Of a stretch of DNA of 64,000 bases, positions 1 to 64,000 are shown one piece after another. The stretch's first letter is position 1. Every line of letters begins with the position of its first letter. The notes under the pieces are model-generated. The model was not told the origin of the DNA and made no database searches. It was given only the letters and a program-made list of their open reading frames with translations. The stretch is from Burkholderiales bacterium (GTDB lineage: Bacteria; Pseudomonadota; Gammaproteobacteria; Burkholderiales; Burkholderiaceae_D), in contig JACPWS010000046.1 of NCBI GenBank assembly GCA_016196925.1, positions 1 to 64,000 on the forward strand, read 5' to 3'. The position numbers and the translations under genes were made by a program.

Positions 1-6
1 GAAAAT

Positions 7-79
7 CCTTAGCCGCAGAGCAGAGGGCGCAGAGGAGTCAAAAAGCTTTTCTCTGCGTCCTCTGCGTCTGCGGTTAAGG
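7..79. repeat. Long inverted repeat (GCAGAG-rich dispersed-type hairpin)
   Basis: The left arm starts CCTTAGCCGCAGA (7-19) and the right arm ends TCTGCGGTTAAGG (67-79). Between them both halves carry GCAGAGG / CCTCTGC type words around a short AAAAGCTTTT centre, so the transcript would fold into one long hairpin. It is followed by TTTTT, so it could also end transcription of a gene left of the window. No coding capacity is apparent. Similar GCAGAG-rich repeats are scattered in many proteobacterial genomes; that this is one of them is inference. Confidence 0.6.
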
Positions 80-143
80 TTTTTATGTCATCAACGGCGA
101 CGCTTCCAGGATGGGTGAACAGTTGCAAAAAAACTTCCTGGTT

Positions 144-300
144 GTCGTCCCCGCACAGGCGGGGACCCAGTGACTTTAGTTGAGTTCCGACGCCACTCGA
201 TTCCCCCTTGCAGGGCGCACTTGAGCAAGTAAGCTCAAGCCGTTGCGCAGGCGAGTAGCACGCCACTCGAATTCCCTGCTTCACCCTGCGCGGGGACGAC
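144..300. repeat. MITE-like element, copy A (157 bp, 11-bp terminal inverted repeats)
   Basis: The ends are perfect 11-bp inverted repeats, GTCGTCCCCGC at 144-154 and GCGGGGACGAC at 290-300. The interior (203-285) holds a nested palindrome, TTGAGCA-N4-GCTCAA, and the words CCTTGCAGGGCGC and CGTTGCGC. The same architecture and much of the same sequence recur at 56547-56697. There is no open reading frame of its own. This looks like a non-autonomous dispersed repeat; how it moves, if it does, cannot be told from one window. Confidence 0.65.
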
Positions 301-311
301 AAGCAGAAAGT

Positions 312-338
312 TTTTTCGTGCTTTTCGTGTTTTTCGTG
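312..338. repeat. Three tandem 9-bp units (YTTTTCGTG)
   Basis: TTTTTCGTG, CTTTTCGTG and TTTTTCGTG follow each other without gaps, then GACC. On the minus strand this makes an artificial HEKHEK-like peptide. It is part of the repeat-rich non-coding stretch 1-470. Confidence 0.6.
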
Positions 339-365
339 GACCAGATGTGGTCTTTTACTTAAACA

Positions 366-382
366 ATACTGGAGGGGAGTAT
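366..382. promoter_or_regulatory. RcnR/CsoR-type operator-like site 1
   Basis: ATACT-GGAGGGG-AGTAT is a palindrome around a G-rich core. It resembles the TACT-G6-N-AGTA motif known for the nickel/cobalt regulator RcnR, with one G replaced by A. A C-run (ACATACCCCCCCC) lies at 429-441. No metal efflux or CsoR/RcnR-family gene is visible nearby in the window, so function is only inferred. A sister site lies at 29678-29693. Confidence 0.35.
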
Positions 383-470
383 ATTTAAGCTTGCCTTTAA
401 ATGTGCTGACAATAAAGCGAAAATGCAACATACCCCCCCCAATTTGTATAAATAAAGGTGTTTTGGCGAC

Positions 471-1817
471 TCAGATGGCGGCGCGCAGCAATTGTTCGGC
501 CGCGCTGACGCCGCTGCGCACCGCGCCTTCCAGTGTGGCCGGATACTCGCCTTCCGTGTAATCGCCGGCCAGCCACAGGCCGGGCAGGGCGGTCCGATTG
601 GGCGGGCGCAGCAAGCCAGGTGTGCAGCTGAAGGTGGCGCGCTTCTCGGAAATCACCTGATGCCACAACGGGGTCGCCAGTGCCGGGTTTTGCAGGCTAG
701 CGGCTAATTGTTGCGCGATCGCTTGCGCCAGCGTCGCATGATCGAGCCGGCAAGCCTGTTGCGAGGCGCTGATGACCACCGCCAGCAAGCCTGCTTGCGC
801 GTCGTTCAGCTGGCCGCGGTCGAACACGTATTGTCCCCACTTGCCTTGCTGCGGATGATCGACCAGCGCCAGCATCGGGCGCTGCAGGCGCAGCGTGGCC
901 GGGTATTGCAGGTAACAGGTGGTGATCGCTTCGTAACTGAAGGCCGGGATGTGCGGCGCGGGCGCAGACAGCGTCGCCAGCAGTCGGCCGGCGTTGACCA
1001 CATCGGTGGCCAGGATCACGGCGTCGAAATTCAGCTCCTTGCTTTCAGCGTGCTCTTGAACACTGAGCGTCCAGCCGCTGCCGGCTGCATAGTGCAGCGC
1101 CTTGACGGCGCTGCCGCTCTGCACCCGGCCGCCGTGCTGCGTCAGGTAGGCGGCCGCCTGCTGCGGCAACAGGGCGGATAAATCGACGCGCGGCAGCAGC
1201 ATGTCGGACGCGGCCCGGTTCGCGCCCAGGCTGTCGCGCAACACGTTCAGGAACACCTGGGCCGAGGCGCGCTCCGGCGGCGTGTTCAGGGCGGCGATGC
1301 ATAGCGGATGCCACATCAGGCGGCACAGCCGCTCGGTCTGGTCGTAACGCTGTAGCAGTTCGGCCACGCTGCAATCCTGATGCAATTGCCAGCCCATCCA
1401 ACGCGCCGTGCTGGAAAAACGCGCCAGCGCCAGCTTGTCGGCGCGGCCCAGGCCGCTGGCGCGCCACAAGGCCAGCAAGACGTGCAAGGGCGCCGGCAGG
1501 CGCGGCGCAATGAAGCACATGCCGTCGTCGGCCGCCGGATACACCATTTGCAGCGGCAATTTGAGCAGGGCGCGGCTGGTGTCGACGCCGACCTGGCGCA
1601 GCAGGCGCAGGCTTGCGCTGTAGGCGCCGAGCAGGATGTGCTGGCCGTTGTCCAGCGTCTGCCCCTGTAATTCCACGCCGCGCGCGCGCCCGCCTAAGCT
1701 GCGCGCCGCTTCCAGCAAGGTAACTTGCCGGCCTTGCCCGGCTAGCGTAACGGCGGCCGCGCAGCCGGCCCAGCCGGCGCCGATGACGGCGATGCGTTGA
1801 GCCGGACGGTCAGCCAC
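471..1817 (-). CDS. hpnE: Hydroxysqualene dehydroxylase HpnE
   Basis: FAD-dependent amine-oxidase-fold enzyme of 448 aa that completes bacterial squalene synthesis by reducing and dehydroxylating hydroxysqualene made by HpnC. The N-terminus carries a Rossmann GxGxxG (G13-A-G15-W-A-G18), then a LLEAARSLGGRAR dinucleotide-binding motif. The C-terminus has the FAD-closing segment LPGLWLAGDYTEGEYPATLEGA. The start overlaps the end of hpnD by 8 nt, so the two are translationally coupled. HpnC is encoded 2.2 kb upstream rather than adjacent. Squalene made here would feed hopanoid synthesis; no squalene-hopene cyclase is in the window. Confidence 0.93.
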   Translation of the reverse strand: MADRPAQRIAVIGAGWAGCAAAVTLAGQGRQVTLLEAARSLGGRARGVELQGQTLDNGQHILLGAYSASLRLLRQVGVDTSRALLKLPLQMVYPAADDGMCFIAPRLPAPLHVLLALWRASGLGRADKLALARFSSTARWMGWQLHQDCSVAELLQRYDQTERLCRLMWHPLCIAALNTPPERASAQVFLNVLRDSLGANRAASDMLLPRVDLSALLPQQAAAYLTQHGGRVQSGSAVKALHYAAGSGWTLSVQEHAESKELNFDAVILATDVVNAGRLLATLSAPAPHIPAFSYEAITTCYLQYPATLRLQRPMLALVDHPQQGKWGQYVFDRGQLNDAQAGLLAVVISASQQACRLDHATLAQAIAQQLAASLQNPALATPLWHQVISEKRATFSCTPGLLRPPNRTALPGLWLAGDYTEGEYPATLEGAVRSGVSAAEQLLRAAI

Positions 1818-2643
1818 GGACGTAGGTTTTCCAGGCCAGCCACAGCTTGCGTATCGGCGTCAGCGAGATGCGTTGGTGCAGCACCTGGAAGCCGTCGCGC
1901 TGGATTTCCGCCAGCAGGGCGCGGTAAATCGCCGCCATGATCAGGCCGGTGCGCTGCGCCTTGCGGTCTTCTACCGGCAGCAGGGCCAGCGCCTCGTCGT
2001 ACAATTTTTGCGCGCGCTCGTACTGAAATTGCATCAGCGCCGTGAACTTGTCGCTATAGCGGCCGTTCAGGATGTCGGCGGCGGTCACGCCGAATTGCTG
2101 CAATTCGTTGACCGGCAAATAGATGCGGCCCTTGCGCGCATCTTCGCCGACGTCACGGATGATGTTCGTCATCTGGAACGCCAGCCCCAGTTTTTCGGCA
2201 AAGGCGCGCGTTTGCGGATTTTTGATGCCGAAAATGCTGGCCGACAGCACACCGACCACGCCGGCCACATGCCAGCAATAGTGTTGCAGGGCGGTGAAAT
2301 CGAGGTAGCGCGTCTGGTTCAAGTCCATCTCCATGCCGTCGACGATCGCTTGCAGGTGCGCGCCTTCCAGTGCGTAGTGCGCCATGTGCGGCTGCAGTGC
2401 TTGCGTGACCGGGTGGGTGGGCTGGCCGGCCAGCATCGCCTGCAATTCCTTGCGCCACCAGCCCAGCTTGGCGCGCGCCACCGCGTCGTCGCTGCTGTCG
2501 TCCACCGCATCATCGACTTCGCGGCAAAACGCATACAACGCGGTGATCGCGCGGCGTCGTTGGTGGGGAAGGAACAGGAAACTGTAATAAAAACTGGAAC
2601 CGCTTTGCGCGGCTTTTTGTTGGCAATATTCGTCAGGTGACAT
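1810..2643 (-). CDS. hpnD: Presqualene diphosphate synthase HpnD
   Basis: 277-aa trans-isoprenyl diphosphate synthase (head-to-head condensing family) that joins two farnesyl diphosphates to presqualene diphosphate. Both Asp-rich motifs are visible: REVDDAVDD (D44, D45, D48, D49) and NIIRDVGEDARKGRIYLP in the middle of the protein. The closing KAQRTG-LIMAAIYRALL region is typical of HpnD. Its stop overlaps the start of hpnE. The first gene of the pair faces a 280-bp gap that is shared with the divergent lipoprotein gene at 2925. Confidence 0.93.
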   Translation of the reverse strand: MSPDEYCQQKAAQSGSSFYYSFLFLPHQRRRAITALYAFCREVDDAVDDSSDDAVARAKLGWWRKELQAMLAGQPTHPVTQALQPHMAHYALEGAHLQAIVDGMEMDLNQTRYLDFTALQHYCWHVAGVVGVLSASIFGIKNPQTRAFAEKLGLAFQMTNIIRDVGEDARKGRIYLPVNELQQFGVTAADILNGRYSDKFTALMQFQYERAQKLYDEALALLPVEDRKAQRTGLIMAAIYRALLAEIQRDGFQVLHQRISLTPIRKLWLAWKTYVRG

Positions 2644-2924
2644 ACGTCTTGGCCTAGATTAATCGGCTTTAAGTGGATGCAAATTGGCTTTTGCCGGCGT
2701 CGCCGGCAAGATTCCCGCTATGCTAACCGACTGCGCGGCAGATAACAAACTTGAACGTAATCCGGCCGGCGCTGACTAAGCTGCCGGTGCCTTGCGTTTT
2801 GGCGCAGGCATATTGCGATTCTCACGGTACAATCTCGCAGCTTCGCGTATTTCTATGCAAGTTTGTACACTTTTTATGCGCCAGAGTCTGGGTAACAAAC
2901 ATTTTTTAAGGGCGGGATAGCTTG

Positions 2925-3761
2925 ATGAAGTCAAAAAATAAAATAGCAATCGTAGGAACGGCGCTGGCGCTGATGCTGGCCGGTTGCGGCGGTTTTGTTT
3001 ACACGACGGTGGGCGGCAAGGTGAGCGGCCTGACCGGCGGCGGCACGCTGACCTTGCATGACGACGGCAATTACAGGGTCAGCCTGAGCGCCGACGGTCC
3101 GTTTTCATTCCGGGTCGCCAGCAATGCGTCTTATAATATTTCCGTGCTGTCGCAACCGAGCAAGGTGAATTGCACGGTAGTCAACGGCAGCGGCCATATG
3201 AACAGCGAAGCCCCGCTCGACAATATCGTCGTTACTTGCTTGCCCAACGTTCCGGTAGGCGGCGCCGTCGCCGGTCTGGCGACGGGAACCACGGTCGGAC
3301 TCAGTGATAACGGCAGTTTTCAATCGACGCTGGATGCCAACGGCGCATTTGTCTTGCCGACCTATATCGTGAACGGGGGCGCCTACGCGGTGACCGTGTC
3401 TCGCCAGCCGGCGGGGCAATATTGCTCAGTGACTAACGGCACCGGCACGGCAGACATCAATAATCTGGCTGCTTCAAACAATGTCGTGGTCAATTGCATC
3501 GCCGCCGTGCCGGTTGCCGGCACCGTGACCGGCCTGAAGACGGGCAGCAGCGTGGTCTTGTCGAATAACGGCAGCGATACTTTGACTGTCAGCGCTGCCG
3601 GCAATTTCACTTTTGCCAATAGCATGCTGGACGGCGCCGCATATGCCGTCACCGTCACTACCCAGCCTAGCGGGCAAACCTGTAGCGTGACCAACGGCAG
3701 CGGCACAGCATCGCTCACTAATCCTGCCGGCGCCAGCAATATCGCCGTGAACTGCGTTTGA
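2925..3761 (+). CDS. Repeat-built lipoprotein of unknown function
   Basis: 278 aa. A type II signal peptide with lipobox LMLAGC is followed by three tandem repeats of about 80 residues. Each repeat has the pattern G-x-V-x-GL-x-TG, L-x-x-NG, an aromatic-rich G-F-x-F stretch, Y-x-V-x-V-x-x-QP, C-x-V-x-NGSG and a closing V-x-C, so each carries two Cys that could form a disulfide. The layout suggests a surface-anchored beta-sandwich repeat protein. I do not know a function. A TTG at 2922 precedes the ATG; I prefer the ATG. Upstream, TACAAT near 2828 could be a -10 box. It is convergent with the M24 peptidase gene. Confidence 0.75.
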   Translation: MKSKNKIAIVGTALALMLAGCGGFVYTTVGGKVSGLTGGGTLTLHDDGNYRVSLSADGPFSFRVASNASYNISVLSQPSKVNCTVVNGSGHMNSEAPLDNIVVTCLPNVPVGGAVAGLATGTTVGLSDNGSFQSTLDANGAFVLPTYIVNGGAYAVTVSRQPAGQYCSVTNGTGTADINNLAASNNVVVNCIAAVPVAGTVTGLKTGSSVVLSNNGSDTLTVSAAGNFTFANSMLDGAAYAVTVTTQPSGQTCSVTNGSGTASLTNPAGASNIAVNCV

Positions 3762-3817
3762 TCCGAGGTTCAGGCGCCGGCGAGGCTGGTGCCCGTCGGC
3801 GCCGGTGCCGGCGCGCG

Positions 3818-4549
3818 TTATAGCAGTTGCAGCGCGCCGGTCTGATCGAAAAAGAAGATATCTTCGTGTTTGAAGCCCCATTTTCCACCTTTGAGCCGGA
3901 CGAATGGTTCAAAGCTGAAAAACGGGACGTCGCCCAGACGGACCGGATTGTCCGCTTCGATGAATTGCCTTTCTTCGCGGCTGCCGGCAATGCTGTGACC
4001 GACATTGCCGCGGTAATCGAGATTCACAAAGCCGCTTTCCCGGATGCGGACATTCGCCCATTCGAACAATTGCCCGAAACTGGTTTGCGGCTTCAGTAGC
4101 TTGAGAATTTCCTGGTGCAGGCGATCGAGGAAATGTAAGCCGTTTTTAAATTCCAGCGCCTGGGGCGTTGCGGTTACCTTGCCGTCTTCCATTACGAAAG
4201 AGCGGGCGCAATCCCCCCAGTAATTCCCTAAGGTGGGGCTCAAATCTATCGTGATCAGATTCGCATGGCCTACTTTTTCATGGTTAGCCTGATAATCTTT
4301 TCCCGACACCGATATGCAACTGCGCGAACCGAGCAAGACCAGCGCCTGGCATTGGTAATACCAGGTCTCTGCATATCCGGCTGCGCATAGCATCTCCCTT
4401 GCCTTGCAGGCGATGCTGTGTTCGGTATCTTCAGGCGTAATCATGCACGGCAGCCGGGCCAGTACTGTTTTGGCCGCCTGTTGCGCTTTGCGATGTTCGG
4501 CGATTTGCAATTCGGTAGGCATGTCGGTAATCGGAGGCATTAGTAGCAT
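3818..4549 (-). CDS. M24-family metallopeptidase (Xaa-Pro aminopeptidase-like)
   Basis: 243 aa with a pita-bread fold signature. The putative metal ligands appear in order: Asp in ITIDLSPTLGNYWGDC (both D), His in VGHSIAG, Glu in SFEPFV, Glu in KHEDIFFF. The protein is the catalytic domain only, without the N-terminal creatinase-like domain, so it resembles stand-alone M24 proteins of the methionine aminopeptidase/proline peptidase group. Alternative starts 3 and 9 codons downstream are possible. It lies last in a minus-strand run after hpnC and a small lipoprotein gene. A role in hopanoid metabolism is not implied. Confidence 0.75.
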   Translation of the reverse strand: MLLMPPITDMPTELQIAEHRKAQQAAKTVLARLPCMITPEDTEHSIACKAREMLCAAGYAETWYYQCQALVLLGSRSCISVSGKDYQANHEKVGHANLITIDLSPTLGNYWGDCARSFVMEDGKVTATPQALEFKNGLHFLDRLHQEILKLLKPQTSFGQLFEWANVRIRESGFVNLDYRGNVGHSIAGSREERQFIEADNPVRLGDVPFFSFEPFVRLKGGKWGFKHEDIFFFDQTGALQLL

Positions 4550-4574
4550 TAATCAGCTTGTTTAATTAATTAGC

Positions 4575-4760
4575 TTATTTAGCATCGCTGCTGGTAACGG
4601 CCTTGACGCCGGCGCGGGTGACATCCACCGCCGTCCCCACCACGGCGCTTCCCACCTTGACCGTGGTCGACACCGCCGCATCGGCGATCGCCAGCACCGT
4701 ACATCCGCTGAGCGAAAAACAACAGAGTAAAATGGCAATGTAAAATTTGCAAGTATGCAA
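4575..4760 (-). CDS. Small lipoprotein, NF038104-like
   Basis: The sequence favours a TTG start at 4760, because GGAG sits 6 nt upstream and the resulting 61-aa protein begins with a good type II signal peptide (MHTCKFYIAILLCCFSLSGC, lipobox LSGC). An in-frame ATG at 4850 would add 30 residues that look untranslated. The mature part, with VSTTVKVGSAVVGTAVDVT, matches the style of short proteobacterial lipoproteins with Val/Thr-rich tails. Function unknown. It sits between hpnC and the M24 gene on the same strand, so co-transcription is likely. Confidence 0.65.
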   Translation of the reverse strand: MHTCKFYIAILLCCFSLSGCTVLAIADAAVSTTVKVGSAVVGTAVDVTRAGVKAVTSSDAK

Positions 4761-4861
4761 GATAAACTCCGAAAATGTTATTAAATGCAATAATTTGTTT
4801 AAGTTGGAATAGTAGTTGGTCTGATTTTTTTGCGACACACTTTTTTGCAAGCTGCGCCAGA

Positions 4862-5671
4862 CTACATGCGTATGGCCCGCCAGAACAGCAGCGGCCAGTC
4901 GTTTTTATGTAAGCGCGGACGCTCGCTAAACACATTGCCGCCGGCCATGTCGATTTTTTCCAAAATGCGCATGCCGCCCTGGATCACCAGCCGCAATTCC
5001 CATCCCATGCGCCCGGGCAAGCGTTTCGCCAGAGGACTTCCTCGCAACAGCATAGAACGGGCACGCCCGGTTTGAAAGCGCATCATGGTTTGCCATGCAG
5101 CATCGGCGTTCGCCGCGGCGAGTTGCGCTTCGCCGATGTTAAATCTCGCCAAGTCTTCTTGCGGCAGATAGATTCTTTTTTTCTTCCAATCTATGGCAAC
5201 ATCTTGCCAAAAATTAATTAGTTGCAGTGCAGAACAAATCGCAGCAGAAGCGTCCAGATTATCCGGCGTGGCGGCGCCGTACAGATGCAGCATCAGCGTA
5301 CCGACCGGATTCGCGGAGCGGGCACAGTAATCCAGCAAAGTTTCAAAGTCGGCATACCGGTTTATCGCAACATCTTGCTTAAACGCCGATAATAAATCCC
5401 GAAATGCCTGTAACGGTAGTCTATATTGTTGGATAACCTCGGCTAACTCCTCAAATAAGCGATTTTCAGCGCGGCTGCCGTTTTCGATGCGGTCGAGTTC
5501 GTGTTCATATTCCGTCAGCGCCAGCAGGCGCTGTTCCTTCGTCGCATCGCCTTCGTCGGCAAGGTCGTCCGCCGTTCTGGCGAAATGATAAATGGCTACT
5601 ACCGCCGGCCGCAGGCGCGGCGGGAGCAAGACAGACGCGACCGGGAAATTTTCGTAATGATCTACCGACAT
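4862..5671 (-). CDS. hpnC: Hydroxysqualene synthase HpnC
   Basis: 269-aa member of the squalene/phytoene synthase family that converts presqualene diphosphate to hydroxysqualene. Asp-rich motif 1 is FARTADDLADEG (D35, D36, D39) and motif 2 is NFWQDVAIDWKKKRIYLP. Together with HpnD and HpnE it gives a complete three-step route from farnesyl diphosphate to squalene. The gene is the first of a minus-strand run and diverges from the RND operon across a 210-bp gap containing two palindromes. Confidence 0.92.
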   Translation of the reverse strand: MSVDHYENFPVASVLLPPRLRPAVVAIYHFARTADDLADEGDATKEQRLLALTEYEHELDRIENGSRAENRLFEELAEVIQQYRLPLQAFRDLLSAFKQDVAINRYADFETLLDYCARSANPVGTLMLHLYGAATPDNLDASAAICSALQLINFWQDVAIDWKKKRIYLPQEDLARFNIGEAQLAAANADAAWQTMMRFQTGRARSMLLRGSPLAKRLPGRMGWELRLVIQGGMRILEKIDMAGGNVFSERPRLHKNDWPLLFWRAIRM

Positions 5672-5701
5672 AGAAAAACGCTATAAGTGCAATAAAAAAT
5701 T

Positions 5702-5719
5702 AATGACTGGAAAGTCATT
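5702..5719. promoter_or_regulatory. Palindrome 1 (TetR-like operator candidate)
   Basis: AATGACT-GGAA-AGTCATT is a perfect 7-bp inverted repeat with a 4-bp spacer in the gap between divergent hpnC and the RND efflux operon. It shares the GACT/AGTC half-site with the second palindrome 26 bp away. Spaced repeats like this are usual targets of TetR- or MarR-type repressors of RND pumps. No such regulator is encoded next door. Confidence 0.45.
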
Positions 5720-5744
5720 GGCAAAAAAAAGAGGAGTCATTATA

Positions 5745-5768
5745 ATTACTAACCGAAAAGTCAGTAAT
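5745..5768. promoter_or_regulatory. Palindrome 2 (TetR-like operator candidate)
   Basis: The arms ATTACTAAC (5745-5753) and GTCAGTAAT (5760-5768) are inverted repeats with one mismatch around CGAAAA. It lies about 115 bp upstream of the RND adaptor start and could overlap its promoter. Operator function is inferred from symmetry and context. Confidence 0.5.
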
Positions 5769-5881
5769 TTATTGCCGTCCAGCTAAATGTATTCCAGCTA
5801 GAATGGCACTTAATAAATAGTTAATTCCAACCCGTACGGCTTTGGTGTATTTGCAAGCCTGCATAGTAAAGGAAATCTCCC

Positions 5882-7066
5882 GTGCCAACACCACATCATG
5901 CAGTTTATCCAGCGATAAAAAGACCGGCCGAAAGGCGCATTGTCGCTTTGAAAACCTATGCTGTTTTAGCTTTCTCCGGCGCGATCTTGCTGACGGCGTG
6001 CTCCAGGCCGGCAGAAAAGACGGAAGATATACGGCCGGTGCGTGCGATTAAAGTCGCCGCCAATAGTGCGCTGATCGCCACCGAATTTTCGGGGGAAGTG
6101 CGCCCGCGCATAGAGTCGCGCCTGGGCTTCCGGGTCGGCGGCAAAATCGTGGCGCGCAAGGTGGAACTGGGTAGTATCGTCAAACGCGGGCAAATTTTGA
6201 TGCAACTCGATCCCCAGGATCTCGCCCTCGTGCAGGCGCAAGCCAAAGCCGGCTTGACCGCCGCCGAGAGCAACCGCGACCTGACCAAGGCCGATTTGAA
6301 GCGCTTCCAGGATTTGCGCGAGAAAAATTTCGTTGCAGCAGCGGTGCTCGACGGTAAGGAAAGCGCCTACAAAGCGGCGCAAGCCAGCTATGAACAAGCC
6401 CTGGCGGCTTACAAAAATCAATCGAATCAGGCTGCCTACACGGCGCTGATATCCGATGTGGATGGGGTGGTGACCGGTGTCGATGCCGAAGTCGGGCAAG
6501 TCGTTGCGGCCGGTGTTCCGGTGATCCGGGTGGCGCAGAGCGGCGACATGGACGTGGTGGTCGGCATTCCTGAAGATAAAATCAACAGCATTCGCCAGAT
6601 CAACGATATACAAGTGCGTTTGTGGGCGAATCCTGGCGAAGTGCTACCTGCCAAATTGCGCGAATTGTCCCCGATTGCCGATCCGGTTACCCGCACCTAT
6701 AGCGCGAAACTGGCGTTGCCGGCTAATGCCAAAGATGTGCGGCTAGGCATGACGGCATATGTGACGTTTGCCGCAAAAAATACGCAGGCGACGATCAGCT
6801 TGCCGATGACAGCCTTATTCCAGAACAAGGCTCAGACTTCAGTCTGGATCGTGGAAAACGGCTCAGTCAAACTGGTGCCGGTGCAAGTGGGCGGCTCATC
6901 CGGTCAGGAAGTTTTGATCACTTCGGGTATCGGCGCGGGGCAGACCGTGGTGACGGCTGGCGTCAATCTGCTCAAGCCAGGGCAAAAGGTTGCGCTGCTT
7001 GACGCTGAGCCGGTCGCGGAAAAAGCCGCGGCCGCCGTTGCCGCCAGTGCGGGAGCGGCCAAATGA
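5882..7066 (+). CDS. RND efflux periplasmic adaptor (membrane fusion protein)
   Basis: 394-aa HlyD/AcrA-type adaptor that links an inner-membrane RND pump to an outer-membrane channel. The start chosen is GTG with AAGGA 9-10 nt upstream; it gives a long n-region before the lipobox LLTAC, so a later TTG at the KTYAVLAF segment is possible. Lipoyl-like halves (GGKIVARKVELGSIVKRGQ and VDGVVTGVDAEVGQVV) flank a coiled-coil hairpin, then a beta-barrel and the membrane-proximal domain. It overlaps the permease start by 4 nt. No outer-membrane factor is nearby, so the pump probably uses one encoded elsewhere. Confidence 0.9.
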   Translation: MPTPHHAVYPAIKRPAERRIVALKTYAVLAFSGAILLTACSRPAEKTEDIRPVRAIKVAANSALIATEFSGEVRPRIESRLGFRVGGKIVARKVELGSIVKRGQILMQLDPQDLALVQAQAKAGLTAAESNRDLTKADLKRFQDLREKNFVAAAVLDGKESAYKAAQASYEQALAAYKNQSNQAAYTALISDVDGVVTGVDAEVGQVVAAGVPVIRVAQSGDMDVVVGIPEDKINSIRQINDIQVRLWANPGEVLPAKLRELSPIADPVTRTYSAKLALPANAKDVRLGMTAYVTFAAKNTQATISLPMTALFQNKAQTSVWIVENGSVKLVPVQVGGSSGQEVLITSGIGAGQTVVTAGVNLLKPGQKVALLDAEPVAEKAAAAVAASAGAAK

Positions 7067-10000
7067 GCGATTCTTCCCGCAGCTTTAACTTATCGCGCTG
7101 GGCGCTCGAACATATTCCTCTGACGCGTTATCTGATCGTCGTCTTGCTGCTCGGCGGAATTTTAAGTTTCGGCCGCCTGGGGCAGGACGAAGACCCGCCG
7201 TTTACTTTCCGTGCGATGGTGGTGCGCGCGATCTGGCCGGGGGCGACTGCGCTGCAAATGGCCGATCAGGTAACCGATAAGCTGGAAAAAAAGTTACAGG
7301 AAACGCCATATATAGACAAAATCCGCAGCTACTCCAAACCGGGGGAAACGGTAATTATTCTGCAATTGCGCGAATCGACGCCGCCCAAAGAAACGCCGCA
7401 GGCCTGGTATCAGGTCAGGAAAAAAATCGGCGATATCAAGGGCACTTTGCCGCCGGGCGTTATCGGCCCCTTCTTTAACGACGAGTTTGGCGATACTTAC
7501 GGTTCCATCTTCGCTTTGTCCGGTGACGGCTTTACTTATGAGCAAATCAAGGAGTATGCGGATTTCGTGCGCCAGCAGTTTTTGCGCATCCCTTCGGTTT
7601 CTAAAGTGGAACTGTTCGGTGTGCAGGATGAAAAAATCAATATTGAATTCTCGCAAAAGAAATTTTCTCAGCTAGGGATACCGTTTGACGCCGTGGTCGG
7701 ACAAATCAACTCGCAGAACGGCATAGAGGCAACCGGCGTGCTGACCACCTCCAGCGACAATCTTCAGGTCCGCGTATCGGGTGCGTTAATCGGCGTGCGC
7801 GACCTGGAAAATCTGCAATTGCGCGCGAATGGCATTACCTTCCGCCTCGGGGATTTTGCGACGGTCAAGCGCGAGTATAAAAATCCTCCTCAGGACAAGA
7901 TGCGTTTCAACGGCAAAGAAGTCATCGGCCTCGGCATTTCCATGGAGAAGGGTGGCAATATCATAGACCTCGGCAAAAATCTCAAAACGCAGATGGATAG
8001 CATCAAGAGTAAATTGCCGGTAGGTATACAGATAGAGCGCGTTTCCGATCAGCCGAAAATGGTGGCGTCTTCGGTCGGCGAATTCGTACATACCCTGATT
8101 GAAGCCGTCATCATCGTGCTGGCGGTCAGCTTCTTGTCGCTGGGGCTGCATACCAAGCCGTTCAGGCTGGATGTCTGGCCGGGTCTGGTGGTTGGCCTGA
8201 CCATCCCGCTGGTGCTGTCGGTGACTTTCCTGTTCATGCGCATCTTCGATATCGACTTGCATAAAATTTCCCTCGGCGCCCTGATTATCGCGCTGGGCTT
8301 GCTGGTCGACGACGCCATCATCGCGGTCGAGATGATGGTGCGTAAAATGGAAGAGGGCTTTTCCCGCTTCGATGCAGCAACCTTTGCCTATACATCGACC
8401 GCGATGCCGATGCTGACAGGTACCCTGATCACGGCCGCCGGTTTCTTGCCGATAGGCCTGGCCAAGTCCGCCGCCGGCGAATACACGTTCTCGATGTTTT
8501 CGGTGAATGCGCTGGCGCTGATCATTTCCTGGCTGGCGGCAGTCTTGTTTACTCCCTACCTCGGTTTCCTGTTGTTGAAAATCAAGCCCTCAGCCGATTC
8601 CGACGGTCACCACGAGCTGTTCGATACGCCGTTTTATTCGCGTTTCCGGGCCTTGGTGAACTGGTGTGTGGAGTGGCGTAAGAGCACTATCGTCATCACG
8701 CTCGCCGTCTTTGGTCTCGGCGTATTCGGGTTTAAGTTCATCGAGCAACAATTTTTCCCGGATTCCAGCCGGCCGGAATTGATGGTGGAGTTGTGGTTGC
8801 CGGAAGGTAGCGCCTTCGTCGCCACCGAGGCGCAAGCGAAGAAATTTGAGAACTTCATCCGCAAGCAAGACGGCGTGGAAAGCGTGACCAGCTACGTCGG
8901 CACCGGCAGCCCGCGTTTCTATCTGCCGCTCGATAAGATTTTCCCGCAAACCAACGTTTCGCAAATCGTGGTGTTGCCTAAAGATTTACAGGCACGCGAA
9001 GCCTTGCGTCTGAAAATCGTGCAGGCGTTCAAAACCGATTTCCCGGAAGTGCGCGGGCGCGTGAAGTTGTTGCCGAATGGTCCTCCGGTTCCTTACCCGG
9101 TGCAATTCCGTGTGACCGGTTTGGAGGTGGATAAGGTGCGCGAGATCGCCGATCGCGTGAAAGCGGTGATGCGCGCCAATCCGAATACGCTCGGTGTTAA
9201 CGACAACTGGAACGAATCGGTGAAAGTCGTGCGCATCGACCTCGATCAGCAAAAGCTGCGCGCGCTCGGCGTGACTTCGCAAGCTGTGATGCGTGCCGCC
9301 AATACTATCCTGACCGGCTCAACGGTGGGGCAATTCCGCGACGGTAATAAGTTGATCGATATCGTCGTGCGTCAGCCGGTTGACGAGCGATCGACGATCA
9401 ATGCGCTCGGCGACGCGAACATCCCTACTGCCGGCGGCAAGACCGTTCCTTTATCCCAGCTGGCACGTATACAGTTGGTGTGGGAGCCGGGCGTGGTCTG
9501 GCGTGAAGGGCGCGAATGGGCCGTGACGGTGCAGTCCGATGTGGTGGATGGCATACAGGGCCCGACCGTGTCGAGCCAGATTTCGCCGAAACTGGACCAG
9601 ATACGCTCCACCTTGTTGCCGGGCTATAAGATTGAACTGGCCGGTGCGGCGGCGGATAGCGGCAAGGCGCAGGAGTCGATCGCCGCCAATGTGCCGCTGG
9701 TAATTTTCATCATCTTCACCTTGCTGATGTTGCAATTGCATAGTTTTTCGCGCGCTCTGTTGGTATTCCTGACCGGGCCGCTGGGTGTGGCAGGGGCAGC
9801 CATGGCTTTGCTGATTTTGCACAGGCCTTTCGGTTTTGTAGCGCAACTGGGTGTGATCGCCTTGTTTGGCATGATCATCCGCAACTCGGTGATTCTGATT
9901 GATCAGATTGAAAGCGATATACACAATGGTGCGGCGCCCTGGGATGCGATCGTGGAGTCGGCGGTGCGACGCTTCCGGCCTATCATCCTGACCGCTGCCG

Positions 10001-10155
10001 CTGCGGTGTTGGCAATGATACCTTTGTCGCGCTCGGTATTCTGGGGGCCGATGGCGGTCGCCATCATGGGCGGCTTGATTATCGCGACGGCGCTGACCTT
10101 GTTGTTCTTGCCGGCGCTATATGCCGCCTGGTTCCGGGTCAAGAAACCGGCCTGA
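7063..10155 (+). CDS. RND efflux permease
   Basis: 1030-aa inner-membrane proton-driven exporter of the AcrB/MexF superfamily. It has twelve predicted transmembrane segments in the usual 1+5+1+5 layout with two large periplasmic loops. The proton-relay acidic pair in TM4 is present (GLLVDDAIIAVEMM, D416-D417). The length is typical. Substrate cannot be told from sequence; the QDEDPPFTFRAM start and the P-G-A-T-A segment resemble the less studied RND clade found with single-lipoprotein adaptors rather than AcrB itself. It shares ATGA with the adaptor, so the two are coupled. Confidence 0.92.
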   Translation: MSDSSRSFNLSRWALEHIPLTRYLIVVLLLGGILSFGRLGQDEDPPFTFRAMVVRAIWPGATALQMADQVTDKLEKKLQETPYIDKIRSYSKPGETVIILQLRESTPPKETPQAWYQVRKKIGDIKGTLPPGVIGPFFNDEFGDTYGSIFALSGDGFTYEQIKEYADFVRQQFLRIPSVSKVELFGVQDEKINIEFSQKKFSQLGIPFDAVVGQINSQNGIEATGVLTTSSDNLQVRVSGALIGVRDLENLQLRANGITFRLGDFATVKREYKNPPQDKMRFNGKEVIGLGISMEKGGNIIDLGKNLKTQMDSIKSKLPVGIQIERVSDQPKMVASSVGEFVHTLIEAVIIVLAVSFLSLGLHTKPFRLDVWPGLVVGLTIPLVLSVTFLFMRIFDIDLHKISLGALIIALGLLVDDAIIAVEMMVRKMEEGFSRFDAATFAYTSTAMPMLTGTLITAAGFLPIGLAKSAAGEYTFSMFSVNALALIISWLAAVLFTPYLGFLLLKIKPSADSDGHHELFDTPFYSRFRALVNWCVEWRKSTIVITLAVFGLGVFGFKFIEQQFFPDSSRPELMVELWLPEGSAFVATEAQAKKFENFIRKQDGVESVTSYVGTGSPRFYLPLDKIFPQTNVSQIVVLPKDLQAREALRLKIVQAFKTDFPEVRGRVKLLPNGPPVPYPVQFRVTGLEVDKVREIADRVKAVMRANPNTLGVNDNWNESVKVVRIDLDQQKLRALGVTSQAVMRAANTILTGSTVGQFRDGNKLIDIVVRQPVDERSTINALGDANIPTAGGKTVPLSQLARIQLVWEPGVVWREGREWAVTVQSDVVDGIQGPTVSSQISPKLDQIRSTLLPGYKIELAGAAADSGKAQESIAANVPLVIFIIFTLLMLQLHSFSRALLVFLTGPLGVAGAAMALLILHRPFGFVAQLGVIALFGMIIRNSVILIDQIESDIHNGAAPWDAIVESAVRRFRPIILTAAAAVLAMIPLSRSVFWGPMAVAIMGGLIIATALTLLFLPALYAAWFRVKKPA

Positions 10156-10352
10156 TCTGAACCTGTCCCGTGCAGCGCTTTACTGTACGGGATGTTTTCT
10201 AATTGGTACGAAAAAAATACGACACAGGGCAAAAAAATCCAGTAGAATACCGGGCTGGAGTTGTAATGCCACATGCATCAGTACTGGGCGACGCTTGAAT
10301 TTCGGGTCGCCCTTTGCTTTTGTGCCGGTTCTGCCGGCGCAGAACTCATCCC

Positions 10353-10439
10353 GCGAGGATGGCGAAATTGGTAGACGCACCAGGTTTAGGTCCTGACGCC
10401 AGCAATGGTGTGGGGGTTCGAGTCCCCCTCCTCGCACCA
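10353..10439 (+). tRNA. tRNA-Leu (TAG)
   Basis: Acceptor arms GCGAGGA (10353-10359) and TCCTCGC (10429-10435) pair perfectly, followed by A and encoded CCA. The anticodon stem CAGG/CCTG encloses loop TTTAGGT, giving anticodon TAG. A long class II variable arm is present. It sits 28 bp upstream of tig on the same strand. Confidence 0.97.
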
Positions 10440-10467
10440 CAGAATTTTTACTATTTGGACGATTTTC

Positions 10468-11817
10468 ATGGCAACTGCAGTCGAAACTTTAGATAAATTG
10501 GAACGCCGCCTCACTATCTCCTTCCCGGTCGCCGATGTGCAATCGGAAGTTGAAAAGCGTTTGAAAGTGCGCGCGCGCACAGCGAAAGCGCCTGGCTTCC
10601 GTCCAGGTAAAGTGCCGATGAAGATGGTCGCAGCGCAATACGGCTATCAAGTTGAGAACGAAGTGCTGAACGACAAGGTCGGTCAGGCTTTTGCCGCCGC
10701 CGCTAACGAGAACAATCTGCGGGTAGCGGGCTATCCAAAAATCGAACCGAAAGCCGATGAATCCGTCGCAGCAGGCAGCCTGGCATTCGACGCTACGTTT
10801 GAAGTTTACCCGGAAATCGTCGTAGGCGATTTGTCTGGTGCGGAAGTTGAACAGATTAAGTCTGACGTTACTGACGCGGAAATCGATAAGACTATCGACA
10901 TTCTGCGCAAGCAACGTGTTCATTACCATGTTAAGGGCGAACAAGGCGCGCATGGCGATGGTGGTGCGGATCAGTCCGCACAGGCCGGCGACCGAGCTAC
11001 TCTGGATTTCGTCGGTAAGATCGATGGCGTTGAATTTGCCGGCGGCAAAGCGGATGATTTCGTTTTTGTCTTGGGCGAAGGTCGTATGTTGCCTGAATTC
11101 GAGGCTGCGACTGTCGGCTTGAAAGTCGGCGAGAGCAAGACTTTCCCACTGTCTTTTCCTGAGGATTATCACGGTAAAGACGTTGCCGGTAAAACAGCTG
11201 AGTTCACCATTACGCTGAAAAAGCTGGAGTGGGCGCACCTGCCGGAAGTCGATGCCGATTTCGCTAAAATGCTAGGCGTGGCCGATGGCGATCTGCTTAA
11301 GATGCGCACCGATATCAAAGAGAATCTGGAGCGCGAAGTAAAAGGTCGTGTTAAATCTAAAACTAAAGAAAGCGTGATGGACGCGCTGGTCAACGCTGTT
11401 GCATTTGATGTTCCTAAGACGCTGGTTGAGCAAGACGGTCAACGTTTGGCTGAAATGACTCGCCAGGATATGGCACAGCGCGGCATGAACGTAAAAGATG
11501 TGCCGTTCCCGGCCGAATTGTTTGCCGCTCAGGCTGAGCGCCGCGTGCGTCTGGGCTTGATACTGGCCGAGTTGGTTAAGGCTAATAATCTGCAAGCAAC
11601 TGCAGCGCAGATCAAGGTGCAAGTGGAAGACTTCGCTCAGAGCTACGAAGATCCTCAGCAAGTAGTGAAGTACTACTTCAGCGATCGTAATCGTCTGGCC
11701 GAGGTTGAAGCCCTTGTTTTGGAAGAAAACGTCGTTAACTATGTGTTAGGTAAAGCGAAAGTGACAGACAAGGTACTGCCTTTCGACGAGCTGATGGGCA
11801 ATAACGCACAAGCTTAA
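10468..11817 (+). CDS. tig: Trigger factor
   Basis: Ribosome-bound chaperone with peptidyl-prolyl isomerase activity, 449 aa. The N-terminal ribosome-binding signature FRPGKVP is present ([11 protein letters not shown]), followed by an FKBP-type PPIase domain ([19 protein letters not shown]...) and a helical C-terminal substrate-binding domain. The ATG at 10468 is right for the family; a longer frame would run into the tRNA-Leu. It carries an Ala/Gly/His-rich insertion ([13 protein letters not shown]) just before the PPIase domain. It leads the tig-clpP-clpX series. Confidence 0.97.
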
Positions 11818-11834
11818 GCAGAAAAGGAAATCAC

Positions 11835-12461
11835 ATGACAGGTATCATTCGCAATTCGGCACTGGAAACAAATATGCTGGGCATGGTGCCTATGGTGATT
11901 GAGCAGAGTGGACGTGGTGAGCGCGCTTACGACATCTACTCTCGCTTGCTTAAAGAGCGTGTGATTTTTCTGGTCGGTCCGGTTAACGATCAGGCTGCAA
12001 ACCTGATTGTGGCGCAGTTGTTGTTTTTGGAAAGCGAAAATCCTGACAAGGATATTTCATTCTATATAAATTCCCCTGGCGGGTCGGTTTCTGCCGGTAT
12101 GGCGATTTACGATACCATGCAATTTATCAAGCCTGATGTTTCCACGCTGTGTACCGGTCTGGCTGCTTCTATGGGCGCGTTTTTGTTGGCGGCCGGCGCC
12201 AAGGGTAAGCGTTTTTCGCTACCGAATTCCCGTATCATGATCCATCAGCCTTTGGGCGGCGCTCAGGGTCAAGCCTCCGATATCGAAATACAGGCACGCG
12301 AGATTTTGTATTTGCGCGAGCGTCTGAATGGTATTTTGGCCGAGAAAACCGGTCGCAGTCTGGAGCAAATTGCTAAAGACACGGATCGCGATAATTTTAT
12401 GTCGGCGGATGCAGCGGCCGACTATGGCTTGATCGACAAAGTCTTGACACACCGAGCCTGA
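11835..12461 (+). CDS. clpP: ATP-dependent Clp protease proteolytic subunit
   Basis: 208-aa self-compartmentalising serine peptidase that forms tetradecamers with ClpX or ClpA. The catalytic triad is visible: Ser112 in LAASMGAF, His137 in RIMIHQPL, Asp186 in DTDRDNF, each one residue offset from E. coli numbering. The 17-nt gap after tig contains a good Shine-Dalgarno (AAAAGGAAA), so co-transcription with tig is likely. A terminator follows. Confidence 0.98.
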
Positions 12462-12477
12462 CCCGTTGAAAAATTAT

Positions 12478-12513
12478 AAAACGCCCGCTCCTTGAAGGTT
12501 CGGGCGTTTTTTT
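12478..12513 (+). terminator. Rho-independent terminator after clpP
   Basis: Stem ACGCCCG (12481-12487) / CGGGCGT (12501-12507), preceded by A's and followed by seven T's. It separates clpP from clpX, so clpX probably has its own promoter in the 130 bp that follow. Confidence 0.85.
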
Positions 12514-12643
12514 ATTCTATCTTATAATAGTGCGTCGGTATTATGAGCCTCAGTGAGTCGGATGCCATGACGAAACCTGAATTTGCAGGTAATATGCAAC
12601 TCGTTTCCGCTTAGATTAATTTAGTTTACTTCCTATTAGTATC

Positions 12644-13915
12644 ATGCCAGATAAAAAATCCTCCAGTGGTGAAAAGTTGCTCTATTGCTCCTTCTGTGGC
12701 AAGAGCCAACATGAGGTTAAAAAACTGATTGCAGGACCTTCTGTTTTTATTTGCGATGAATGTATCGATCTTTGCAATGACATCATTCGTGATGAAGTTG
12801 CGAGTATTGATAGCATTGCCAGCGCCAAAACGGAATTGCCTACACCGCAGGAAATTACCGATTTGCTCGATCAATACGTCATTGGGCAGGAAACTGCCAA
12901 GCGTATCCTGGCGGTTGCGGTGTACAACCACTATAAGCGCCTCAAGCATCTAGGCAAAAAGGACGAGGTGGAATTGGCTAAGAGCAATATTCTGCTGGTA
13001 GGTCCTACCGGTTCCGGCAAGACCTTGCTAGCCCAGACGCTGGCGCGCATGCTGAATGTGCCATTTGTGATTGCTGATGCAACCACCCTGACTGAGGCCG
13101 GCTATGTTGGTGAAGACGTTGAGAACATCATTCAGAAGTTGTTGCAAAACTGCAATTACGAAGTCGAGCGGGCGCAGAAGGGCATAGTCTATATCGACGA
13201 GATCGATAAGATTTCCCGGAAGTCGGATAACCCTTCCATCACGCGCGATGTGTCCGGTGAAGGCGTGCAGCAAGCCTTGCTGAAGTTGATAGAAGGTACC
13301 ATGGCATCGGTGCCGCCGCAGGGCGGGCGCAAGCATCCTAATCAAGACTTCATACAGATCGATACGACCAATATCATGTTCATTTGCGGCGGTGCATTTG
13401 ACGGATTGGCAAAAATCATTTCTGATCGCTCCGAGCGCAGCGGCATAGGTTTTTCCGCCAGCGTTAAGAGTCAGGCCGAGAAGAGTGCCAGTGAAGTCAT
13501 GCAAGACGCGGAACCGCAGGATTTAATTAAGTTTGGTTTGATTCCCGAGTTGGTGGGGCGTTTGCCGGTTATCGCCACCTTGAACGAATTGGACGAAGTA
13601 GCCTTGATTCAAATTCTGGTTGAGCCTAAGAATGCGCTCATCAAGCAATATGCAAAATTGCTGGAGATGGAGGGGACGGAATTGGAAATCCGCCCTGCCG
13701 CCTTGCAAGCGATAGCCAAAAAAGCGATTGCGCGTAAAACTGGCGCCCGTGGATTGCGCTCCATACTTGAGCATGCTTTACTGGACGTCATGTACGACTT
13801 GCCTAGCCATCAAAATGTCGAGAAAGTCGTCATCGACGAAAATACGATCACGAATGCCGCTAAACCTCTATTGATTTACCACGAGCAACCTAAGGTGTCA
13901 GGCGCAAAGTCCTGA
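12644..13915 (+). CDS. clpX: ATP-dependent Clp protease ATP-binding subunit ClpX
   Basis: 423-aa AAA+ unfoldase partner of ClpP. The N-terminal zinc-binding domain has C15, C18, C37 and C40 (CSFCGKS ... CDEC). Walker A is GPTGSGKT at 120-127, pore loop GYVGED, Walker B VYIDEIDK, and the RKH loop (GRKHPNQ) is present. The [11 protein letters not shown] segment is the sensor-1/ClpP-docking area. Full length, with terminators on both sides. Confidence 0.98.
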
Positions 13916-13934
13916 TCAGATTTTTAATCGAAGC

Positions 13935-13965
13935 AAAAAGAGGGGGGTATTTCACCCCTCTTTTT
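13935..13965 (+). terminator. Rho-independent terminator after clpX
   Basis: AAAAAGAGGGG (13935-13945) pairs perfectly with CCCCTCTTTTT (13955-13965) around a 9-nt loop. The A and T runs make it bidirectional. Confidence 0.9.
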
Positions 13966-13990
13966 ATTCATGTTTTACATCGCTTTTTAA

Positions 13991-14018
13991 TTGAATCGAA
14001 GTACAATGAAGTGACAAT
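13991..14018 (+). promoter_or_regulatory. Possible sigma70 promoter before the lon leader
   Basis: TTGAAT (13991-13996), 16-nt spacer, GACAAT (14013-14018). It would start transcription near 14025, just ahead of the hairpin at 14039-14076. Moderate match only; a separate TACAAT at 14002 has no -35 at a proper distance. Confidence 0.3.
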
Positions 14019-14038
14019 CTAATAGCAGCTTCAATCGC

Positions 14039-14076
14039 AAAGCTACTCAGGGAGGTTCTCTGTGTAGCTTTTTTTA
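14039..14076 (+). terminator. Terminator-like hairpin in the lon leader
   Basis: AAAGCTAC (14039-14046) pairs with GTAGCTTT (14064-14071) and is followed by a long T run. It is a second, independent terminator about 75 bp past the clpX terminator and before lon, so it either attenuates lon or ends a short RNA. Confidence 0.7.
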
Positions 14077-14152
14077 TTTTTTCATCCACGAAGGGCTTGT
14101 GTTTTGGCCCAGTGCGCCAACATTGTTAACCAGTATTTTCGAAAGGTGCGCC

Positions 14153-16561
14153 ATGACGACTACTCTCATTACAGAACAAACCCAGCTACCGTTATTGCCC
14201 CTGCGCGACGTCGTCGTATTTCCGCACATGGTGATTCCGCTATTTGTGGGACGTCCCAAATCCATTAAGGCACTCGAAGCTGCCATGGAGCAAGGCAAGA
14301 GCATTATGCTTGCAGCACAAAAGGCTGCCGCAAAGGATGAGCCATCGGCTGACGACATCTATGAAATTGGCTGTATCGCGAATATTTTGCAAATGCTGAA
14401 ATTGCCGGACGGTACCGTTAAAGTGCTGGTGGAAGGTTCGCAACGAGCACGCATCCACAAAATCACTGATTCGGAATCTCATTTTATTGCCGACCTGACA
14501 CCGGTTGCAGTGGAAGGTGGCGACGATTCTGAAGTTGAGGCGATGCGCCGTACCATTGTGCAACAATTTGATCAGTACGTTAAATTAAATAAAAAGATTC
14601 CTCCGGAAATTCTGGCTTCACTGTCCGGCATCGATGACGCCGGTCGTCTGGCGGATACGATAGCGGCACATCTTCCATTAAAACTCGAGCAAAAGCAGGT
14701 CATTCTGGAGATTTTCAGCGTTTCCAAGCGGCTGGAGCATTTGCTTGGACAGTTGGAAGGCGAACTCGATATCTTGCAGGTTGAAAAGCGCATCCGCGGC
14801 CGCGTCAAGCGTCAAATGGAAAAATCCCAGCGCGAATATTATCTGAACGAGCAAGTGAAGGCGATCCAGAAAGAGTTGGGCGAAGGCGAAGAGGGGGCGG
14901 ATATCGATGAGCTAGAGAAAAAAATTCTCGCTGCCAAGATGCCCAAGGAGGCCCGCGACAAGGCTCAGAATGAGTTGAAAAAGCTCAAGATGATGTCTCC
15001 TATGTCGGCCGAAGCTACCGTGGTGCGTAATTACATCGACACTATAGTAAATCTTCCATGGAAGAAAAAATCCAAGGTCAATAACGATTTGGCGAACGCC
15101 GAGAAGGTGTTGGAAGACGAGCACTTTGGATTGGATAAGGTAAAAGAACGCATTCTCGAATATCTCGCTGTGCAACAACGGGTAGATAAACTGAAGGCGC
15201 CTATTTTGTGCCTGGTCGGGCCTCCGGGCGTCGGTAAGACGTCGCTGGGACAATCCATCGCTCGCGCGACAAACCGTAAATTTGTCCGCATGGCGCTGGG
15301 CGGGGTGCGCGATGAAGCGGAAATCCGCGGACATCGCCGCACTTATATCGGTTCCATGCCGGGAAAGATTTTGCAAAGCTTGTCCAAGATCGGTGTGCGC
15401 AATCCCCTGTTCTTGCTGGATGAGGTTGATAAAATGGGCGCCGATTTCCGCGGCGATCCTTCTTCGGCTTTGCTGGAAGTGCTCGATCCGGAGCAAAATC
15501 ACACATTTTCGGATCATTACATCGAGGTCGATTTCGATTTGTCGGATGTGATGTTTGTCGCGACATCCAACTCTTACAATATCCCGCCGGCTTTGTTGGA
15601 CAGGATGGAGATAATCCGTCTTTCCGGATATACGGAGGATGAAAAAACCAGTATCGCACAACGTTATTTATTGCCGAAGCAAATCAAAAATAACGGCCTG
15701 AAGGAAACGGAAATCAGCGTTTCCGAGAGCGCAATTCGCGACATTATTCGTTATTACACCCGCGAAGCCGGTGTGCGTTCGCTGGAGCGTGAAATTTCCA
15801 AGATTTGCCGCAAGGTGGTCAAGATGCTCTTGTTGAAAAAGAGTGAAAAGAAAGCAGTTGTTAATTCGAAAAACCTCGATAAGTATTTAGGCGTACGCCG
15901 TTATGACTTTGGTGTCGCGGTTAAAGATAATCAGATCGGGCAGGTGGTTGGACTGGCCTGGACTGAAGTAGGTGGAGATTTGTTGACGATAGAAGCGGTC
16001 GCCATGCCCGGTAAGGGGGGGGTGATACGCACCGGTACTCTGGGCGATGTAATGAAGGAATCGATAGAGGCGGCCCGTACCGTGGTGCGCAGTCGTGCCA
16101 AGCGTCTGGGAATCCGGGCGGACGCCTTTGACAAGAATGACATACACATCCACGTGCCGGAGGGTGCAACACCGAAAGATGGTCCGTCTGCAGGTATTGC
16201 CATGACAACCGCCCTGGTCTCGGTGTTTACCGGGATACCGGTTCGGGCGGACGTGGCGATGACTGGTGAAATTACCTTGCGCGGCGAAGTCTTGCCTATC
16301 GGCGGATTGAAGGAAAAATTGTTGGCGGCACATCGCGGCGGTATCAAGACGGTGTTGATACCCGAAGAAAATGCCAAGGATTTAACTGAAATCCCGGATA
16401 ATGTCAAAAACAAACTCGAGATCATACCGGTGCGCTGGATAGACAAGGTGTTGGAAATCGCATTAGAGCGTCAGCCGCTTCCTTTGACTGAGGAAGAAGT
16501 GCCGGTGGCAACAGCCGGCAAGCCGGAGGTGCCCGTCGATTCAACTGTTGTTAAGCACTAA
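14153..16561 (+). CDS. lon: ATP-dependent protease Lon
   Basis: 802-aa LonA-type AAA+ protease for misfolded and regulatory proteins. The N-terminal substrate domain starts [22 protein letters not shown]. Walker A GPPGVGKT is at 356-363. The proteolytic dyad is Ser679 (PKDGPSAG) and Lys722 (GGLKEK), the same numbers as in E. coli. The ATG at 14153 has AAAGG 8 nt upstream and gives the family-typical start; a longer frame from 14099 is unlikely. A run of eight G's at 16015-16022 lies within the coding sequence. The hupB gene that often follows lon in betaproteobacteria is absent here. Confidence 0.98.
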
Positions 16562-16571
16562 ATTGTCCAAC

Positions 16572-16604
16572 AAAAAAGCGCCCGATTATGTCGGGCGCTT
16601 TTTT
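16572..16604 (+). terminator. Rho-independent terminator after lon
   Basis: A perfect 14-bp stem, AAAAAAGCGCCCGA / TCGGGCGCTTTTTT, around a 5-nt loop. It works in either direction, so it may also serve the minus strand. The following 185 bp up to lexA show no gene. Confidence 0.92.
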
Positions 16605-16789
16605 ATAGTGAAGAATTTCTCAGTTGGTTTGTTGTGCGCAGGTCATTCATCTGGCGTCGTGCGGTTTTGTGCCCAAGTCGAACAGCGGCAGCTGTAGGCC
16701 GATGGAAGAAAGCGTGGATGTCGGGATGCGCGCGACTGATAATGTGGGGTTGAGGCAATTTGCCATGAACATAATCAAGGCTGGTTTTT

Positions 16790-17446
16790 TTAAACCCAGC
16801 TACGTAATAAGCCAACCGCTAAACCCTCTAATGAAAAATCGGCCTCATTTCCACTAACTTTGATTATCGGATAGTCCGGATTTTCTGGTTGCAACTCTAT
16901 TCCTGTATCGGTTTTTTTGTAGCGCTTGACCGTCACATCATCCCCCAGTCGCGCGACCACGATCTGTCCATTACGGGCGGAGTCCGACTTTTTAACCGCC
17001 AGTAAATCGCCGTCCAGAATGCCCGCATCGCGCATCGACATGCCGCGCACTTTCAGCAAAAAATCCGGTATTGCAGAAAATAATGCAGGATCCACTTGAT
17101 AACTGGCTTCCACATGCTCGCTCGCAAGTATCGGTGAGCCTGCCGCAACCCTGCCTACCAGCGGCAGACTGAGTTGCATCAACGTGGGGTGGGGGGGCGA
17201 CATTTGTATGCCGGGAAGGTGGCGCGATAATTCCGACTCCAGAAGCCGGATGCCGCGCGAAGTGCCGGCGGCAATCTCAATTACCCCCTTGCGCGCCAAT
17301 GCCTGTAAATGTTCTTCTGCTGCATTGGTAGAGCGAAATCCAAGTTCCGCAGCGATTTCTGCTCGGGTGGGAGGAAAACCGGTATTCTGGATTGCGTCCC
17401 TGATCAGATTCAGGATTTGCTCCTGACGGGCAGTAAGTTTCAGCAT
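16790..17446 (-). CDS. lexA: SOS repressor LexA
   Basis: 218-aa transcriptional repressor and self-cleaving serine/lysine protease. The N-terminal winged helix ([12 protein letters not shown] ... [16 protein letters not shown]) binds SOS boxes. The cleavage bond is A102-G103 in GRVAAGSPI, and the catalytic residues are Ser137 (RGMSMRDAG) and Lys174 (VTVKRY). Two LexA boxes lie 25-57 bp upstream, so autoregulation is expected. Diverges from the rpsF operon. Confidence 0.97.
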
Positions 17447-17470
17447 GGGGCGACCTTGAAAATGTTTACG

Positions 17471-17486
17471 CTGTATATATGAGCAG
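17471..17486. promoter_or_regulatory. LexA box 2 (imperfect)
   Basis: CTGTATATATGAGCAG fits CTGT-N8-ACAG with one change (GCAG). It sits one base from a perfect box, nearer the lexA start. Confidence 0.7.
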
Positions 17487-17487
17487 A

Positions 17488-17503
17488 CTGTATTTTTATA
17501 CAG
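17488..17503. promoter_or_regulatory. LexA box 1 (perfect)
   Basis: CTGTATTTTTATACAG is a perfect CTGT-N8-ACAG palindrome with an A/T-rich centre, 42-57 bp upstream of the lexA start codon. Tandem boxes upstream of lexA itself are common in SOS systems. Confidence 0.93.
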
Positions 17504-17578
17504 TGCAAGTGTTTACGCAAGTGGAAAGTCCAAAAAAATTACTCCAGTCTTGAATGGGCGAGTAAGTCTTTGAAGTAA

Positions 17579-17607
17579 TTGAATGAATCGCCGAAATGCG
17601 TTATCAT
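17579..17607 (+). promoter_or_regulatory. Promoter of the rpsF operon
   Basis: TTGAAT (17579-17584), 17-nt spacer, TATCAT (17602-17607). Predicted transcription start is near 17614, ten bases ahead of the leader hairpin. Confidence 0.6.
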
Positions 17608-17623
17608 CCTTGGCTTTCCTCTT

Positions 17624-17651
17624 CCCGCACTCGTCTTGACGCCGAGGCGGG
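17624..17651 (+). ncRNA. Probable S6:S18 leader RNA motif (rpsF autoregulation)
   Basis: Outer stem CCCGC (17624-17628) / GCGGG (17647-17651) encloses an inner hairpin CGTC-TT-GACG (17632-17641). A CCGAG bulge (17642-17646) lies on the 3' side between the stems. A bulged CCG beside a hairpin in the rpsF leader is the known binding site of the S6:S18 dimer, which represses its own operon. The location, 28 bp before rpsF and after a good promoter, fits. The match rests on structure seen by eye. Confidence 0.55.
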
Positions 17652-17678
17652 CTATTTTATTGTCCACAAGGAGAATAT

Positions 17679-18047
17679 ATGCGTCATTATGAAATCGTAT
17701 TTATCGTACATCCCGATCAGAGCGAGCAAGTGCCTGCAATGATTGAACGTTACAAGGCTAGCGTCGTAGCCCGTGGCGGTCAGGTTCATCGCGTGGAAGA
17801 CTGGGGTCGTCGCCAACTGGCTTACATGATCCAGAAGCTGGCAAAAGCGCACTATGTTTGCATGAACATCGAGTGCGACGCAGAAACTCTGCTCGAACTG
17901 GAAACCGCATTCAAATTCAATGATGCTGTTCTGCGTCACCTGACAGTCAAAATGAAAAAAGCTGAAACAACTCCATCTCCAATGATGAAGGCTGTACAGA
18001 AAGAAGACGCAGCGAAAGCGCAACGCGTCGAAGCACCTGCTGCTTAA
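17679..18047 (+). CDS. rpsF: 30S ribosomal protein S6
   Basis: 122-aa S6, the small-subunit protein that pairs with S18. It starts [26 protein letters not shown] and has the usual [15 protein letters not shown]-like core ([16 protein letters not shown]). The C-terminus has a Lys/Ala-rich tail. Shine-Dalgarno AAGGAG is 7 nt ahead of the ATG. First gene of the rpsF-priB-rpsR-rplI operon. Confidence 0.98.
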
Positions 18048-18091
18048 TTCAGCATATTCATTTGATTTGACAGAGGTCGTGTAAAGAGACA

Positions 18092-18391
18092 GTGAACCAG
18101 CTTAAAGTTGTCGCCCGTATCGTGGAAAAAACGGCATTGCGTTATACGCCGGCAGGTATCCCGATCGCATCAGCTACCCTGATGCATAGTTCGCAGCAAC
18201 AGCAGGCCAGTACGCAACGTCAGGTGGAGTTTGAAATTGCGGCAATCGCCGCAGGTGAAATTTCAAAACGCTTCATGGATATAGCGCTGGATGTAGAGAT
18301 GGAATTCACTGGTTTTTTGGCACGCAAAAATCGCAACAGCAAAAGTCTCGTTTTTCACATCACGGAATTCGGGGCATCTTTACTAGATTAG
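18092..18391 (+). CDS. priB: Primosomal replication protein N (PriB)
   Basis: 99-aa OB-fold single-stranded DNA-binding protein that helps PriA restart stalled forks. GTG start at 18092 with AAAGAG upstream. The sequence NQLKVVARIVEKTALRYTPAG and the later EFEIAAIAAGEISK are typical of beta-proteobacterial PriB. It is placed between rpsF and rpsR, as usual in this group. Confidence 0.93.
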   Translation: MNQLKVVARIVEKTALRYTPAGIPIASATLMHSSQQQQASTQRQVEFEIAAIAAGEISKRFMDIALDVEMEFTGFLARKNRNSKSLVFHITEFGASLLD

Positions 18392-18400
18392 GAGCCTAAA

Positions 18401-18685
18401 ATGGCATTCGGTAAAAAATTTGATAAAAGCAAACTGAAGCAAAAGCGTCAGCAACAAAACCCGCTGTTCAAGCGCAAGAAATTCTGCCGCTTCACAGCCG
18501 CACATGTAGAAAAAGTTGATTACAAAGATATCGACACACTGAAAGACTTCGTGCAAGAAAACGGCAAAATTATGCCAGCACGTCTGACAGGCACTAAGGC
18601 TTTGTATCAGCGTCAGGTTGATACAGCGATCAAGCGCGCACGTTATCTCGCGTTGCTGCCATACACTGATCTGCACACAGCGTAA
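18401..18685 (+). CDS. rpsR: 30S ribosomal protein S18
   Basis: 94 aa, somewhat longer than E. coli S18 because of a basic N-terminal extension ([20 protein letters not shown]). The core [24 protein letters not shown] and the C-terminal [11 protein letters not shown] are canonical. It binds S6 in the platform of the small subunit. Confidence 0.97.
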
Positions 18686-18712
18686 TTGACGACAAGGTAC
18701 TAGGAGAAAAAT

Positions 18713-19165
18713 ATGCAAGTTATTCTGATGGATAAAGTCGTTAATCTCGGCAATCTGGGTGATGTTGTTCGTGTAAAAGACGGCTATGCACGTAACTTTT
18801 TGATTCCGCAGCGCATGGCTCGCCGCGCTACTACAGCCGCTGTAGCCGAATTCGAAGCGAAGCGTGCCGAGTTGGAAAAAGCCGCCGCTGAGAAGCTGGC
18901 GGCAGCACAAGCTCAGGGCGAGAAATTGTCTGGCTTGACTGTGCAAATCGCGCAAAAGGCCGGCGTAGATGGCCGTCTGTTTGGTTCTGTCACCAACTCC
19001 GACGTCGCTGAGGCGCTGACTAAGCAAGGTTTTGCGGTTGAAAAAGCGCAGATTCGTTTGCCGCAAGGTCCGTTGAAGATTGTTGGCGACCATGCTGTGT
19101 CCGTTGCTCTGCATACCGACGTAGTTGTTGATGTGACTGTTGCAGTATTGGGCGAACACGCTTAA
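18713..19165 (+). CDS. rplI: 50S ribosomal protein L9
   Basis: 150-aa L9 with N-terminal 23S rRNA-binding domain ([30 protein letters not shown]), a long central helix rich in Ala/Glu/Lys, and a C-terminal domain ([16 protein letters not shown]). Last gene of the operon; a terminator follows 20 bp later. Confidence 0.98.
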
Positions 19166-19184
19166 TACGTAGCTGATAAGCTGC

Positions 19185-19213
19185 AAAAAAAGCCGGGGTT
19201 TCCCGGCTTTTTT
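19185..19213 (+). terminator. Terminator of the rpsF operon
   Basis: AAAAAAGCCGGG pairs with CCCGGCTTTTTT around a short G/T loop, just after rplI. Confidence 0.92.
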
Positions 19214-19322
19214 ATTGAATATGATAAATAACTTCCCTTTTTATTTGCCTTTGTTGTTTGCGTTAAACAACCGGCATGCGCTGCATGCTTGCGGTGTTTG
19301 GGAATCAAAATAAGCAGGTATA

Positions 19323-20720
19323 ATGCGCGCCATGAAAGCTGCTCCCGATCCTCAACTCGATTCCATTCGCGTCCCTCCGCACTCCATAGAAGCAGAGCAG
19401 TCTGTGCTCGGCGGATTGTTATTGGATAATGCGGCCTGGGACCGTATTGCCGACTTTATCGGTGAAGAGGATTTCTATCGCTATGACCATCGCATTATTT
19501 TTCAATGCATGGTCAAGCTCATCAATTCCTCCAGGCCCGCCGACGTGATCACCGTCTATGAAGCATTGACCGGTCTTGGCAAGGCTGACGATGCCGGAGG
19601 GCTGACTTACCTGAATGCGCTCGCGCAAAATACGCCATCTGCCGCGAATATCCGTCGGTATGCAGAGATTGTGCGTGACCGCGGCGTTTTACGTAAATTG
19701 ATTACGGTTTCCGATGAGATCGCCGGCAATGCTTTCAATCCGCAAGGTAAAGAAGTGAAGCAAATGCTGGATGAGGCAGAGTCCAAGATATTCGCCATCG
19801 CGGAAGAGGGGGCCCGGGGGGCGCAGGGTTTCCAGGCTATTCAGCCTTTGCTGACGCAGGTTGTAGAGCGTATAGACGAACTATATAACCGCGACAACCA
19901 GAACGACATTACCGGTGTTCCTACCGGTTTTACCGATCTCGACAAGATGACCTCCGGCTTGCAGCCAGGAGATTTGGTGATCGTGGCGGGCCGGCCTTCC
20001 ATGGGTAAGACCGCATTTTCCCTGAATATCGGTGAAAACGTGGCGATCGACAGTGGCTTACCCGTTGCCGTGTTTTCCATGGAGATGGGCGGGGCGCAAT
20101 TGGCGATGCGTATGCTCGGTTCGGTTGGCCGTCTCGATCAAAGCCGCTTAAGGGTTGGCAAGCTTAGCGATGAAGACTGGCCGCGTTTGACGCATGCGAT
20201 TCAGAAGATGAATGAGGCCCAGTTATACATTGATGAAACGCCGGCCCTGAGTTCGATAGAGTTGCGCGCGCGCTCCCGGCGTCTGGCGCGCCAGTGCGGC
20301 AAGCTGGGTTTGATTATCGTCGATTACTTGCAACTGATGTCGGCCAATTCCGCCGGCGAAAACCGCGCGACCGAGATCTCTGAAATTTCGCGTAACCTGA
20401 AAGGTCTGGCCAAGGAATTGAATTGCCCGGTGATCGCCTTGTCGCAGCTGAACCGCTCCTTGGAGCAAAGGCCAAACAAGCGGCCTGTGATGTCGGACTT
20501 GCGCGAATCCGGTGCGATTGAGCAGGATGCCGACGTGATCATGTTTATTTATCGCGACCAGGTTTATAACCCGGATTCCCCGGACAAGGGAACGGCAGAA
20601 ATTATTATCGGCAAACAGCGTAATGGACCGATTGGCAGTGTACGGCTGACCTTTTTGGGCGAATACACCAAGTTCGACACTTATGTCGGTTCCTTGTCTA
20701 TATACGGCGATAACGAGTAA
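19323..20720 (+). CDS. dnaB: Replicative DNA helicase DnaB
   Basis: 465-aa hexameric 5'-3' helicase of the replisome. The N-terminal collar domain starts VPPHSIEAEQSVLGGLLLDN. The RecA-like domain has Walker A GRPSMGKT at 223-230, Walker B LIIVDYLQLM and the SDLRESGAIEQDADVI motif. No intein is present. An internal ATG three codons on is an equally possible start. Located directly after the rpsF operon. Confidence 0.97.
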   Translation: MRAMKAAPDPQLDSIRVPPHSIEAEQSVLGGLLLDNAAWDRIADFIGEEDFYRYDHRIIFQCMVKLINSSRPADVITVYEALTGLGKADDAGGLTYLNALAQNTPSAANIRRYAEIVRDRGVLRKLITVSDEIAGNAFNPQGKEVKQMLDEAESKIFAIAEEGARGAQGFQAIQPLLTQVVERIDELYNRDNQNDITGVPTGFTDLDKMTSGLQPGDLVIVAGRPSMGKTAFSLNIGENVAIDSGLPVAVFSMEMGGAQLAMRMLGSVGRLDQSRLRVGKLSDEDWPRLTHAIQKMNEAQLYIDETPALSSIELRARSRRLARQCGKLGLIIVDYLQLMSANSAGENRATEISEISRNLKGLAKELNCPVIALSQLNRSLEQRPNKRPVMSDLRESGAIEQDADVIMFIYRDQVYNPDSPDKGTAEIIIGKQRNGPIGSVRLTFLGEYTKFDTYVGSLSIYGDNE

Positions 20721-20880
20721 GAGATTTTTGTAGTGAATGTTTGGTAGTGTTTTTTTAATGAAGTTGTAATCAGAAGGCGAGCGAAATAATCTGCACCATG
20801 CTTTCCGGTTTTCGGCAGCCAGACGATCCTTGTAACTGCCGGAGCAATTCTAGAAATTTTCTATTTTCAGTGAGAAAAAA

Positions 20881-21507
20881 ATGTTTGGACGCTTGATGCC
20901 CACCGAGGGCAAATTTTTTGAACTCTTCAACCAGCACGCTGAATTGTGCGTCAAAGGCTCGAAAGAAATGGTTGCCTTGATGACCAATTTCGATGATCTC
21001 GAAAATCGTGTGCATGCGATCGAGGGCATAGAAAAGCAGGCCGATACCGTCACTTACAACACGATAGAGTTGCTGCACAAGACTTTCATTACTCCGCTCG
21101 ATCGCGATGATATCCATAAGCTGATTACGCGTATGGATGACATCCTGGATTTGCTGGAAGACGCGGCACAAACCATCTCCTTGTATGACATCCGCGAAAT
21201 CACGCCGGAAGCCAAGCGTCTGGCCGAGCTGTGTCTGTCCTGTTCCGAACGTGTGATGGCAGCCGTGGCCCTGCTGCATAACATGAAGAACTCGCGCCAG
21301 ATTTTGTCGATTTGCGAGGAAATCGACAGGTTCGAATCTGATGCCGACCATGTAATGCGTGCCGCCATGTCAAAATTGTTCCGCGACGAGCCGGATGTGC
21401 GCAATCTGATCAAATTGAAAGCGATTTACGAAATTCTGGAAACAGTGACGGATCGTTGCGAAGATGTGGCAAATATTATTGAAGGCATCATCGTCGAAAA
21501 CGCCTGA
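20881..21507 (+). CDS. DUF47/PhoU-like Pit accessory protein
   Basis: 208-aa all-helical protein of the DUF47 family, distantly related to PhoU. It has the two half-repeats of the family, including FDDLENRVHAIEGIEKQADTV and ICEEIDRFESDADHVMRAAM, whose acidic E-x-x-x-D positions bind metal clusters in PhoU relatives. Encoded 128 bp upstream of pit, the usual partner. It is thought to modulate phosphate uptake by the Pit transporter. Confidence 0.9.
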   Translation: MFGRLMPTEGKFFELFNQHAELCVKGSKEMVALMTNFDDLENRVHAIEGIEKQADTVTYNTIELLHKTFITPLDRDDIHKLITRMDDILDLLEDAAQTISLYDIREITPEAKRLAELCLSCSERVMAAVALLHNMKNSRQILSICEEIDRFESDADHVMRAAMSKLFRDEPDVRNLIKLKAIYEILETVTDRCEDVANIIEGIIVENA

Positions 21508-21635
21508 TCGCCGAGCTGATGCGATGCCGGTTGTTTGTACAGGATGTTGTGCAGGCACCGGCGGATATCCCGCCTTTTCCTGATCTGTCAACTTAGCTCC
21601 CGCGATCCGGGAGCATGTAAACTAGAGTAAATCCC

Positions 21636-22643
21636 ATGCACACCCTCCAAATCAGCATTTATGTCATGGCCATGTTAGTCGCGCTGGCATTGCTATTTGA
21701 TTTCATGAACGGCTTCCATGATGCCGCCAATGCGATTGCCACCGTGGTTTCCACTGGCGTATTGAAGCCGCAAACGGCAGTCGCCATGGCGGCACTGTTC
21801 AACGTTATTGCGATTTTTTTCTTTCAGTTGAAAGTTGCCTCCACAGTCGGCAAGGGCACAATAGAGCCGGCGATCATCGATCATTACGTAGTATTCGGTG
21901 CACTGATCGGGGCAATTTTCTGGAACCTTGTTACCTGGTATTTTGGCATTCCTTCCTCTTCCTCCCATGCCTTGATCGGCGGGTTGGTTGGCGCGGCGGT
22001 GGCCAAGGCCGGAACTGGCGCCCTGATTTCCAAGGGCCTGGGTATGACGATCTTGTTTATCGTGCTTTCGCCCTTGTTAGGGTTCATACTCGGTTCGTTG
22101 ATGATGTTGCTGGTTTCCTGGCTGTTTGTAAAATCGACACCGATGAGGGTGGATAAGTGGTTCCGCCGTCTGCAACTGATTTCAGCCTCCATGTACAGCC
22201 TGGGGCATGGCGGCAACGATGCGCAAAAAACCATGGGGATAATCTGGATGCTGTTGATTGCCGGCGGTTACACCAGCGGCGCGGATCCGCTGCCTTGGTG
22301 GGTTATCCTGTGCTGCTATACCGCGATTGGCCTCGGTACGTTGTTCGGTGGCTGGCGTATCGTCAAAACTATGGGGCAAAAAATTACCAAGCTTAAGCCG
22401 GTAGGCGGTTTTTGCGCAGAAACAGGCGGAGCGATCACGCTGTTTATTGCTACCGCACTCGGGGTTCCGGTCTCGACTACGCACACCATTACCGGCGCGA
22501 TTGTCGGTGTCGGTTCGGCACAGAAAATGTCGGCGGTGCGCTGGGGTGTCGCCGGCAATATCGTCTGGGCCTGGTTCCTGACGATTCCCGCTTCGGCGTT
22601 CGTCGCCGCGATAGCCTGGTGGATAGGTAAACAAATTTTGTAA
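21636..22643 (+). CDS. pit: Low-affinity inorganic phosphate transporter (Pit family)
   Basis: 335-aa polytopic inner-membrane symporter. Both PiT signature repeats are seen: N-terminal LALLFDFMNGFHDAANAIATVVSTGVL and C-terminal GGAITLFIATALGVPVSTTHTITGAIVGVG. About ten hydrophobic segments. It is likely co-expressed with the DUF47 gene. No PHO box was recognised upstream. Confidence 0.95.
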   Translation: MHTLQISIYVMAMLVALALLFDFMNGFHDAANAIATVVSTGVLKPQTAVAMAALFNVIAIFFFQLKVASTVGKGTIEPAIIDHYVVFGALIGAIFWNLVTWYFGIPSSSSHALIGGLVGAAVAKAGTGALISKGLGMTILFIVLSPLLGFILGSLMMLLVSWLFVKSTPMRVDKWFRRLQLISASMYSLGHGGNDAQKTMGIIWMLLIAGGYTSGADPLPWWVILCCYTAIGLGTLFGGWRIVKTMGQKITKLKPVGGFCAETGGAITLFIATALGVPVSTTHTITGAIVGVGSAQKMSAVRWGVAGNIVWAWFLTIPASAFVAAIAWWIGKQIL

Positions 22644-22673
22644 TTTATTTTGTGTAATAAACACATCTGTGAA

Positions 22674-22703
22674 AAAAACGCCCTCGGTTTTGAGGGCGTT
22701 TTT
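22674..22703. terminator. Bidirectional terminator between pit and the zincin gene
   Basis: AAAAACGCCCTC (22674-22685) pairs perfectly with GAGGGCGTTTTT (22692-22703). It lies between two convergent genes and has A and T runs on both sides. Confidence 0.93.
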
Positions 22704-22727
22704 CTATATCCGCCGACTGCTTGCTTT

Positions 22728-23426
22728 TCAGTAGTATCGGAAACCAAGGACTTTTTGCACTTCACCCAAGCAGGCCCGACTGACCTTGGCTAACTCCGCA
22801 TCGGAATCGAGCAGGTGCTGATCCAATTCTATCTTTGCCAATTCAGTTTTGATCATGGGGCGCCACACCGTGTCCAGTTCATTTTCTAACATTTGCTTTA
22901 CCTGCCCCGAGGGGCCGTAGAGCGGCGTACCTGAAAAGCGTTTTGCCATCTCAGTCCGGACGATATGTTCTACCCGGGGCAGGTTCTCCTGATACAGTCG
23001 GACATGATTCATTTCATGTTTTAAGATGACTTTATAAGCGCAACTATCGGGTTGAAATTCTTTACCTATGTACACATGGATCGGGGCATATTCAATATTG
23101 ATTTCTATGCGTGGCGCAAAACATTCCCCGCCGGTTTCTTTGTCTTGCCATAGGTGACCATCAAAATCGACTTTGGTCGTTGATTGCATAGCAGTCAGGC
23201 CAATTACGTAGTCGCCGGCGCGGGAACTCATGCTCATCGTGTTTAAGGCGCGACTCCCGACTTTGTTGTTGATCACAAATCCTGCTTGCCTGGATTTGAT
23301 GATGGCTTCCGTTTTATAAGCTTGTCCTGCGCAGCGATGTAAAAATGTTGCGTTTTTGCGAGCGGAAGCAGGTGCTGTTATACCTGTAAGCAGAAGCCAG
23401 GCAAAGACTGCGCTGAATTTGAGCAT
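22728..23426 (-). CDS. Secreted protein with an HExxH zinc-binding motif
   Basis: 232 aa. A cleavable signal peptide is clear (FSAVFAWLLLTGITAPASA, cut near residue 22). The sequence KHEMNHVRLYQ puts HExxH at 137-141, so it is a candidate zinc metallopeptidase of the periplasm or cell surface. Four Cys (32, 102, 129 and one near 217) could form disulfides. I do not recognise the family; the third metal ligand is not obvious, possibly a downstream Glu in the ENELDTVW helix. It is convergent with pit and 50 bp downstream of the LytTR regulator on the same strand. Confidence 0.6.
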   Translation of the reverse strand: MLKFSAVFAWLLLTGITAPASARKNATFLHRCAGQAYKTEAIIKSRQAGFVINNKVGSRALNTMSMSSRAGDYVIGLTAMQSTTKVDFDGHLWQDKETGGECFAPRIEINIEYAPIHVYIGKEFQPDSCAYKVILKHEMNHVRLYQENLPRVEHIVRTEMAKRFSGTPLYGPSGQVKQMLENELDTVWRPMIKTELAKIELDQHLLDSDAELAKVSRACLGEVQKVLGFRYY

Positions 23427-23479
23427 ATGCGCCTCCCGGGAGTACGTGAGTGCTTTGCTGTCTTCAATCAGGTGTGAGA

Positions 23480-24238
23480 TTACATCTGCTTGAACAAATG
23501 CACGAAGCTGCGGCTGACTTCCAATTTTTCAGTCAGGCCCTTGACCTGCACCAGGTGGCGGCCGCGCAGGTCGCGTACCACGCCGGAAATTGCCTTGGCA
23601 TTGACTAAGGTAGAACGATGAATTTGCCAGAATAAGGCCGGGTCCAGCTCTTCGGCCAGATCGCGCACCGGTTTGCGGATGAGCGCCTCATAGGACGCGG
23701 TCTGAACCCTGGTGTATTTTTCATCCGACTGGAAAAATAGAATCTCTTCGACCGGGATCAAACGCAGTTCCTGGCCTATGGATGCCTGTATCCATTGCAG
23801 AAAAATGGGTTTGGCGGCGATGCCCATCTGTTTCGCCAGTTGCGACAGCAAGCTGCTCATGTCGTTCGGTTGGCTCTGGCTGGACAGGCGTGTTTTGAGT
23901 CGCTCTACGGTGCGGGTCAGGCGCTCGACGTCGGCCGGTTTTAACACATAATCGACGGCGCCATGATCGAAGGCCTGGATGGCGTATTGGTCATAGGCAG
24001 TGATGAATACGATATGCGCCATGTCGCCGATTTCTTTCGCCGCTTCCAGTCCGGTCTTGACCGGCATGCGGATATCGAGGAAGACCAGGTCCGGCTTGTG
24101 TTGCATTACCAGTTGGATAGCCTCATCGCCATTCTTGGCTTCGTCGAGTATCTGTAATTCCGGCCAGACCTGTTCCAGGCGCGACTTTAACTGGTCGCGC
24201 ATTAATCTTTCATCATCGGCAAGAATTGCGGTTGGCAT
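23480..24238 (-). CDS. LytTR-family response regulator
   Basis: 252 aa. The N-terminal receiver domain has the acidic pair D8-D9 and phosphoacceptor D55 in LVFLDIRMP. A linker follows, and a C-terminal LytTR DNA-binding domain (about 150-250, with VEEILFFQSDEKYTRV and SLFWQIHRSTLVNA-like text). The ATG at 24238 is the natural start; a longer frame from 24286 would run into the kinase gene. It begins 8 nt after the kinase stop, so the pair is translationally coupled. Confidence 0.92.
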   Translation of the reverse strand: MPTAILADDERLMRDQLKSRLEQVWPELQILDEAKNGDEAIQLVMQHKPDLVFLDIRMPVKTGLEAAKEIGDMAHIVFITAYDQYAIQAFDHGAVDYVLKPADVERLTRTVERLKTRLSSQSQPNDMSSLLSQLAKQMGIAAKPIFLQWIQASIGQELRLIPVEEILFFQSDEKYTRVQTASYEALIRKPVRDLAEELDPALFWQIHRSTLVNAKAISGVVRDLRGRHLVQVKGLTEKLEVSRSFVHLFKQM

Positions 24239-24246
24239 GGTTGTAA

Positions 24247-25569
24247 TTAATTGGCTAATTCGTAAGGGATTTCTATAGTAACGCAAACGCCGCTTGGTTG
24301 ATTGGGCGCAATGATCATTTGCGCTTTTTCTTTGTATAAAAGCTTCAGGCGCTCGCGGATATTTTGCAAGCCCAGCCCGGTGCCATTGCTGGGCATCGCG
24401 CCGAAGCCCAGGCCATTGTCGCTGACGGTGACACGCAATTTGTTATGCGCGACCTCGGCGCGGAACTGGATGGTGCCGCCTTCTGCCTTGCACTCCAGTC
24501 CGTGTTTGATCGCATTTTCTACCAGCGATTGCAACATCATGGGCGGGAATGAGGCACTGCGCAGGCCTTCAGGCATGATGAAGTCGACTTCCAGTCTTTC
24601 TTCCATGCGCATCTTGAGTAAGTCCAGATAAGATTTGATCATGTCGGCTTCGCGACCCAGATTAGTGGTGGAGGCATTCTCTCGCATCTGCGGCAACACC
24701 GCACGCAAATACCCGATCAGGCTGCGCTGCATGGCCGCTGCCCGCGGCGGGTCGGTTTCTATCAGATGCTCAACCGAGGCCAGCGTATTGAACAGAAAGT
24801 GCGGTTCTACCTGCGCCTGCATCATTTGCATTTGCGCTTCGCTGACCTGGCGCAACAAGGATTCACGCTCGGCTGCGATGCAGGCTTCTTTGGCTTTTTC
24901 TTCCGCTCTTACTTTGCCGCCCATCAGCGCTTTCATGCCAAATAATCCGAACACGGCCAGCATGACGAAGTTGACAAACCATTTCGAGGAAGAACTCTTG
25001 TAGCTGCGGACTTCTTCATCGGCCGCATCGGCCACGGCGCTGTTGATATCGTCGCTGAGTTCTTTTGCGACCTCTGGCGGCAACTTGATGTGGATATCGT
25101 CCTGATCGGAAAGCGCCGGGGTGGCCGGGATTTCTGGCGTTTTAGGCGCGCCCGATATGGCGGGCGGTTGCGGCGGCATGGCGTTGGCGTCGCTGCTGAT
25201 ATCGCCCTCTTTTTTAATCCGGATACCGTTTTCATCGATCTCGATTTGCTTGCCTTTGCTGCCGGTATTATTTTTGTGGATACGAATGCCGGTGTTGTCT
25301 ATTTCTATATTGGTCTCGTTGTCCGTCGCATGCGCCGATTTTTTGGCCTTTTTTGCGGAGTTGTTCTTGGTGATGACGACGTTTTCTTCCGAAGTGAACA
25401 GTGTGTCTTGCAGGATCGCGCCTGCCGCCATGGTCAATATGGCGAACAGGAAAAACTTCCACCAGGACAACTTCGTTACCCAGGCAGCGGTTTGATCAAA
25501 ACTCTTGCTCAGCCAGCGCATAAAATGGGCGGCGAGTTCTTTGAGCGTTTGCAGTGTGTCGGGATTCAT
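24247..25569 (-). CDS. LytS-like sensor histidine kinase with repeat-bearing sensor domain
   Basis: 440 aa. Two transmembrane helices (about 37-54 and 198-216) bracket an extracytoplasmic loop of about 140 residues. The loop holds two copies of IEID-x-x-GIRI (88-97 and 109-118) and a Pro-rich stretch before a third, weaker IHIK strand. The cytoplasmic part has the His_kinase signature VEPHFLFNTLASVEHLIE (His257) and an HATPase domain with ENAIKHGLE and NGTGLGLQNIRERL. Coupled to the LytTR regulator. The signal sensed is unknown; the loop does not look like a known ligand domain. Confidence 0.88.
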   Translation of the reverse strand: MNPDTLQTLKELAAHFMRWLSKSFDQTAAWVTKLSWWKFFLFAILTMAAGAILQDTLFTSEENVVITKNNSAKKAKKSAHATDNETNIEIDNTGIRIHKNNTGSKGKQIEIDENGIRIKKEGDISSDANAMPPQPPAISGAPKTPEIPATPALSDQDDIHIKLPPEVAKELSDDINSAVADAADEEVRSYKSSSSKWFVNFVMLAVFGLFGMKALMGGKVRAEEKAKEACIAAERESLLRQVSEAQMQMMQAQVEPHFLFNTLASVEHLIETDPPRAAAMQRSLIGYLRAVLPQMRENASTTNLGREADMIKSYLDLLKMRMEERLEVDFIMPEGLRSASFPPMMLQSLVENAIKHGLECKAEGGTIQFRAEVAHNKLRVTVSDNGLGFGAMPSNGTGLGLQNIRERLKLLYKEKAQMIIAPNQPSGVCVTIEIPYELAN

Positions 25570-25796
25570 GATGCATCTCTTTTAACGGGGTTCCAGGCGT
25601 GCAGGACAACGATTGATTAACGTTACTCTCGTTGCTGCGCTCTTTATGACCTTGTAGTCCATGCTGGCACTTTAAGGAAAAGCCCCCGGTTTATCTATCG
25701 CCTTGCGACAGTCTGCAAAATAGGCGGGACAGAATGAAAAAACGCGATTATTGAGTCGGCAAGAAATTAGTTTCATTTTCCTTGTCGCTGTTCTCA

Positions 25797-25820
25797 CCCT
25801 CTCCCGCGAGCGGGAGAGGG
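25797..25820. repeat. REP-like palindrome
   Basis: CCCTCTCCCGC (25797-25807) and GCGGGAGAGGG (25810-25820) are perfect inverted repeats with a 2-bp centre, embedded in TCACCCTCTCCC and CCGGGGTGAGGG. Elements of this wording are found dispersed in many proteobacterial genomes. Confidence 0.6.
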
Positions 25821-25884
25821 CCGGGGTGAGGGGAGTCGGCTCCATCTATTTATTTGCCGACTCTATAACGCCGCCCGACTGCGC

Positions 25885-25930
25885 GGGAAAAAGAACAGGG
25901 CGCTCAAATGGCGCCCGTATGCTTGTTCTT
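25885..25930 (-). terminator. Terminator after the EAL protein gene
   Basis: Read on the minus strand, GGGCGC-CATTTGA-GCGCCC is followed by TGTTCTTTTT. An outer AAGAACA / TGTTCTT pair (25891-25897 with 25924-25930) extends the stem. It lies 13 bp past the stop codon at 25943. Confidence 0.7.
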
Positions 25931-25942
25931 GCGCCGACTAAG

Positions 25943-28249
25943 TTAGCTGAGTAAGGTCTGCTGCCCCATCCAGACCTGCAGATCTTCGCGGGTCAGGGGC
26001 TTTGCGTACAGATAGCCTTGCGCCAGATGGCAATCGTAGGAGAGCAGGGTATTCGCCTGCATTTCACTTTCCACACCTTCGGCGATAATCGACAATCCCA
26101 GGCTTTGCCCTAGCTGGACTATCATCTTGGCAATACTGCCTTCGCTGGAATTTTTTTGGATGGCATTGACAAAGGCTCTATCGATCTTCAATTTATCGAC
26201 ATCCAGTTTTTGCAAGTGACTGAGGGAAGAAAAGCCGGTGCCGAAGTCGTCGATGGAAATGCTGATTCCTAGTTGTTTGATCTGGTACAGGGTCTTGATC
26301 AACAGGTCGGGATCTTTCATGGCCATAGACTCGGTGATCTCGAGCTCAATGAAATTCGGCGGCGCCTGGGTATCTTCCAGTGCCTTGTTCAGTGTTTGCA
26401 TGAACAGCGGGTGAGAGAATTGCGCTTGCGATACGTTGATCGCCATTTGGAAATCGGTATAGCCCAGGCTGCGCAGATGTACCAGTTCCAGGCAGGCGGT
26501 GCGCAACACCCATTCGCCTATCTCGACGATCAGGCCGGAGTATTCCGCGATCGGAATAAACTGATCGGGCGGGATGAATTTGCCTTCGTCGGTTTTCCAG
26601 CGCAGCAATGCTTCGGCGCCTAATACCCGGCCGCTGCGCATATCTATCTGCGGTTGATATACCAGGAACAGTTTTTCGTGCTCAAACGCGGCACGCAAGG
26701 CATGCATCAGCAAAACCCGTTCGCGGATCTCTACTCCCATGTTGCGGGTGAAGTATTCGTAACCGCCGCGCTGGTTGGTCTTGGCCCGTTTGAGCGCGAT
26801 ATTGGTGTCTTTTAAGGCTTCCGATCCATCGCTGTCATACTCGTCCAGCTTGATCAAGCCTATGGTGGACGATAATTGCACTTCTTGCTGATCGACATCG
26901 AACGGTGAATTAAACAGGGTCAGTATTTCTTCGGGGCGCACCATTTTTTCATCGCCGAGCAAGGCAAAGGTGTCGCTGCCTACCCTGGCAATCTGGCAAG
27001 TCTTTCCAAAATGATTTTGCAATCTTTGCGCTACTGAGCACAGCAGCAAATCGCCGAACTGGTGACCGAGCGCGTCGTTGGTCTCGGCAAAGTGGTCGAT
27101 ATCTATCAGCGACAAGGCGCTATGGCTTTTGAGTGAGGAGGCAAGCACCTCATTCAGCGTTTGTAGCAGTTTCAGACGATTCGCCAGGCCGGTCAGCGGG
27201 TCGTAGAAGGCATAATTATGCAGGCGGGATGTCAGCATGACGTTGTCCAGGCCGACCGAGACATTGCCGCAAAAAACACCTAACAGGCGTTTATCCATCT
27301 CATTCAGATGCAGACCGGTATTCAGGTACAGCGTGAAATCCCTTTGCGCCACATTGCTGAAATACAGTGCAGTCGCTTCCGCTTCGTAAATGCTATGGCG
27401 CTTTTGCAATGAGCGTTGCACGATATCGGCGACGGATGCCTGATCCAGTGCGCGCAACGGTTGATTCAGCACGCTGGTATAGGCATTGGTCGCGGCGATG
27501 ATATACAGCTCGCTATCCGCCACTTGCGTATCGTGTATGGCTTGCCGGGCGCAGACAAAACCGTCGCAATGCAGCCCGAGCAAGCCGCTGATCTGGGTCA
27601 GGACGCCGACCGCGAAATTCTGCAAGCCTTGCAAAGCCATTAATTCGGTACTCGCGTGAATAATCATTTCCAGGCCGCGACGGCTGGCGCTGATGGCGCA
27701 GATCTGCTCGTAGGAGCGGATGGCGGAAGTGACGGCCGTGTACAGCTTGGTGCGGGTCAGTTCCGATTTGGTTTTGTAATCGTTGATATCGTAATCGCGG
27801 ATGGCGTCGATCTCTGGCGCATAGCCAGGCTGCCCGGTGCGCAGGATAATGCGGACATCGGACAAGCCCAGGGTCTTGCGAATATGGCTGACCAGTTGCA
27901 GGCCGGCGTCCTCCTGTTCCATGACCACGTCCAGCAAAATGATCGCGATGTCGGTTTCGTGCTGGAGGATGTCGCGCGCTTCGGCTGCCGAATAGGCGTG
28001 CAGGAAACTGAGCGGGCGGTGCTGGATTTCCAGGCTGCCGAGTGCAAACGTGGTGGCCGAGTGCACATCGGGATCATCGTCGATAATCATGATCCGCCAG
28101 GTCGGCTTGGGCCTGGAAGCTGCCGAAGGATCATGAGTGTCTGGTTCGTCGAGAAAAACCAGATCATCTTCGGATGAGTGGATCATTGAATTCATCTGAG
28201 GTACGGCTCCATGCATGGGCTTGTCATTTTTTTGATACAGATCCAGCAA
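25943..28249 (-). CDS. REC-GGDEF-EAL c-di-GMP phosphodiesterase (degenerate GGDEF)
   Basis: 768 aa. Order: receiver domain (about 50-170; acidic D57-D59, phosphoacceptor D107), a DUF3369-like GAF-type domain (about 190-345), GGDEF domain (about 350-500), EAL domain (about 515-755). The GGDEF active loop reads RVGSDTFALLG, so it should not make c-di-GMP. The EAL domain keeps its motif (GAEALLRW), DDFGTG and AEGVE, so hydrolysis is expected. The TTG start at 28249 is weakly supported; ATG at 28216 or 28195 is possible, the last with GGAG upstream. No cognate kinase is adjacent. Confidence 0.9.
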   Translation of the reverse strand: MLDLYQKNDKPMHGAVPQMNSMIHSSEDDLVFLDEPDTHDPSAASRPKPTWRIMIIDDDPDVHSATTFALGSLEIQHRPLSFLHAYSAAEARDILQHETDIAIILLDVVMEQEDAGLQLVSHIRKTLGLSDVRIILRTGQPGYAPEIDAIRDYDINDYKTKSELTRTKLYTAVTSAIRSYEQICAISASRRGLEMIIHASTELMALQGLQNFAVGVLTQISGLLGLHCDGFVCARQAIHDTQVADSELYIIAATNAYTSVLNQPLRALDQASVADIVQRSLQKRHSIYEAEATALYFSNVAQRDFTLYLNTGLHLNEMDKRLLGVFCGNVSVGLDNVMLTSRLHNYAFYDPLTGLANRLKLLQTLNEVLASSLKSHSALSLIDIDHFAETNDALGHQFGDLLLCSVAQRLQNHFGKTCQIARVGSDTFALLGDEKMVRPEEILTLFNSPFDVDQQEVQLSSTIGLIKLDEYDSDGSEALKDTNIALKRAKTNQRGGYEYFTRNMGVEIRERVLLMHALRAAFEHEKLFLVYQPQIDMRSGRVLGAEALLRWKTDEGKFIPPDQFIPIAEYSGLIVEIGEWVLRTACLELVHLRSLGYTDFQMAINVSQAQFSHPLFMQTLNKALEDTQAPPNFIELEITESMAMKDPDLLIKTLYQIKQLGISISIDDFGTGFSSLSHLQKLDVDKLKIDRAFVNAIQKNSSEGSIAKMIVQLGQSLGLSIIAEGVESEMQANTLLSYDCHLAQGYLYAKPLTREDLQVWMGQQTLLS

Positions 28250-28418
28250 AATATGTCTCTGGTGGAACTATGACATTAAATGTTTCATCAGCCAAGCCTC
28301 ATCGCTGATGCTCAGGCAAGAATAAAACAAGGATATCCCGAAATGGGCGAAGTCGGTGCGAAACCACCGGGAAAGCGAAAACAATTTCCCGCTGATTGAC
28401 CGTTCTGCGGTCGCCGAA

Positions 28419-28447
28419 TTGGGTGGGCGCGGTATCGCTGGTAGAAT
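28419..28447 (+). promoter_or_regulatory. Probable aroC promoter
   Basis: TTGGGT (28419-28424), 17-nt spacer, TAGAAT (28442-28447), about 38 bp upstream of the aroC start. Confidence 0.5.
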
Positions 28448-28485
28448 GAGTAAAATTTCGTGTTAACTCAATTTCGCAAAATAAT

Positions 28486-29565
28486 ATGTCTGGCAATACT
28501 TTTGGAACCTTGTTTACGGTAACCACCTTCGGCGAATCGCATGGACCCGCGATAGGTTGTGTCATTGACGGCTGTCCTCCCGGCCTGGAATTGTCCGAGG
28601 CGGATATCCAGCCTGAGCTGGACCGGCGCAAGCCGGGTACTTCGCGCCATGTGACGCAGCGCCAGGAGCCCGATACGGTGGAAATCCTGTCCGGCGTGTA
28701 CCAGGGCAAGACCACCGGCACCCCGATCGCGCTGCTGATCCGCAATCAGGATCAGCGCAGCAAGGATTACGGCAATATTGCCGAGACTTTCCGGCCCGGC
28801 CATGCCGACTTTACTTATTGGCACAAGTACGGCATCCGCGATCCGCGCGGCGGCGGACGTTCTTCCGCGCGTCTGACGGCGCCGGTGGTCGGGGCGGCGG
28901 CGATAGCCAAAAAATGGTTGCTGCAACAATACGGCACCGTCTTCATGGGCGGGATGAGCCAGCTGGGCGAGATTCAGATTCCATTTCAGGATTGGGGGCA
29001 CGCCGGCCGCAACCCATTTTTTGCGCCGACTGCCGATGCGGCCCTGATCGCGCGCCTGGAAGCGTATATGGACGGCTTGCGCAAAGACGGCGATTCCATC
29101 GGGGCAAAAATCGAGGTGCTCGCCCGCAACGTGCCGGTCGGCCTCGGTGAGCCGATTTACGACAAGCTCGATGCCGAGATCGCCTATGCCATGATGGGGA
29201 TTAACGCGGTCAAGGGAGTGGAAATCGGTGCCGGTTTCAAGGCTGTGACGCAGCGCGGTTCCGAACACGGCGACGAGCTGACGCCGCAAGGCTTCGCCGG
29301 CAATAACGCCGGCGGCATTCTGGGCGGGATTTCCACCGGCCAGGACATCACCGTGTCTATCGCCATCAAACCGACTTCGTCGATACGTACGCCGCGCCGT
29401 TCGTTGGATAAAGACGGCAACCCGGTCATGGTCGAGACTTTCGGCCGGCACGATCCCTGCGTCGGCATCCGCGCCACCCCGATCGCCGAAGCGATGCTGG
29501 CGTTGGTGCTGATGGATCACGCCTTGCGGCACAGGGCGCAATGCGCCGACGTCGCGCAGAAATGA
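28486..29565 (+). CDS. aroC: Chorismate synthase
   Basis: 359-aa FMN-dependent enzyme that turns 5-enolpyruvylshikimate 3-phosphate into chorismate, the last shikimate-pathway step. Signatures [32 protein letters not shown] with GGGRSSAR, and [17 protein letters not shown] are intact. It stands alone here, followed by a long gene-free stretch. Confidence 0.97.
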
Positions 29566-29677
29566 CGCTGCCGGCGACGCACCTCACCAACCCGCGCTCA
29601 GCCCTGATTTTCATAAAAACAGGGGAGTATGTGTCAATTCCTCGTTGTCGTCAGCGGATTTAAACGCATGTTTTTAT

Positions 29678-29693
29678 ATACTGGGGGTAGTAT
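29678..29693. promoter_or_regulatory. RcnR/CsoR-type operator-like site 2
   Basis: ATACT-GGGGGT-AGTAT, a palindrome around a G5 core, then TATTTTAG. It resembles the TACT-G6-N-AGTA motif of RcnR with the core one base shorter. The site at 366-382 has the same arms and a similar right flank (ATTTAAG). No metal-related gene is adjacent. Confidence 0.4.
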
Positions 29694-29736
29694 ATTTTAG
29701 CCCCGGAGCGCTGCGGAAAAGTCGCGGTGGCGCCGC

Positions 29737-29755
29737 GCGCCGGTTTGTCCGGCGC
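29737..29755. repeat. GC-rich hairpin downstream of aroC
   Basis: GCGCCGG (29737-29743) and CCGGCGC (29749-29755) pair perfectly around TTTGT. No T run follows, so it is not a standard intrinsic terminator. Confidence 0.5.
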
Positions 29756-29968
29756 CGGCGCGTCACTGAATATTTACCGGAAAATCCGTCGTATTTCCAG
29801 AAAAGTCAGATGAAAATTTGGTAATTAAACTGAATTCTGATTTTTATCCGGCGCCGTCCATGCGGCAATTTGGTGCGCAGCGTGGTTTTGCGTTGCACAA
29901 TTGTGGCATAATCAAATGCAAAAAATTGGCGCAATACCATACGACTCTATCATTCCAGGCTTCAGATC

Positions 29969-31372
29969 ATGCTTAAGACGCTTTACGACAAACTGTGGGA
30001 ATCCCATGTAGTGCACGCAGAAGAGGATGGCACCGCCATCCTGTACATAGACCGTCATTTGCTGCACGAAGTGACCAGCCCGCAAGCGTTTGAAGGTTTG
30101 AAACTGGCAGGGCGCCAACCGTGGCGTCGCGCGGCCAATCTGATGGTGGCCGACCACAACGTGCCGACCACCAAGCGCAGCAACGGCATCGAAGATCCGG
30201 TATCGCGTTTGCAGGTAGAGACGCTGGATGCGAATGCCAGGCAATTCGGCCTGACTTATTTCAGCATGGCCGACAAGCGCCAGGGTATCGTGCACGTGAT
30301 CGGGCCGGAACAAGGCGCGACCCTGCCCGGCATGACCGTGGTGTGCGGCGATTCGCATACCTCCACCCATGGCGCTTTCGGCTGCCTGGCGCACGGCATA
30401 GGCACTTCCGAAGTCGAGCACGTGCTGGCCACCCAGACCCTGATCGCAAAAAAATCCAAGTCCATGCTGGTACAGGTCGACGGCGCTTTGCCGCCCGGCG
30501 TCACCGCCAAGGACATCGTACTGGCCATCATAGGCAAGATAGGTACGGCCGGCGGCACCGGTTATGCGATAGAATTCGCCGGCTCCGCCATCCGCAGTCT
30601 GTCGATGGAAGGCCGCATGACGGTCTGTAATATGGCGATCGAAGCCGGTGCGCGCGCCGGCATGGTGGCGGTCGATCAGACCACGATAGATTACGTCAAG
30701 GGCCGCCCTTATTCGCCGGTCGGGCCGCAGTGGGACCGGGCCGTCGATTACTGGCGCTCCTTGCATACCGATGCCGGCGCTAAATTCGACCTGGTCGTCA
30801 CGCTGAACGCCGCCGAGCTCAAGCCGCAAGTCACCTGGGGCACGTCGCCGGAGATGGTGGTGGCGATCGATAGCCGGGTACCCGATCCCGATCAGGAAAA
30901 AGATGCCGTCAAACGCGACGCCATGGAAAAAGCGCTGGCTTATATGGCCTTGACGCCGAATACCGCGATGACCGATATCCGCATCGACAAGGTCTTCATC
31001 GGCTCTTGTACCAATTCACGCATCGAGGATTTGCGCGCGGCCGCAGCCGTGGTGCGCGGCAGATTCCGCGCCTCCAACGTCAAGCTGGCCATGGTGGTGC
31101 CGGGCTCCGGACTGGTCAAGGTTCAGGCCGAACGCGAGGGCCTGGACCAAATTTTCCGCGACGCCGGTTTTGAATGGCGCGAACCGGGTTGCTCCATGTG
31201 TCTGGCCATGAATGCCGACCGCCTGGAACCGGGCGAGCGTTGCGCCTCCACTTCCAATCGCAATTTTGAAGGCCGTCAGGGGCAGGGTGGCCGCACCCAT
31301 CTGGTCTCGCCAGCGATGGCCGCTGCGGCCGGCATCGCCGGTCATTTCGTTGATGTCCGCGTTTTGCGCTAA
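29969..31372 (+). CDS. leuC: 3-isopropylmalate dehydratase large subunit
   Basis: 467-aa aconitase-family subunit that, with LeuD, isomerises 2-isopropylmalate to 3-isopropylmalate in leucine synthesis. The three [4Fe-4S] cysteines are in [14 protein letters not shown] and [11 protein letters not shown]. The catalytic-site segment [15 protein letters not shown] is intact. The Shine-Dalgarno is weak. First gene of the leuC-ecn-leuD-leuB group. Confidence 0.97.
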
Positions 31373-31388
31373 ATTATTAGGAATTGAC

Positions 31389-31511
31389 ATGAAAAAATTA
31401 TTCACTCTCGTAGTTTGCGTCATGGTTTTGGCAGGCTGCAATACCGTTCAAGGCTTTGGCAAAGACGTCAAAAAAGCCGGCGAATCGCTCGAAGGCGCGG
31501 CTAAGAAGTAA
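31389..31511 (+). CDS. Entericidin A/B-family lipoprotein
   Basis: 40 aa. Lipoprotein signal peptide [17 protein letters not shown], then [23 protein letters not shown], which is the classic entericidin body. Start ATG with AGGA 6 nt upstream. It lies 16 nt after leuC and 2 nt before leuD, so it is surely on the same transcript. Insertion of this small lipoprotein inside the leu operon is also seen in relatives; why is not known. Confidence 0.9.
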
Positions 31512-31513
31512 TC

Positions 31514-32161
31514 ATGGAAAAATTCACTGTACTCGATGGTTTGGTGGCGCCCATGGATAGGGCGAATGTGGACACCGATGCCATCATTCCCAAGCAATTC
31601 CTGAAGTCGATACAACGCACCGGTTTCGGCCCGAATCTGTTCGACGAATGGCGTTATCTCGATCATGGCGAGCCCGGCATGGACAATAGCAAGCGCCCGC
31701 TGAACCCGGATTTCGTGCTGAATCAGGCGCGTTATCAGGGCGCGTCGATCTTGCTGGCGCGTAAAAATTTCGGCTGCGGCTCGTCGCGCGAGCATGCGCC
31801 ATGGGCGCTCGATCAATACGGCTTCCGGGCCGTGATTGCGCCGAGCTTCGCCGATATTTTCTTCAATAACTGTTACAAAAATGGTTTGCTGCCCATCGTC
31901 TTGACTGAGGCGCAGGTCGACCATCTGTTTAATGAAGTCAAGGCTTTCCCCGGTTTTCGCCTGAACGTCGATCTGGCGCAGCAAGTGGTGACGACCAGCA
32001 ATGGCAGCGCCAGCTATCCGTTTGAGATCGATGCCTTCCGCAAATACTGTTTGCTGAACGGGTTGGACGATATCGGTTTGACCTTGCGTCAGGCCGACAA
32101 GATACGCGCTTTCGAAGAGCGCCATCTCGCCGCGCAACCGTGGCTGGCGAATACCATTTAA
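31514..32161 (+). CDS. leuD: 3-isopropylmalate dehydratase small subunit
   Basis: 215-aa swivelling domain of isopropylmalate isomerase, partner of LeuC. Contains [30 protein letters not shown] and the [17 protein letters not shown] segment. ATG two bases after the entericidin stop. Confidence 0.97.
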
Positions 32162-32179
32162 CCTGAATCCTGAAGATAC

Positions 32180-33250
32180 ATGAAAATCGCAATCCTGCCG
32201 GGCGACGGCATAGGCCCGGAAATCGTAGCGCAGGCAGTCAAGGTGCTGAATGCCCTGGGCGAAACCTTTGAGATGGAGATGGCGCCGGTCGGCGGCGCCG
32301 GTTACGAAGCGCACGGTCATCCTTTGCCGGAAGCCACGCTGAAACTGGCGCTCGATGCCGACGCGGTGTTGTTCGGTGCGGTCGGCGACTGGAAATACGA
32401 CACGCTGGAGCGCGCCTTGCGTCCTGAGCAGGCGATCCTCGGTTTGCGCAAGAGCCTGAACCTGTTCGCTAATCTGCGCCCGGCGATCCTGTATCCGGAA
32501 CTGGCCGGCGCCTCGACGCTGAAGCCGGAAGTGGTGTCCGGCCTGGATATCCTGATCGTTCGCGAACTGACCGGCGATATTTACTTCGGCCAGCCGCGTG
32601 GCGTGCGAGTGTGCCCGGACGGTCCGTTCAAGGGCGAGCGCGAGGGTTACGATACCATGCGCTATGCGGAAACTGAAATCCGCCGCATCGCCCATGTCGC
32701 GTTCCAGGCGGCGCGCAAACGCGGCAAGCGCCTGACCAGCGTCGATAAGGCGAATGTGCTGGAGACTTTTCAGTTCTGGAAAGATATCGTGACCGACGTG
32801 CATCAGGAATACCCGGATGTCGCGCTCGACCACATGTATGTCGATAACGCCGCCATGCAACTGGTGCGCGCCCCGAAAAAATTCGATGTGATCGTCACCG
32901 GCAACATGTTCGGCGATATTTTGTCCGATGCGGCGGCTATGCTGACCGGTTCTATCGGCATGTTGCCTTCGGCTTCGCTGGATGCGAACAATAAGGGCTT
33001 GTACGAACCTTCGCACGGTTCGGCGCCCGATATCGCGGGCAAGGGCATCGCCAATCCGCTGGCGACCATCTTGTCGGCAGCGATGATGCTGCGCTATTCG
33101 CTGGACAAGGCCGAGCAGGCCGATCGCATAGAAAGCGCAGTTAAAAAAGTGCTGGCGCAAGGTTTGCGCACACCGGATATTTACGAGGCGGGCACGACCA
33201 AAGTCGGCACCGCGGAAATGGGGCAGGCAGTGCTTAATGCGTTGCTGTAG
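32180..33250 (+). CDS. leuB: 3-isopropylmalate dehydrogenase
   Basis: 356-aa NAD-dependent oxidative decarboxylase giving 2-ketoisocaproate precursor. N-terminal [11 protein letters not shown], substrate loop [14 protein letters not shown], metal-site motif [24 protein letters not shown] and NAD motif [19 protein letters not shown] are present. Follows leuD by 18 bp. Confidence 0.97.
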
Positions 33251-33306
33251 TCGTTTGATTATTTGTTAGTATCAGGCAGGCGTGTCCTGCCAATATTGAG
33301 GGAAAA

Positions 33307-34437
33307 ATGATGAAGCTGGTTGGTCTGGTAGGTTGGCGTGGGATGGTCGGTTCGGTCCTGATGCAGCGCATGCAGGAAGAGGGTGATTTCGCTCATATCG
33401 AGCCGGTATTTTTTTCAACTTCGAATACAGGCGGCGCCGCCCCTGCGATGGCGAAGAATGAAAAAACCTTGCAAGATGCAAGCAATATCGATGCGCTCAA
33501 AAAGTGCGAAATTATTATTACCTGTCAGGGCGGCGATTACACCGGCGAGGTGTTCCCGAAATTGCGCGCAGCCGGCTGGAATGGACACTGGATCGATGCG
33601 GCATCCAGTTTGCGCATGAATGAAGATGCCGTGATCGTGCTCGATCCGGTCAATCTGCCGGTGATCAAGGATGCGCTGGCAAACGGCCAGAAAAACTGGA
33701 TAGGCGGCAATTGCACGGTCAGTTGCATGTTGATGGGCGTAGGCGCCTTGTACAAGGCCGGCCTGGTCGAGTGGATGAGTACCCAGACTTACCAGGCGGC
33801 ATCCGGCGGCGGCGCGCAACATATGCGTGAATTGCTGACGCAATACGGCAGCTTGCATGCAGAAGTGAAAGATCTGTTGGGCGATCCTAAGAGCGCCATC
33901 CTGGAAATCGATAGAAAAGTTATCGCCAAACAGCGTTCTCTGTCCGATGCAGAGACCGCCAACTTCGGCGTGCCGCTCGGCGGCTCGCTGATACCCTGGA
34001 TAGACAAGGATCTCGGCGATGGCATGTCGAAAGAAGAATGGAAGGGCATGGCCGAAACCAACAAGATACTCGGCCAGGGCGCAGGCTATGGCACTGCCGC
34101 AGTGCCGGTCGACGGTTTCTGCGTGCGGGTCGGCGCCATGCGCTGCCACAGTCAGGCGCTGACCTTCAAGTTGAAAAAGGATGTGCCGGTAGCGGACATC
34201 GAAGCCATGATCGCAACGGATAACGAGTGGGTCAAGGTGGTGCCGAATACGCGCGCAGCCACTGTGCGCGATCTGACACCGGTCGCCGTCACCGGCACCA
34301 TGACGATCCCTGTCGGGCGCATCCGCAAGCTGGCGATGGGGCCCGAGTATGTCGGTGCGTTCACCGTAGGCGATCAGTTGCTGTGGGGTGCTGCCGAGCC
34401 TTTGCGTCGCATGCTGCGTATCTTGATAGACGGCTGA
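33307..34437 (+). CDS. asd: Aspartate-semialdehyde dehydrogenase
   Basis: 376-aa NADPH-dependent enzyme that makes aspartate semialdehyde, branch point to lysine/diaminopimelate, threonine and methionine. The nucleotide loop is [11 protein letters not shown] and the catalytic cysteine is Cys136 in GGNCTVSCM. Gram-negative Asd length. Two ATGs in tandem at the start, either usable. Ends in a strong terminator. Confidence 0.97.
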
Positions 34438-34474
34438 TTGCTGGTTTAGCGAAGCTAAAGCGGCATGAAAAGCG

Positions 34475-34505
34475 AAAAAAGGGAGTGTGCGGCACTCCCT
34501 TTTTT
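34475..34505 (+). terminator. Terminator after asd
   Basis: AAAAAAGGGAGTG pairs with CACTCCCTTTTTT around a short GC-rich loop. Confidence 0.92.
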
Positions 34506-34540
34506 CATTTCTGTTACAGAAAGGAGACTATTCTGCCGTT

Positions 34541-34558
34541 CAAGTGGATTTCCACTTG
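34541..34558. promoter_or_regulatory. Perfect palindrome upstream of fimV
   Basis: CAAGTGGA-TT-TCCACTTG is an 8-bp inverted repeat with a 2-bp centre, about 185 bp upstream of fimV. It could be an operator; there is no T run, so it is not a terminator. Confidence 0.4.
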
Positions 34559-34742
34559 TCAAATAGCAATAACATTTATACGCTATTGTCACAAACAGTC
34601 GCTCTTGATGTATTTACCATAATTGCAAATAGGGTTAAGCTTGCATGGCTAAGTTTGTAATGTTATCTTGAAACAATAAAAATGCTTCGCTCGGCAATGT
34701 GATAAGCGTCTCCCAGCGGACTTTGTTCGCCAAATTCCCAAT

Positions 34743-37559
34743 ATGTCTGACAAAATGCATAACCATAAAAGTTCGTCTATGATCTCCCTGGGACGCAAGG
34801 CGTTGAGCGCAGCAGTGGCTTCGTCCTTGCTGTTAATGTCTAGTGCGCATGCAACCGGTTTGGGGCGTCTTACAGTCTTATCCTCGCTCGGGCAACCGCT
34901 GCGCGCCGAGATAGAACTGACTTCGCCGAGTAAGGAGGAAGTCAGTTCTCTGGTTCCCAGGCTCGCTTCGGTCGAGGCTTTCCGCCAGGCGAATATCGAC
35001 TTCAATTCCGCCTTGCTGTCGCTGCGGTTTTCGGTTGAGCAACGCGGTGCGGGCTACGTCATCCGTATCAGTTCTAGCCAGTCAATTAACGAACCTTTCG
35101 TTGACTTGTTGCTGGAGTTGAATTCTTCCAATGGCAAGCTGCTGCGTGAATACACCTTCTTGCTTGATCCTGCCGAGTTGCGCAATAGCCAGTCGCCGCA
35201 GGTGGCAAACCCGGTGAGTGTTGCGGGGCAGCCACAAGGGCCAGTCGCCGCAGCAACTGCGTCACGTCCTGCCCCGGTGGCCGGTGCCGTTCCTTCTGCA
35301 GGCAGAAGCGGGTCAAAAGTATCAGAAGTTAAGCGGGAAGCCGGAGCTGCTGGCGACTATCAGGTAAAGGCCGGCGACACGCTGAGTAAAATCGCGGGCA
35401 ATTACAGGTCGGAAGGGGTGTCTCTGGATCAAATGCTGGTCAGTTTATATCGGGCCAATCCTCGCGCTTTTGTCGGCAATAATATGAACCGCCTCAAGTC
35501 GGGTCAGATTTTGACGGTACCCGATGCGGAATCCGTGCGCGCCAATAGCGGCAGTAATGGGCAGGCGCACTCGGTCGTGATGGCGCATGCAGCCGATTTC
35601 AACGCTTACCGCAATAAGCTCGCAGGGCAGGTGGCGGCGGCGCCGGCAGAAAAAGTCGTCGCCGGCAAGCAAACCGCCGGCGGTACGATCACGGCAAAAG
35701 TCAAGGAAGTGCCGACCGCGACTAGCGAATCGCCTGATAAGTTGAAATTATCCAAGGTGGCGCCAGCCGCCTCAGCTAAAGGCGCGACCGGAAAAGCGGC
35801 AAGCGAAGAAGATAAACTGGCAAAAGAGAAGGCCGTTGCCGATGCCAATGCGCGCGTCAAAGAGCTGGAAAAAAATGTCGGCGATTTGCAAAAATTGCTG
35901 GAAGTGAAGAATAAGGATCTGGCTGCCAAGCAGGCTGAAGTCAGCGCAAAAGAACAAAAAAAACCGGCAGAGACTAAGATCGCGTCCGGCGATAAGGCGT
36001 CGGCTGCCGCGGTGACGGTGCTGCCTGCTTCGTCTGCGCCGGCGCAGGTCGCGGTAGCGCCTGTTACTGCCTCGGCGGCGAGCGCGCCTGCTTCTGCGCC
36101 GGTTAAGCCGGTAGCGAAGCGCAAGCCTGTAGCCCCGCCGCCACCTCCGCCTGAGCCGGGTTTCTTTGATAGTTTGATGGATAACCCTTTACTGTTGCCT
36201 GGCGTTGCTATCCTGGCTTTGTTGGGCGGTTATGGCATATTTGCCAGCCGTCGCAAAAAAAAGCAGCAGCAATTTGAAGATAGTATTTTGACCGGTTCCA
36301 GCATGAAGGCGAACTCCATGTTCGGCTCTACCGGCGGACAGAGTGTGGACACCAACAACAGCGTATTCAACTCTAATTTTGCCCCTTCGGCCAGTCAACT
36401 GGATGCGAATGAAGTCGATCCGGTTGCCGAGGCAGATGTTTATATCGCTTACGGTCGCGATTCGCAGGCCGAAGAAATATTAAAAGAAGCGCTGAGAACG
36501 CAACCGGATCGGCATGCCGTCAGGGTTAAGTTGTTGGAAATTTATTTCGCCCGTAAAGATGTAAAAATGTTTGAACGCCTCGCCAGCGAGTTGTACGGCA
36601 TGACGAGCGGCGAGGGTGAGGAATGGGGGCAGGCTGCGTCCATGGGTATCGCGCTTGAGCCTGGCAATCCTTTGTATGCGGGCGGGAAAGCGAAGCCTGA
36701 AGCGGCAGCGGCATCTGGATTAGGTTCGGGTACGCAATCGCTGGAAGATCTTGATCCTGATGCCTTGCTCGCCAACTCTTTGTCGCAAGATATGCTTGAG
36801 TCTATTAGCATTATCGATACCGCCGCCAAGGATAAAGACCGCGCCGAGATTGTTGCGGCGCCAGTTGGAGCAGAGCCTGAAGCGCCGGATGCCGCCATGT
36901 TGGATTTTGATTTGGATATCCCAAGTGCGATCGAGCCTGAGGTGCCTAAGATACCGGAGCCGGTTATAAAAGCCCCGGTGGTCGAAGAGATTAGCGGCAG
37001 CCCTGAAGTTGATTTCGGCATCATCGATTTTGATTTTGGTGATAAAGAGCAAAAACCGGTTGAGCATGAGCCTGAGGTGCGGGCGCCAGAAATTGAGAAG
37101 CTGGAGCTTGATCTGGGTACTCTCGAATTTGCTGCGCAGGCAGATGTAAAAGCGGAGGCGCCTCTGGAGCCCTTGCCGGTTGACTTGGGCGCGAGTGCGA
37201 ACGAAGAGATTTCCCTGGAGCCGGTAGTTGCCGAAGCTGCCCATGCCGCTGCTGATGTGGCTGAAAATGCTACGCAAGGCACGGGATTGCCAGAAGTCGC
37301 CTCTGCTTTTGAGTTTGATTTGTCAGGCATCGATCTGAATCTTGAGCAAATGGAAGCCGTTAAGTCTGAAGCCGCGTCCACTGCGGCGGCGGATAGCCCG
37401 GTTTATAATGCAGAAATGGCGACCAAGCTCGATCTCGCCGTGGCTTACCATGAGATCGGGGATAAAGAGGGCGCGCGCGAATTGCTGGATGAGGTATTAA
37501 GGGGCGGCACGCCGGAGCAAATAGAAAAAGCGAAGACCATGCTTGCTCAGTTATCCTGA
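34743..37559 (+). CDS. fimV: FimV-type polar hub / pilus assembly protein
   Basis: 938 aa. Signal peptide (ALSAAVASSLLLMSSAHA), the FimV N-terminal domain (LGRLTVLSSLGQPLRAEIEL), a LysM peptidoglycan-binding domain (about 210-262), a coiled-coil region, a Pro-rich run, one transmembrane helix (LLPGVAILALLGGYGIFA, about 478-495), a long acidic cytoplasmic part and the conserved C-terminal TPR-like cap (LDLAVAYHEIGDKEGARELLDEVL). FimV proteins organise cell poles, type IV pili and cAMP or c-di-GMP signalling in relatives. No clear Shine-Dalgarno; the start could also be the ATG 12 codons on. Confidence 0.92.
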   Translation: MSDKMHNHKSSSMISLGRKALSAAVASSLLLMSSAHATGLGRLTVLSSLGQPLRAEIELTSPSKEEVSSLVPRLASVEAFRQANIDFNSALLSLRFSVEQRGAGYVIRISSSQSINEPFVDLLLELNSSNGKLLREYTFLLDPAELRNSQSPQVANPVSVAGQPQGPVAAATASRPAPVAGAVPSAGRSGSKVSEVKREAGAAGDYQVKAGDTLSKIAGNYRSEGVSLDQMLVSLYRANPRAFVGNNMNRLKSGQILTVPDAESVRANSGSNGQAHSVVMAHAADFNAYRNKLAGQVAAAPAEKVVAGKQTAGGTITAKVKEVPTATSESPDKLKLSKVAPAASAKGATGKAASEEDKLAKEKAVADANARVKELEKNVGDLQKLLEVKNKDLAAKQAEVSAKEQKKPAETKIASGDKASAAAVTVLPASSAPAQVAVAPVTASAASAPASAPVKPVAKRKPVAPPPPPPEPGFFDSLMDNPLLLPGVAILALLGGYGIFASRRKKKQQQFEDSILTGSSMKANSMFGSTGGQSVDTNNSVFNSNFAPSASQLDANEVDPVAEADVYIAYGRDSQAEEILKEALRTQPDRHAVRVKLLEIYFARKDVKMFERLASELYGMTSGEGEEWGQAASMGIALEPGNPLYAGGKAKPEAAAASGLGSGTQSLEDLDPDALLANSLSQDMLESISIIDTAAKDKDRAEIVAAPVGAEPEAPDAAMLDFDLDIPSAIEPEVPKIPEPVIKAPVVEEISGSPEVDFGIIDFDFGDKEQKPVEHEPEVRAPEIEKLELDLGTLEFAAQADVKAEAPLEPLPVDLGASANEEISLEPVVAEAAHAAADVAENATQGTGLPEVASAFEFDLSGIDLNLEQMEAVKSEAASTAAADSPVYNAEMATKLDLAVAYHEIGDKEGARELLDEVLRGGTPEQIEKAKTMLAQLS

Positions 37560-37579
37560 TTATTTGAACTGAAGTGATG

Positions 37580-37612
37580 CGGGCGCAGCGTTTGTTTGCG
37601 CCCGTTTTTTAT
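37580..37612 (+). terminator. Terminator after fimV
   Basis: CGGGCGCA (37580-37587) / TGCGCCCG (37597-37604), then TTTTTT. It lies directly before truA. Confidence 0.88.
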
Positions 37613-37634
37613 TTATATTTGCAATGGAAATGTG

Positions 37635-38450
37635 GTGAAACGTCTGGTTTTAGGGGTGCAATACGATGGTAGCTGCTGGCATGGCTGGCAGACTCAACCG
37701 TCCGGCGACACGGTGCAGGATGCGCTTGAGCGCGCACTTGCCGCGTTTAGCAATTCAAAAATTACCACTACCTGTGCCGGACGCACCGACGCCGGTGTGC
37801 ACGGTATCGAGCAAGTGATACATTTTGATACCGGACTGGAGCGCAGCGCTTATTCCTGGGTGAATGGGGTGAATGCTTTTTTGCCAGGAACGGTTGCCGT
37901 ACAATGGGCAAAAGAGCTGATGCTTGATGAAGAATCGGATGATAATTTTCACGCACGATTCAGCGCGCGTGCACGTACCTATCATTACCTGCTGTACAAC
38001 AGTAATATCCGTTCCCCGATGTGGCTCGGGCGCGCCGGATGGGTGTTTCGGCCTTTGGATGTGGACAGGATGCGCGAAGCCGCGGAGCATCTGATTGGCG
38101 AGCATGACTTTAGCGTATTTCGCGCGTCGGGGTGTCAAGCCAAATCGCCGCTTAAACATATGTATGGCATACAAATCAGGCGTCGCGGGGAAATGATCGT
38201 GTTTACTTTGCGCGCCAGCGCATTTTTACATCACATGGTGCGTAATATTGTCGGCTCTTTAATATTCGTCGGTACAGGTAAGCGTGACACAGGCTGGATC
38301 GCAGAATTGCTGGCGAGCCGGAATCGCAGTCTGGCGGCGCCTACGTTTATGCCCGATGGATTGTACCTGGCAAAAATTGATTACGACGATAAATGGGACT
38401 TGCCGCAGAAGAATAGCGAGGAAACATTGGGAATGTTGTCTTTTTTATAG
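37635..38450 (+). CDS. truA: tRNA pseudouridine(38-40) synthase
   Basis: 271-aa enzyme that converts U38-U40 of tRNA anticodon stems to pseudouridine. The catalytic Asp is in [11 protein letters not shown]. The GTG at 37635 with GGA 6 nt upstream gives [18 protein letters not shown] at the N-terminus and the family length (E. coli 270); a frame extending to 37596 would enter the fimV terminator. GTG 37632 is an alternative. Confidence 0.95.
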
Positions 38451-38503
38451 TCTTACTGCGGCTTCTGCCAGATGATTTCTGGGCTTTTCAGGTCGAAATC
38501 CGG

Positions 38504-38578
38504 TAAAATGGCGTTTTGCATAATCCAAACAGAAGGCGCTCGCCTGGGGATAATTGCCCAGCTCAGAGCGCTTTTTTT
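38504..38578 (+). ncRNA. Short leader or small RNA upstream of lepA
   Basis: A -10-like TAAAAT (38504-38509) is followed by a two-part hairpin: GCGCTC (38536-38541) with GAGCGC (38566-38571), and inside it CTGGG (38544-38548) with CCCAG (38557-38561). Seven T's follow. A transcript from about 38516 would be some 60 nt and end here, 44 bp before lepA. It may be an attenuator or a stand-alone small RNA; the -35 is weak. Confidence 0.5.
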
Positions 38579-38621
38579 GTAACCGGTATTCGGTTCTCTT
38601 TCGCATTCTTTCGTATTTTTA

Positions 38622-40415
38622 ATGAATAACATCCGCAATTTTTCGATTATTGCCCATATTGATCACGGCAAATCCACCCTCGCTGACCGCATTATCCAGC
38701 TTTGCGGCGGCTTGTCCGACCGTGAGATGGAAGCGCAGGTGCTCGACTCGATGGACATCGAACGTGAGCGCGGCATTACCATCAAGGCTCAGACGGCGGC
38801 GCTGAATTACAAAGCACGTGATGGGGTGGTATATAACCTCAACCTGATCGATACTCCGGGGCATGTGGACTTTAGCTATGAAGTGAGCCGTTCCTTGTCA
38901 GCTTGCGAGGGCGCGCTGTTGGTGGTGGATGCATCGCAAGGCGTAGAGGCGCAGACCGTTGCTAATTGTTATACGGCGATTGAGTTGGGCGTGGAGGTGG
39001 TGCCGGTCTTGAATAAGATAGATTTACCATCGGCTGACCCAGAAAATGCCTGCTCCGAGATCGAAGAAGTGATCGGTATTGATGCCAGCGACGCAGTCCA
39101 CTGCTCGGCCAAGACCGGCCTGGGTGTGCAGGATGTATTGGAGTCCCTGATTGCTAAAGTGCCGCCCCCAAAGGGCGACGCCACGGCACCGCTGCAAGCC
39201 TTGATTATCGATTCCTGGTTCGACAACTATGTCGGGGTAGTCATGCTGGTGCGTATCGTCAACGGCACGTTGCGCCCGAAAGATAAAATCTTGTTCATGG
39301 CGACCGGGGCGCAACATCTGGTTGAGAGCGTGGGCGTGTTTACACCGAAATCTTTGAGCCGGGAAGCACTCTCTGCGGGGCAGGTAGGTTTCATTATTGC
39401 CGGCATTAAGGAGCTGAAGGACGCTAAAGTCGGCGATACTGTCACTATTGCCAATAAGCCCGCGCTCGCACCGTTGCCGGGATTTAAAGAGGTTCAGCCG
39501 CAAGTGTTTGCCGGCTTGTTCCCGGTCGAGGCGAATCAGTACGACGCGTTGCGCGATTCCCTGGAAAAACTCAAGCTCAACGATGCCGCCCTGATGTATG
39601 AGCCTGAAGTGTCGCAGGCCCTGGGCTTCGGCTTCCGGTGTGGCTTCCTAGGTTTGCTGCACATGGAAATCGTGCAAGAGCGACTCGAGCGCGAATTCGA
39701 CATGGATTTGATCACGACGGCGCCGACTGTGGTGTATGAAGTGGTGATGGGCGACGGCAGCATCCTGATGGTGGATAATCCGTCCAAAATGCCGGAGCCG
39801 TCACGGATAGAAGAAATTCGCGAGCCTATCGTCACCGTCAATCTGTACATGCCGCAGGAATATGTGGGCTCTGTTATTACGCTTTGCACTCAGAAGCGCG
39901 GTGTGCAACTGGATATGAGTTATCACGGCCGACAAGTCAAGCTGACTTATGAAATGCCGATGGCAGAGATAGTGCTGGATTTCTTTGATCGGCTGAAATC
40001 GACTTCGCGCGGTTATGCTTCTATGGATTACGAGTTCAAAGAATATAGGGCCGCCGACGTGGTCAAGGTCGATATGCTGATTAACAGCGAAAAAGTGGAT
40101 GCGCTGGCGATTATCGTACATAGAGCTAACAGCCAGTTCAGGGGGCGCGCAGTGGCGGCCAAGATGCGCGAACTGATCCCGCGTCAGATGTTTGACGTAG
40201 CGATTCAGGCTGCCATCGGATCGAACATTATCTCGCGTGAGAATGTCAAAGCCTTGCGCAAGAATGTGCTGGCCAAATGCTACGGTGGCGATATCAGCCG
40301 TAAACGTAAATTGCTGGAGAAACAAAAGGCCGGTAAAAAACGCATGAAACAGGTTGGCTCGGTGGAAATTCCGCAAGAAGCATTTTTGGCGATTTTACAA
40401 GTGGATGAGAAATGA
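38622..40415 (+). CDS. lepA: Elongation factor 4 (LepA)
   Basis: 597-aa translational GTPase that back-translocates stalled ribosomes and aids initiation-related steps. G1 [14 protein letters not shown]2 [10 protein letters not shown]3 DTPGHVDF and G4 NKIDLPSAD are intact. The C-terminal LepA-specific domain with [30 protein letters not shown] is present. First gene of a dense operon; overlaps lepB by 4 nt. The rpoE-rseA-mucD genes often found upstream in relatives are not here. Confidence 0.98.
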
Positions 40416-41323
40416 GTTTGCAAACAATTTTAGGGAATTTTGCGTTAATTCTGTTTGTCTTGACTATCCTGACCGGCATCGTCTGGTTTCTTGATGTCTT
40501 TGTGCTGGCGAAACAAAGACGCTTGACCGCGGATACGGCTTTGGCTGAGTGGGATGCAAGAGAAAAGAAGCTTTTGCTGGATGGGATTGAAGTCGATCAA
40601 CGTGGTAGGGCTCAGCTTGAAGAGCGTTTGCTGAAGCAACCATTATGGATAGAGTACTCGGGTAGCTTCTTCCCGGTGATCGCTTTGGTGTTTTTTCTGA
40701 GATCTTTTCTTTACGAGCCTTTCAAAATCCCATCCAGTTCGATGTTGCCTACCTTGTTGGTCGGGGATTTGATTTTGGTAAATAAATTCACTTATGGAAT
40801 ACGTTTGCCAATTATCAATAAAAAGGTGATTGAACTGAATCAGCCCCAGCGCGGCGACGTCATGGTATTTAAATACCCGGAAGACCCGGCGGTAGACTAT
40901 ATTAAACGTGTAGTCGGTGTGCCAGGTGACAAAATTGTGTATAAAAACAAACGCTTATCAGTCAATGGTAAAGATCTTTCCTACCAGGTTTTGCCTGATT
41001 TTCTTGATGAAGAACGTTTGAGTTATTTTAGGCAATTCACAGAAAACTTAACTGGCGTCCAACACAACATACTCAACGACGACCAGGCTCCGGTATTTGT
41101 ACGTGATCCGCATAATTTTCCGAAACGCGATATGTGCAACTATGATAATGAAGGGTTTGCCTGCACCGTACCGCAAGGGCAATACTTCATGATGGGCGAT
41201 AATCGCGACAATAGTCTCGACAGTCGCTATTGGGGTTTTGTGCCCGATCAGAATATTGTTGGCAAGGCATTTTTCGTATGGATGAATCTAGGCAATATTA
41301 AGCGCATAGGCAGTTTTCATTAA
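40412..41323 (+). CDS. lepB: Signal peptidase I
   Basis: 303-aa inner-membrane endopeptidase that removes Sec and Tat signal peptides. Two N-terminal membrane segments (about 8-33 and 84-100), then the catalytic dyad Ser110 (PSSSMLPTL) and Lys165 (DYIKRVVG). The [16 protein letters not shown] box E is intact. Overlaps lepA by 4 nt. Confidence 0.97.
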
Positions 41324-41352
41324 TATTCACGCTATCAGCGGAGCGGCAAATT

Positions 41353-41748
41353 ATGCAAAAAAAACAATTTTCACGACTGCAACATCAGCGCGGCATTTCT
41401 TTAATCGGCCTGATTCTGTCTCTGGGCGTGATTATCCTGATCGCCATGTTGGCAATGAAAGTGGTGCCTACGGTAATTGAATTCGTTTCGATAAAAAAAG
41501 CAGCGCAGGCCGCTAAGGATGCTGGTTCTACCGTGCGCGAGATTCAGGCTTCATTCGATAAACAGGCTGCGGCCGGGTATTTTGATGCCATCTCGGGCAA
41601 AGATCTTTCGGTCACTAAAAATGGCGATGAGATAGAAGTCAGTTTTGCTTACCAAAAGAAGATTCCGCTGTTTGGCCCCGCCAGTTTGTTGCTGGAATAC
41701 ACCGCTACCACAGCTAAGAGTGGTGTCGCCGCCAAAAAGCCAGAATAA
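41353..41748 (+). CDS. DUF4845 membrane protein
   Basis: 131 aa, one N-terminal transmembrane helix (about 15-36, RGISLIGLILSLGVIILIAM) that resembles a pseudopilin N-terminus, then a small soluble domain. Conserved between lepB and rnc in Burkholderiales; function unknown. Confidence 0.88.
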   Translation: MQKKQFSRLQHQRGISLIGLILSLGVIILIAMLAMKVVPTVIEFVSIKKAAQAAKDAGSTVREIQASFDKQAAAGYFDAISGKDLSVTKNGDEIEVSFAYQKKIPLFGPASLLLEYTATTAKSGVAAKKPE

Positions 41749-41760
41749 GCAGATTTTCGT

Positions 41761-42636
41761 ATGAATGAACAACTATTGCAAAAAAGACTGGGTTACCAGT
41801 TCAGTAACGCCGCTTTGTTACAGCAGGCACTGACACACCGGAGCCACAGCATTTTGCATAATGAACGCCTTGAATTCCTCGGCGATTCTATTTTGAATTG
41901 TGTTGTCGCATCTTTGTTGTTCGATAGCTTTGCCGATATTGACGAGGGTGATTTGTCGCGTGTGCGGGCCAATCTCGTTAAGCAGCAATCTTTGTATGAA
42001 ATTGCACAAAGAATAGAGTTATCCCAATTTTTGCGCCTCGGAGAAGGCGAGCTGAAATCGGGCGGCTTCCGTCGGCCGTCAATTTTAGCCGACACGCTCG
42101 AAGCCTTGTTTGGCGCGGTGTTTCTGGATGCGGGCTTTGAGGCGGCCAGAAACGTTATCAAGTTGCTGTATGCACCGGTATTGGCCGCGGTCGATCCGAC
42201 GACCCTTGGCAAAGATGCAAAAACCTTGTTGCAAGAATTTTTGCAGAGTAAAAAAATTGCTCTGCCTCAGTACAATGTTGTTGCCACGCATGGCGCTGCC
42301 CATAATCAGGAATTTGAAATCGAATGCCTGGTGCCTAAGCTGGAGATCCAGGTATTTGGCACTGGCGGTAGCCGGCGCGCCGGCGAACAAGCCGCTGCCA
42401 AGCTGGCATTGGACACGGCATTGGCATTGCTGGAGCGCACCCCTGCGGCACGCAAGGGAAAACCGCGTACGGCACAGTTGAAGCTTGCTGGTATTGCAAC
42501 TGTGCAATCTGACGCTGCAAGCGAAACAAGAAAATCGGCCGGCACACAAAAAATCCAGGCGGACGCCGATCTCGGACAGAAATCTGCCGTATCGACTGAG
42601 CCTGTCGCACCAAATCACCATCCTAAAACAGCATGA
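41761..42636 (+). CDS. rnc: Ribonuclease III
   Basis: 291-aa double-strand-specific endoribonuclease for rRNA and mRNA processing. The catalytic signature [13 protein letters not shown] is intact, with a second acidic site ([13 protein letters not shown]), and the dsRNA-binding domain follows (about 155-225). A C-terminal extension of about 60 residues rich in Ala/Lys/Gln is beyond the E. coli length and looks disordered. Overlaps era by 4 nt. Confidence 0.97.
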
Positions 42637-43535
42637 CCGAACTTATAGATAATCCTGAATTCCGTTGCGGTTATATCGCTATCGTAGGGCGGCCGAATGT
42701 CGGCAAGTCGACTTTGATGAACGCCCTGATAGGCGCAAAAGTCAGCATCACTTCACGCAAGGCACAGACTACCCGTCATAGAATTACCGGCATTCAAACC
42801 AAAGACAATACGCAGTATGTGTATATAGACACGCCAGGGTTTCAGACGCGCCATTCAAATGCACTGAACCGCACTCTGAACCGTACCGTTACCACGACGC
42901 TGACCGCTGCCGATGTGATTCTCTTCATCATAGAGGCGGGCACTTTTGGACCGGCCGATCAGCAAGTGCTGAATTTGTTGCCGAAGAACGTACCTTGCAT
43001 TCTGGTGATTAATAAATCGGATCGCATCAAAGATAAAGCCGTGATGATGCCTTTTGCGCAAAAAATTGCGGTGTTACATCCATTTGCGGCAATTGTGCCG
43101 GTATCGGCTACCTTACGCTTCCAACTCGATAACCTGGAAGGCGAAGCCAGGAAATATTTGCCGCTGAATCCGCCGATGTTTGCCGAGGACGATATTACCG
43201 ATCGCAGCGAGAAATTTCTTGCTGCCGAAATCGTTCGTGAAAAGCTGTTCCGTTTCGTCGGCGATGAATTGCCCTACACCAGCACCGTCGTGATAGAAAA
43301 ATTCGAACAGGAAGGTAATTTACGCCGTGTTTTCGTCGCCATTCTGGTGGACCGCGATGGGCATAAATCGATGGTGATAGGCAACAAGGGCGCCCGTCTG
43401 AAAGACATTTCCAGTCAGGCCAGGCAAGACATGGAGAAATTGTTTGGCGGTCCGGTTTATCTGGAAATCTGGGTGAAGGTGAAGTCCGGCTGGGCAGACA
43501 ATGAAGCCGGTTTGCGCGCTTACGGTTACGAATAA
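42633..43535 (+). CDS. era: GTPase Era
   Basis: 300-aa GTPase that checks 16S rRNA 3'-end maturation. G1 [17 protein letters not shown]3 DTPGFQ, G4 NKSD and a C-terminal KH domain ([22 protein letters not shown]). Translationally coupled to rnc. Confidence 0.98.
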
Positions 43536-43543
43536 TACTTTCT

Positions 43544-44389
43544 ATGACTGATCAGGCAGTTGCGTTGGATAGTGAAGGGAACAGTGGCTCTGAAACGGCT
43601 GCTTCAATCGACGCATTAACGCCTGTCCTTGTCCCCAAAAAGACAGCTCCGCCACGGGCCAGAAAATTTGCGGCTAAAGAGGCCCGCATCTTGGGTCAGC
43701 CAGGTTTTGTTTTGCATTCCTGGCCTTACAAAGAGACTAGCCTGATCGTCGACGTACTGACACGTGATTATGGCCGCATTGCCTTGATTGCCAAGGGCGC
43801 CAAGCGACCGCATTCGCAGTTGCGCAGCGTGCTGCAGACTTTTCAGCCGCTGCACGTAGGCTGGAGCGGCAAAGCCGATCTCCGCACTCTTATCGCGGCC
43901 GACTGGGTGGGGGGGATGCTGCCGCTGGAAAAATCCGCTTTGTTGTGTGGGTTTTACCTGAACGAATTACTGATCAAATTTTTGTTGCGCGACGAGCCGC
44001 ATCCGGCCTTGTTCGATCATTACGTGGCGACGCTGAACCAGCTCGCCCATGATGAGCCTGCCGCAATTGTACTGCGCCAGTTTGAGCTGAGCTTATTGCG
44101 TGAGTCTGGTTTGCTCGGCGATCTTACCTTGTGTACTGTAAGCCGCGAACTGGTCCGGCCCGACCTGACTTATATCGTCGATCCCGAGCGTGGCGCCAGG
44201 CCGGCCATGGCGGCTGATACCGCACCAAGAGTGCTGGGGCAAACCTTGCTGGCTATGCAGCAAGGCGACTATTCCGACCAGACTGTTCAGTATCAAAGCA
44301 AGATGTTGATGCGGTTTTTGCTCGCGTACCATCTGCACGGCACTTCACTGAATACCAGACAAATTCTGATAGACCTGCAAAATCTATGA
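43544..44389 (+). CDS. recO: DNA repair protein RecO
   Basis: 281-aa RecFOR-pathway mediator that loads RecA on SSB-coated DNA. The OB-fold starts at [36 protein letters not shown] after an N-terminal extension of about 50 residues that looks unstructured. The RecO zinc-finger cysteines are not obvious. It overlaps pdxJ by 4 nt. Confidence 0.95.
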
Positions 44390-45147
44390 ATATCCATCAA
44401 CAATCCCAGTTAATTGATCTCGGCATCAATATCGATCACGTAGCGACCCTGCGCAATGCGCGCGGCACGACTTACCCCGATCCCTTGCAAGCCGCCCTGA
44501 TGGCGGAAGAGGCGGGCGCCGATTGCATCACCCTGCACATGCGCGAAGATCGCCGCCACATCAAGGATGCCGATGTGGAGCGCATACGTCCGCAATTGCG
44601 CACCCGCATGAATCTGGAAGCGGCAGTCACCGACGAAATGATCGCGTTTGCTTGCAAGATCAAACCGCAGGATGTGTGCCTGGTGCCGGAACGCCGCGAA
44701 GAAGTAACGACAGAAGGTGGATTGGATGTGGTCCGCTATTTTTCCCGGGTGCAGGCGGCGGTGCGGCAATTGCAGGCGGCTGGCATCCGGGTTTCGCTGT
44801 TTATCGATGCCGATGCGCAGCAGATACAGGCGGCGGCCGAGGCCGGCGCAACAGCGATGGAAATCCATACCGGGCGTTATGCCGATGCCCACGATGCCAG
44901 CTTGCAGGCGCGAGAGCTCGAGCGGGTGCAGTTCGGTGCGATAGAGGGCATACGGCGCGGCTTGAAGGTGAATGCTGGCCACGGCCTGCATTACACCAAT
45001 GTGCAGGTGATCGCGGCGATACCTGAAATTACCGAATTGAATATCGGCCATGCGATAGTCGCTCAGGCGCTCTTCGTCGGCTGGCAGAAAGCCGTCAGCG
45101 ATATGAAGGCGATCATGGTCGAGGCGAGACTGGCAAAGCGCAGCTGA
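44386..45147 (+). CDS. pdxJ: Pyridoxine 5'-phosphate synthase
   Basis: 253-aa TIM-barrel enzyme that joins 1-deoxyxylulose 5-phosphate and 3-amino-2-oxopropyl phosphate into pyridoxine phosphate. Signatures [40 protein letters not shown] and [11 protein letters not shown] are present. Coupled to recO and acpS. Confidence 0.97.
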
Positions 45148-45148
45148 C

Positions 45149-45565
45149 ATGATCTACGGCATCGGCACCGACATCATCCGGATTTCACGCATAGAAGCGG
45201 CGTTGGCGCGTAGCGGCGATCGCTTTGCAGAGAAAATTCTTGGTGCAGAAGAGCTGGAAAAATACCATAGACGCAAAGCTAAAGTGGCGGCGCGCGGCGT
45301 GCGCTTTCTGGCGACCCGTTTTGCCGCAAAAGAGGCGTTTTCCAAGGCGATAGGGCAGGGCATGCGGCAGCCTATGTCCTGGCACTCCATGCAAACGCTG
45401 AATGCTCCCGGTGGCCAGCCGCTGGTCAGCACCAGTGGCGCTCTGCAGCAATGGATGAAGGAGCTCGGCCTCAGTGCGCACATCTCGATCACGGATGAGA
45501 CCGAATATGCGGTGGCTTTCGTGATCGTCGAAAAAGAGACGCCGGAATTGATAGCGTATGCCTGA
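45149..45565 (+). CDS. acpS: Holo-[acyl-carrier-protein] synthase
   Basis: 138-aa phosphopantetheinyl transferase that activates ACP. The Mg-binding residues are in [13 protein letters not shown] (Asp8) and [12 protein letters not shown] (Glu). One base after the pdxJ stop; overlaps uvrC by 8 nt. Confidence 0.96.
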
Positions 45566-47426
45566 ATTACCTTCCGCCGATGCGCGCCAGTTAGTGCTGG
45601 ATACCGTGGCTAAGCTGCCTAATTTGCCGGGCGTCTATCGCTACTTCGATGCGCAGGATCAGGTGCTGTATGTAGGCAAGGCGCGCGATTTGAAGAAGCG
45701 CGTTTCCAGCTATTTTCAAAAGACCTTATCCAGCCCGCGCATCGCCATGATGGTGGAAAAAATCGTGCGGCTCGAAACCACAGTCACGCGCAGCGAGGCC
45801 GAGGCGCTGATCCTTGAAAACAATCTGATCAAGGCCCTGCGTCCGCGTTACAACATCTTGTTTCGCGACGATAAATCTTATCCTTACCTGAAAATCACCG
45901 CAGAAAAAACGCCGCGCATGACGTATTATCGCGGCGCTGTCGATAAAAAGCATCAATACTTCGGGCCTTTCCCTTCCGGCTGGGCGGTCAAGGAATCGAT
46001 GCAGATTTTGCAGAAAGTGTTTTTGCTGCGCAGTTGCGAAGACAGCGTATTCGCCAATCGTACCCGTCCCTGCCTGCTGTATCAGATACACCGTTGCAGC
46101 GCGCCTTGCGTCAACATCATCGCGCCGGAAGACTATCGTCAGGATGTCGAAAACGCCGCTAATTTTTTGCGCGGCCGCCAACTGGAAGTGATGCAGACGC
46201 TGGAAAAAAAGATGCTCGGGTTTTCCGCCGAACTGAAGTTCGAACAAGCCGCCCAGGTCCGCAATCAGATGGCGGCACTGTCCAAGGTCTTGCATCAGCA
46301 AAGCATGGAGACCACCGGCGACGCCGATATCGACGTCATTGCCGTCATCGTCGAAGGCGGGCGCGCCTGCGTCAATCTGGCCATGGTCAGGGGCGGGCGC
46401 CATCTTGGCGATCGCGCCTACTTCCCGACCCAGGTCGATAACGCGCCACTGGCGGTCGAAGAGTCTATCGAAGTCGAGGTGCTGGCGGCATTCCTGGCGC
46501 AGCATTATGTCGATCAATTTATTCCACCCACACTGGTACTGAATGTGGGGCTCGATGCGCCCGACCTGATGCTGGCACTGGCGGCGCAATGCGGGCACCG
46601 CATTCATCTGTCGTTCCAACCGCAGGAGCAGCGCCGCATCTGGCTGGAAATGGCTGTCAAAGGCGCCAGACTGGCGCTGGCGCGCATGTTGTCCGAGCAA
46701 GGCTCGCAACAAGCCAGAACCCGCGCACTGGCCGCGGCACTGGAACTGGAGATGGACGATCTCGAACAGTTGCGCGTAGAGTGCTTCGATATCAGCCACA
46801 CGCAAGGCGAAGCGACCCAGGCTTCCTGCGTGGTATTTCATCATCATGCGATGCAAACCGGCGAATACCGGCGCTATAACATCAAAGACATTACGCCCGG
46901 TGACGATTATGCGGCGATGCGACAAGTACTATTTCGACGATATGAAAAAATAGCCAGCGCTGACGCAAGCACAGAGCGTCGCATGCCCGATGTGGTCTTG
47001 ATCGACGGCGGTAAAGGCCAGGTGGAAATGGCGCGCCAGGTCTTCGTCGAACTGGGGCTCGATACCAGCCTGATCGTCGGCGTCGCCAAGGGAGAAGGGC
47101 GCAAAGTCGGTCTGGAAACCCTGGTTTTTGTCGATGGCCGCGCCGAGCAAGAGTTGGGCAAAGAATCGGCGGCATTGATGCTGATTGCGCAAATTCGCGA
47201 TGAGGCGCATCGCTTCGCCATCACCGGCATGCGCGCCAAGCGCGACAAAGCCCGACAGACTTCGCAACTGGAAGAAGTCGAAGGCATAGGCCCGAAACGC
47301 CGGCAGCGCTTATTGGTGCGCTTCGGCGGTTTGAAAGGCGTCGGCGACGCCAGCGTCGACGAACTGGCCAGCGTCGAAGGAATTTCTCGTCAATTGGCAG
47401 AAGAAATTTACAAGCGCCTGCGCTAG
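45558..47426 (+). CDS. uvrC: UvrABC excinuclease subunit C
   Basis: 622-aa dual nuclease of nucleotide excision repair. The N-terminal GIY-YIG domain ([11 protein letters not shown] ... LYVGKA) makes the 3' cut, a UVR motif lies in the middle ([20 protein letters not shown]), the RNase H-like domain ([10 protein letters not shown]) makes the 5' cut and two HhH motifs close the protein ([14 protein letters not shown]). The gene ends the lepA-to-uvrC series. Confidence 0.97.
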
Positions 47427-47465
47427 AGAAATATAATTAACGAATTCAACCTTGACATCGAAGAC

Positions 47466-48050
47466 ATGCCTTTCAATTTTCCCATACTGCTGACCTGGCT
47501 CCGTGTCGCACTGATACCTTTGGTCGTCGGCGTATTCTATTTGCCGCTTACCTGGCTGAGTCCGTTCGAAAAGGGATTGGCCTCGACCGCGGTGTTTATC
47601 ATCGCCGCAGTGACCGACTGGTTCGATGGCTTCCTGGCCCGTCGCTGGAATCAGACTTCCGCCTTCGGTGCCTTCCTTGATCCGGTTGCCGACAAGCTGA
47701 TGGTGGCTGGTGCTTTGCTGGTTCTGGTTCAGCTCGGTCGCGTCAATGCCGTGATCGCCTTCGTCATTATCGGACGCGAAATCACTATTTCCGCCTTGCG
47801 CGAATGGATGGCGCAAATCGGCGCCTCCAAATCGGTTGCCGTCAGCTCGCTCGGCAAGATCAAGACCACCGCGCAAATGATGGCGATACCGATGCTGTTG
47901 TACTACGATGTCCTGTTCGGCGTGATCGACACTGCATTCTGGGGCGCGTGGCTGTTGCTGATCGCCGCGGTGTTGACCGTGTGGTCGATGTTTTATTATC
48001 TGCGCCGCGCGTGGCCCTTGATTAAGGAAACCACCGAAAAAATGCAGTGA
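47466..48050 (+). CDS. pgsA: CDP-diacylglycerol-glycerol-3-phosphate 3-phosphatidyltransferase
   Basis: 194-aa inner-membrane enzyme that makes phosphatidylglycerophosphate. The CDP-alcohol transferase motif D-G-x2-A-R-x8-G-x3-D-x3-D is exact in TDWFDGFLARRWN and GAFLDPVADK. About five hydrophobic segments. Lies 39 bp after uvrC. Confidence 0.96.
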   Translation: MPFNFPILLTWLRVALIPLVVGVFYLPLTWLSPFEKGLASTAVFIIAAVTDWFDGFLARRWNQTSAFGAFLDPVADKLMVAGALLVLVQLGRVNAVIAFVIIGREITISALREWMAQIGASKSVAVSSLGKIKTTAQMMAIPMLLYYDVLFGVIDTAFWGAWLLLIAAVLTVWSMFYYLRRAWPLIKETTEKMQ

Positions 48051-48055
48051 CGTAC

Positions 48056-48083
48056 TTGACAGTAACTGTAGATACTATATAAT
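48056..48083 (+). promoter_or_regulatory. Consensus sigma70 promoter of the tRNA-Gly genes
   Basis: TTGACA (48056-48061), 16-nt spacer, TATAAT (48078-48083): both hexamers are perfect. The start would fall about 10 bp before the first tRNA-Gly. It begins just 5 bp after the pgsA stop. Confidence 0.9.
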
Positions 48084-48100
48084 TCTGGTCTTTCGTTGAT

Positions 48101-48176
48101 GCGGGAATAGCTCAGTTGGTAGAGCGCAACCTTGCCAAGGTTGAGGTCGAGAGTTCGAGACTCTTTTCCCGCTCCA
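48101..48176 (+). tRNA. tRNA-Gly (GCC), copy 1
   Basis: Acceptor GCGGGAA / TTCCCGC, anticodon loop CTTGCCA-type with GCC, T-loop GTTCGAGA, encoded CCA. 76 nt. Confidence 0.97.
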
Positions 48177-48204
48177 GGTTTTTAGCAGTGCCAGTAGTAC
48201 AAAT

Positions 48205-48280
48205 GCGGGAGTAGCTCAGTTGGTAGAGCGCAACCTTGCCAAGGTTGAGGTCGAGAGTTCGAGACTCTTCTCCCGCTCCA
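48205..48280 (+). tRNA. tRNA-Gly (GCC), copy 2
   Basis: Differs from copy 1 only in the acceptor stem pair change (GCGGGAG / CTCCCGC), a compensated substitution. Encoded CCA. 28 bp after copy 1, likely one transcript. Confidence 0.97.
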
Positions 48281-48287
48281 GGTTTTG

Positions 48288-48313
48288 AAGGGAAGCCAAG
48301 CTTCCCTTTTTTA
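48288..48313 (+). terminator. Terminator after the tRNA-Gly pair
   Basis: GGGAAGC / GCTTCCC with flanking A and T runs. Confidence 0.88.
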
Positions 48314-48398
48314 TTCAGTTGAATAGTTGTGCCACGTTTTAACGGTTGTTTTTCGGCGTCAGCAGAAAAACAGGTTTAACGTTAAAATAGCAACCTCT

Positions 48399-48472
48399 GG
48401 CGGGGTAGCAAAGTGGTTATGCAGCGGCCTGCAAAGCCGTTTACGCCGGTTCGATCCCGACCCCCGCCTCCA
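48399..48472 (+). tRNA. tRNA-Cys (GCA)
   Basis: Acceptor GGCGGGG / CCCCGCC, anticodon loop CTGCAAA with GCA, encoded CCA, 74 nt. Confidence 0.97.
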
Positions 48473-48478
48473 TATTTG

Positions 48479-48503
48479 AAAAGCGCTTTAGGGCGCTTTT
48501 TTT
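48479..48503 (+). terminator. Terminator after tRNA-Cys
   Basis: AAAGCGC / GCGCTTT around a short loop, then T's. Confidence 0.75.
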
Positions 48504-48545
48504 CCGCATAAAACAGTAAGCGCTACTGCGTATTTGTTTTAGTTG

Positions 48546-48632
48546 GCCCGGATGGTGAAATAGGTAGACACAAGAGACTTAAAATCTCTCGACTGAAAGG
48601 TCGTGCCGGTTCGATTCCGGCTCCGGGCACCA
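48546..48632 (+). tRNA. tRNA-Leu (TAA)
   Basis: Acceptor GCCCGGA / TCCGGGC, anticodon stem GAGA/TCTC with loop CTTAAAA (anticodon TAA), long variable arm, encoded CCA, 87 nt. Its 3' flank is duplicated 1.4 kb downstream. Confidence 0.97.
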
Positions 48633-48637
48633 ATCTA

Positions 48638-48684
48638 CTAAAACGCAATACATTATAAAACCCCGCAAAGCCAATAAATACAAG
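48638..48684. repeat. Imperfect direct repeat, copy 1 (tRNA-Leu 3' flank)
   Basis: 47 bp starting CTAAAACGCAA and containing AAAACCCCGCAAAGCCA. It aligns without gaps to 50029-50075 with 39 of 47 identities, most differences being in an 8-bp block. This copy includes the left arm of the tRNA-Leu terminator. Confidence 0.8.
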
Positions 48685-48700
48685 GCTTTGCGGGGTTTTT
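48657..48700 (+). terminator. Terminator after tRNA-Leu(TAA)
   Basis: AACCCCGCAAAGCC (48659-48672) pairs perfectly over 14 bp with GGCTTTGCGGGGTT (48684-48697), then T's. Confidence 0.93.
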
Positions 48701-48892
48701 CATGTTTGAGCAAAACCGCATTTTACCGCCTTAAAACGCATTTTTCCGTTCCCGTCTCCCCACAAATTCCCCGCGACGCATTATCATGCGCCGAATGTTT
48801 CTCTTCGGGAGTACTTTAGTGGCATCAATGTAAGCATCCAGCCGTTCCACCTATGAATGGTGTGACCGGCTTGCCATACTCCGATTTGCGTT

Positions 48893-48994
48893 ATGGAGAT
48901 TGGCATGAAAGCAGGTGCACGCAGGGCGTTATGGAAAGAGCGGGTGCAACAATGGCGTGAAAGCGGACTATCGCACCGCATAGCGTATCAGTCA
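48893..48994 (+). pseudogene. Remnant of an IS66-type accessory gene (TnpA-like)
   Basis: The peptide from ATG 48905, MKAGARRALWKERVQQWRES followed by GLSHRIAYQ, looks like the start of IS66-family TnpA accessory proteins (an R-x-x-W ... W-x-x-SGLS pattern). After about 30 residues the frame runs on to 49156 in unrelated basic sequence, so it is truncated or fused. No TnpB or transposase follows. Confidence 0.45.
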
Positions 48995-49154
48995 GCGAAG
49001 AAAGCAAAGCCGCAAACCCAGCGGCTTTTTTTACGACCAAGGCGCAGAAAAAAGCTAGGAAATAGAAAACAAGGTGTGCCGGTGTACCAAAGCCTTAAAC
49101 AGGCTGGAAAGCTAGGCTGGGCTTCATTTTTACTGGTACAGCTTATATATAAAT

Positions 49155-49187
49155 AGGTGTGCCAAAGGTGTACCAAAGGTGTGTCAG
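49155..49187. repeat. Three tandem 11-bp units
   Basis: AGGTGTGCCAA, AGGTGTACCAA and AGGTGTGTCAG follow without gaps. A further GGTGTACCAA lies at 49081-49090, and a GGTACA inversion near 49134-49140. Function unknown; possibly iterons or a recombination scar. Confidence 0.6.
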
Positions 49188-49327
49188 CTAAAAACCGCCC
49201 TCCATTTCATGCGGGTTTGCAAGGCAAAAACGGCTGCAAGCTGCACCGGCTCTGCGTTTGCACCTGCTGGCACGTCTAAAAACCCAGCGCAAGCCGGTTT
49301 TCTGGCGCACCATCCCCAGCGGCGCAT

Positions 49328-49355
49328 TTGATTAAATACGTCTTTGCCGTATAAT
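49328..49355 (+). promoter_or_regulatory. Promoter of the toxin-antitoxin operon
   Basis: TTGATT (49328-49333), 16-nt spacer, perfect TATAAT (49350-49355). The usual start point, 7 nt past the -10 box, falls on the A of the toxin ATG at 49362. Confidence 0.75.
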
Positions 49356-49361
49356 CAGAAC

Positions 49362-49685
49362 ATGCGCACAATCATAGAGACCCCGACTTTTCAAAGGCTA
49401 TGGCCTGCTTATTGGACAGAAGAAGAAAGGGCGGAATTTGCCGCGCATCTGGCGCAAACCCCGGAAGCGGGCGATGTCGTCAAGGGTTCCGGCGGCGTTC
49501 GCAAGATCAGATGGAGCCGCAGCGGTGGCGGCAAGTCGGGCGGGGTGCGGGTGATTTATTACAACCGGCTGGCGAATGGTGAAATCGTGTTGTTGTTCAT
49601 CTATGCCAAAAACGAATTTGATTCAATTGCCGGTGAAAAACTGAAGGAGTTAAAAAATGCCATCGAAAAAGCCTATGGACGATAA
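49362..49685 (+). CDS. RelE/HigB-type toxin
   Basis: 107 aa from ATG 49362. The fold-diagnostic pattern is IRKIRWSRSG-like (VRKIRWSRSGGGKSGGVRVIYYNRL) followed by EIVLLFIYAKNEFDSI, typical of the HigB2 branch of RelE/ParE ribosome-dependent mRNA interferases or addiction killers. An upstream TTG (49344) would lie inside the promoter. There is no Shine-Dalgarno and the start coincides with the predicted transcript end, so the mRNA is probably leaderless. It overlaps the antitoxin gene by 29 nt. Toxin-first order matches HigBA systems. Confidence 0.82.
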   Translation: MRTIIETPTFQRLWPAYWTEEERAEFAAHLAQTPEAGDVVKGSGGVRKIRWSRSGGGKSGGVRVIYYNRLANGEIVLLFIYAKNEFDSIAGEKLKELKNAIEKAYGR

Positions 49686-49971
49686 AGCCCTGCGAGCATG
49701 GGAAGAGTCACGCGACCTGACCGCAGAATTAGAGCAATCCGTTAATGAGATGCTGGCTGGTCAAGGCAAGGCGGTGGCGGTGTCTCCTGTGGTGGCGGCA
49801 CGTATGCAGTCCGGCCTCTCGCAAAGCCTGTTTGCCAAGCTACTAGGGGTGTCTGTGCGCACTTTGCAAGAATGGGAGCAAGGGCGGCGCAAACCCTCTG
49901 GGGCGGCGCAAACCCTGCTGACGATTGCACAACGACACCCGGAAGTGTTGCAGGAACTGGCGGCGGCCTGA
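49657..49971 (+). CDS. HigA-type antitoxin (XRE family)
   Basis: 104 aa. An HTH of the XRE/Cro type lies at about 48-90 (VAARMQSGLSQSLFAKLLGVSVRTLQEWEQGRRKPSGAA). Good Shine-Dalgarno (AAGGAG, 6 nt upstream), inside the toxin gene. The antitoxin has a strong ribosome site while the toxin has none, which would favour antitoxin excess. Confidence 0.85.
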   Translation: MPSKKPMDDKALRAWEESRDLTAELEQSVNEMLAGQGKAVAVSPVVAARMQSGLSQSLFAKLLGVSVRTLQEWEQGRRKPSGAAQTLLTIAQRHPEVLQELAAA

Positions 49972-49978
49972 TATAGCC

Positions 49979-50032
49979 ATGAACACGACAGTAACCTTTG
50001 CCAGCGTCTGGGATGCCCTCGCCGCCTTCTAA
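49979..50032 (+). pseudogene. Truncated third reading frame (XRE antitoxin-like N-terminus)
   Basis: MNTTVTFASVWDALAAF then TAA. It starts 7 nt after the antitoxin stop. The F-x-SVWDAL text resembles the N-terminus of another XRE antitoxin group (SVWDAIEDTP-type). The stop codon is supplied by the first bases of direct repeat copy 2 at 50029, so the gene was probably cut at that junction. Confidence 0.4.
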
Positions 50033-50075
50033 AACGCAACCGCTCCTAAAACCCCGCAAAGCCAGTAATTACAAG
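50029..50075. repeat. Imperfect direct repeat, copy 2
   Basis: 39 of 47 bp match the tRNA-Leu flank at 48638-48684. It keeps the left arm of the terminator but not the right arm, so it no longer terminates. Confidence 0.8.
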
Positions 50076-50779
50076 ACGCCTCCGAGGCTTGTTACGTTTT
50101 CGAGTTTCCTTCCTTTTTTTGGGTTTGCGCATTTACTAACATCCTCCATTCAGAGGATTGCCAAACTGCTTGTTGTTGTCTAGTCTACTAGTTAGACGAT
50201 GCATGTTTTTTAGACATGTCTGCGTTGTGATGGATGTGTCGGGTGCATAGTCTCGACCGCTTGGACATTGAGACAAGGGTCGCGGCGGGCAGCAAATGGA
50301 CGACCAGTTTGCTGCTCGCTCTTTTTGGTGACCCGCCGCGTCACAGGTAGCGTGAATTTTCCTATTGGAACTACGTGGAACTACGGACATTCAGGCAGGG
50401 GCGATTATTAGGCGGGTATAAAAGTAAGTGAAAAATCCGGCCTCTTGCACCCGCCCGTTTTCAGTTCTTCCTTACAGCAACTATTTTCTGTCGCTTGCCT
50501 GCCTGCCGCACCATAGCCTTGCATTGACGCCTTAAGCGATGCACAAGTCTATGCGTATCAAAGCGTTCCTGTTACCGCAATAATGTAGGTAAAACCTGGA
50601 TTTTGTATCGGTGCCACACCTATGGAAGAGTTCGAATTTCTCCCATCGACCATTCGGAGTATTACCAAACATTGTTCTCTTGGCTAGGCTGTTGAGTATG
50701 CATCGAGCGTCTTTCGCCTGCTTTTGCGATGGCGGATCGTATGTTGATTTGATGTGATGTTATTAATGGGGAATTTATT
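50076..50779. other. Gene-free stretch before the first exported protein
   Basis: About 700 bp, AT-richer than its surroundings, with no convincing gene on either strand. A GTCTAGTC / TAGAC-type imperfect palindrome is near 50180-50200. It must hold the promoter of the gene at 50780; no riboswitch fold like that at 55251-55343 was seen. Confidence 0.5.
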
Positions 50780-52438
50780 ATGGATACGAACTTTTTGTCG
50801 GGCGGCTGTCGGCGCTTAAGCGTCGTGGCCGCAAGTACGTTGATGGTTGCGGCATTGGGCATAGCGCCCGCGCATGCTATTGACAATCTTTTTTTTGAGC
50901 TTGACGCCAACGCCTTTAAAACTACTACGCGGGATGACTGGAACTCGATAAGCACCACGAAGACAACGGGAATCGTTAGCGATAGCGACCCGGCGGTATT
51001 TCGCCAGGGCTCCAAGGATATCCAGGATATTAGCCAGTGGCGTTTCGACCTCGGCTCCTCGCCACCCAAGGATGACATGTTGCACGCCTATGCTGCCGCA
51101 TACAATGCCACCGCGACTGGGAATGGGGCGACGTCAGGCGATCTGGTGATTTACTTCGGCGCCGACCGTGCTGCCTTTAACGGTACGGCCAGCCTCGGGT
51201 TCTGGTTCTTCAAGAATCCGGTTGCACGAAACAATGCGACCGGCGCCTTCGTCGATCCGAGTACCGGTTTGCCGGCGCACCACGCCGACGGGGATACCCT
51301 GATTGCCTTCGAGTACACCAACGGTGGCGCGGTGACCGGCGTGCGCGTCTTCAAATGGATGAGTGGTGCACTGTCCGACATGGGAACGATAGGGGTTTCC
51401 CCAACCAGCACGGCCGGCATGTACTGTGACGGCAGCGATCATATTTGCGGCGGAACCAATCCCGGTAACATTCCCCTTCCCTGGACTGGCACCACGGTAG
51501 CGGCTGGGCAATTCTTCGAAGGTGGCATCAACATCAGCGCCGTGGTCGGAGGCGACACTTGTTTTTCCAGTTTCATGGCGACTAGCCGCTCGTCGGATCA
51601 GTCCAACGCCTCGATCAAGAATTTCATCCTGCACAGTTTCCCAGTGTGCCACGTGAGCGTCAGCAAGAGCTGTCCTAGTGCCAGCTTCAATGCAAGCAAT
51701 AACATGGCTACATACACAATCAACGGCAAGATTTTGAACGATGGCGGCGGATTGCTGTCGTCCATTACTCTGAGCGACAACCCCGCGATCGATAGCGGTT
51801 CACTCGGTTACTTTACTTGTCTAGCTGGGACGAATACTCCTGACCCGACAAAACCGCTTGCTGCCAATAGCACACTTGTGCCGAACGCATCGCTCTGCTA
51901 CCAGGCCACGTCGACGTTAGCCACCCTGGTGACAACGGATACGGTGACGGTGACCGCCTCGACAGGTGCCGGCACGGTGACCAATACTGCAACCGCGACC
52001 TGCCCTTCACTTGCTCCGCCGGCTGGTCTCGCGGTGACTAAGAGTTGCGACGTCGATCTGGTCGCTGCCAGCAACGAACTGTCTGTGAAGGTCAATTACA
52101 GCGGTACAGTGCAAAATACTGGACAGGTTGCATTGAGCAATGTGAAGGTTTGTGAGGTGCACGAGGTGGTTGAGACCAATCCCCCCACTTATCCTTGTGA
52201 TGTTACACCCCATACTGAGATCAACATCGGAACGCTGGCTGTCGGGGAATCCAAACCTTACAGCGGCTTTTACGTTCCGACCAATGCATTGAACATAAAC
52301 GGTGGATCGGCGCTGTTGCTGCCGCACACCGCCGTGTTCCAGGATAAGGTCGGTGGAGTGGGAACCGGGCCAGCGATCTTTGGTAGCTTGCCTGCCGTTG
52401 CTACCCCGGTCCAGGCTACATGCCCGATGTGCCCATGA
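50780..52438 (+). CDS. Large exported protein with DUF11-like repeats
   Basis: 552 aa. Sec signal peptide, cleaved near AHA-ID at residue 33-34. The N-terminal domain (about 34-290) has a DDMLHAYAAAY ... GDLVIYFGADRAA ... GFWFFKNPV pattern shared with exported beta-rich proteins of Burkholderiales and actinobacteria. Two C-terminal modules (about 295-410 and 418-552) look like DUF11/Ig-like repeats: VSKSCPSASF ... and VTKSCDVDLV. About 19 Cys, including a closing CPMCP. No anchor seen. Function unknown. GGGGAA Shine-Dalgarno. Confidence 0.7.
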   Translation: MDTNFLSGGCRRLSVVAASTLMVAALGIAPAHAIDNLFFELDANAFKTTTRDDWNSISTTKTTGIVSDSDPAVFRQGSKDIQDISQWRFDLGSSPPKDDMLHAYAAAYNATATGNGATSGDLVIYFGADRAAFNGTASLGFWFFKNPVARNNATGAFVDPSTGLPAHHADGDTLIAFEYTNGGAVTGVRVFKWMSGALSDMGTIGVSPTSTAGMYCDGSDHICGGTNPGNIPLPWTGTTVAAGQFFEGGINISAVVGGDTCFSSFMATSRSSDQSNASIKNFILHSFPVCHVSVSKSCPSASFNASNNMATYTINGKILNDGGGLLSSITLSDNPAIDSGSLGYFTCLAGTNTPDPTKPLAANSTLVPNASLCYQATSTLATLVTTDTVTVTASTGAGTVTNTATATCPSLAPPAGLAVTKSCDVDLVAASNELSVKVNYSGTVQNTGQVALSNVKVCEVHEVVETNPPTYPCDVTPHTEINIGTLAVGESKPYSGFYVPTNALNINGGSALLLPHTAVFQDKVGGVGTGPAIFGSLPAVATPVQATCPMCP

Positions 52439-52492
52439 CCTGGAGAACCAGGCTGCCAGGGATCTAATATTTATCTGATGGAGGAAGTGGCA

Positions 52493-52527
52493 GGGGTGGG
52501 GGATATATTCCTCACCCCTTTTTTTTA
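52493..52527 (+). terminator. Terminator-like hairpin between the two exported-protein genes
   Basis: GGGGTGGGG pairs with CCTCACCCC (one mismatch), followed by eight T's. It is 55 bp past the stop at 52438. Confidence 0.8.
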
Positions 52528-52556
52528 CCCTCGGGCACTTAGATCAAGGAGAAGTG

Positions 52557-53060
52557 ATGAATTTCAAGGTATGGCAGATAGGCTTGGCGGTCGCGACGGC
52601 GGCACTCTCATTCGCCGGTCCAGCCTGGTATATGGCCAGGCAAGATAGCGCGGAAAATCCAATGCCATTCGCAGCAGTGCATGAACCAGTGCAGGCCGAC
52701 GGGGTGTTTGCCTGGCCTTTTGCGGTCTCGAACCAGAGTGATTATACCCGCGTCGATGGACGTTGGACTGGTGTAGTCGAAATGGGACGGGGTGCAAAAG
52801 TTCAGTTCAGTTTCAACTTCCAGCAAGCGGCGGATGGCCGGCTGACGGGGAATGCAACCTTTCCTGTGGGCGAGGGCAGCATTCTGGATGGCAAGGTCGT
52901 GGGTGGCAGGCTATCGTTCAGTACGCAACACCGCCTGCAAAAAAGTGGGCAAACCCTGGTCACCAGATTTGTTGGCAACCTGTCCGATGGCGTGATCGCT
53001 CTCGATATGCAAAGCGAAGGCGGTGTCAGCAAGCTTACCCTCAATCGTGTCTCTCATTAA
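52557..53060 (+). CDS. Small exported beta-rich protein
   Basis: 167 aa. An N-terminal hydrophobic segment (IGLAVATAALSFAGPAWYMA) may be a signal peptide or anchor. The rest is a small beta-barrel-like domain: GRWTGVVEM ... KVQFSFNFQQAADGRLTGNATFPVGEGSILDGKVVGGRLSF ... RFVGNLSDGVIALDM. This pattern is widespread in secreted proteins, where it appears as a lipocalin-like add-on domain of unknown role. AAGGAG lies 4 nt before the ATG; a GTG at 52554 overlaps it. Likely regulated separately from the upstream gene because a terminator intervenes. Confidence 0.6.
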   Translation: MNFKVWQIGLAVATAALSFAGPAWYMARQDSAENPMPFAAVHEPVQADGVFAWPFAVSNQSDYTRVDGRWTGVVEMGRGAKVQFSFNFQQAADGRLTGNATFPVGEGSILDGKVVGGRLSFSTQHRLQKSGQTLVTRFVGNLSDGVIALDMQSEGGVSKLTLNRVSH

Positions 53061-53061
53061 A

Positions 53062-53096
53062 AAGCAAGCGGGAAAATCTCCCGCTTGCTTGTTGTT
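53062..53096 (+). terminator. Terminator after the small exported protein
   Basis: AAGCAAGCGGGA (53062-53073) pairs perfectly with TCCCGCTTGCTT (53079-53090), then GTTGTT. Confidence 0.85.
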
Positions 53097-53105
53097 AACG
53101 CGGCC

Positions 53106-53116
53106 GGGGGGGGGGG
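53106..53116. repeat. Run of 11 G
   Basis: A homopolymer of G in non-coding DNA between two convergent genes. Slippage-prone, but no reading frame or promoter depends on it visibly. Confidence 0.7.
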
Positions 53117-53130
53117 CTAATACTGGCCCG

Positions 53131-53164
53131 GAAGGGTGAAGCCAGGTCTGCATTCTCACCCTTC
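53131..53164 (-). terminator. Inverted repeat after the metalloprotease gene
   Basis: GAAGGGTGA (53131-53139) and TCACCCTTC (53156-53164) are perfect inverted repeats, 22 bp past the protease stop. There is no T run on the minus strand, so it may need Rho or simply protect the mRNA 3' end. Confidence 0.45.
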
Positions 53165-53185
53165 AATCAACCCGAACATCTTCCC

Positions 53186-55186
53186 TTATTGCACCGTAAA
53201 ATTAGCGCTAGCGGTGGCAGTCAGCGATAAGCCGCTGGCGTAGCCGCTCAACTGATAGCTGCCGCTGGTATTTTTACGGCCTATCTTGTAGCTTCCGACG
53301 GCAACGCCATTGCTGTCGGTGGTGGTCATCAATGTCGTTGTCGTGCCGTTCGGTTGCTTCACGGTGAAAGTGACCGAGGCGCCGGCCACCGCAGTGGTGC
53401 CCGACTTGACGGTGGATGTCATCTTAACCGTTTGCCCTGCAGAGTAGCTTGCCTTGTCGGTCATGACGGTGGCTTGCAGCCCTGTGCCTACCTGGTAGTT
53501 GGCGGTGGCGCTACCTGTGTAAGCGGTGGCCGAGCTATTGGCGACACTGATGCCTACCGCATTGCTGCCGGTGGCGGTGGTAGGCGAAGTGATGCTGAGC
53601 GTGGTGCTGGCGCTGGCACCCGGTGCGACCGACAGTGTAGGGGCGGCAAAACTACCGCTCCAGCCGCTCGGTGGTGTTGCCTTCAGTGCAAAGCTCGATG
53701 TGCCGCAAGCGGTATTGTCGTTATTGGTCACGGTCACGCTATAAGTCAGGGTTGTGCCTGCGCTGCCAGACAAGCTTTGGCTCGATGGCGTCAACACAGG
53801 GTTGGCGTGCCCGCAAGCCGTGGTCGTTGAGCTGTAGCTGACATTGACGCCGGCGCTGCTGCCATTCATGCTGGTTACAGTGATGCTCACGCCAGCTACC
53901 GTATCGCTATAGCTCTTGCCGACGGTCAGTGCGGGGTCGTTCCAATCAAAAGAGACGCTGTTCGGTGTCATGTCCAGCAGATTGCTCGTGTTCGGATCTG
54001 ACTCTGATCCAACGTGAATTACAACGCCGCTGGTGAAATTGCTGTAATACAATGCAGTAAGGGATTGGTCGAAGCCAAGTGCGGTGCGGTATTCGACGTA
54101 GTACCAGGTGCGCGCGCCGGTGGTGGGGTCAGTACTCTTCAGTATTTTCAGTGCCTTGGGGGTCGTGTTAGTTGTTTCATAGGCATCCAGCGTGTAACTG
54201 CCGCTGCTCTGCACGTAAGTAATAGGCGCTGTGGTGGCGCTGTTCAACCAGCCGAGACGCTCTTTTTGGAACGTATTGAAATGCCCGGTCTGGCCCGACC
54301 CGGTATCGCCCATGATGTCGCCGGAATCACCGTATTCAACTAAGGTGCAGGTGCTGCCTATCACACTGGCGCCGCACTCTTGCGCATGCGAATGGTAGAG
54401 GCCGAAATTATGTCCGAGCTCGTGGCTGACGACTCGGATAGTTTGCAGTCCATTGATTGCGATGTCGCCCGTGGAGCCTCCCACCGTTCCCATTCCACCC
54501 CAACCGCATGTGTTGTTCTGCGGGAAAAAATAAATGTAATGGGAATAACCGGTCAAACTGATCCCCGCTGCGGTGGCGGATTGTTTGGCATAAGTGGCAA
54601 TTTGGTTCAGGTCGCAACTGCTCGCGATCGGCAGGGTGAGCCAGCCATAGCCTGCACCCGCGATCGAGGTTTGCTGGAAAGAGTTTTCCTTGAAGAAGTT
54701 GTTGGACTGGGTAAATACGAGGTTATTGGCGTCCGCTACTGTAAACGGTTGGGTGGTGTTGTCCTGGAAATTCACCAGCAACACCAAGGCCTTATGCTCA
54801 CCTAAGGTATTTGGCAATGGGGCTGGTGAGGTGACCGTAAGGCTGGAGGTGCCGGTCGTGCTGACCGCCAGGACATTGCCGGTTTGCTCACCTGTTACCT
54901 TCAACTTCATTCCTGTTTTCAGCTGCGGTGCCTTTCCTTTGAATTGAAGTTCGATCCGCTCAGTCGCGGTTTTCAGGAAATGGCGGGTGCGGCTGGTTTT
55001 ATTTTCGAAGTGGTCCTCGATCAATACCTGCAATTCGCCTTGGGTTTGCACCTTGCGAGCGTTTTGTGTGGCATTTTGAGCGTGCACAGGATCTGCTGAC
55101 AGGAATAATCCTGCGGCAAGTAACAGCGGGGTAAAGAATTTGGCGAGCGCGAATTGGCCGCCTGCGACAGGACGTGCTTGATGCAT
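53186..55186 (-). CDS. Secreted metzincin-like metalloprotease with C-terminal Ig-like domains
   Basis: 666 aa. Sec signal peptide (FFTPLLLAAGLFLSADPVHA). A propeptide-like region is followed by the catalytic domain, where SHELGHNFGLYH gives HExxHxxGxxH (His255, Glu256, His259, Gly262, His265) and DIMGD supplies the Met-turn (Met292). This fits the gametolysin (M11) type of metzincin. C-terminal modules are a NEW3-like domain (about 455-565) and a Big-type Ig repeat (about 575-665). The ATG at 55186 has GGAG 7 nt upstream; a frame from 55225 starts in a hairpin and is rejected. A c-di-GMP riboswitch precedes it. Confidence 0.88.
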   Translation of the reverse strand: MHQARPVAGGQFALAKFFTPLLLAAGLFLSADPVHAQNATQNARKVQTQGELQVLIEDHFENKTSRTRHFLKTATERIELQFKGKAPQLKTGMKLKVTGEQTGNVLAVSTTGTSSLTVTSPAPLPNTLGEHKALVLLVNFQDNTTQPFTVADANNLVFTQSNNFFKENSFQQTSIAGAGYGWLTLPIASSCDLNQIATYAKQSATAAGISLTGYSHYIYFFPQNNTCGWGGMGTVGGSTGDIAINGLQTIRVVSHELGHNFGLYHSHAQECGASVIGSTCTLVEYGDSGDIMGDTGSGQTGHFNTFQKERLGWLNSATTAPITYVQSSGSYTLDAYETTNTTPKALKILKSTDPTTGARTWYYVEYRTALGFDQSLTALYYSNFTSGVVIHVGSESDPNTSNLLDMTPNSVSFDWNDPALTVGKSYSDTVAGVSITVTSMNGSSAGVNVSYSSTTTACGHANPVLTPSSQSLSGSAGTTLTYSVTVTNNDNTACGTSSFALKATPPSGWSGSFAAPTLSVAPGASASTTLSITSPTTATGSNAVGISVANSSATAYTGSATANYQVGTGLQATVMTDKASYSAGQTVKMTSTVKSGTTAVAGASVTFTVKQPNGTTTTLMTTTDSNGVAVGSYKIGRKNTSGSYQLSGYASGLSLTATASANFTVQ

Positions 55187-55189
55187 GGT

Positions 55190-55218
55190 GGATCTCCATA
55201 AAAATACATGAAAGATCC
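55190..55218 (-). promoter_or_regulatory. Shine-Dalgarno-masking hairpin
   Basis: On the minus strand GGATCT (55218-55213) can pair with AGATCC (55195-55190), whose first two bases belong to the GGAG ribosome site (55197-55194). It is a possible expression platform of the riboswitch upstream. An upstream ACTCAA / TTGAGT pair (minus strand, near 55238-55218) competes with it. Confidence 0.45.
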
Positions 55219-55250
55219 CACTCAAGACTTATTATTGAGTCGTAACTACT

Positions 55251-55343
55251 CTCTTTTTTCGGCGATCCGGCCATCTCGATGCTGCTGAGATCCGTGACTC
55301 TGCGTGCCCCAATCACTTGAGGGTTGCCATTTATCGAAAAGAG
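55251..55343 (-). ncRNA. c-di-GMP-I (GEMM-I) riboswitch
   Basis: Reading the minus strand: P1 is CTCTTTTCG (55343-55335) with CGAAAAAAGAG (55261-55251). The conserved GGCAAC follows. P2 is CCC-(T)-CAA closed by a GNRA loop GTGA (55316-55313) and TTGGGG. Then come CACGCAGAGTCACGG and P3 (ATCTC / GAGAT, 55291-55287 with 55277-55273). The closing GATGGCCGGATCGCCGAA is close to the GEMM consensus. The two variations from the usual wording (GGCAACCC for GGCAAACC, CACGCAGAG for GACGCAAAG) are mild. It sits 65 nt before the protease start. Confidence 0.85.
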
Positions 55344-55722
55344 ATCTTTCGGTTTAATGCTATTTAAATGCTTTGCGCGAACTTAATAACGCAAAACAAT
55401 TTCTTGGTAGCAAATTTTTTTGCCACGTTCGATTAGACAGCGTAATTACAGCACGAGTTCCGCTGTTTTAAAAATTCTTAAAAAATTTTTTAAATTTATT
55501 TATTCGATGGTTTCAAGCCAGAATACGCTTTTATTTTGAAGTGCACAAGGGAAAGTATTTCTGCATCGCAATAAGTATTTAAAGTCGGATGCAGCCATTT
55601 ATTTGTCCCTCCCTAAAAAGTTTCATATACTTAATGGACGAGGTTTGGATTGGATCGCGCACGAATAGTTCCGACCGGTATCTTGTACCGGCGGAAGTAT
55701 TTGGCTCGCAAGAAGGAAGCAA

Positions 55723-56349
55723 ATGTCCAATATTACGGTGCTGAACGGGTGTAACGACGTCTCTGTTCAGGAATCACTGCGGACTGCTCTGGATTTGCAT
55801 GAAGGAATCAGCCTGCTGGACGAGGTCTGGGATGATGACATGCAACTCTTGGCTCTTGCGCGTAACTTGAAACCGGACGTGTTTTTGATGGAAGCGGCAT
55901 GTCATTCTATCGATGGGGTGTCGTTGCTGCTTCAAGTCCACGTGGCAAGCCCGGTGACGAAGATACTACTGTTTTGTGAATCCTGGGGACGTCAGGATGT
56001 CGTCGAGGCCCTGGGGAATGGCGCCAAAGGTTGCATAGGAAAAACATCTGCGCCGGCGCAATGGCTGAAAGCCATACGTTTGATTCATGACGGCGATATC
56101 TGGATCGATAGGCATTTGCTGGCGGAGGCGCTGATTGCCTTGTTACACGATATCCCAGGCAAATATCATTTGCTGGAATCGAAGCCGGAAATATTGACGG
56201 AAAGAGAGCGGGAAGTCGTCCGTTGGGTCGAACTGGGCATGACAAATAAAGAAATTGCACGACAGATGAATATCAGTGACACCACAGTGAAGACCCATCT
56301 TCAGCATATCTTCGGCAAATTGCACATAGGGCGACGCTCGATGTTGTGA
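55723..56349 (+). CDS. LuxR/NarL-type regulator with degenerate receiver domain
   Basis: 208 aa. The N-terminal half has the receiver fold, but the acidic pocket is lost (VLNGCNDVSV in place of VDDH) and the phosphoacceptor Asp is Glu57 in DVFLMEAACHSIDG. The C-terminal LuxR HTH (about 158-205) is intact: LTEREREVVRWVELGMTNKEIARQMNISDTTVKTHLQHIF. The protein ends soon after KLHIGRRSML, slightly short for the family. AAGGAAG Shine-Dalgarno. Divergent from the protease, so the protease or the exported proteins are plausible targets. Phosphorylation-independent action is inferred. Confidence 0.85.
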   Translation: MSNITVLNGCNDVSVQESLRTALDLHEGISLLDEVWDDDMQLLALARNLKPDVFLMEAACHSIDGVSLLLQVHVASPVTKILLFCESWGRQDVVEALGNGAKGCIGKTSAPAQWLKAIRLIHDGDIWIDRHLLAEALIALLHDIPGKYHLLESKPEILTEREREVVRWVELGMTNKEIARQMNISDTTVKTHLQHIFGKLHIGRRSML

Positions 56350-56721
56350 TGCACCTCCTTTTTTCGCGGCCAATTACTCTTGCCGCTCAAGTTCCAACGT
56401 CATCGCATCTCCGCTACCTTCACTCTGCGGAAACGCTTTGAGACGTGGCCGTGGTGGGCAGCGGAAGAGGATGTCCATTCTTTGTGAAAAACCATCTTCT
56501 TGTGTCTTGTTGCAGGTTTTAAGTAGTCACGGATTTATTCCGATTTCGTCATCTCCGCGAAAACGGGGACACACCTAAGCGTTTGATTTACATGGACTTC
56601 CCCTTGCAGGGCGCGCTTGAGCATGCATGCTCAAGTCGTTGCGCGGGCGGGTAGCTTGCTACCCGAATTCCCCGCTACACCTTTCGCGGGAATGACGCCT
56701 TTTGATTTAATCTGCGTTTCC
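56350..56721. other. Gene-free stretch with MITE copy B
   Basis: Between the LuxR-type gene and the TPR lipoprotein gene. It contains the repeat element 56547-56697 and nothing else recognised. Confidence 0.6.
56547..56697. repeat. MITE-like element, copy B (151 bp)
   Basis: Ends CGTCATCTCCGCG (56547-56559) and CGCGGGAATGACG (56685-56697) are inverted repeats with 11 of 13 matches. The interior shares CCCCTTGCAGGGCGC, TTGAGCA ... GCTCAAG and GTTGCGCGGGCG with copy A at 144-300, and has its own palindrome TTGAGCATGCATGCTCAA. Confidence 0.65.
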
Positions 56722-58116
56722 TTAACGCTTCACTTCGCTGCTGGCTAAATGTAGCGTTGGTTCCTGAGCGGGGCCTAACAGCGCCAGTTGCGTTTTTATA
56801 TCTTTTCCCAGCACCAGCCGGAGATCGGTGTTGTTGCGCAGGTGTTCGCTCTGTACCAGGATAGGCGTCTTGAGCATCCGCTTGCTTAGCATGAGAGCCT
56901 GCCCCTGAAATGTCGCCCGATATTGGATGATGGTCTGCGGCTCACGATATGGTTTGATGTTGGTGAGTCTTGCGGAGGGTAAGCCGCGCGACACCAGCGT
57001 TTTTCCGACTTTTTTCGCCATCCCGGTGACCCCGTTGCCGTTTGCTATTTCCAGACGAAAAGCCTTGGTTTGTTCCTGCGCGGCTAACTGTGTTGCCGGC
57101 GATGCTATAGCCGGCGCTATAGCCGGTACAACAGCCGGTACAACAGCCGGTACGGGGCGGATTGCCGTCTTGGCGAAATTAATCGGCGGCATGGCCAGCG
57201 CCTGGTTAAGCGTGAACGCCAATGCTGGCGGGCCGGCGAGTTGCGTGAGGTCTGCGATCTGCAGCGACTGCGCTGCCTGCGTGACCGGTTGCGACAAATC
57301 GATAGGCATGCTGGTTTCTGTCGGTGCGATTTCTATACTTTTTGCAACGGAGAGCGCAATGCTGTCATGCAGGACAGGTAATTGATAAGGTGTGAAAATG
57401 TTAACGAGAGCAATCGATTTTGGTTCTGTGAGCAGAATCGGGCCGGCCGCGCTGCCGGTAATGGCCGTAGACGGCGTGGCGATTTCAGCCGTACTGGAAA
57501 CGGGCGGGGCGATAGCTGCGGGAGCCGGATTGACGGCCGCCATAGCGGGTGATTTTTCAATGCGTGCTGCTGCGGCGGAATTCAATTCTTCTGCCCGTAG
57601 GAAAGCCAGACGCGATTTTTTTGTATCGCCCAGTTGCCGGTAGACCGCTCCCAGATTATTGTAAGCGCGCTGGTTGTCCGGCTCCAGCGCGACGGTTTTT
57701 TCATAGGCCGTTACCGCATCGGCGAAATTACCCTGCAAATAATAGGTATAGCCGAGATTGTTATACACGCGCGCCACGTCGGGTACGATCTTTAGCGCGG
57801 CGCTCAATTCGCTGATGGCTTCGTTAAATTTGCCTTGTTTTGAATACACCACGCCGAGCGCATTGCGGGCGTCCACGTAGCTGGCGCTCTGTCTGATTGC
57901 ATTGCGGTAGGCTTCTGCCGCCAGCTCCAGGCGGTTTTGTCCGAGGTAATAACGCCCCAGTTGATAATAGCCAAGCGCGGTTTTGTCGGCGCCGCTGACT
58001 TTCATCAGCGGTTCTATGCGCGTTTTGGATAGCGGTGGTGTCGTGTCCGTCGTGCTGCAACTGAACAGGACGGGCAAGGCGCCGATTAAGGGGAGAAGGA
58101 AGTAATTTTTTTTCAT
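56722..58116 (-). CDS. TPR lipoprotein with LytR_C domain (Tad-locus TadD-like)
   Basis: 464 aa. Lipobox LFSC after MKKNYFLLPLIGALPV. TPR repeats span about 45-190 (ALGYYQLGRYYLGQNRLELAAEAYRNAI, AYNNLGAVYRQLG). A Pro/Ala-rich linker carries a 12-bp tandem repeat, then a LytR_C-type domain (about 365-450: RLEIANGNGVTGMAKKVGKTL ... TDLRLVLGKD). This TPR plus LytR_C plan is typical of tad pilus clusters. The ATG at 58116 has AAGG upstream. It ends the minus-strand tad run. Confidence 0.82.
   Translation of the reverse strand: MKKNYFLLPLIGALPVLFSCSTTDTTPPLSKTRIEPLMKVSGADKTALGYYQLGRYYLGQNRLELAAEAYRNAIRQSASYVDARNALGVVYSKQGKFNEAISELSAALKIVPDVARVYNNLGYTYYLQGNFADAVTAYEKTVALEPDNQRAYNNLGAVYRQLGDTKKSRLAFLRAEELNSAAAARIEKSPAMAAVNPAPAAIAPPVSSTAEIATPSTAITGSAAGPILLTEPKSIALVNIFTPYQLPVLHDSIALSVAKSIEIAPTETSMPIDLSQPVTQAAQSLQIADLTQLAGPPALAFTLNQALAMPPINFAKTAIRPVPAVVPAVVPAIAPAIASPATQLAAQEQTKAFRLEIANGNGVTGMAKKVGKTLVSRGLPSARLTNIKPYREPQTIIQYRATFQGQALMLSKRMLKTPILVQSEHLRNNTDLRLVLGKDIKTQLALLGPAQEPTLHLASSEVKR
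57107..57154. repeat. Four tandem 12-bp units inside the TPR lipoprotein gene
   Basis: ATAGCCGGCGCT, ATAGCCGGTACA, ACAGCCGGTACA and ACAGCCGGTACG. On the coding strand they encode VPAV/APAI-type four-residue repeats in the linker. In frame, so copy-number change would only alter linker length. Confidence 0.85.
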
Positions 58117-58186
58117 GATGCACACCTTTTTCTGCCTTTAATCGGGTTGCAAGCGAGGGCTTGCAACCCGGATACTAGTCGTTGAA

Positions 58187-60373
58187 CTAGTCGTTGATAG
58201 TGAAAGACTGTGGGGTGATGACGCCGAGCGGGGTCGTTACTTTCACGGTCAAGAATCCGCTTGAAACTGGATTGGAGCAGACCAGGGCCGGGTCTTGTGT
58301 GGCATCGCCTTGTATCAGCAAGCGATAAGTCCACACCGCTGAGTTTGGTTCATTTGTGTTCGGCACGGTAAAGCTGGTGTCGCTGAGTATGGTGCCGTTG
58401 GAGGTTGAGAACGTAATGGTGGTACCGGCCGGCAGTATGTTGCCGGGCAAGGCATTACCAGCGAAGAAAGTCGGATTTTGGTCCCGCACCGCGATTTGGA
58501 AGATCTTGGCGCTATTGACAAACTTTGTGCCATCTACGCAACGGTCAAGTGGCGGCGCATCCACTAAAGTAATTTCTGCCTTGCTGGTGGAAAACACCAG
58601 CACGAAGGCGTCGCGCACGTGAATCGTCGGCATCGTGCCGTTTGGAGCGGTCTGCAAGACGCCATGGTAGAAACCGTCGCCGCTGCTATTCCAGGTTCCG
58701 AGGCCATCGCTGTCAATATACGGCTCGCCGACTGCAGGTGCGGTGGCGGGATTGTTACCGTTATTGACGTCTTTAGCTTCCTTATCTGTGATCGCGCGGT
58801 CATAGCGGAACGGTTCGCGCAAATCCGTAAATGTCTCACCGACGTCGTAACTGTTGATGACGTTGGGGGACGCAGGATTGTCTATGAAGCTCTCTTCACC
58901 CAGGGCATAACCCAGCACAGTGACGCGGCCATTAACCGGACGTGGATTCTGGCAAATGAACCTGGCCTGGCATTGACCAGGTGTGCCTTTTTGCAAAATT
59001 TTCGTGCCGTCGGTCAGCGTGGTCTGATTCAAGCCGGTCAGGCAGGAAGCGTCAACGGCACCGCCCTCGGTGGTAAAACTGACCCCGGTGCCGTCCGGTA
59101 CCGGATTATGGAAGTGGTCTGCAACGAAGGCCGAGACGGTTGTAAAGTCGGTGCCGTCGTGATTCATGCATTCGACGTTGTACACTGAAGGGCTGATCGT
59201 AAAGCTGTTTTGATCCGGGATGCCGGTAGAAACGATCAACTGATCGGACATGCTGGAAATGGCCGTACCCCTGATAGTTGCCAGTACCCGTACCGGGGTG
59301 TTGACGATGCCGGCCGCAACCACGGTGGCTACCGTACCATCGGCGCCGGAATTGGCAAACGCTGGATTCAGGCTCAGGCCGCCGGCAGTCGTGGTTAACT
59401 TGAAGTCGACTACGGTGCCGGCAGTTGGGTTGCCGTTCTTATCGAGAACCTTGAACGTCACGCTGGAGCTTTCCTGGCGCCCGGCGCCGCCTGTGCCTTT
59501 CAGCGCGATATTCTGCGGCAGGGCCGAGACGAAGGCGATCTGCCCCGCGGTCGCGGCCAGTACGGTGATGGTGCCGGTTTGTGTAAAGCTGGTGCCGGCC
59601 AGGCTGGTACTTGCCGTAATGATGTCGGCACCGCCGCAACCTTTGTCCGTGTAAGAGGTAGTGGCGACGCCATTGACGGTGGTGACCGGCGAGCTGATCG
59701 TGGCCTTGCCAGCGCTGGCGCACGGCGACGTGAAGCTGACCGATTGCGCCGGCGTGAAGACGCTGGCCCCATTCATGATCGTGGTGCTGACGCTGGCCGT
59801 ACCTCCGGCGGACAGGGTGGACGGTGCGAGCGCGAGGGCGCTCAGTGTCAGCGACGGAAAGCTGACCGTGTAGGCCAGCGAGCCGGAGCTGGCAACGCCG
59901 CCGGCCGCCGTGCTGGCCGTCACGGTAAATGCCCCGGCTTGCGAACCGGCAACCAGGCTTACTTTTGCCAGGCCGTTGGCGTCGGTCAGGGCGGTACCCG
60001 ACGAGGGGACGAAAGTGCCGGTTTTGTCCGCGCTGATGAAGCTGACTGCAACGTTAGCTACCGCGCTGCCTTTACTATCCTTGACCAAAGCCTGCAGTAT
60101 TCCCGGTGCGTCAGGGGATATGCCGGTAATGACTGCTCCGGCTGCGCTCATCAGGGCTAGCGTGACGGTGGGCTGCGAGGTCGTACTGGTGTTGCCGGTG
60201 CCGGTCCCAGTACCTGTACCAGTACTGCCGGTACCACTTCCTCCGCAAGCGCTCAGATTGCCTTGCGAGCAAAGCGATGGCGACTGGGCATCGCTACCGC
60301 CCCCGCAAGCAGTGAGACCGAGTGCCAGGCTTATGGCGCAGGCTTTGATCATCTGGATAGTTGTTGTTTTCAC
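58187..60373 (-). CDS. Ig-like (Big_1-type) lipoprotein in the tad cluster
   Basis: 728 aa. Lipobox LGLTAC, then a GTGTGTGTGTG-type low-complexity linker encoded by a GGTACC/GGTACT-type microsatellite (about 60196-60240). At least three Ig-like domains of the invasin Big_1 family follow (VTLALMSAAGAVITG ... LQALVKDSKGSAVANVAVSF; LKGTGGAGRQESSSVTFKVLDKNGNPTAGTVVDF; a later Cys-containing part). It lies 124 bp downstream of tadC. A surface adhesin or pilus-associated protein is the best guess. Confidence 0.78.
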   Translation of the reverse strand: MKTTTIQMIKACAISLALGLTACGGGSDAQSPSLCSQGNLSACGGSGTGSTGTGTGTGTGNTSTTSQPTVTLALMSAAGAVITGISPDAPGILQALVKDSKGSAVANVAVSFISADKTGTFVPSSGTALTDANGLAKVSLVAGSQAGAFTVTASTAAGGVASSGSLAYTVSFPSLTLSALALAPSTLSAGGTASVSTTIMNGASVFTPAQSVSFTSPCASAGKATISSPVTTVNGVATTSYTDKGCGGADIITASTSLAGTSFTQTGTITVLAATAGQIAFVSALPQNIALKGTGGAGRQESSSVTFKVLDKNGNPTAGTVVDFKLTTTAGGLSLNPAFANSGADGTVATVVAAGIVNTPVRVLATIRGTAISSMSDQLIVSTGIPDQNSFTISPSVYNVECMNHDGTDFTTVSAFVADHFHNPVPDGTGVSFTTEGGAVDASCLTGLNQTTLTDGTKILQKGTPGQCQARFICQNPRPVNGRVTVLGYALGEESFIDNPASPNVINSYDVGETFTDLREPFRYDRAITDKEAKDVNNGNNPATAPAVGEPYIDSDGLGTWNSSGDGFYHGVLQTAPNGTMPTIHVRDAFVLVFSTSKAEITLVDAPPLDRCVDGTKFVNSAKIFQIAVRDQNPTFFAGNALPGNILPAGTTITFSTSNGTILSDTSFTVPNTNEPNSAVWTYRLLIQGDATQDPALVCSNPVSSGFLTVKVTTPLGVITPQSFTIND

Positions 60374-60496
60374 GATTGCAATCCTTGATTGATAGCGGCA
60401 AACAAGAGCGTCGCCACATCGCTTTTTTCAGACTGTTTTTGTCAAACTGTTTCAAACCGGATGCCACACATAGACCTGGATACTCAAATACGTGAT

Positions 60497-61432
60497 TCAA
60501 CTTGTACGCGAGATGATGGCGTGATAAATCTGTATCGCGGCCGGCCCGACCAATACCATCAGCAAGGCAGGGAAAATACAAAATATCAAAGGGAATAACA
60601 GCTTTAGCGCAATCTTTGCGGCAGCTTCTTCGGCGCGCTGGCGACGCTTGGTGCGCAGGTGCTCCGAGTGGACGCGCAAGGCATCCCCTATGCTGGTACC
60701 GAAGCGTTCGGCCTGGATCAGCATTCCCACCAGCGTGTCAACGTCCTCTACCCCTGTGCGCATGGCGAGGTTGCGTAAGGCTTTTTCCTTGCTGTTGCCG
60801 GCACGTAGCTCCAGCGTCACCAGATGCAGTTCTTCGCTGATCACCGGCGCTACCGGATTCATTTCCTGTGCAACGCGGGCGATCGCCGCATCCATGGCCA
60901 GACCGGCCTCAATGCATATCGTCATCAAGTCCAGTGCGTCCGGGATGTTTTCGAATATCGTTAATTTGCGCGCCGCGATCAGGCGCCTGACGATCAGATT
61001 AGGCAAATAAAAACCGATAGCTGCAGCGACGAGCAGGATAACGATCAGCTGATTGGTGCTCAGCGTGCTTAAGGAGTTGACGAGTATCGCCCATAACAAA
61101 ATTGGGGTTAGCGCGGCCAGCAAGGTTTTGACTGAAAAATAAATCACAGGCGCATGTTCGGAACGCAGGCCGGCGTTCATGAAGCGGGTGCGCAAGACGG
61201 AATTTTCCCATCCTTCTTCCGGCATCGATAATTTCGCCAGCGGGCTGCTTAATTGCGCAACTTTGGCCACCCAATCTACTTTTTCCCTGCGCTCGGCTGG
61301 CACCGGCGATTCTCCCAATTTTTGCAGACGTTGTTGCGTTTGCGAGGGCAGCAGGTAGCGCATCAGCATCATTGCGCCGCCGAACACCGCGAAAAAGAAT
61401 GCGACCAGAAATAAAATGTAAATGTTAGGCAT
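60497..61432 (-). CDS. tadC: Tad pilus inner-membrane protein TadC
   Basis: 311-aa T2SF-family membrane protein that pairs with TadB to form the pilus platform. One N-terminal and at least three further hydrophobic segments. The T2SF domain has PDALDLMTICIEAGLAMDAAIARVAQEM and RTGVEDVDTLVGMLIQAERFGTSIGDALRVHSEHLRTKRRQRAEE. 24 bp after tadB. Confidence 0.9.
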   Translation of the reverse strand: MPNIYILFLVAFFFAVFGGAMMLMRYLLPSQTQQRLQKLGESPVPAERREKVDWVAKVAQLSSPLAKLSMPEEGWENSVLRTRFMNAGLRSEHAPVIYFSVKTLLAALTPILLWAILVNSLSTLSTNQLIVILLVAAAIGFYLPNLIVRRLIAARKLTIFENIPDALDLMTICIEAGLAMDAAIARVAQEMNPVAPVISEELHLVTLELRAGNSKEKALRNLAMRTGVEDVDTLVGMLIQAERFGTSIGDALRVHSEHLRTKRRQRAEEAAAKIALKLLFPLIFCIFPALLMVLVGPAAIQIYHAIISRTS

Positions 61433-61456
61433 GAGTTTTCTCCATGTACGCTGGAA

Positions 61457-62434
61457 TTACACCCTGATACGTATCAGTTTGCGCATCCAGAACACGCCGA
61501 CCACCATCAGTGTCCCCATCACCATGAGCATTTTTTCACCGACAGGATCGGTCCATAGCAAGCTCATGAATTTGGGATTAACTAGCTGCAACACCGCCGC
61601 CATTGCGAAAGGCAGCAAGCCCAATACCCATGCAGACAGACGCCCTTCGGCGGAAAATACCTGGATCTGGCCGAACAGCTTGAGCCGTTCGCGCACGATG
61701 GTTGCAATGTTGTTCAGCAATTCAGTCAGGTTGCCGCCGGTCTCACGCTGGATCAATACTGCAACCACAAAAAAGCCGACATCGGTTTCCGGTACGCGGG
61801 TCGCCAGATTGGCCAGCGCGTCTTGCATCGATACCCCGTAGTTGACCTCATCGAATACGATGCGGAATTCTTCTGCGATCGGGGAAGGTATTTCATCACC
61901 GACCATTTTGATCGCCGATGGCAAGGCATGACCTGCGCGCATGGCGCGGCTCATCAGATCCAGAGCGTCCGGCAACTGCTCCTCTATCCTGGTTAAGCGT
62001 TTGCGCCTTTTGCTCAGCACCACTAACCACGGGAAGAACAATGCAACAAGCGCCAGCCCCAACGCGGGCAACGCAGGTACGTGTATCAACCATAGCAAGA
62101 TCAGCGCCATCGCTCCGCAGCCCAGTGACGCCATAAGAAAACGCGCCACATTCAGCGTCATCCCCGATTGCTCCAACAATCTATCCAGACTATGGATGCG
62201 CGGCACCATCAACAATATCCGCTGTATTCCTTGCGACTCGCTTAACAGGCGAGTTTTGAGTATGGATATGTTGCTATGGTCGATGTGGGAACCAGCTGAC
62301 ATCACTTGCAAGCGATGCGCGATACGTTTTGCTTCCGGCCCATGCGATGTATTCCAAGTTACATAGACACCTTCAATCAACAATACGACGGCGATGAAGG
62401 TTGCTAGCACAAAGAAAATATACAGATAATCCAT
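61457..62434 (-). CDS. tadB: Tad pilus inner-membrane protein TadB
   Basis: 325-aa T2SF-family protein. The domain signature LPDALDLMSRAMRAGHALPSAIKMVGDEIPSPIAEEFR and RVPETDVGFFVVAVLIQRETGGNLTELLNNIATIVRERLKL are clear. Several membrane segments. 39 bp after tadA. Confidence 0.9.
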   Translation of the reverse strand: MDYLYIFFVLATFIAVVLLIEGVYVTWNTSHGPEAKRIAHRLQVMSAGSHIDHSNISILKTRLLSESQGIQRILLMVPRIHSLDRLLEQSGMTLNVARFLMASLGCGAMALILLWLIHVPALPALGLALVALFFPWLVVLSKRRKRLTRIEEQLPDALDLMSRAMRAGHALPSAIKMVGDEIPSPIAEEFRIVFDEVNYGVSMQDALANLATRVPETDVGFFVVAVLIQRETGGNLTELLNNIATIVRERLKLFGQIQVFSAEGRLSAWVLGLLPFAMAAVLQLVNPKFMSLLWTDPVGEKMLMVMGTLMVVGVFWMRKLIRIRV

Positions 62435-62473
62435 ATTCTTCTCCCGTAGACAATTTCAGTCAGCGATTGCCGC

Positions 62474-63862
62474 TCAGACTCGCGCTCCATCGGTTTCGTA
62501 GTGGCGGGTAGGATCGAACAAGGCATCCGGCAAATCAATACCGTAGATATGCAGACGTTCGCTAAACAAAGGTCTGACACCGGTTGCACAGAAATATCCG
62601 GTAACGGCGCCATTAGCGGTCACGCCGGTTTGTTTGAAACCGAAGATTTCCTGCATTGTGATGATATCTCCTTCCATGCCGGTAATTTCCTGGATACTGA
62701 CCAGCTTGCGTTTGCCGTCCGACAAACGCGCCACCTGGATCACCACCGTAATCGCCGAACTGATCTGGTGTCGCATCACCTTGGACGGCAGGTTCATGCC
62801 CGCCAAGCCCAGCATGTTTTCCAGCCGCGTCAACGCATCCCTTGGCGCATTCGCGTGTATGGTTGCCAGGGAGCCTTCGTGGCCGGTATTCATCGCTTGC
62901 AACATATCGATCGCTTCCGCACCGCGCACCTCGCCAACGATGATGCGGTCGGGGCGCATGCGCAAGGCATTGCGAACCAGCGCCCGCTGTGGAACTTCAC
63001 CCTTGCCTTCGATATTTGGCGGGCGAGTCTCCAGTCTGACCACATGCGGCTGCTGCATTTGTAATTCGGCGGCGTCCTCAATCGTGACCACGCGTTCAGC
63101 GGTGGCGATATAGCCGGACAGGATATTTAACAGCGTAGTTTTACCGCTGCCGGTACCGCCTGAGATGATCATGTTGACCTTGGCTTTTACCAGGCCCTCC
63201 AGCATTTGCGCCATCGCCGGGATCAGACTCTGGAAACGGATGAAATCGTCCATCGTCAAGGGTTTGAGCGCAAAACGCCGGATGGACACGATGGGGCCGT
63301 CGATTGCCAATGGCGGAATAATCACGTTGACCCGTGAACCGTCCGGCAAACGTGCATCGACCATAGGGCTGGATTCGTCCACCCTGCGCCCCACGCGCGA
63401 CACGATCTTGTCGATGATTTTCATCAGGTGCGCATTGTCGTTGAAACATATGTCGGTCGCTTCGAGTTTGCCGAAACGTTCTACATACACTTGCTTGAAG
63501 GTGTTGACCAGGATGTCGGAAACGTCGGGGTCAGCCATCAACAATTCCAGCGGGCCCAGCCCGAACATCTCGAACTGGATGTCCCGCACGATATCCTTAC
63601 GCTCACTATCATTGACGACAACGTTTTCTTCGTTTAACAGTTCCTCCACCAATTTTCTCAATTCTTCCCTAAGCTGCGCCTGACTCAGCTTTTCCATCAC
63701 TTGCAAATCTATTCTGTCCAACAGTATGCGGTGGATACGCGCTTTCAATTCCCGGTAAACACGTTTGTCGGTGAATAGGGTGTTTGCGCTGGGTCCGGCG
63801 ATGGCGGTATTCGGGCCTGTGGTGGCGCTGATGCTCCCTTCCAATCTGTCTCGTAATGACAT
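62474..63862 (-). CDS. tadA: Tad pilus assembly ATPase TadA (CpaF)
   Basis: 462-aa secretion ATPase powering pilus extension and retraction. Walker [10 protein letters not shown] at 235-242, Asp box and His box ([28 protein letters not shown]) intact. N-terminal three-helix region (about 35-110). Shine-Dalgarno AGGAG 8 nt ahead of the ATG. Upstream genes (tadZ, rcpA, rcpC, flp) would lie beyond the window edge. Confidence 0.94.
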
Positions 63863-64000
63863 GATGTTGCTCCTTGTTCACTCCTGCGAACGCTTATTCT
63901 GCTCCGGAGAGCATGGGATGCTGGCATCCCGTATCGCTACCCGATGGACACAAAAGCGTATCCACCACTGTTTATGATGGAAGCACGGATTTATCCGGAT
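63863..64000. other. Window edge upstream of tadA
   Basis: A hairpin GGGATG-CTG-GCATCCC lies near 63911-63929. On the minus strand a frame open from the edge to a stop at 63878 (40 codons) does not look like a tad gene. Undecided. Confidence 0.4.

Follow-up and report, generated by a model that had tools for sequence, protein, structure and literature searches.

The window, by which we mean the whole 64-kb stretch of DNA analysed here, encodes on its minus strand a putative secreted protease whose leader contains a riboswitch aptamer together with four segments, A to D, and on its plus strand one gene convergent with and one gene divergent from that of the protease:

50780 to 52438, plus strand: convergent gene for a secreted-looking beta-sandwich protein with DUF7507, ending in CPMCP (Pfam; relatives beside the protease; alignment A6; structure model)
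53186 to 55186, minus strand: putative secreted M11-type metzincin protease of 666 aa, starting at ATG 55186 (Pfam scan; zinc motif)
55190 to 55200, minus strand: segment D, UAUGGAGAUCC, containing the Shine-Dalgarno GGAG (55197-55194) and forming a predicted hairpin with C (-12.5 kcal/mol)
55210 to 55219, minus strand: segment C, GGGAUCUUUC, the anti-Shine-Dalgarno strand and complement of A (A:C pairing over 17 leaders)
55250 to 55261, minus strand: segment B, CG-AA-AAAAGAGA, the 3' strand of P1 (P1 pairs standard in the window)
55258 to 55338, minus strand: c-di-GMP-I (GEMM-I) aptamer with J1/2, P2 (GUGA loop), J2/3, P3 and J3/1 (RF01051, 45.2 bits; model R1, 46.4 bits)
55335 to 55350, minus strand: segment A and the 5' strand of P1 (read from the sequence; A:C duplex p = 0.010 versus shuffles; P1 covariation)
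55723 to 56349, plus strand: divergent NarL/LuxR-type response regulator (Pfam; tblastn)

The protease, whose ATG lies 71 nt past the aptamer and 7 nt past GGAG, was assigned to Peptidase M11 on the basis of its match to PF05548 (E 3.2e-16, 59.7 bits, cut-off 21) and carries the metzincin zinc motif HExxHxxGxxH as HELGHNFGLYHSH. NPCBM_assoc and MG2 domains were identified in its C-terminal part (Pfam), and its N-terminus resembles a signal peptide by eye. It thus shares the zinc motif and the family match with Peptidase M11 (gametolysin, PF05548) but differs in being a bacterial protein and in carrying these two additional domains. When solved structures were searched with a three-sequence profile (A1), weak metzincin matches only were obtained, astacin being the best (E 0.0012).

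Relatives of the convergent protein were found by tblastn in 19 of the 62 loci examined and in 16 of the 53 named relatives of the protease, in a search that reached only about 4 kb either side of the protease. The gene is convergent and downstream of the protease in 14 of these 16 loci, and lies on the other side in L062 and L079. Since six of the 16 (L045, L053, L059, L060, L069, and L077) are GEMM-linked, the convergent protein does not track the riboswitch. Its structure model is all-beta with modest confidence (mean pLDDT 65.9), and a fold search returned generic Ig-like matches with a query TM-score of up to 0.22 among the matches listed, which would support beta-sandwich domains and nothing further. 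Cysteines are shared among the 14 convergent proteins aligned in A6, as is a CxxC at the C-terminus that in most of them reads CPLCP or a variant of it; this CxxC (52421-52435 in the window) is conserved across phyla and could be a sorting or processing signal. We consider the protein a candidate substrate or partner of the protease.

Relatives of the divergent LuxR-type regulator were also detected by tblastn upstream of Massilia and Pseudoduganella proteases. Adjoining the protease on the minus strand (56722-62434), two T2SSF-domain proteins and a TPR protein are encoded, which we take to be TadB, TadC, and TadD of a Tad/Flp pilus. On the far side of the locus, a RelE-type toxin and HTH antitoxin pair (49344-49971, plus strand) lies just past a cluster of four tRNAs (48101-48629), and the two together form a possible island boundary. 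An EAL phosphodiesterase 27 kb away had been offered by the initial annotation as a functional hint. This EAL domain lies in a 774-aa frame together with a GGDEF domain and is one of 27 EAL matches in the genome, beside 50 GGDEF matches; it is therefore uninformative, and we rejected it as a functional link.

A GEMM-I riboswitch had been proposed for the protease leader, along with a covariance-model run against RF01051. Scanning the 64-kb window against all Rfam families with cmscan yielded six matches, namely five tRNAs and one riboswitch, the latter being a full-length match (model positions 1-87) to RF01051, c-di-GMP-I, at 55338-55258 on the minus strand with 45.2 bits and an E of 1.3e-05, above the gathering cut-off of 35 bits. 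Moreover, model R1, built from alignment A4 of 30 other GEMM-I aptamers without the window, scored the same site at 46.4 bits (E 6.3e-10 in 552 kb). No protease relative was found within about 1.5 kb either side of the 30 source loci of R1 (tblastn with 54 proteases, E <= 1e-3), although the product downstream of L027 is a reprolysin-like metzincin with 22.8% identity to the window protease (blastp, small protease set). By model score, the window element is a member of the c-di-GMP-I riboswitch class, as the initial annotation had it, and all the parts named there could be located: P1, P2 with its GUGA loop, CACGCAGAG, P3, and GGCCGGAUCGCCGAA. The range first given, 55251-55343, includes most of P1, which by pairing extends from U55344 to A55250. 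The element is the sole RF01051 match of the whole 3.5-Mb genome (94% complete); family-wide, 153 of 392 genomes contain at least one match at E <= 0.001. Pseudoduganella violacea, Massilia sp. BJB1822, and Massilia agrisoli belong to this family, as their GEMM-I positions recur on identical contigs and bases among its genomes.

In Vc2 numbering, which follows the accessible parts of PMC3764141 and PMC4744006, the three bases described in these parts as contacting the ligand, G20, A47, and C92, are all kept in the window aptamer. C44 and G83 of the interhelical C44-G83 pair are present in 73 of 73 parsed aptamers, the window included, in a comparison set of 74 that contains near-copies and of which one (L109) was not parsable. 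The window departs from class-conserved bases at three positions: A48G and G42C each occur in the window alone among the 73 (position 42 being U in L057 and L060), and A25C is found in two of the 73, the window and L045. Since recognition requires G20, C92, A47, and A48 according to the accessible part of PMC3764141, the window aptamer with its A48G, A25C, and G42C may bind more weakly, and a reduced affinity is possible. Judged from the sequence, these departures lower confidence in the strength of binding, not in the model match. The P2 loop is GUGA, a GNRA loop of the sort that prefers docking on CU:AG, and P3, where its receptor would lie, is an uninterrupted AUCUC/GAGAU helix containing CU:AG.

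Protease relatives were found at 53 loci when 84,980 species genomes were searched, and R1 detected a GEMM-I element directly upstream and on the same strand in 19 of them, so that the pairing with a secreted M11-like metzincin noted in the window recurs; one further element, at L071, lies on the opposite strand. Sixteen of the 19 linked relatives scored 41.5-66.2 bits with R1. Linked loci span beta- and gamma-proteobacteria, one member of Desulfobacteraceae, and a Rokubacteria MAG, and the organisms include Marinobacterium, Pontibacterium, Neptuniibacter, Amphritea, Tolumonas, Aromatoleum, Azoarcus, and a Desulfobacteraceae MAG. As about two thirds of the linked loci belong to Oceanospirillaceae, the 19 are not independent. 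RF01051 matched in 34 of the 49 genomes holding relatives, and with only one to eight matches in each, it is very unlikely that one would fall by chance within about 500 nt of any particular gene. R1 gave no match in nine additional protease loci (L033, L034, L138-L142, L145, and L146, where L033 and L034 repeat L040 and L047).

On a tree of 51 proteases, drawn without L085-L087, the GEMM-I label needs six changes, at least five of which are forced by well supported branches, compared to a mean of 15.9 changes for shuffled labels, none of the 500 shuffles being as low as six. The window protease falls in one group with L035-L037, from Pseudoduganella and Massilia (100/100 support), and these nearest kin have no GEMM-I at the protease. 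Within the genus, the protease was found in one of 43 genomes, the window's own, and within the order a protease match was obtained in nine of 399 genomes, including the window's own and two weak ones. The distribution of the pairing is thus patchy, and the pairing itself is old, mobile, or frequently lost.

The aptamer is embedded in a platform shared by 17 leaders, window included, in which A lies 5' of the aptamer and is accompanied by its P1 partner B, by C, and by D. Within segment A, GAAAGAUC (55350-55343) pairs with segment C, and the 3' part, UCUCUUUU-CG (55344-55335), pairs with B to form P1. Typically, A reads GAAAGAUCCUCUCC just 5' of the aptamer, B reads GGAGAG right after it, C reads GAGGAUCUUUC, and D, the Shine-Dalgarno strand, is often GGAGAUUC; the window leader has the layout of its linked relatives in different letters. 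From the end of the aptamer to the ATG used, 63-73 nt were counted in the window and 16 linked loci.

Both competing helices covary across the 17 leaders. For P1, 129 of 136 cells hold standard pairs and double changes occur in six of the eight pairs; the window takes part in five of these six, its eight scored pairs all being standard and five of them changed on both sides relative to the commonest pair. For A:C, 179 of 187 cells hold standard pairs and nine of 11 pairs are double-changed, mostly owing to L060 and L045. When A was paired with the C of another leader, an equally good result was reached in three of 2000 permutations (nine rows, chosen as divergent). Compared to dinucleotide shuffles, A:C reached p <= 0.05 in all 17 platform leaders (window p = 0.010) and in only two of 33 other GEMM-I loci; look-alikes of A and C in L109 and L111, which are GEMM-I loci with no protease link, gave p values of 0.270 and 0.070. 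Of 19 leaders, 16 have a Shine-Dalgarno hairpin C:D at p <= 0.05, and three fall short of this: the window (p = 0.060), L073 (0.127), and L077 (0.073). In Azoarcus and Aromatoleum (L075 and L063), GEMM-I is present without an A:C helix (p 0.997 and 0.837) in longer leaders of 119 and 114 nt, and in L053, where the start codon is ambiguous, A:C is borderline (p 0.060); the energy and covariation counts leave out these three. Decayed leaders were sought among the unlinked relatives, and GATCTTTC, GAAAGATC, and ACGCAAAG were absent from a stretch of 500 nt preceding the first in-frame ATG in 30 loci, that is, 30 of the 31 unlinked loci among L035-L084 (L037 being without in-frame ATG), with L085-L087 left out. 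The recurring pairing, the aptamer match, the covariation of P1 and A:C, and the Shine-Dalgarno hairpin are properties of the compared sequences themselves.

By eye, an inverted repeat of the GCGG-GAAAACAGTA-CCGC type was seen shortly 5' of segment A in L058, L059, L061, L066, L069, L072, and L081, and perhaps represents an operator or a further RNA hairpin.

The energies of A:C and C:D were compared in ViennaRNA for the 17 leaders, with the pairs of P1 and the aptamer core either enforced or P1 forbidden. Formation of P1 moved the balance from A:C towards C:D in all 17, by +1.7 (window) to +10.8 kcal/mol, a shift whose positive sign partly follows from the nucleotides common to A:C and P1. 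With P1 formed, C:D beats A:C in every leader by 3.1 to 9.3 kcal/mol; without P1, A:C is ahead in eight leaders and C:D in nine, including the window (+1.4 kcal/mol). Predicted exposure of the Shine-Dalgarno sequence fell by about 0.1 or more in nine of the 17 leaders when the aptamer was formed, and by less than 0.1 in eight, among them the window, where this sequence is mostly paired in both states (unpaired 0.05 overall and 0.01 with the aptamer formed); in L038 there was no drop (0.44 and 0.44). Taken together, the modelled energies lean towards an OFF switch at the level of translation, a direction on which the initial annotation was silent. We set aside an intrinsic terminator as a means of controlling transcription, since a consensus scan found no terminator-like site on the minus strand at 53000-55750, which favours control of translation.

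Our preferred reading, to which we attach a probability of roughly 0.58, is that the c-di-GMP-I riboswitch controls translation of the secreted M11-type protease as an OFF switch; the ligand, the direction, the substrate, and the physiology are what we infer here. At low c-di-GMP, A would pair with C, leaving C unable to hide the Shine-Dalgarno sequence, and the protease would be made. Upon binding of c-di-GMP, the aptamer and P1 would take up the 3' half of A, C would then fold back on D, and with the Shine-Dalgarno sequence sequestered the protease would not be made. The protease would accordingly be produced as cells leave the sessile state, and its targets would be surface or matrix proteins, with the secreted Ig-like neighbour as a candidate. 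If this holds, an mRNA leader ties c-di-GMP directly to secreted proteolysis, and does so in many bacteria beyond Clostridioides. Simple mutations would suffice to probe the mutually exclusive helices of the leader (C:D versus A:C, where P1 overlaps A:C), and the candidate protease-substrate pair, encoded side by side, offers a testable route by which cells leave surfaces.

The same elements could also be arranged as an ON switch, in which c-di-GMP closes P1, A:C pairs as a coaxial extension of P1 (P0), the Shine-Dalgarno sequence is freed, and the protease is made at high c-di-GMP. The GAAAGAUC part of A overlaps P1 by only a few bases, so that P0 and P1 can coexist, and a constrained fold of the window with both drawn comes to -42.0 kcal/mol, whereas P1 with C:D comes to -45.1 kcal/mol. 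Neither coaxial stacking nor tertiary contacts enter the energy model, and stacking of A:C on P1 would favour the ON direction; an ON-type GEMM-I, Vc1, is reported in the accessible part of PMC4744006. Against this stands the uniform advantage of C:D over A:C once P1 is formed, and we regard an ON switch as unlikely, if worth keeping in mind.

Slightly less probable, in our judgement, is an aptamer that has kept its fold while losing affinity or changing its ligand through A48G, G42C, and A25C, leaving regulation weak or expression constitutively low. The uniqueness of A48G among the 73 aptamers and the Shine-Dalgarno sequence predicted to be mostly paired in both states are in line with such a loss, as is the RF01051 score of 45.2 bits compared to 89.5 down to about 68 bits for the family, among the matches listed, which leave out the weaker ones. 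However, G20, A47, C44, G83, and C92 are kept, P1 pairing has been retained through five double changes, which suggests selection, and 16 of the 19 linked relatives likewise have only the R1 scores of 41.5-66.2 bits given above. The cGAMP-type GEMM riboswitches carry a G20A change, and its absence from the window argues against an altered ligand of that kind. A chance pairing, with the riboswitch serving something else or being a relic and the protease an accidental neighbour, could be read from the presence of GEMM-I in at least 33 of the 43 genus genomes, of which one has the protease, and from the closest protease kin being without riboswitch, but it is contradicted by GEMM-I at that place in 19 of 53 relatives and by the spacing and platform conserved in 16 of the 19, and we hold it to be very improbable.

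The window riboswitch can be compared with described systems. Vc1 of Vibrio cholerae is, in the accessible part of PMC4744006, an ON-type GEMM-I that leads gbpA by an unclear mechanism, with no apparent terminator or anti-Shine-Dalgarno; Vc2 is given as a translational OFF switch in the accessible part of PMC9262584, and its mechanism is called unknown in that of PMC4744006. The window aptamer resembles both in its fold and in the pocket bases G20, A47, and C92, and differs in A25C, G42C, A48G, the GUGA loop, and the plain P3 helix. It is moreover like Vc1 in lying in the leader of a gene for a secreted protein; unlike Vc1 as described in the same part of PMC4744006, leaders of the window type conserve a hairpin that would sequester the Shine-Dalgarno sequence, along with a competing strand 5' of the aptamer. 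A further system is Cdi-1-12 of C. difficile, a class-I riboswitch that precedes the ZmpI/PPEP-1 metalloprotease and acts as an OFF switch; ZmpI is repressed by c-di-GMP and cuts surface proteins that c-di-GMP induces (accessible parts of PMC6200980 and PMC6366702). A class-I c-di-GMP riboswitch before a secreted zinc metalloprotease is common to both, but the window protease matches M11, its control is predicted at translation, its occurrence is mostly in proteobacteria, and its substrate is only a candidate. GEMM regulons are described in the accessible part of PMC3766115 as comprising polysaccharide degradation and mostly unknown genes. In the literature searched, mostly without subscription papers, we found no report of a GEMM-I/M11-protease pairing, although the original GEMM papers may list it, nor did we find an earlier description of this conserved, covarying translational platform; the target, the platform, and the spread are thus the new part, the riboswitch class being known.

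Beyond single leaders, R1 detected 11 GEMM-I copies in four Oceanospirillaceae stretches, two or three in each and 5-12 kb apart:

L147, positions 270, 6991 and 13850: GEMM-I array (R1)
L148, positions 242, 6990 and 13884: GEMM-I array (R1)
L149, positions 313 and 5496: GEMM-I array (R1)
L150, positions 257, 12649 and 17981: GEMM-I array (R1)

Judged by the frames after them, eight of the 11 copies lead relatives of the M11-type protease and three lead something else, which in two cases (L147 and L148) is a secreted protein, that of L147 matching Big_7 and dockerin. Large SpaA/DUF7507/Ig-like proteins are encoded between the array leaders on the opposite strand, and the seven non-protease proteins scanned from these stretches (six neighbours and the Big_7 protein) all match SpaA, DUF7507, Big_3_5, or Big_7, two of these matches being below the cut-off of Pfam. 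We raise, as a tentative proposal that we consider doubtful as a whole, a widespread module outside Clostridia in which a c-di-GMP-I riboswitch and its fixed A/B/C/D translational platform would be joined to an M11-type protease, the Ig/SpaA-type surface protein encoded nearby being the substrate of that protease. If such a module exists, c-di-GMP would set the time at which surface proteins are shed, with RNA as the only intermediary. The module would then parallel ZmpI and its surface substrates in C. difficile while using a different protease, and in some Oceanospirillaceae it would be repeated in arrays.

Among the proteins scanned, other GEMM-I elements of the window's family lead He_PIG Ig-repeat lipoproteins, S8 subtilases, a reprolysin-like protein, and a DUF4402 protein. 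As GEMM-I precedes S8 subtilases with Ig domains in Pseudoduganella, Massilia, and relatives (L094, L106, L133, and L134), riboswitch control of proteases in this family is probably not confined to M11. Large He_PIG Ig-repeat lipoprotein-like proteins follow GEMM-I in L118, L119, L120, L125, and L129, from the genus and family of the window, and in L150 an open frame that by eye begins like a Flp/Tad pilin follows a GEMM-I at a distance of about 500 nt.
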